Program-made: the position numbers and the translations under genes
The notes under the pieces: model-generated
The model's input: the letters and a program-made list of their open reading frames with translations, nothing else
The model's database searches: none
What the model was told of the DNA's origin: nothing
Source: a virus
Direction: 5' to 3' (one strand)
Virus record (IMG/VR): IMGVR_UViG_3300025769_000982
Span: 1-21,698 of that record
Length of the DNA stretch: 21,698 nt
In this document: positions 1 to 21,698 of the stretch, one piece after another
Position numbering within the stretch: position 1 is the stretch's first letter
Layout of the letters: each line of letters opens with the position of its first letter

Positions 1-2
1 TA

Positions 3-1373
3 AAAACAATTTCAGAAGGTACTATTATGAACAACTCAGGAGGAACTGAAGGTTCAGATGGTTCTTTACCTTCTGGTTCTATTGATAATGTTAGATGGGA
101 AATTACTTCAGCTAACACTTCCTCAGGAGTATTTAATTTAGTTATCCGAAGGGGAGACGATATTACTAATGAAAAAAATATATTAGAAACATACGCTAAT
201 ATTTCATTAGACCCCGAAGCGGACAACTACATTGCAAAAGCAATCGGTGACACTACCTATAGTGTCCAAACAGATGGTACAGTTAATTACTTACAACCTA
301 CAGGAAATTATCCTAATATTAGTAAGTATGTATATGTTTCAGCAGTAAATTCACCGACTCCAAACTTCTTTGATAATTCAGGAAATGCTAAATCAGCTTA
401 TACAGCTTCTATCCCTGTAGTAGGAAGTGGTTCATTTAGTGGTGCTACTGGTAATATTTTAACAGGTACTGGAAGTTACTTTGAAAACATTAGCAATGCT
501 GATACCCAGGGATTAAAACCAGGTAACTACACAACTGCTATTAACTTATTGAATAACAAGGATGAATATGTTTACAATGTAATCACAACCCCTGGTTTAA
601 TCCATAACTTTCAAGACCACGCAAGTCCCTTAAACACATTAATTGCAAATACCCAAAATAGAGGAGATGCTATTGTAGTATTAGATCTCAAGGGTTATGG
701 AGCCACTGTAACAGCAACTACTTCAGCGGCATCATCACTTAATTCTAGTTATGCCGCTGCATATTGGCCTTGGGTCCAAATCACTAACCCAGATACAGGT
801 AAATTAAATTGGGTCCCAGCATCAACATTAATCCCAGGTGTTTATGCCTTTAATGATAATGCTTCAGAACCATGGTTTGCCCCAGCAGGTATTAATAGAG
901 GTGGATTAAGTACAGTAATACGTCCTGAAAGAAAATTAACAAGATCTAACAGAGATACTTTATACGAAGCAAATGTAAATCCAATTGCTAGTTTCCCTGC
1001 AAATGGAACGGTAGTATTTGGTCAAAAAACATTACAAAAGAAAGCATCTGCACTTGATCGTGTAAATGTTAGAAGGTTGTTAATTGCACTTAAAAGCTAT
1101 ATTGGTCAAGTTGCTAATAACTTAGTATTTGAGCAAAACTCAGCAGCTACACGAAACAGCTTTTTAGCTCAAGTAAACCCTTACCTCGAAAGCGTACAAC
1201 AAAGACAAGGTGTTTATGCCTTTAAGGTAGTAATGGATGACACAAACAACACCCCAGATGTAGTAGATAGAAATGAATTAGTAGGTCAGATATTCTTACA
1301 ACCAACAAGAACAGCTGAATTTATTATCTTAGATTTCAACGTGTTACCAACTGGAGCTGAATTCCCAGCATAA
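3..1373 (+). CDS. Tail sheath protein, T4 gp18 type, 5' end cut by the window
   Basis: Contractile sheath subunit that polymerises around the tail tube and shortens on infection. The frame is open to the left window edge: codons before the ATG at 27 read KTISEGTI without a stop, so that ATG is probably internal and the true start lies upstream. About 456 codons are present, against 659 residues in T4 gp18, which fits loss of the N-terminal part. The C-terminal third is characteristic of the family: a PERKLTRSNRD stretch, ALDRVNVRRLL near base 1050, and the closing PTRTAEFIILDF strand that in known sheaths links neighbouring subunits. It is followed after 40 bases by the tail tube gene, the same order as T4 genes 18-19. 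Family assignment is firm; the real start cannot be seen. Confidence 0.93.
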   Translation, partial: KTISEGTIMNNSGGTEGSDGSLPSGSIDNVRWEITSANTSSGVFNLVIRRGDDITNEKNILETYANISLDPEADNYIAKAIGDTTYSVQTDGTVNYLQPTGNYPNISKYVYVSAVNSPTPNFFDNSGNAKSAYTASIPVVGSGSFSGATGNILTGTGSYFENISNADTQGLKPGNYTTAINLLNNKDEYVYNVITTPGLIHNFQDHASPLNTLIANTQNRGDAIVVLDLKGYGATVTATTSAASSLNSSYAAAYWPWVQITNPDTGKLNWVPASTLIPGVYAFNDNASEPWFAPAGINRGGLSTVIRPERKLTRSNRDTLYEANVNPIASFPANGTVVFGQKTLQKKASALDRVNVRRLLIALKSYIGQVANNLVFEQNSAATRNSFLAQVNPYLESVQQRQGVYAFKVVMDDTNNTPDVVDRNELVGQIFLQPTRTAEFIILDFNVLPTGAEFPA

Positions 1374-1390
1374 TAAAAATTAGAGGTAGT

Positions 1391-1399
1391 AATATTTAT
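1391..1399 (+). promoter_or_regulatory. AATATTTAT start-associated motif 1 (tail tube gene)
   Basis: Exact nonamer AATATTTAT in the sheath-tube gap, ending 14 bases before the ATG at 1414. It is one of seven copies placed just upstream of starts in this window. The role (late promoter or translation signal) is inferred from the repetition only. Confidence 0.4.
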
Positions 1400-1413
1400 T
1401 AACAAACATAACA

Positions 1414-1899
1414 ATGGCAGTATTAGATCCAAACGAAATATTTTTCACCCCATTTGAACCAAAACAACAAAATAGATTTGTTTTGTATGTAGATGGATTT
1501 CCCGCTTACCTTATCAAGGGATTAGGTGCGATAACAGTATCCCAAAACCCAGTAGTTTTGAACCATATCAATATCCAAAGATATGTTAAAGGTAAAACTA
1601 CTTGGGGTACAATAGCATTAACCCTATATGATGCTATCACTCCTTCAGGAGCTCAATCAATTATGGAATGGGTGAGATTACATCACGAATCAGTAACGGG
1701 TAGAGATGGTTACTCTGATTTTTACAAAAAGGATTTGACAGTAAATATTTTAGGTCCTGTTGGTGATGTGGTTTCTGAATGGATTATTAAGGGTGCTTTA
1801 ATTCAGGAAGCTTCATTTGGTGATTACAATTACGATAATGATGGTGCTGTTGAAATCTCAATGACAGTACAACCTGATTATTGTGTGTTAAACTTCTAA
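1414..1899 (+). CDS. Tail tube protein, T4 gp19 type
   Basis: Forms the inner tube of the contractile tail, through which DNA passes. The 161 residues match the T4 gp19 family in length (T4 gp19 is 163) and pattern: an N-terminal FFTPFEPKQQNRFVLYVDG strand, then YLIKGLGAITV, VVLNHINIQRYVKGKTTWG, LTLYDAITPSGAQSIMEWVRLH in the helix region, and a C-terminal EISMTVQPDYCVLNF strand. It follows the sheath gene directly and is followed by a terminator, as expected for an abundant virion protein expressed as its own unit. The ATG at 1414 gives the normal N-terminus; no Shine-Dalgarno sequence precedes it. Confidence 0.95.
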   Translation: MAVLDPNEIFFTPFEPKQQNRFVLYVDGFPAYLIKGLGAITVSQNPVVLNHINIQRYVKGKTTWGTIALTLYDAITPSGAQSIMEWVRLHHESVTGRDGYSDFYKKDLTVNILGPVGDVVSEWIIKGALIQEASFGDYNYDNDGAVEISMTVQPDYCVLNF

Positions 1900-1917
1900 T
1901 ACAAGCTAAATATTATA

Positions 1918-1955
1918 AAGGAAAGGCGTACTTCGGTACGCCTTCCTTGTTTTTT
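1918..1955 (+). terminator. Rho-independent terminator after the tail tube gene
   Basis: The arm AAGGAAAGGCGTAC pairs with GTACGCCTTCCTT, with one bulged A, around a C(TTCG)G tetraloop, followed by a run of six T after a G. The stem is by far the most GC-rich and stable inverted repeat in the gene gaps. It separates sheath and tube, which are needed in high copy, from the assembly genes downstream. Confidence 0.88.
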
Positions 1956-1956
1956 A

Positions 1957-1965
1957 CATATTTAT
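1957..1965 (+). promoter_or_regulatory. CATATTTAT start-associated motif 2 (gp26-like gene)
   Basis: One-base variant (CATATTTAT) of the recurring nonamer. It lies two bases after the T run of the terminator and 22 bases before the ATG at 1988. Transcription has to restart after a terminator, so this copy best supports a promoter role. Inferred function. Confidence 0.42.
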
Positions 1966-1987
1966 ATTAAACAAATAGTTATTTTTA

Positions 1988-2722
1988 ATGGCACTTGACA
2001 ATTTAAAGTTACCTACAGAAACAGTAGAACTCCCCTCAAAAGGTCTTTTATATTCAAAAGACAATCCCTTAGCTTCCGGCACAATTGAAATGAAGTATAT
2101 GACTGCTAAGGAAGAAGATATCCTAACTAATGCAGCTTATATTAAAAATGGAACTGTAATTGATAAACTACTTAAATCAATGATAGTTTCTAAAATTAAT
2201 TATGATGACCTTTTAATTGGAGACAAAAATGCTATTTTGATAGCAGCTCGTGTGTTAGGATATGGTAAGGACTATGAATTTACTATAGGAGACACAACCC
2301 ATACAGTTGATTTATCCCAAATAGAAAATAAAAAGTTAGACGAATCACTATTCCAATCAGGTAAAAATGAGTTTAATTATACATTACCTAACACAGGTAT
2401 TGAAATTACTTTTAGATTATTAACTCATGGTGATGAAAAAAAAATTCAAAAAGAATTAATAGGTATTAAAAAATTAAACAATTCTAACCCCGAAGTATCT
2501 ACCAGATTAAAATATATCATTACTTCAGTTGCTGATAGTAGAGAACCTAAAGACATAAGGGAATTTGTAGATAGTTATCTCCTAGCAAAGGATGCTAGAG
2601 AATTTAGAAATTATATAGCTAAAATTCAACCAGATGTTGATTTAACTTTTTTTCCCGACGACGGAACAAAAAATATTACCATCCCAATTGGTATCAGCTT
2701 TTTTTATCCTGACCTCGACTAA
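1988..2722 (+). CDS. T4 gp26-type baseplate/tail assembly protein
   Basis: The 244-residue product resembles the T4-like gp26 family (T4 base plate protein). The features seen are VELPSKGLLYSKDNPLASG near the N-terminus, then IEMKYMTAKEEDILTNAAYI and DKLLKSMI, and an acidic C-terminal end IPIGISFFYPDLD that in relatives reads like FFWPD. T4 gp26 was described as a hub component. Its position between tail tube and tape measure is also that of the gpG-type tail-assembly chaperone, and I favour a chaperone role by position. The end overlaps the next reading frame by 35 bases, and a T7 run at 2699-2705 lies in the overlap. Start chosen: ATG at 1988, the first in frame after the terminator. Confidence 0.82.
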   Translation: MALDNLKLPTETVELPSKGLLYSKDNPLASGTIEMKYMTAKEEDILTNAAYIKNGTVIDKLLKSMIVSKINYDDLLIGDKNAILIAARVLGYGKDYEFTIGDTTHTVDLSQIENKKLDESLFQSGKNEFNYTLPNTGIEITFRLLTHGDEKKIQKELIGIKKLNNSNPEVSTRLKYIITSVADSREPKDIREFVDSYLLAKDAREFRNYIAKIQPDVDLTFFPDDGTKNITIPIGISFFYPDLD

Positions 2723-2984
2723 CGCTGCTAATTTACGAAAAAACCTATTTACCCAAATTCATGAAATAGTATTTCATGGGCAAGGGGGGTATGATTGGGA
2801 AACTGTATATAATATGCCCTTGTGGCTTCGTAGATTTACTTTTGATAAAATAAAGGAATTTTATGATAATAAAGCTAAAGCAGCAGAAAAATCCCAACCT
2901 AAAATCCCAGGACAAACTACTGTTATAGACCCCACAGGTAAAGTTAAAGCACCTGAACATTTAAAGCGTCCTACATATCGATAA
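2688..2984 (+). CDS. gp51-like overlapping frame, probably expressed by frameshift from the gp26-like gene
   Basis: The frame is open from about 2646 to the stop at 2982-2984. Its conserved-looking part begins near 2724: NLRKNLFTQIHEIVFHG, then GGYDWETVYNMPLWLRRF and a charged, proline-containing tail. It has no ATG before residue 43 of this frame. The only early candidate start is TTG at 2688, without a Shine-Dalgarno sequence, whereas the other starts in the window are ATG, and no AATATTTAT motif precedes it. It sits where T4 gene 51 follows gene 26 and where gpT follows gpG in other tailed phages. I infer expression as a C-terminal extension of the gp26-like protein (about 331 residues after +1, 332 after -2). 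Translation from TTG or by reinitiation remains possible. Confidence 0.68.
   Translation: MVSAFFILTSTNAANLRKNLFTQIHEIVFHGQGGYDWETVYNMPLWLRRFTFDKIKEFYDNKAKAAEKSQPKIPGQTTVIDPTGKVKAPEHLKRPTYR
2699..2705 (+). promoter_or_regulatory. Candidate recoding site: T7 run in the gene overlap
   Basis: Seven T read in the upstream frame as TTT TTT T(AT). A phenylalanine tRNA on the second TTT can re-pair perfectly one base forward (2703-2705) or two bases back (2700-2702); both give the frame of the downstream gp51-like protein, continuing ATC CTG ACC. Transcriptional slippage on the same run would have a similar effect. Candidate only: the site is read from the sequence, the event is not shown. Confidence 0.42.
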
Positions 2985-2998
2985 AAACTTAATTTTTA

Positions 2999-3007
2999 AA
3001 TATTTAT
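2999..3007 (+). promoter_or_regulatory. AATATTTAT start-associated motif 3 (tape measure gene)
   Basis: Exact AATATTTAT ending 4 bases before the ATG at 3012. The very short spacing would give an almost leaderless mRNA if this is a -10-type element, so a translation role cannot be excluded. Confidence 0.38.
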
Positions 3008-3011
3008 CGGC

Positions 3012-5054
3012 ATGGCTATAGGTGATGATGTTAATAAAGCTAGAGAAGAAACAAAAAAGCTAACAGAAGAAACAGGCTTTTTAATTGATGCCTTTACTTC
3101 ATTAGGGGTAACTATTACGGGAGCTATTGATGAAGCTATCCAATCCGCACAAGGATTAGACTCAGCGGGCAAAAAAATAGCTGATACTTTTAGTAAAGAT
3201 ATAACTAGGGGGCTTAAAGGAGTAGTTTCAAGTCTTGATGAACAATTAGCTATTCAAATTAAAATCAATAAGGGACAAAATGCTACTAAAGATATTGAAA
3301 GAGCAAGAGAAAAATCTGCTGCTAAACTAGCGGCTATAGATGCTCGTATTGAAATCTTAAAAAGAAACGGCGTAGAAATTGATGCAGAAACTGTACAGGA
3401 ACTTGAAAATCAAAAAGCCATCCAGAATGAAATACTAGATGAATTACAAAGACAGAGTGATGAAGCAGTTCGCCAAAAAGGAATTTTTGTAAATTTAAGA
3501 GATGTACTCACTGATAACCTTGATAAAATAGATCAAACAGGTACTTTATCTAAACTTGTAAACTTTAAAAATGCTTTAGCAGACGGAGATCTTTTTAAAC
3601 TTACTATGATAGCAATACTTAAAGCAGCTCTTGATGCTAGTAGTGCTATAGCAAACATTCAAAAAGAAACAGGCCTTGCTTATGGAGAAGCTCGTAGGCT
3701 TCAAATGGAATTTGGTAATATAGCAGTTAATAGTGAAAAACTCTATGTTACTACAGAAGACATAGGAAAAGCATTTTCTGAATTGACAAAACAAACAGGT
3801 TTTATAGCTGATTTTGGTGGAGATACACTTGTATCCTTTACTACCCTTAATAAACAGTTAGGATTAAGTGAAGAGGCAGCAGGAAGTCTTGCAACCTTTG
3901 CTAGAATACAAGGAGAAAACACAGAGGATATACTATCTAATACTGTAGATACTGTAAGTGCTTTAAATAAACAAGATAAAGTAGCAGTTAACGTTAAACA
4001 AGTTCTCCAAGATGTTGCTGCAGCTAGTAAATCCATAGCAGCTTCTGTAGGATTTGCTCCTGATAGTTTAGCTAAAGCAGCTCGTGAAGCTAGAAAATTA
4101 GGTTTATCCTTAAGTGAAGTAGATGCTGTAGCAGAAAGTTTACTTCAATTTGAATCAAGTATTGAAGCTGAATTAGAGGCAGAACTTCTCACTGGTAAAC
4201 AAATTAATTTAGAAAAAGCTAGACAATTTGCACTTACAAATGATTTAGAAGGACTTTCTAAGGAAATAGCAAACAATGAAGAAATTATAAGTGCGTTTTC
4301 CTCCCAAAATAGAATCCAACAACAAGCTGTAGCTGATAGTTTAGGGGTAAGTAGGGACCAATTAGCTCAAATGGCCCTTAGCCAAAAATTAGCTACTATG
4401 AGTGCTGAGGAATTTAAAGATGCTTATGGTGAAGCTACTTATGAATCATTAGCTACTCAAAGTGCTACTGAAAGCTTTCAAAATACTATCCAAAAAGTTC
4501 AAAGTATAATAGGAAATATAGGTACAGTATTAGCTCCTATCGTGGATGGATTTGCATCTGTAGTTGGATTTTTAGTCCAATCTAAAGGAGCAGCATCAGT
4601 TTTAGTAGGAATTCTTTCAGGATTAGCAGTAAAATCATTAGTAACCGCTATATCAAATATATACCAATCCTTTTTACAGATACCTTTTGGTGTCGGTCTT
4701 CCACTAGCTATTGGAGCCTCAGCAGGTCTATTAGCTACCATAGCATCAGCTACATCTATGTACGGTGATGATATTATCTCCCCTGCACAAGGAAAATCAG
4801 GATATGGTAAACGTACATTATTTGGACCAGAAGGTGCTATTAAACTTAATGATAATGATACTATAGTAGCAGGTACTAATTTAGATCAAGGATCTAATCA
4901 ATCCTCACCTTCAATTAATTTAGGTCCTTTAGTAGAACAAATGAATAAAATGAATGCTACTTTAGATGCTATTTTAAGTAAAGAAGGTACTGTTATGTTA
5001 GATAGTACAAAAGTAGGTACTGCTCTAACAGTAGGTTCATATAAATTACAATAA
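3012..5054 (+). CDS. Tail tape measure protein (gp29 role)
   Basis: Sets tail length and fills the tube before DNA ejection. In 680 residues it shows the usual tape measure layout: an N-terminal helical region (about 1-160) rich in Lys, Glu and Ala with coiled-coil-like heptads; a long alpha-helical middle; hydrophobic, membrane-like stretches at about 505-545 (VVGFLVQSKG, VLVGILSGLAV) and 557-580 (LPLAIGASAGLLATIASA); and a C-terminal motif GYGKRTLFGPEGAIKLND followed by DTIVAG, a pattern I associate with T4-like tape measures. At about 1.5 Angstrom per residue the length suggests a tail near 100 nm, similar to T4. The position after the gp26/gp51-like pair fits. Sequence identity to T4 gp29 itself is not obvious; the call rests on architecture and order. 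Confidence 0.85.
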   Translation: MAIGDDVNKAREETKKLTEETGFLIDAFTSLGVTITGAIDEAIQSAQGLDSAGKKIADTFSKDITRGLKGVVSSLDEQLAIQIKINKGQNATKDIERAREKSAAKLAAIDARIEILKRNGVEIDAETVQELENQKAIQNEILDELQRQSDEAVRQKGIFVNLRDVLTDNLDKIDQTGTLSKLVNFKNALADGDLFKLTMIAILKAALDASSAIANIQKETGLAYGEARRLQMEFGNIAVNSEKLYVTTEDIGKAFSELTKQTGFIADFGGDTLVSFTTLNKQLGLSEEAAGSLATFARIQGENTEDILSNTVDTVSALNKQDKVAVNVKQVLQDVAAASKSIAASVGFAPDSLAKAAREARKLGLSLSEVDAVAESLLQFESSIEAELEAELLTGKQINLEKARQFALTNDLEGLSKEIANNEEIISAFSSQNRIQQQAVADSLGVSRDQLAQMALSQKLATMSAEEFKDAYGEATYESLATQSATESFQNTIQKVQSIIGNIGTVLAPIVDGFASVVGFLVQSKGAASVLVGILSGLAVKSLVTAISNIYQSFLQIPFGVGLPLAIGASAGLLATIASATSMYGDDIISPAQGKSGYGKRTLFGPEGAIKLNDNDTIVAGTNLDQGSNQSSPSINLGPLVEQMNKMNATLDAILSKEGTVMLDSTKVGTALTVGSYKLQ

Positions 5055-5059
5055 TTTTT

Positions 5060-5068
5060 AATATTTAT
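5060..5068 (+). promoter_or_regulatory. AATATTTAT start-associated motif 4 (74-residue gene), inside a palindrome
   Basis: Exact AATATTTAT ending 11 bases before the ATG at 5080. Here it extends into the perfect palindrome TATTTATAAATA (5062-5073), whose right half reads TATAAATA, identical to the T4 late promoter core on the plus strand. Function inferred. Confidence 0.42.
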
Positions 5069-5079
5069 AAATAAAAACC

Positions 5080-5304
5080 ATGGCATTATTAGACAAATAT
5101 AATAAAAACATTTCTACATTAGCAGGATCTAAATCTCCTTCTATCCCTGTAGGAGCAACAGCACAATCTAAATTACACGATGAATATTCTTTAAATGGGA
5201 ATCCTAAATTAAAGAATAAACCATCTCCTTCTATTTTAGATTTAAATGGGGCAACTCCTAAAAACAATTATAGAAATAATGCACCTGAAGGTAGATCATT
5301 TTAA
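5080..5304 (+). CDS. Small hypothetical protein between tape measure and baseplate genes
   Basis: The 74-residue product has no recognisable enzyme or membrane motif. It is hydrophilic, rich in Asn, Lys, Pro and Ser, and contains SILDLNGATPKNNY near the C-terminus; it is probably largely unstructured. The ATG at 5080 is preceded by the AATATTTAT motif, and it ends with two TAA codons in a row, the second abutting the ATG of the next gene at 5308, so the two are almost certainly co-expressed. By position it may be a small tail or baseplate assembly factor, but I do not recognise a family and claim no function. Confidence 0.75.
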   Translation: MALLDKYNKNISTLAGSKSPSIPVGATAQSKLHDEYSLNGNPKLKNKPSPSILDLNGATPKNNYRNNAPEGRSF

Positions 5305-5307
5305 TAA

Positions 5308-7017
5308 ATGCCTTTAGTTGACCTTAAAACCGACCTTAAGTCCTTAAAATATGGACTTGATAGACGTGGTTTAGGAAGTAGTAAAGAACCTTTTATTACT
5401 AAAACTATCCCCGAAGGGGAAACCCCTGGAGCTACAAGAGATTTTCTCCTAAGACAAGGAGCTATCACTTCAGGTCTTGAAGATGTTTCAAGATTAACTA
5501 AATTATTTTCTACTACTAGAGGATTAAGTTTTATAGGAACCTCAGAACTTTTAGCAGCTCAAAATCCCCGTTATCCTGGAACCCCTAATAATCTTTATCT
5601 TCCTACTAATACATTAGCACAAGCACCTTTAGTTGCTGTAGGGGGTCACTTAAATTATTTAGGAGGGAATCCTTTTAACAATGATGGAAAATATTTTGAA
5701 GTTTACAAAAGAGATTATTCATCAATAGACTCAAATCGTCTTACAATATTACTTAATAAAAAAATAGGTAATCCTCGAGATAATCTAAATATTGGAGATG
5801 CGGGGAGTGTAGGAGGTTTATTATCTAATTTATCTAATGTAACTTCCTTTTTATCATCTCCATCTTCCTTTTTTGAAGTAAATACTATTAGTGCTACTAG
5901 CCAAGGTATTTCCTTATTTGATTCCCAAAAACTCCTTAATTATTTAGGAGGACCTAATGCTGGAAAAAATGGATTAAAAACTAATATTCGTAGAACAGAA
6001 TTTACTGTAGGATCTGTTAGTTCCCCTTTTAATAATATTCAAAGTGTTTTAAACAAATCTAATACTGTTGTTTCTAATTCGTTAACAAGTTTAAACTTAA
6101 ATAATTTTTTAGGAGCTTCAAAAAAATTTAACATCTCAAGATTAGATTTAGGAATAAGTCTTGAGGGAGGGTATGTGGGGTTTAGTGCACCTGAAGCTAA
6201 CCCCAAAATATTAAATCCTGAAGTAGGGAAAGAACCAAAAAAGCCTACTATAACTTACTCAGCAGGAAGTAACATATCGGTAGATAAATTTAATAAACAA
6301 ACAACTAAAACTTTAAACACTTCAAATCTACAAGAATCCCCAGATCTAGAAAGTGAACAATTAATTAAATTTAATTTAAACCTTATAAATGCTGACGACC
6401 CAGGACAAAATCAGTATTTATTTTTCCAAGCCTATATTGATAGCTTTAGTGACCAAGTAGGGGCAGAATATGACCCGTATAATTACGTAGGAAGAGGATA
6501 TCCTTTGTACAAATACAAAGGGTTTAGTAGGTCAATAGGATTATCCTTTACTATAGTTGCCCAAACACCTAACCAATTACTTCACATTTATAAAAAATTA
6601 AACCAACTTCAACAACATTTGGCGCCTAATTACAGTAACAATGGTTATTTACGTGGGAATTTTGTTAAATTAACATTTGGAGACTACCTTAACAATGTCC
6701 CGGGCATTTTAAAAGGCTTTTCATTAACCCCAATATTCGAAGCTGGATTTGATATAGGAGGTGACCTCAACTCAGGGCTAACATCGGGTTTGCAATTACC
6801 TAAAGCAGTTAAAATTGATGGATTTGATTTCATTCCTATAGCAGACAACAATGGCAGTATTATTAGATCAAGTAATTCAACTACTGAAGGCTCAGACTTT
6901 ATATATAACAACGATGGTTTTGATAATTTAATAACCAACCTCTCAGCTAACCGATTAGATATTGACCCTAATATTGGACTTGAAGATTTAAATTCTTTCT
7001 CTGAAAACATAACATAA
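5308..7017 (+). CDS. Putative tube-like baseplate protein (tube cap or initiator, gp48/gp54-like role)
   Basis: 569 residues. The first ~340 are low in obvious motifs and rich in Asn, Ser and Leu. A better conserved-looking domain covers about 350-485: LIKFNLNLIN, then FQAYIDSFSDQVGAEYDPYN, YVGRGYPLYKYKGFSRSI, LSFTIVAQTPNQLLHIYKKL and YLRGNFVKLTFGDYL with NVPGILKGFSLT. This strand-helix-strand pattern, with a membrane-like tip loop and a helix, resembles tail-tube-like folds that cap or nucleate the tube in baseplates (T4 gp48 and gp54 have such a role). The place between tape measure and a gp53-like gene supports a baseplate job. The stop overlaps the next start (TAATG). Exact counterpart uncertain; it could also be a distal tube protein. 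Confidence 0.6.
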   Translation: MPLVDLKTDLKSLKYGLDRRGLGSSKEPFITKTIPEGETPGATRDFLLRQGAITSGLEDVSRLTKLFSTTRGLSFIGTSELLAAQNPRYPGTPNNLYLPTNTLAQAPLVAVGGHLNYLGGNPFNNDGKYFEVYKRDYSSIDSNRLTILLNKKIGNPRDNLNIGDAGSVGGLLSNLSNVTSFLSSPSSFFEVNTISATSQGISLFDSQKLLNYLGGPNAGKNGLKTNIRRTEFTVGSVSSPFNNIQSVLNKSNTVVSNSLTSLNLNNFLGASKKFNISRLDLGISLEGGYVGFSAPEANPKILNPEVGKEPKKPTITYSAGSNISVDKFNKQTTKTLNTSNLQESPDLESEQLIKFNLNLINADDPGQNQYLFFQAYIDSFSDQVGAEYDPYNYVGRGYPLYKYKGFSRSIGLSFTIVAQTPNQLLHIYKKLNQLQQHLAPNYSNNGYLRGNFVKLTFGDYLNNVPGILKGFSLTPIFEAGFDIGGDLNSGLTSGLQLPKAVKIDGFDFIPIADNNGSIIRSSNSTTEGSDFIYNNDGFDNLITNLSANRLDIDPNIGLEDLNSFSENIT

Positions 7018-7316
7018 TGAATCGATATTCTGACATACCAATTAGAACTTTACCTTCAGGGAGAAAAATATATAATGGAGTAAAGTATCCTGAGATCCCT
7101 TTTAGGGATACTGATTTTTATGTAATTGCTCAAGAAGGGGACAGATATGATTTATATGCCAATCAGTACTATAGAGATTTTTCTCTATGGTGGGTAATAC
7201 CTTTAGCTAATCCTTCTTTATCTCTAAATTCCATTTATCCTCCTCTAGGAGCTCAAATTCGTATCCCAGCAGATATTCCAGAAATCATTTCAGATTATAA
7301 TCTTCTAAATCAATAA
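7017..7316 (+). CDS. LysM-like baseplate wedge protein, gp53 type
   Basis: The 99-residue product has the typical short tail LysM-like layout: YPEIPFRDTDFYVI, then EGDRYDLYANQYYRD followed by FSLWWVIPLAN, and GAQIRIPAD near the end. In contractile tails this domain (T4 gp53, gpX-type proteins) holds the baseplate or tube-sheath junction together rather than binding peptidoglycan. It starts inside the previous stop codon (TAATG), so it is translationally coupled to the tube-like gene, and three bases separate its stop from the next ATG. The family call is well supported; the full T4 gp53 (196 residues) has extra sequence that is absent here. Confidence 0.83.
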   Translation: MNRYSDIPIRTLPSGRKIYNGVKYPEIPFRDTDFYVIAQEGDRYDLYANQYYRDFSLWWVIPLANPSLSLNSIYPPLGAQIRIPADIPEIISDYNLLNQ

Positions 7317-7319
7317 GTT

Positions 7320-9713
7320 ATGGGAAAAATAATAGGAGAAAGTTTTGATCCATATGTAGCTGACCAAATTAAAATAAGACAAGAAAAATTAGGAGCTAAA
7401 AACCTTGATCCTAATGTTTTAGCTTATACTACAAATAAAACAAGTTGGCTTCGTCTTTCATCTGGGGTTAATGTAGATAATTCTAAATTAAGTGAATTAA
7501 GTATATCTAACCAAGGCTTAGCAGGAAATAAATTAGCTGAAAGTTATATTTTATTTGGAGGGGTTAGTAACGCTAACAATAACTTTATGCTTAAAGGAGG
7601 TTTTCCTGACTCTTATACTAATACTCTAACTCAAAACACTTCATATGGCTTTAATTCCAATTCAAATTATGGCCTTACCCCCCTCCCAGGCATAGAATCA
7701 GCTGGAATTGTTCCTAAAAACAGGGGTTCATTAAGGGAAGCAAATATTGTGATTAAAGCTTTTAATAGGGAGCAGTTTAATATTATTGAAACTTTATATA
7801 TGAGATTAAAGTATTCAATATTATTAGAATGGGGTCATACAATGTATTTTACTAACGGTGGTACTTTAGTAACTAACCCTATAGATACAGTTTATAAAGA
7901 ATTTTTAAAAACCACTCCTATTACTCTCCAACAAGGTCAACTTTTTAATGAAGAAATAGGTCCTAGTGCTAACCTTGAAACTTTTTCAACAGGAAATATT
8001 GACGCAAATGCTAACCAAAATAAAATTTTAAATTTAATAAAAAATCAAAGGAAAAAAAGTAACGGAAATTATGATGGTTTTTTAGGGTGGGTTACAAACT
8101 TTTCTTGGGATTTATCTCCTGAAGGGGTATATACTATAAATTTAAAGACTATAAGTTATGGGGATATAATTGAGTCTTTATCTATAACTAAACCCGCTAT
8201 TTTAAATCTTCCTTTTAAAAATGAAAAAAAAGAAGAAGAAGGCTCTCCTTTAGAAATTTTATTAAAAAAATTTAAAGATCTCCTAGTTAAAGAAAATTAT
8301 TTAGAAAAATATCATAATAAAGTTGAGGGTTTTTCTTCTAATAAAACTATTTGGGGGATAGACGTTATTACTAATGGAACATTTATTAATGGTTTACGTT
8401 TAAACGAAAGTTTTATTGAAGAATTAATAGGATTTCAAGGCAATTTCTTTCAGCCTGGAGAAAGTTCAAATTTTATTGCTAATAAAGAACTACTATATTT
8501 TAATACTAGGTGGATAGCATTTGACAATAACAATAGTGACCAATTTTATATAAAATTAGGATCCCTTTTAAGGATTATTCAAAACTTTTTTTTAATATAT
8601 GATTACTCCAACCCTAAAAACCCCCCTTTATCCTTTATAGATTATAATTATAATGAGACCTTTTGCTCTATCTCACAAAATCTTATAACAGCAGATCCTA
8701 AAATATGCCTTATTCCTTCAAATATTTCTTTTAAGCAAAAAATTATTAAAGCAGGAATTTCTACATCTGAAGCAGCTGGGTTTAGATATTCAACTGACAT
8801 TGAGGATGTTAACTTAAAAAATTTCAATACAGAAATAGGAACAGATTTCCTAACCTCAGATCCCTATAAAGCCAAACCCCTTCATATCCATGTAAATATA
8901 AATTTTATTATCACCCAACTAAATAATAATTTAGATGAAAATGGAGACTTATCCTTATATGATTTTTTAACTAATATTTTAAAGGGTATCAACTCAGCTT
9001 TAGCAGGGATTACAGATTTAGGAATATATTATGATGAAGAAACAAACACTTATTCTATAATAGATAATAATCCCCCTATAAAACCTTTTACTGAATCCTC
9101 TCCTCCTGTTCCTACAAAAATTAATGTAAAAGGTCTTCAAACTAATTTTGGAAGTTTTGCTAAATCATTTGCAATTAAATCTGAAATTTCTAATAAATTT
9201 TCTACCCAAATAGCTATTGGAGCCCAAGCAAACAATACAAGTTTAGGCTCCGATTCAGTAGCTTTTAGTAATTGGAATTTAGGTTTAACTGATAGAATAA
9301 TTACAAAAAAATCCTATTCTACTAACCCCCTTACTACAAATTCAACTCCTGATTCTAGCCCCGAAGATTTTGCTACTGTTATAAAATATGTTGCCTCTCT
9401 AAACACTCAATCAGATTTAGGTAGGTTAGAATCTCTAAAATCTAATGTAGTTAACTACCTTAAAATTGAAAGAGATATAGAAGTAAAAAACGGTAAGCTA
9501 TTATCTAAATCATTTATCCCTATCTCTCTTAACTTAGAATTAGACGGAATCTCAGGAATAAAACTGTTTCAAAAATACACTATAAATGACGAAATTCTCC
9601 CCCAAAATTATAGAAATAATATAGAATTCCTTACTAAAGGACTTCGTCATTCTATAGATCAATCAGGTTGGACTACTTCAATCGAAGGTTTATCAATACC
9701 TAAACAGAAATAA
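7320..9713 (+). CDS. Large baseplate structural protein, candidate hub
   Basis: 797 residues. The clearest segment is at about 125-180: PLPGIESAGIVPKNRGSLRE, then ANIVIKAFNREQFNIIETLY and MRLKYSILLEWGHTMYF. This beta-helix-beta unit, in which a helix is followed by a 'le.G' strand, is like the tube-related domains of tail hubs (T4 gp27 or P2 gpD type), and I have the impression of a family common in T4-like phages of aquatic bacteria. The rest is rich in Asn, Lys and Ile with no catalytic motif that I can see; in particular no lysozyme or peptidase signature. It lies between the gp53-like gene and a small gene of the same unit. Hub is an inference from domain feel and position; a wedge component is the alternative. 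Confidence 0.55.
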   Translation: MGKIIGESFDPYVADQIKIRQEKLGAKNLDPNVLAYTTNKTSWLRLSSGVNVDNSKLSELSISNQGLAGNKLAESYILFGGVSNANNNFMLKGGFPDSYTNTLTQNTSYGFNSNSNYGLTPLPGIESAGIVPKNRGSLREANIVIKAFNREQFNIIETLYMRLKYSILLEWGHTMYFTNGGTLVTNPIDTVYKEFLKTTPITLQQGQLFNEEIGPSANLETFSTGNIDANANQNKILNLIKNQRKKSNGNYDGFLGWVTNFSWDLSPEGVYTINLKTISYGDIIESLSITKPAILNLPFKNEKKEEEGSPLEILLKKFKDLLVKENYLEKYHNKVEGFSSNKTIWGIDVITNGTFINGLRLNESFIEELIGFQGNFFQPGESSNFIANKELLYFNTRWIAFDNNNSDQFYIKLGSLLRIIQNFFLIYDYSNPKNPPLSFIDYNYNETFCSISQNLITADPKICLIPSNISFKQKIIKAGISTSEAAGFRYSTDIEDVNLKNFNTEIGTDFLTSDPYKAKPLHIHVNINFIITQLNNNLDENGDLSLYDFLTNILKGINSALAGITDLGIYYDEETNTYSIIDNNPPIKPFTESSPPVPTKINVKGLQTNFGSFAKSFAIKSEISNKFSTQIAIGAQANNTSLGSDSVAFSNWNLGLTDRIITKKSYSTNPLTTNSTPDSSPEDFATVIKYVASLNTQSDLGRLESLKSNVVNYLKIERDIEVKNGKLLSKSFIPISLNLELDGISGIKLFQKYTINDEILPQNYRNNIEFLTKGLRHSIDQSGWTTSIEGLSIPKQK

Positions 9714-9720
9714 TATTTAT
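9712..9720 (+). promoter_or_regulatory. AATATTTAT start-associated motif 5 (198-residue gene)
   Basis: Exact AATATTTAT overlapping the TAA stop of the previous gene (9711-9713) and ending 4 bases before the ATG at 9725. The whole gene gap is little more than this motif. Function inferred. Confidence 0.38.
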
Positions 9721-9724
9721 TAAT

Positions 9725-10321
9725 ATGCCCTATGTTCCTAAAAGTAGAATCCAAACTAATTTATATACTCCTGGAAAGGAGTATGTGATTGAATCTACAT
9801 TAGAACCTTATGTAGGGTATTATTATAGAACTTATACAGGGCAGTTATTTACAGGTAAAAATCAAGACGATAAACCTAATAGAGCTTTAATAGTACCTCC
9901 AAAACAAACCCAATCCCTTCAAAATCAAATATATATTAAGGATGGGGTTGAAAATGAAAATTATAAAAAAATAAAGGGAATTCAAGGGAATAATTTGAGA
10001 AATTCTCCTCAATTATTTTATACCCAACCTACTGAAGGTAATTACAAATTGGGTGAATTTCAAAGGTACTTTTGTAAAAAAAGGAATGAATTTATTTACT
10101 TAGAAATATCTAAGTCTGATTATGATAAACTTTTCCAACAAAATGTTACAATAGATTTTCAAAATTGGAATCCTTTTCAAATTCCTTGGACATTAACTGG
10201 TGATAAAAATCAAGTATATAATACTAATCGCAATATAGTTTTATTAAAAGAAAAAAATAATAATTTTTATGGTTTTAAAAAATACCTTCGTGAGGATTAT
10301 TTGAGATACTATAAATCTTGA
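9725..10321 (+). CDS. Hypothetical structural protein between baseplate and fibre genes
   Basis: The 198-residue product is basic and very rich in Tyr, Asn, Lys and Gln. Two stretches look conserved: VIESTLEPYVGYYYRTYTGQ followed by LFTGKNQDDKPNRAL, and RYFCKKRNEFIYLEIS with SDYDKL at about 113-136. I associate such a pattern with small proteins of marine phage tail modules, but cannot name a function. No signal peptide, membrane segment or catalytic motif is visible. It ends with TGA, the only stop in the window that is not TAA. By position it may bridge the baseplate and the fibre genes that follow. Confidence 0.75.
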   Translation: MPYVPKSRIQTNLYTPGKEYVIESTLEPYVGYYYRTYTGQLFTGKNQDDKPNRALIVPPKQTQSLQNQIYIKDGVENENYKKIKGIQGNNLRNSPQLFYTQPTEGNYKLGEFQRYFCKKRNEFIYLEISKSDYDKLFQQNVTIDFQNWNPFQIPWTLTGDKNQVYNTNRNIVLLKEKNNNFYGFKKYLREDYLRYYKS

Positions 10322-10329
10322 ATATTTAT
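10321..10329 (+). promoter_or_regulatory. AATATTTAT start-associated motif 6 (fibre gene A)
   Basis: Exact AATATTTAT whose first A is the last base of the preceding TGA stop; it ends 19 bases before the ATG at 10349. It would open a unit comprising fibre genes A and B, since no copy lies before B. Function inferred. Confidence 0.4.
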
Positions 10330-10348
10330 AACGAAGAACCACTAGTTT

Positions 10349-13300
10349 ATGGCTGAAAAAACAAGAATAGATTTAGGCTTTCCCTCATTATTTGCTTCTC
10401 TATCATTTGATGGGCAAACTATTACGGATGGGGTTGTAGTCTATGACTCAGAAAGCCAACAGCTTTTTTATACGGGCAGTTATGGTGGTGCAGGAGGAAC
10501 TTCTGGGGTTATAGATTTAAACTCCCTTTCTGGTTCTTTAAATATTGTAGGGGGTATTGGTATATCAATTAATTCTTCCTCAACTAATGGTACTATAACT
10601 ATTACAGCTACAGGAGAGTCTGATGGTACGAGTGGTACTTCAGGCACAAGTGGTACAACAGGCACTTCAGGCACTTCAGGTGTAAGTTATTGCTTATTTG
10701 AATCTGAATATGGTGGTACTGTTAATTCAAACCCTTCTAATCCTGGTGATGGAAAATTTAAAATATTAATAAATTCAAGTACCCGTATAGATCTCAACAC
10801 AACAAGTTCAAACGGTACTGACATAGAAGATCTTTTATTAGGACTTACACCTCCATTATTATTAAAACTAACTAAAACCACGGATTCTACAGTTTGGAGG
10901 GCTTTTAGGGTTACTAATATAGATGATAATACTAATTATGTATATCTTAATACTACACTTTTAGATTCTAGTGGAACTCTTAATATAGGAGATGATTTTT
11001 GCTTCCAAATTACAGAAGCAGGCACTTCAGGCACTTCAGGCACAAGTGGTACAACAGGTACCTCAGGTACTTCAGGCACAACTGGTACCTCAGGTACTTC
11101 AGGGACTACAGGCACCTCTGGCACTTCAGGCACAACGGGTACTTCAGGCACTTCAGGTACAACTGGTACAAGCGGTACTTCAGGCACAACAGGCACTTCA
11201 GGTACCTCAGGTACCTCAATATCCCTTACAATAGTTAGTGGTTCCACAACAGGTACAGGAATAGAACGCTTAGAAATTTCTGGTAGCGGTAACTTAATTG
11301 TAAACTCTTCTACTGCTTCTATTAATATAGAAGGAGGAGGAATATTTACAGATCAAGAAACGTATTATAATACTTCTAACACTTTACAAATAACAGGTTC
11401 TACTCTTGAACTTAATGCTCCTGGAACTGGAGAAGGTACTTCTTCTGTAAATACTGGGGGTTATGCTTTTTTAGTTAGTGAATCTATTTATTCATACAAT
11501 CATAATGTAGGATATCCTAAAAGTAATGCTTGGAATGAAAATTTAGAGGGATCTTATTTTGAAAACTTTACTGCTAACACTAACACATCTGAAATTTTAA
11601 GATTTGTAGCAGGTTTATTAAGTTCCTCAGCACCTTCTCCTACCCCTAATACTAAATATTATGCGGGTATAACAGGAGTTAATTCTAGTGAATCTAATGG
11701 TATAAATGATGTTCCTGAAGGTTTTGTTCCTCAAAGTTCTACTAATACAGGAATTATATATTTAAATAGTAAAGGATTTGCTAATGAAGGAGAAAATATA
11801 TTTAGGGGAATAACTAATATCCAAAAAAGTGGGAACTTTAGGAGAAAGTATAATTCTGTAGCAGGAGGAAGCACAACAGTTTCTTCTTCTAATGATGGTC
11901 AACTTTTTGGAATAGGTTCTCTTAGTGATACTTTTTATGTATCTACTTCTATAGAATGGAATTTTTCCTCCCAATCTAATGAAATAATTAGCTATCAAGA
12001 TAGTGAGGAATATACTAAATCTAACACAACAGAAAATACTACTAGTAATGATGGTATAGAAAGGGCAACCATCCCAACCTCTAACCCTTCAGTAATCCCT
12101 GCTGTATACCAAGATGGAAAATTTGAAAATTTTATTGATCAAACCCAATATTTTTCCCTTAAAAATAATTTAGATGGAGGAAGTTCAGTTTTTAATAACG
12201 TAACTGAATCTGTAGGGTATTATTATATAACTGCTTCAATAGCAATTAGAACAGGTTCTCAAGTTAATTATAGTACCTATTATGAAGATAAATTTAAAAT
12301 TTTTGGATGTGGTACAACTTCATTTGGTATTGATGGAACAGAATTATATATTCCTGACAATACTCTTTCTATAATAGATTCCCCTTCATACATTCCTTTA
12401 ACAGCCACTTCACGTTCCCTATCAGGTGCTCCTTATTTATTAACAGCTACTTGGGAAGCATCAGGTTCAATTGGTGGAGTTTTTAACCCTCTTTATAGAA
12501 GTGGTAGCTTCGGAAATGTAACTTTAGCTCAATTTTTAGCTTTATCTAATGTTATTAATGAAAGTGGAAAATACACTATACAAAATCAAACTGGAGGTGG
12601 AACTCTTAGTGCAAGTGATATTGTATATTCTAGTGATGGTACTACCTCTAGAGCAGTTGGTGAAATTCCTCACGAAACTGATATAATTAGGTTAACTGCT
12701 TCATTTGCTACTGATTTTAGTGATGGGGATACTAATATAGATCAAATTGGAAGTAGTTCTGCAACTTTTCTTGCTAACCTTAAGGGTTTTAAACCTGATG
12801 GTACATCCTTCCCAAACCAATCCGTCTCTATACCATGGTTTACCGCTGGTACTTTTGGACAATCCCCAGATTCAGGTTCAATGGTATACTATAAACGCAA
12901 TCAGGGATATGATGGAGGAACTTTAACGACATTTGCTGAAGCATTTACAGGAGAAAATTATAGAATTGGAATAACAGATAAGTTACTTTCAGGTTCATAT
13001 GATAATGGAGATAAGTTTACTACAGGTTCATATTATGTTAATAACTTAGGAGGATTAGATTTACAAGTAAAACCTGGCTATTTAGTAAAACCTGGAGGTA
13101 CTTATGGATATTGGTTTACAGATCCTGATAATACTAAAGTTTATAAATTTTATGCTAGAGCTTTTAAACGTGATTTAACCAATGCAGCTGTTACTATGAC
13201 TCTTAACGTAGGTACTACATTAAATTCCTGGGAAAGCACTAGTGATGGAGTATCAGCAGCAATTATTTTCCAAAGTTCGGGAATTGAAAATTATACAACC

Positions 13301-13561
13301 CCAATAATATATGATCCAACACAGTTAACTTCTAATTTAATTTCCGCTTCAATTTCTAATGATAACCATAAAAATCCTTTTTCGAATAATATTGCTCTTA
13401 GGGGAAATATTGGTGGAAATTTAAATTCTAATACTTATACTGTGCCCCTTCGAAATGGAGATGGTATGATTTTGGATGGAAATGATCAGAATTTTATAGT
13501 TATAATACGATATAAGGGTGATCCATCTCCTGTAACTGGTATTGCCATTTCTATTAGTTAA
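10349..13561 (+). CDS. Tail fibre-like protein A with two collagen-like tracts
   Basis: The 1070-residue product has the following order: an N-terminal part (1-92) with [19 protein letters not shown]; a 7-triplet GTS/GTT tract (93-113); a globular module (114-224) starting near [12 protein letters not shown] and ending GDDFCFQI, a type often seen between collagen-like tracts of phage fibres; a 22-triplet tract (225-290); a linker (291-325) with [11 protein letters not shown]; and a C-terminal region (about 326-1070) homologous to that of the next gene, including [25 protein letters not shown] and [20 protein letters not shown] trimeric fibre with receptor-binding or decorating C-terminal domains is the likely role. 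There is no chaperone or peptidase motif at the end. Its N-terminus differs from those of B and C, so it may attach to another partner. Confidence 0.8.
10625..10687 (+). repeat. Collagen-like tract A1 (7 Gly-X-Y triplets)
   Basis: In-frame Gly-Thr-Ser/Thr triplets in fibre A, the last being Gly-Val-Ser. It separates the N-terminal part from the first globular module. Confidence 0.93.
11021..11218 (+). repeat. Collagen-like tract A2 (22 Gly-X-Y triplets)
   Basis: Uninterrupted Gly-Thr-Ser/Thr triplets in fibre A with a dominant 27-base (GTS-GTS-GTT) period. The codons vary synonymously from unit to unit. It ends in the shared linker block. Confidence 0.93.
11201..11340 (+). repeat. Dispersed linker block, copy in fibre A
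   Basis: 140-base block that starts at the last two Gly-Thr-Ser triplets and encodes the [11 protein letters not shown] linker. Related copies are at 16105-16247 and 19822-19961. By my count it differs from the third copy at 8 of the first 89 bases but at only 1 of the last 51. Confidence 0.88.
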
Positions 13562-13578
13562 AAAGATAAAATACCGTA

Positions 13579-16500
13579 ATGGGATTAGATAAAACAAAAA
13601 AGTCAAATAGATTACTCGCGGGTAGAAGGTATACTCACGAGAATTTGAATGACAATCAAGAAGCTTTTACAAGAGTACTTGATATAAATGCTTCTGACAT
13701 TTATATCCAACAGGACTCTATCCCTTCATCATCCCTACCCTTTTCAGCTAGCTCACAAAATGAAAATTTTATCACTTCAGGAAGTGACAATATTGTTAAA
13801 TACTATTATAATTTTCAATTAACTCCCTCGAGTGTTGTTAATGGTAGTAATACAGAAGTATTCTTTTTTATCTCAAAATCAGGACATAGTCCTAATAATG
13901 ATGTTACCCCTCAAATTATTCAAGACGGTCAACAAGGAAACTTCATATCACCAAAATATTCAGATCCTTCATTAACTAATGCAACTACTGAAGAAAACCC
14001 TCCAGGTTATAATGTAGTAATTAAAGTAAATGGTACTGATCAAAATCCTGCAAATTACCAATTTGATTATAAAACGGGTGTTTTACAATTTTCATCTTCT
14101 GCTCCTACAACAGGCGATACAGTTACAGCAACTGTTTACCAATATGTAGGCCAAACTTTAGATGCTTTCATATCTGAAGGAGGAGGTGGTGGGGGCACCC
14201 CAGGTACATCTGGTACTTCAGGTACTTCAGGAACTACAGGTACAAGTGGTACTTCAGGAACTACAGGTACCTCTGGTACATCAGGTACAACAGGCACTTC
14301 AGGTACTTCAGGTACAACTGGTACTTCAGGTACATCAGGTACAACAGGCACTTCAGGTACTTCAGGTACTTCAGGAACTACAGGTACTAGTGGCACTTCA
14401 GGTACAACTGGTACTTCAGGTACATCTGGTACTACAGGTACTTCAGGTACAAGTGGTACAACAGGTACTTCAGGTACTTCAGGAACAACTGGTACCTCTG
14501 GTACTTCAGGTACAACTGGTACTTCAGGTACATCTGGTACTACAGGTACTTCAGGTACAAGTGGTACAACAGGTACTTCAGGTACTTCAGGAACAACTGG
14601 TACCTCTGGTACTTCAGGTACAACTGGTACTTCAGGTACATCTGGTACTACAGGTACTTCAGGTACAAGTGGTACAACTGGTACTTCAGGTACATCTGGT
14701 ACTACAGGTACTTCAGGTACAAGTGGTACAACTGGTACTTCAGGTACATCAGGAACTACAGGTACTAGCGGTACCTCAGGTATAAGTGGAATTGCTTTAC
14801 CCCATACTTATTATAATTTTACTATTTCTACAAATCCCGGAGACTCTCCCTCCTCTGGAGAAATTGTTTTACTAGATTCATCTATTCCCTCTCTAGAAGA
14901 AATTTGGATCCATTCAGAATCAATAGATGGGGTTAATATTGCTCCACAAGGATGGAATCCCCCTGAATTTTTATATGGAGATATAGAATCTATAATAACT
15001 TTACTAGAAACAGGTTCAGGAAGATTTCAAAGTTATTTAGTTACTGAAATTAATCTTTCATCTGTATACATTAGATATAGTATTGAACTAAATAATGTAG
15101 TATCTAGTAGTTCTCCCCTCCAAAATGGAGATGTTGTGCAATTTGTATGGGACAAAGCTACGGGTATAGGAGGAGCTTTTGGTCCTTCTGAAGGGTCTAA
15201 CACTAAACTTTTTGCGAATGCCTTCCAACCCGGTTATAATTATTTAGACATGTACTTTGGTACAGGTCCTACTAATTTTACATCTTCTCCTCCTGGGGAT
15301 CTTTCAGCATTAAACCCTTCAGGCTCATTTAAAGATTTTCAATATTTTCTCCCGGCTGTTGCTACATCTTCAAATCTTATTTTAGGAAACTTAGAATTAA
15401 CAGGCTCACTTACAGCAAGTGTATTACCTGATGCTGGAGGAAGTGATTATAATGTAGTAGTATGGGATAATGCTACAGGTAGGTTCTATTCTACAGGTTC
15501 TTATAACAATGGCACATCAGGAACTACAGGTACTTCAGGTACATCTGGTACTACAGGTACCTCTGGTACGTCTGGTACTACAGGTACCTCTGGTACGTCT
15601 GGTACTACAGGTACCTCTGGTACAAGTGGTACAACAGGTACCTCTGGTACAAGCGGTACAACAGGTACCTCTGGTACAAGCGGTACAACAGGTACCTCTG
15701 GTACTTCAGGCACATCAGGAACAACAGGTACTTCAGGAACCACAGGTACTTCAGGTACTTCAGGCACAACTGGTACAAGCGGTACTTCAGGCACATCAGG
15801 AACAACAGGTACTTCAGGAACCACAGGTACTTCAGGTACTTCAGGCACAACTGGTACAAGCGGTACTTCAGGCACATCAGGAACAACAGGTACTTCAGGA
15901 ACCACAGGCACATCAGGTACTTCAGGCACAACTGGTACAAGCGGTACTTCAGGAACTACAGGCACATCAGGTACTTCAGGCACAACTGGTACAAGCGGTA
16001 CTTCAGGCACAACTGGTACAAGCGGTACTTCAGGCACAACTGGTACAAGTGGTACCTCAGGAACAACCGGCACCTCAGGTACATCAGGCACAACAGGCAC
16101 TTCAGGTACCTCAGGTACCTCAATATCTCTTACTATAGTTAGTGGTTCTATAGAAGGTACAGGAATAGAACGCTTAGAAATTTCTGGTAGTGGAGATTTA
16201 ATTATATTAAATAGTAATACTGCTTCTCTTAATATAGAAGGGGGAAGTGGCGGGATATTTACATATCAAGGAACGTATTATAATACTTCTAATACGCTAC
16301 AAATAACAGGTTCTACCTTACAAACTTCTCCTTCTCAAAGTGGTACTGGAACTTCAAACCTTAATACTGGAGGGAGTAATAATGAAATATATTCTGTTCT
16401 ATTAACCGAATCTTTATACACTTACAATCATAATGTAGGATACCCTACAGCAAATTCTTGGAAGGAAAGTTTAGAAGGATCCTACTTTAATAATTTTGAT

Positions 16501-18468
16501 GCTAATACTAATGTTTCAGAAATATTAAGATTTATGGCAGGTTTATTAAGTGCTTCTGCACCTTCACCTTTTCCCAATACTCAAACTTATGCTAATATAA
16601 GTGAGAATAAAAATAATACAGGAATAGGTACTGCCCCCGCTGGGTACTTACCTCAAAACACTCCAAGTAATCCTACTTTAGCATACTTAGAAACCAAAGG
16701 TTTTGTATCTGATGGAGGTACCATATTTAATGGTATTTCTCCTATTCGTAATAATACAAATTATTATATAAATTATTCATCAGTAAAAGGAGGAAGCACA
16801 ACAGTAAGTTCAGACGATAACCCAGGTAGTACTGAACTATTCGGTTTAGGATTAATTAATAATCAATTTATAGTATCTGGAACCCAAGACTGGAGATTTT
16901 CAGATAACTCAAGTAAAACTTTAACAGCAGCAAATCATTTAGAATCTACATTAACTCAAACAGGGCCTGGTACTACTTCTGGGGTAACCGTAGGAAATAT
17001 ACAAACTGCAAACCCTGCAGTTATACCTGTTACTTATCAAGATGGTAAATTTGTTAATATTTTACAAGCAAATTTATATAATGATGGAATAGATTTAAAT
17101 ACTAAAGAAGCTACTGGATGGTATCAAATTACTTCTTCAATAAAAATAGCTTCAGGTTCTTCACTTTTTAGTACTTCATATACACAAAAAGAAGAAATAT
17201 TTTATGCGGATACTGCCCAATTAAATAGTGATATTGGTTTAAATACTCTTAGTTACGCTGATAATTTTATCACTAGCTTAACAGCTACTTCTCGTTCTTT
17301 ATCAGGTGCTCCTTATTTAAGAACCGCAGGTTGGACTGCAGGAGCAGAAGTAACAGGTTTATTTGACCCCTTATATGCTTCTAGTACTACTATTGCTAGA
17401 ATAACCAATGATAATACTTTAGTTACAGTTTCTGCTGGTGGAGGGGGAAATCGTATACTTAGTACAGATGGAGGTACTATACAAACAGCAAATGTAGTTT
17501 ATAATTCTACAGGTACCGTTCTTAGAAGTACAGAAACTGTTCCGTTTGATGATGATATAGCTATATTAACCTGTAGTTTGGATTTTAATGCCGGTACTAG
17601 TGGTGATACTAATGCTGGTGCAACTACAATATCTCCTACAACGTTTAATACTATACTTAACGGTAGAAATAGGGAAAGTACTGAATCTAATATATTAACT
17701 ACCGCTGTTGATTTTCATGCTGATGGAACTTTTGGACAACCTGCACCATCAGGTTCAATGGCTTACTATGGTAGAGCACAAGGATATGACAATGGTACTT
17801 TAACAGGTACTACTGAACAATTTACAGGAGAAAATTATAGAATTAAAATAACTGATAACTTACTTTCGGGCTCATATGATGATGGAGATAAGTTTACTAC
17901 AGGTTCATATAGTGCCTATAATTTAGCTAAATATGATTTGCAGGTAAAACCTGGTTACTTAGTAAAAGCAGGAGGTACATATGGATACTGGTTAAATGAA
18001 CACTCTACTTCTACAAGTGATTATAAATATTACGCACGAGCCTTTAAAGACAATTCAGGTACAACTAGATTAAGTTTAAAAGTAAATGTAGGGAAAACTT
18101 TAGTAAATTGGAATTCAACTAATGATGGAATTGCACTTGCTGTAATGCTTCAATCAGCTAAATCGGGAAGCACTTCAGCAGGTTTTGGTCCCCTTCCTAG
18201 ATCTATTATATATGACATTTCAAAATTTACTTCCTATGGGGGAACTTATGATAACCAATCAACTGATGATCAACTGAATCCATTCTTTACTAATATAGAT
18301 ATAGTAGCTAATGACAACGAGGGATCGGTAAGTAACCAAACTTATACTTTACCTTTAACCACAGCCCTTTCTCAAGTAATAAACTCAACTTACCCTAATT
18401 ATATACTTCTTATTAGGTATAAAGGAGATCCTTCTCCAATTACTAATATCACAGTATCCTATACTTAA
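13579..18468 (+). CDS. Tail fibre-like protein B with two long collagen-like tracts
   Basis: 1629 residues, the largest product here. Order: an N-terminal domain (1-208) shared with fibre C ([15 protein letters not shown], then [16 protein letters not shown] as a hinge); a 65-triplet GTS/GTT tract (209-403); a central globular region (404-644) with [16 protein letters not shown] and ending [19 protein letters not shown], which echoes the N-terminal motif of fibre A; a 68-triplet tract (645-848); the [11 protein letters not shown] linker; and a C-terminal region (about 885-1629) homologous to that of fibre A ([35 protein letters not shown]). It starts 18 bases after fibre A with no motif between, so co-expression with A is likely. 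The shared N-terminus with C suggests a common attachment site. Confidence 0.82.
14203..14787 (+). repeat. Collagen-like tract B1 (65 Gly-X-Y triplets)
   Basis: In-frame Gly-Thr-Ser/Thr triplets following an oligoglycine hinge; the last triplet is Gly-Ile-Ser. It contains exact 108-base tandem repeats (separate entry). Low complexity keeps several other frames open, and these are not genes. Confidence 0.95.
14401..14724 (+). repeat. Exact 108-base tandem repeat with 54-base partial units
   Basis: Bases 14401-14508 and 14509-14616 are identical over 108 bases, synonymous codon choices included. They are followed by 54-base units at 14617-14670 and 14671-14724 that match the first half of the long unit. 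Because codon usage varies elsewhere in the tract, identity at third positions marks recent duplication rather than protein constraint. Confidence 0.9.
15511..16122 (+). repeat. Collagen-like tract B2 (68 Gly-X-Y triplets)
   Basis: Second in-frame tract of fibre B, Gly-Thr-Ser/Thr throughout. It includes the 81-base tandem array (separate entry), which breaks the usual nine-residue rhythm with [12 protein letters not shown] stretches. Confidence 0.95.
15700..15942 (+). repeat. Three tandem copies of an 81-base unit
   Basis: Copies at 15700-15780 and 15781-15861 are identical, and 15862-15942 differs at two bases by my comparison. Each encodes 27 residues (nine triplets). Exact identity inside an otherwise codon-varied tract points to recent expansion. 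Confidence 0.9.
16105..16247 (+). repeat. Dispersed linker block, copy in fibre B
   Basis: Encodes the [11 protein letters not shown] linker after tract B2. Its first 89 bases differ from the fibre C copy at one position; beyond that it diverges and carries an additional codon. Confidence 0.88.
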
Positions 18469-18475
18469 TATTTAT
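18467..18475 (+). promoter_or_regulatory. AATATTTAT start-associated motif 7 (fibre gene C)
   Basis: Exact AATATTTAT overlapping the TAA stop of fibre B (18466-18468) and ending 5 bases before the ATG at 18481. It would open a unit of fibre genes C and D. Function inferred. Confidence 0.38.
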
Positions 18476-18480
18476 ATAAG

Positions 18481-21063
18481 ATGGCTAATTTAAATAAAGA
18501 AACTAAATCAAATAGGTTACTCCAAAGTTTAAGGTATACTATAGCTATTGGAGATGGTCAAGAAGCATTTACTAATGTACTTGATTTAAATGCTACTGAA
18601 ATTTATACACAAGAATTTTTAATTCCAACTTCTTCCTTACCTTATTCTCAAAGTAGCCAAGATGGAGAAATAGTTTCTAGTAGTATAGCCGATCCTTCGT
18701 ATTCTCCCGAAGTTTCTATATTAAAATATTACTGGAGATTAGAACTAACTCCTTCAACAATTGTCACTGATGGTAAATCTCAAACTTGGTTTACCTTATC
18801 TCCACCCCAAACTAATGTTAACCCACAATTAGTAAATTCAAACCAACTAACTAATTGGGTATCTAATAAATACTATGACCCAGCTTTCCCAACAAGGAAT
18901 ACTGAGGGAAACGACCCAGGTTATAGAATAATAATACTCTCAGGATCTTCAGGAGGAACAGCAGCTAATGCTGAACCTATAGATGGAACTCTTTATCAGT
19001 TTGATTACAAAACGGGAGTTTTAAATTTCTATTCTTCATCTCAATCACCTAGTGAAGGAGATAAACTATATATAACAGCTTATAGATATATAGGTCAAAC
19101 TTTAGATACCTTTATATCTGAAGGAGGAGGTGGAGGAGGTACCCCAGGCACATCTGGTACTTCAGGAACTACAGGTACTAGTGGTACTTCAGGTACTTCA
19201 GGAACTACAGGTACTAGTGGTACTTCAGGTACAACTGGTACTTCAGGTACTTCTGGCACTTCAGGAACTACAGGTACTAGTGGTACCTCAGGAACAACAG
19301 GTACTTCTGGTACTTCAGGAACTACAGGTACTAGTGGTACCTCAGGAACAACCGGTACTTCTGGTACTTCAGGAACAACTGGTACTTCTGGTACTTCAGG
19401 AACAACAGGTACTTCAGGCACGTCAGGAACTACAGGTACCTCAGGTACAAGTGGTACTACAGGTACTTCAGGTACATCTGGTACAACTGGTACTTCAGGT
19501 ACTTCAGGAACTACAGGTACCTCTGGTACATCTGGTACTACAGGTACTTCAGGTACATCAGGTACAACAGGTACTTCAGGCACAAGTGGTACAACAGGTA
19601 CTTCAGGTACGTCTGGTACTACAGGTACTTCAGGTACGTCGGGTACTACAGGCACTTCAGGCACAAGTGGTACAACAGGTACCTCTGGTACTTCAGGCAC
19701 AACTGGTACCTCTGGTACTTCAGGCACAACTGGCACTTCAGGTACTTCAGGCACAACTGGTACAAGCGGTACTTCAGGAACTACAGGCACATCAGGTACT
19801 TCAGGCACAACTGGTACATCAGGTACCTCAGGTACCTCAATATCTCTTACTGTAGTTAGTGGTTCTATAGAAGGTACAGGAATAGAACGCTTAGAAATTT
19901 CTGGTAGTGGTAACTTAATTGTAAACTCTCCTACTGCTTCTATTAATATAGAAGGAGGAGGTAATACTACCCAATATCAAACAAGCTCGGGAACTTTATA
20001 TGATTTAGGTACTTTAAATATTTTAGATTATGATTCTAATGTTTTTGTAACTTCTGATCCAAATACTGGTAAGTTAACTTTGCAATTTGGTACTCCTTCA
20101 TTACCTTCTATTACTTCTATTACAGATAATAGCACTTTTAATGTTAATAGATTTAATAAAATTAATGATAATTATACAGTAGATATGAATTTTGATTTAA
20201 ATACCACTACATTTATTTCAGCTTCATTTATATCTAATTCTATTGAAATTTTAGGTACCGATATAGAAACAAACCCTTTTGAGTTAGATGTAACTAATTT
20301 AGCTTATCCTTCACTAGCTTCAGGAAGTCACCTTATAACAGGAAGTTTAACAGTTCAATTAGCTGACAACTCAGAATATATTATAGAAAGCACATTAAAT
20401 TTAAATTTATCTAAAGGTGCACCAGGTAATCCTTCCTTAACTGCTAACTACAGTGGAGTACAAGGAGGGGGTAGTACTAATAGTAGTAATTTAAGAGTTC
20501 ATGTAGGAGCTACAGGTAGTATAACTTATACAAGTAGTTCAGGTACAGCTAATGATTGGGAATCTGTAAGTATTACAAATAATAATTCTTCTCCTGTATC
20601 CTTAGCAGGGGGAGTAAATACTCCTTCAATTGGGTTAACTCAAAATTGGCAATCCCCTGCAGGAGAAAATGATCCTCAAATATTTTATGAAACTAATAGA
20701 ACTTATACTGTAGATAGAGTATTTACATATAGATGGGGTGCTGCTGCTGCAAGTAGTTTATCCCAAGCTAATATACTAGATTTATACTACCTAGCTAGTG
20801 AAGGTTTTAATTCTTCAAGTGTAACTACTGAAGACCCATTAAATGTAAACCTTACTATTCAAGGTAATAGTTTTGATTATCACTATATCATAGTAAAAAG
20901 TAATGAAATAAGTGATACCCCTACTATTACTGTAAATAACCTCCCAGTTACATTTCCCCTAGTAGCAACTTATACAAATATTGTAGGTTCCGAAGGATAC
21001 AAGGTATTTAGAACAGGACAACAAGGCCCTTCAGCTATAACTTATAAAATAACTTCATCATAA
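18481..21063 (+). CDS. Tail fibre-like protein C with one 77-triplet collagen-like tract
   Basis: 860 residues. The N-terminal domain (1-222) is homologous to that of fibre B ([31 protein letters not shown] hinge). It is followed by the longest tract of the window (223-453), the [11 protein letters not shown] linker, and a C-terminal region (about 490-860) unlike those of A and B. The last region looks beta-rich with many Ser, Thr and Asn residues and repeated strands such as [27 protein letters not shown]-like segments and [10 protein letters not shown]; it may be a stack of immunoglobulin-like or similar domains. Sharing the anchor and linker but not the tip suggests an alternative adhesin on the same attachment point as B. 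I recognise no named family for the tip. Confidence 0.8.
19147..19839 (+). repeat. Collagen-like tract C1 (77 Gly-X-Y triplets)
   Basis: Uninterrupted Gly-Thr-Ser/Thr triplets, mainly in the GTS-GTS-GTT rhythm, with varied Gly, Thr and Ser codons. Longest tract in the window; starts after an oligoglycine hinge and ends in the shared linker. Confidence 0.95.
19822..19961 (+). repeat. Dispersed linker block, mosaic copy in fibre C
   Basis: 140-base block. The first 89 bases follow the fibre B copy (one difference) and the last 51 follow the fibre A copy (one difference), with a sharp switch near 19911. This is the pattern of recombination or gene conversion between the fibre genes. Confidence 0.87.
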
Positions 21064-21064
21064 A

Positions 21065-21698
21065 ATGGCAATAAATTTCCCTGAAGGCTTTAACATCAAC
21101 AATACAGATCCTATTGATGCTAGGACTGTAGTTGCTAATGAAGCCACTAGATTAGGATTTGATGCTTCGGTGGCACATGAAGGATTAATTGTCTTCCAGC
21201 AAGATACCTTAGAACTTTACTACTTAGTAAATATAAGTAATATTAGTTCAAATTCAGGATGGGTTTTACTTGCTACCACAAGCGGAAATACTGGTACTAG
21301 TGGTACTAGTGGAATAAGTGGCACTTCAGGAACAACAGGTGCTAGTGGTACTTCAGGTACTTCGGGCATAAGTGGTACTTCAGGTACAACAGGTGCTAGT
21401 GGTACTTCAGGTACTAGCGGTACAACAGGTACTTCAGGTACAACAGGTACTTCAGGTACTAGCGGTACAACCGGTACTTCAGGTACTAGCGGTACAACCG
21501 GTACTTCAGGCACAACAGGTACTTCGGGTACTAGTGGTGTAACTGGCACCTCAGGCACATCAGGTATCTCTGGTACTTCAGGAACATCAGTTTGTATCCC
21601 TTACTCAGGATCTATTTTACCTTATGCTAACAAATACATATTTGTTGACGAAGATCCCTCAGGAAATGGGAAGTTTGGGATTTCTAAAAGTAACACTT
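21065..21698 (+). CDS. Tail fibre-like protein D, 3' end cut by the window
   Basis: Open frame from the ATG at 21065 to the window end (211 codons, no stop). It begins one base after the stop of fibre C. The N-terminal domain (1-73) reads [20 protein letters not shown], then [20 protein letters not shown] and [13 protein letters not shown]. This resembles a short virion-anchoring domain seen at the start of other phage fibres and differs from the starts of A, B and C. A 34-triplet collagen-like tract (74-175), with a few GAS, GIS and GVT triplets, follows. The last residues, [20 protein letters not shown], look like the start of the same inter-tract module as in fibre A (NPGDGKFKI). The rest lies beyond the window. 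Confidence 0.85.
21284..21589 (+). repeat. Collagen-like tract D1 (34 Gly-X-Y triplets)
   Basis: In-frame Gly-X-Y triplets, mainly Gly-Thr-Ser/Thr but with Gly-Asn-Thr, Gly-Ala-Ser, Gly-Ile-Ser and Gly-Val-Thr members. It is less uniform than the tracts in A to C, suggesting an older or separate origin. Confidence 0.93.

Follow-up and report, generated by a model that had tools for sequence, protein, structure and literature searches.

How an open reading frame that begins inside the end of its upstream neighbour, and that carries no evident start of its own, comes to be translated is the question raised by a tail gene locus in the IMG/VR virus record IMGVR_UViG_3300025769_000982. The window, meaning the whole stretch of DNA that was analysed, is 21.7 kb long, and its left part holds the genes for the tail sheath and tail tube, a gp26-like gene whose product is called TAC-N here, the overlapping second frame, and then the tape measure gene (Table 1). 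The second frame opens at 2646, after a TAA at 2643-2645, and runs to 2984. An earlier note on this DNA had proposed that a +1 or -2 frameshift joins the two frames. The comparison with relatives described below makes it very probable that a programmed frameshift of this kind joins TAC-N to the second frame, so that one gene would have two products. The predicted long form has 331 aa (37.6 kDa) if the shift is +1, and 332 aa (37.8 kDa) if it is -2.

Table 1. Features of the locus, numbered from the first letter of the window.
Feature	Position	Strand	Remarks
Tail tube protein gene	1414..1899	+	phrog_4542 tail tube, E=1.9e-27
Terminator-like hairpin AAGGCGTACTTCGGTACGCCTT with T-rich tail	1923..1955	+	between tail tube and TAC genes
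TAC-N, gp26-like	1988..2722	+	ATG start; 244 aa, 27.6 kDa; standard decoding
Second open frame TAC-C, gp51-like domain	2646..2984	+	+1/-2 relative to TAC-N
Further T7 run inside the overlap	2647..2653	+	internal control; not conserved
TTG, gene caller's likely start for the second frame	2688..2690	+	at this place in 40/101 relatives
Putative shift site TTT TTT TAT CCT (0 frame)	2699..2710	+	codons synonymously invariant in 101 relatives
Added codons of the predicted long form (n=92)	2706..2981	+	read in the second frame
TAC-N stop, TAA	2720..2722	+	21 nt past the start of the first slip codon
Tape measure protein gene	3012..5054	+	680 aa; homology to Flavobacterium phage immuto

The two frames and their neighbours

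The placement described in the earlier note, in which the second frame overlaps the end of the gp26-like gene and precedes the tape measure gene, was confirmed on both counts. The tape measure gene lies directly downstream of the pair, and its product shares 44% identity over 357 aa with the tail tape measure protein of immuto, a phage with the same gene order.

TAC-N matches phrog_150, a baseplate hub family (E=2.8e-14), and its Pfam score for T4_baseplate, PF12322, is 30.8 bits, above the gathering threshold of 24.5. AF2 gave a confident model of the protein (pLDDT 90). When this model was compared with 350,542 PDB chains, the top match was the HK97 tail assembly chaperone 2ob9, at a non-significant E of 0.95 and a probability of 0.51; since that E-value is not significant, the likeness can be taken only as a hint of a chaperone fold in the model. 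Among predicted viral structures, the model has T4-like baseplate hub proteins and SP-15 as its neighbours, and a sequence search of solved structures returned no meaningful match.

The name gp51-like, given to the second frame in the earlier note, can be kept for its C domain and not beyond it. In hhalign, the profile of the second frame aligns with that of the C domain of cyanophages (77%, E=2e-5). Of 51 second-frame members, 8 match phrog_634, baseplate hub assembly catalyst, weakly (lowest E=0.0029); matches of members to phrog_32580, tail assembly chaperone, are weak as well, and a direct match to T4 gp51 was not found. It is the relation to the cyanophage frame, together with the weak match to the gp51 PHROG, that makes the label reasonable for the C domain only. 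In the annotated records of immuto (L081, 4839-4949) and cyanophage S-RSM4 (L088, 5765-5899), annotation of the TAC C domain begins only at an internal ATG, giving a tiny protein labelled hypothetical or gp51, and the coding part upstream is left as intergenic. Gene callers truncate or overlook the long product in such cases, the 36-codon ORF in immuto being an example.

Elsewhere in the window, the hairpin between the tail tube and TAC genes is seen directly in the sequence, such hairpins as a class being no more frequent than shuffling would give; SP-15 has an annotated terminator in the same place. Positions 10349-21063 hold three large ORFs in which long blocks of collagen-like repeats separate unrelated head and tail parts, and these repeats give rise to many spurious overlapping ORFs. 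Searches of the window found neither Rfam families nor tRNAs.

A frame relation and a probable slip site conserved across relatives

Relatives were collected by scanning viral contigs with the gp26-like protein, which gave 80 loci, and with its homologue from Microcystis phage Mel-JY01, which gave 80 more; the LR756508 protein, used as a further query, hit no viral contigs. The second frame lies at +1/-2 and overlaps the end of gp26 in the first set, wherever the sequence sufficed, and the same +1/-2 relation holds in the second. Three loci of the Mel group (L213, L242, L250) had been called -1 by a crude automatic longest-frame rule; they carry the same motif and, within the dereplicated set, a +1/-2 frame that stays open for at least 55 codons past the slip. 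The complete genome records of immuto and Mel-JY01 show the +1/-2 relation, as does a Winogradskyella MAG contig. Among the relatives examined there was no in-frame fusion of both frames, the 0-frame stop always preceding the core of the second frame. The 160 sequences were anchored on the motif and dereplicated to below 90% DNA identity, which left 102, and then 101 after a distant jumbo phage (L091) that had matched the motif spuriously was dropped. In all 101, the second frame is at +1/-2. A canonical -1 shift cannot reach this frame, as had been stated in the earlier note, because the second frame is +1 (equivalently -2) and because, in the window, reading in the -1 frame meets a stop 47 nt past the gp26 stop.

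The T7 run at 2699-2705 is indeed present, with TTT TTT TAT as its 0-frame codons, and the form of the site in the 101 relatives is YTT NTT TGG/TAY CCT. The first slip codon is TTT in all except three, which have CTT; the second is TTT in 85, CTT in 15 and CTA in one. Phenylalanine at the first slip codon is thereby written TTT in 98 of 98 cases, compared with 0.775 across the gene, CCT is used in 101 of 101 at the site, compared with 0.235 of the proline codons in the gene body, and aspartate at the site is GAC in 56 of 56, compared with 0.245 in the gene (one TTC and one CCA in the codon table belong to the excluded L091). When synonymous conservation is ranked over 144 codon columns, the three slip-site codons take ranks 1-3 (1.00, 1.00 and 0.99), and the next column reaches 0.48. 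The 101 relatives share ancestry and are not independent trials, and the other columns serve as the control because every column of the gene has that same ancestry. The arrangement goes beyond chance, since it recurs in all the dereplicated relatives and its slip codons are the most synonymously constrained of all.

What is conserved is less the T run as such than its setting. The seven T are replaced by TTTCTTT in 15 of the 101 and by TTTATTT at one locus (L011), while the surrounding codons are frozen. Perfect re-pairing of a phenylalanine tRNA, on which the earlier note had relied, does not hold as a general rule, because T7 is replaced in these relatives. At L225, L233 and L237 the site reads CTT TTT TGG, with the C in the first slip codon. 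The jumbo phage LR756508 (L085, 3258-3271) has TTT CTA TTC CCT, the sole CTA, and its frame is still +1/-2.

The residues that follow the slip in the second frame are F-G-L-T, and the leucine two codons beyond the landing codon is invariant in the relatives because CCT is frozen. For a view of coding outside the overlap, the first 60 nt past the TAC-N stop were chosen, where the second frame is the only possible coding frame; there, 78% of the codons with a single difference are synonymous in the second frame, against 12% and 4% in the other two. Judged by these sequences, the second frame is constrained at the protein level starting with the codons that immediately follow the slip.

Two other positions for a slip were considered and rejected. 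Of 66 relatives, 26 share the upstream T7 run at 2647, and in 21 the second frame does not stay open from that position to the slip site; as the 2647 run is variable and the frame often closed after it, the run at 2699 is the conserved site. As for a slip at the stop codon of TAC-N, this stop lies anywhere from 15 to 30 nt from the first slip codon in relatives, and all three stop codons are used.

Direction of the proposed shift, its alternatives and a possible mechanism

Three routes lead into the second frame, namely +1 at the second slip codon, +1 at the first and -2 at the second, and T7 permits all of them. The direction is probably +1, a route that is favoured though unproven. As at the prfB site, a U would come next after the shift codon, here UUU or CUU, and the TTTCTTT relatives give CUU_U; in prfB, CUU is the most slippery codon, followed by CCC and UUU (PMC10274946). 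That the third base of the first slip codon is constrained is no less compatible with -2, or with +1 on the first codon, and +1 on the second would account for it only through an E-site effect; nor does this last route explain the TTT CTA TTC of L085. No stop codon stands in the A site, where relatives have TGG or TAY, and neither a Shine-Dalgarno at 3-nt spacing nor a conserved SD-like stretch adjoining the site was found in them. A search for RNA structure downstream gave nothing clear or strong, with a mean z near 0 to -1.

The same fusion would also follow from a Mu-like -2 shift, in which the tRNA paired with the second codon steps back by two bases and one extra phenylalanine is added. 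This route seems unlikely, if still a serious competitor: such a tRNA would re-pair perfectly on T7, and nearly all relatives have TTT or TTC at positions 2-4 of the site, in keeping with the third-base constraint of the first codon, but -2 shifts are far rarer than +1 shifts, and CUU_U and UUU_U are among the top +1 shift codons. The precedent of phage Mu, put forward in the earlier note, agrees with PMC5009743. At L011 (TTT ATT) a -2 slip would require an Ile-tRNA on UUA, a worse match than UUU after +1. The computed junction peptide of the window is NITIPIGISFFFILTSTNAANLR (2522.39 Da) under -2 and NITIPIGISFFILTSTNAANLR (2375.32 Da) under +1. In immuto, with the site TTT CTT TGG, the computed tryptic peptides differ among the three routes: +1 on CUU gives FFPEDGPDGGVDIPIGVSFLGLTPEYR, of 2893.42 Da and ending in SFLGLTPEYR, +1 on the first UUU gives ...SFFGLTPEYR (2927.40), and -2 gives ...SFLFGLTPEYR (3040.49).

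A further alternative is that the second frame is an independent gene, entered at the TTG at 2688 or at another non-ATG codon by coupled initiation. The absence of an ATG before residue 43, noticed earlier, is real: counted from the TTG, residue 43 is the first ATG, and this TTG is the only start-like codon upstream of it, while ATG opens all the other tail genes whose starts were checked. A TTG does stand in the same place in 40 of the 101 relatives, but it is a by-product of the IPIG codons, and start-like codons are otherwise scattered over more than 20 offsets. In the alignment of homologues, 58 of the 101 have no ATG before the conserved core, and 23 have neither ATG nor GTG nor TTG, so that expression from a standard start is impossible in those 23. 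An independent start would moreover have no need of the synonymous freezing of the slip codons, and it is very improbable. CTG was tried as a start and rejected, the leucine codon in the Mel-JY01 group being CTN with any third base.

Slippage of the RNA polymerase at T7, giving rise to mixed mRNAs, can be given an equally slight chance. Seven T are found in the window and in most relatives; however, those with TTTCTTT or TTTATTT keep the frame and the flanking motif without any homopolymer, and runs of seven are short for transcriptional slippage. Variation in the T run thus speaks against slippage of the polymerase and is consistent with a prfB-like YUU_U shift. Homopolymers are error-prone in sequencing, but an assembly or sequencing error that conceals a single in-frame fusion, to which none of the analyses pointed, has a vanishing probability here and is already refuted for the family, the frame relation being the same in about 160 loci from many assemblies, including the complete immuto and Mel-JY01 records, and persisting where a C breaks the run. 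Overall, a programmed +1 or -2 frameshift, as first suggested, is supported by a conserved frame relation and overlap, an independent start that is not conserved and slip codons that are synonymously invariant.

In the mechanism that we infer, it would be the ribosome, and not the polymerase, that slips. The majority of ribosomes would translate TAC-N and stop at the TAA at 2720, and a minority would slip at UUU UUU UAU (2699-2707), most likely by +1, with the tRNA of the second codon (YUU) shifting onto the overlapping UUU while UGG or UAY waits in the A site. These ribosomes would go on in the second frame and produce a TAC-NC of about 37.6 kDa. By analogy with lambda G/GT, TAC-N may form a coat on the tape measure protein, and TAC-NC, the rarer form, may recruit the tail tube protein through its C domain; both would leave afterwards.

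Polarity across T4-like phages and comparison with known systems

The window belongs to a large +1/-2 clade, which a tree built from 101 gp26-like proteins recovers as one group (100/98); the clade is mostly uncultured and includes Flavobacterium and Microcystis phages. In the cyanophage relatives, TTTTTTC precedes a second frame at -1 in all 81 loci. The C-terminal end of cyanophage gp26 (L094-L173), with its second frame at -1, is almost invariant: TTTTTTCGGATAGCACTCTTCCA. The second frame is at -1 in XacN1, RAS14, Atu_ph07, Paride, phiM19, phi-Grn1, AR2819 and Vibrio D504 as well, and at +1/-2 in SP-15, LIS04, a Streptococcus phage and LR756508, the labels of the distant single phages on the polarity tree having been set by eye. 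Polarity needs at least two changes on this tree, in which several branches are long and the deep joins unsure. We regard it as an even call that one T4-like TAC gene switched polarity at least twice and that the clade uses a +1 signal, YUU_UGG_CCU, on a sense codon with no stop, Shine-Dalgarno or RNA structure. One gene pair is found at -1 (cyanophages and several jumbo phages), at +1/-2 (a large T4-like clade) and as separate genes (T4), and these three arrangements lend themselves naturally to studying the evolution of frameshift polarity. The candidate +1 signal is compact, lies on a sense codon and could be tested in a cultured phage.

The abstract of Vladimirov et al. reportedly names genes 26 and 51 and speaks of frameshifting as conserved in several groups. 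According to PMC10274946 and PMC12846349, Vladimirov, Gautam and Davidson (2022, Virology 566:9-15) identified the T4-like TAC genes and discussed frameshifting, and in some T4-like phages the short and long TAC forms come from separate genes; PMC12846349 also describes T-rich -1 sites in T4-like TAC genes. As far as sequence comparison goes, the tail assembly chaperone frameshift of this locus belongs to a type that T4-like phages were already known to have. The expectation that a fused product would change how this pair is understood therefore stands in part: the T4-like TAC genes have been in print since 2022, together with frameshifting in some groups, and what appears to be new is the +1/-2 variant. 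No description of the conserved variant was found in the literature searched, in which the 2022 Virology paper was represented by papers citing it.

Where the tail-chaperone frameshift is concerned, a 2016 review listed T4 as the exception among long-tailed phages (PMC5009743). Set against the T4-like 26/51 system, TAC-N here is a gp26 homologue and the C domain is related to cyanophage gp51, but genes 26 and 51 of T4 are separate and on opposite strands whereas the frames of the window overlap, and the cyanophages and the jumbo phages XacN1 and Paride use the -1 frame whereas the window clade has +1/-2. The N part of T4 gp51 aligns with gp26 (hhalign E about 1e-4) and its C end matches the cyanophage second frame (E=1.6e-3); on these alignments, T4 gp51 looks like a separate protein made of TAC-N and C parts.

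Lambda G/GT has the same design as that proposed here, with a short chaperone, a rarer C-extended form, a slip near the 3' end and the tape measure gene next (PMC5009743). The lambda shift is -1 and that of the window clade +1/-2, and no sequence match of the window proteins to lambda-type chaperones was found. Polarities other than -1 in a tail chaperone pair are seen in Mu (-2) and in haloarchaeal HSTV-2, for which a +1 TAC shift is predicted (PMC8211752), although their sites differ from that of the window and their hosts are unrelated. The Listeria phage that the earlier note had named as a +1 precedent for G/T pairs does not serve as one, since the shifts of PSA affect capsid and tail-shaft genes (PMC5009743). 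Finally, prfB (RF2) has a stop codon in the A site and a Shine-Dalgarno at 3-nt spacing, in contrast to the sense codon here, which lacks such a Shine-Dalgarno; yet the two sites share a P-site YUU followed by U, with UGN as the next codon, UGA in prfB and UGG here.
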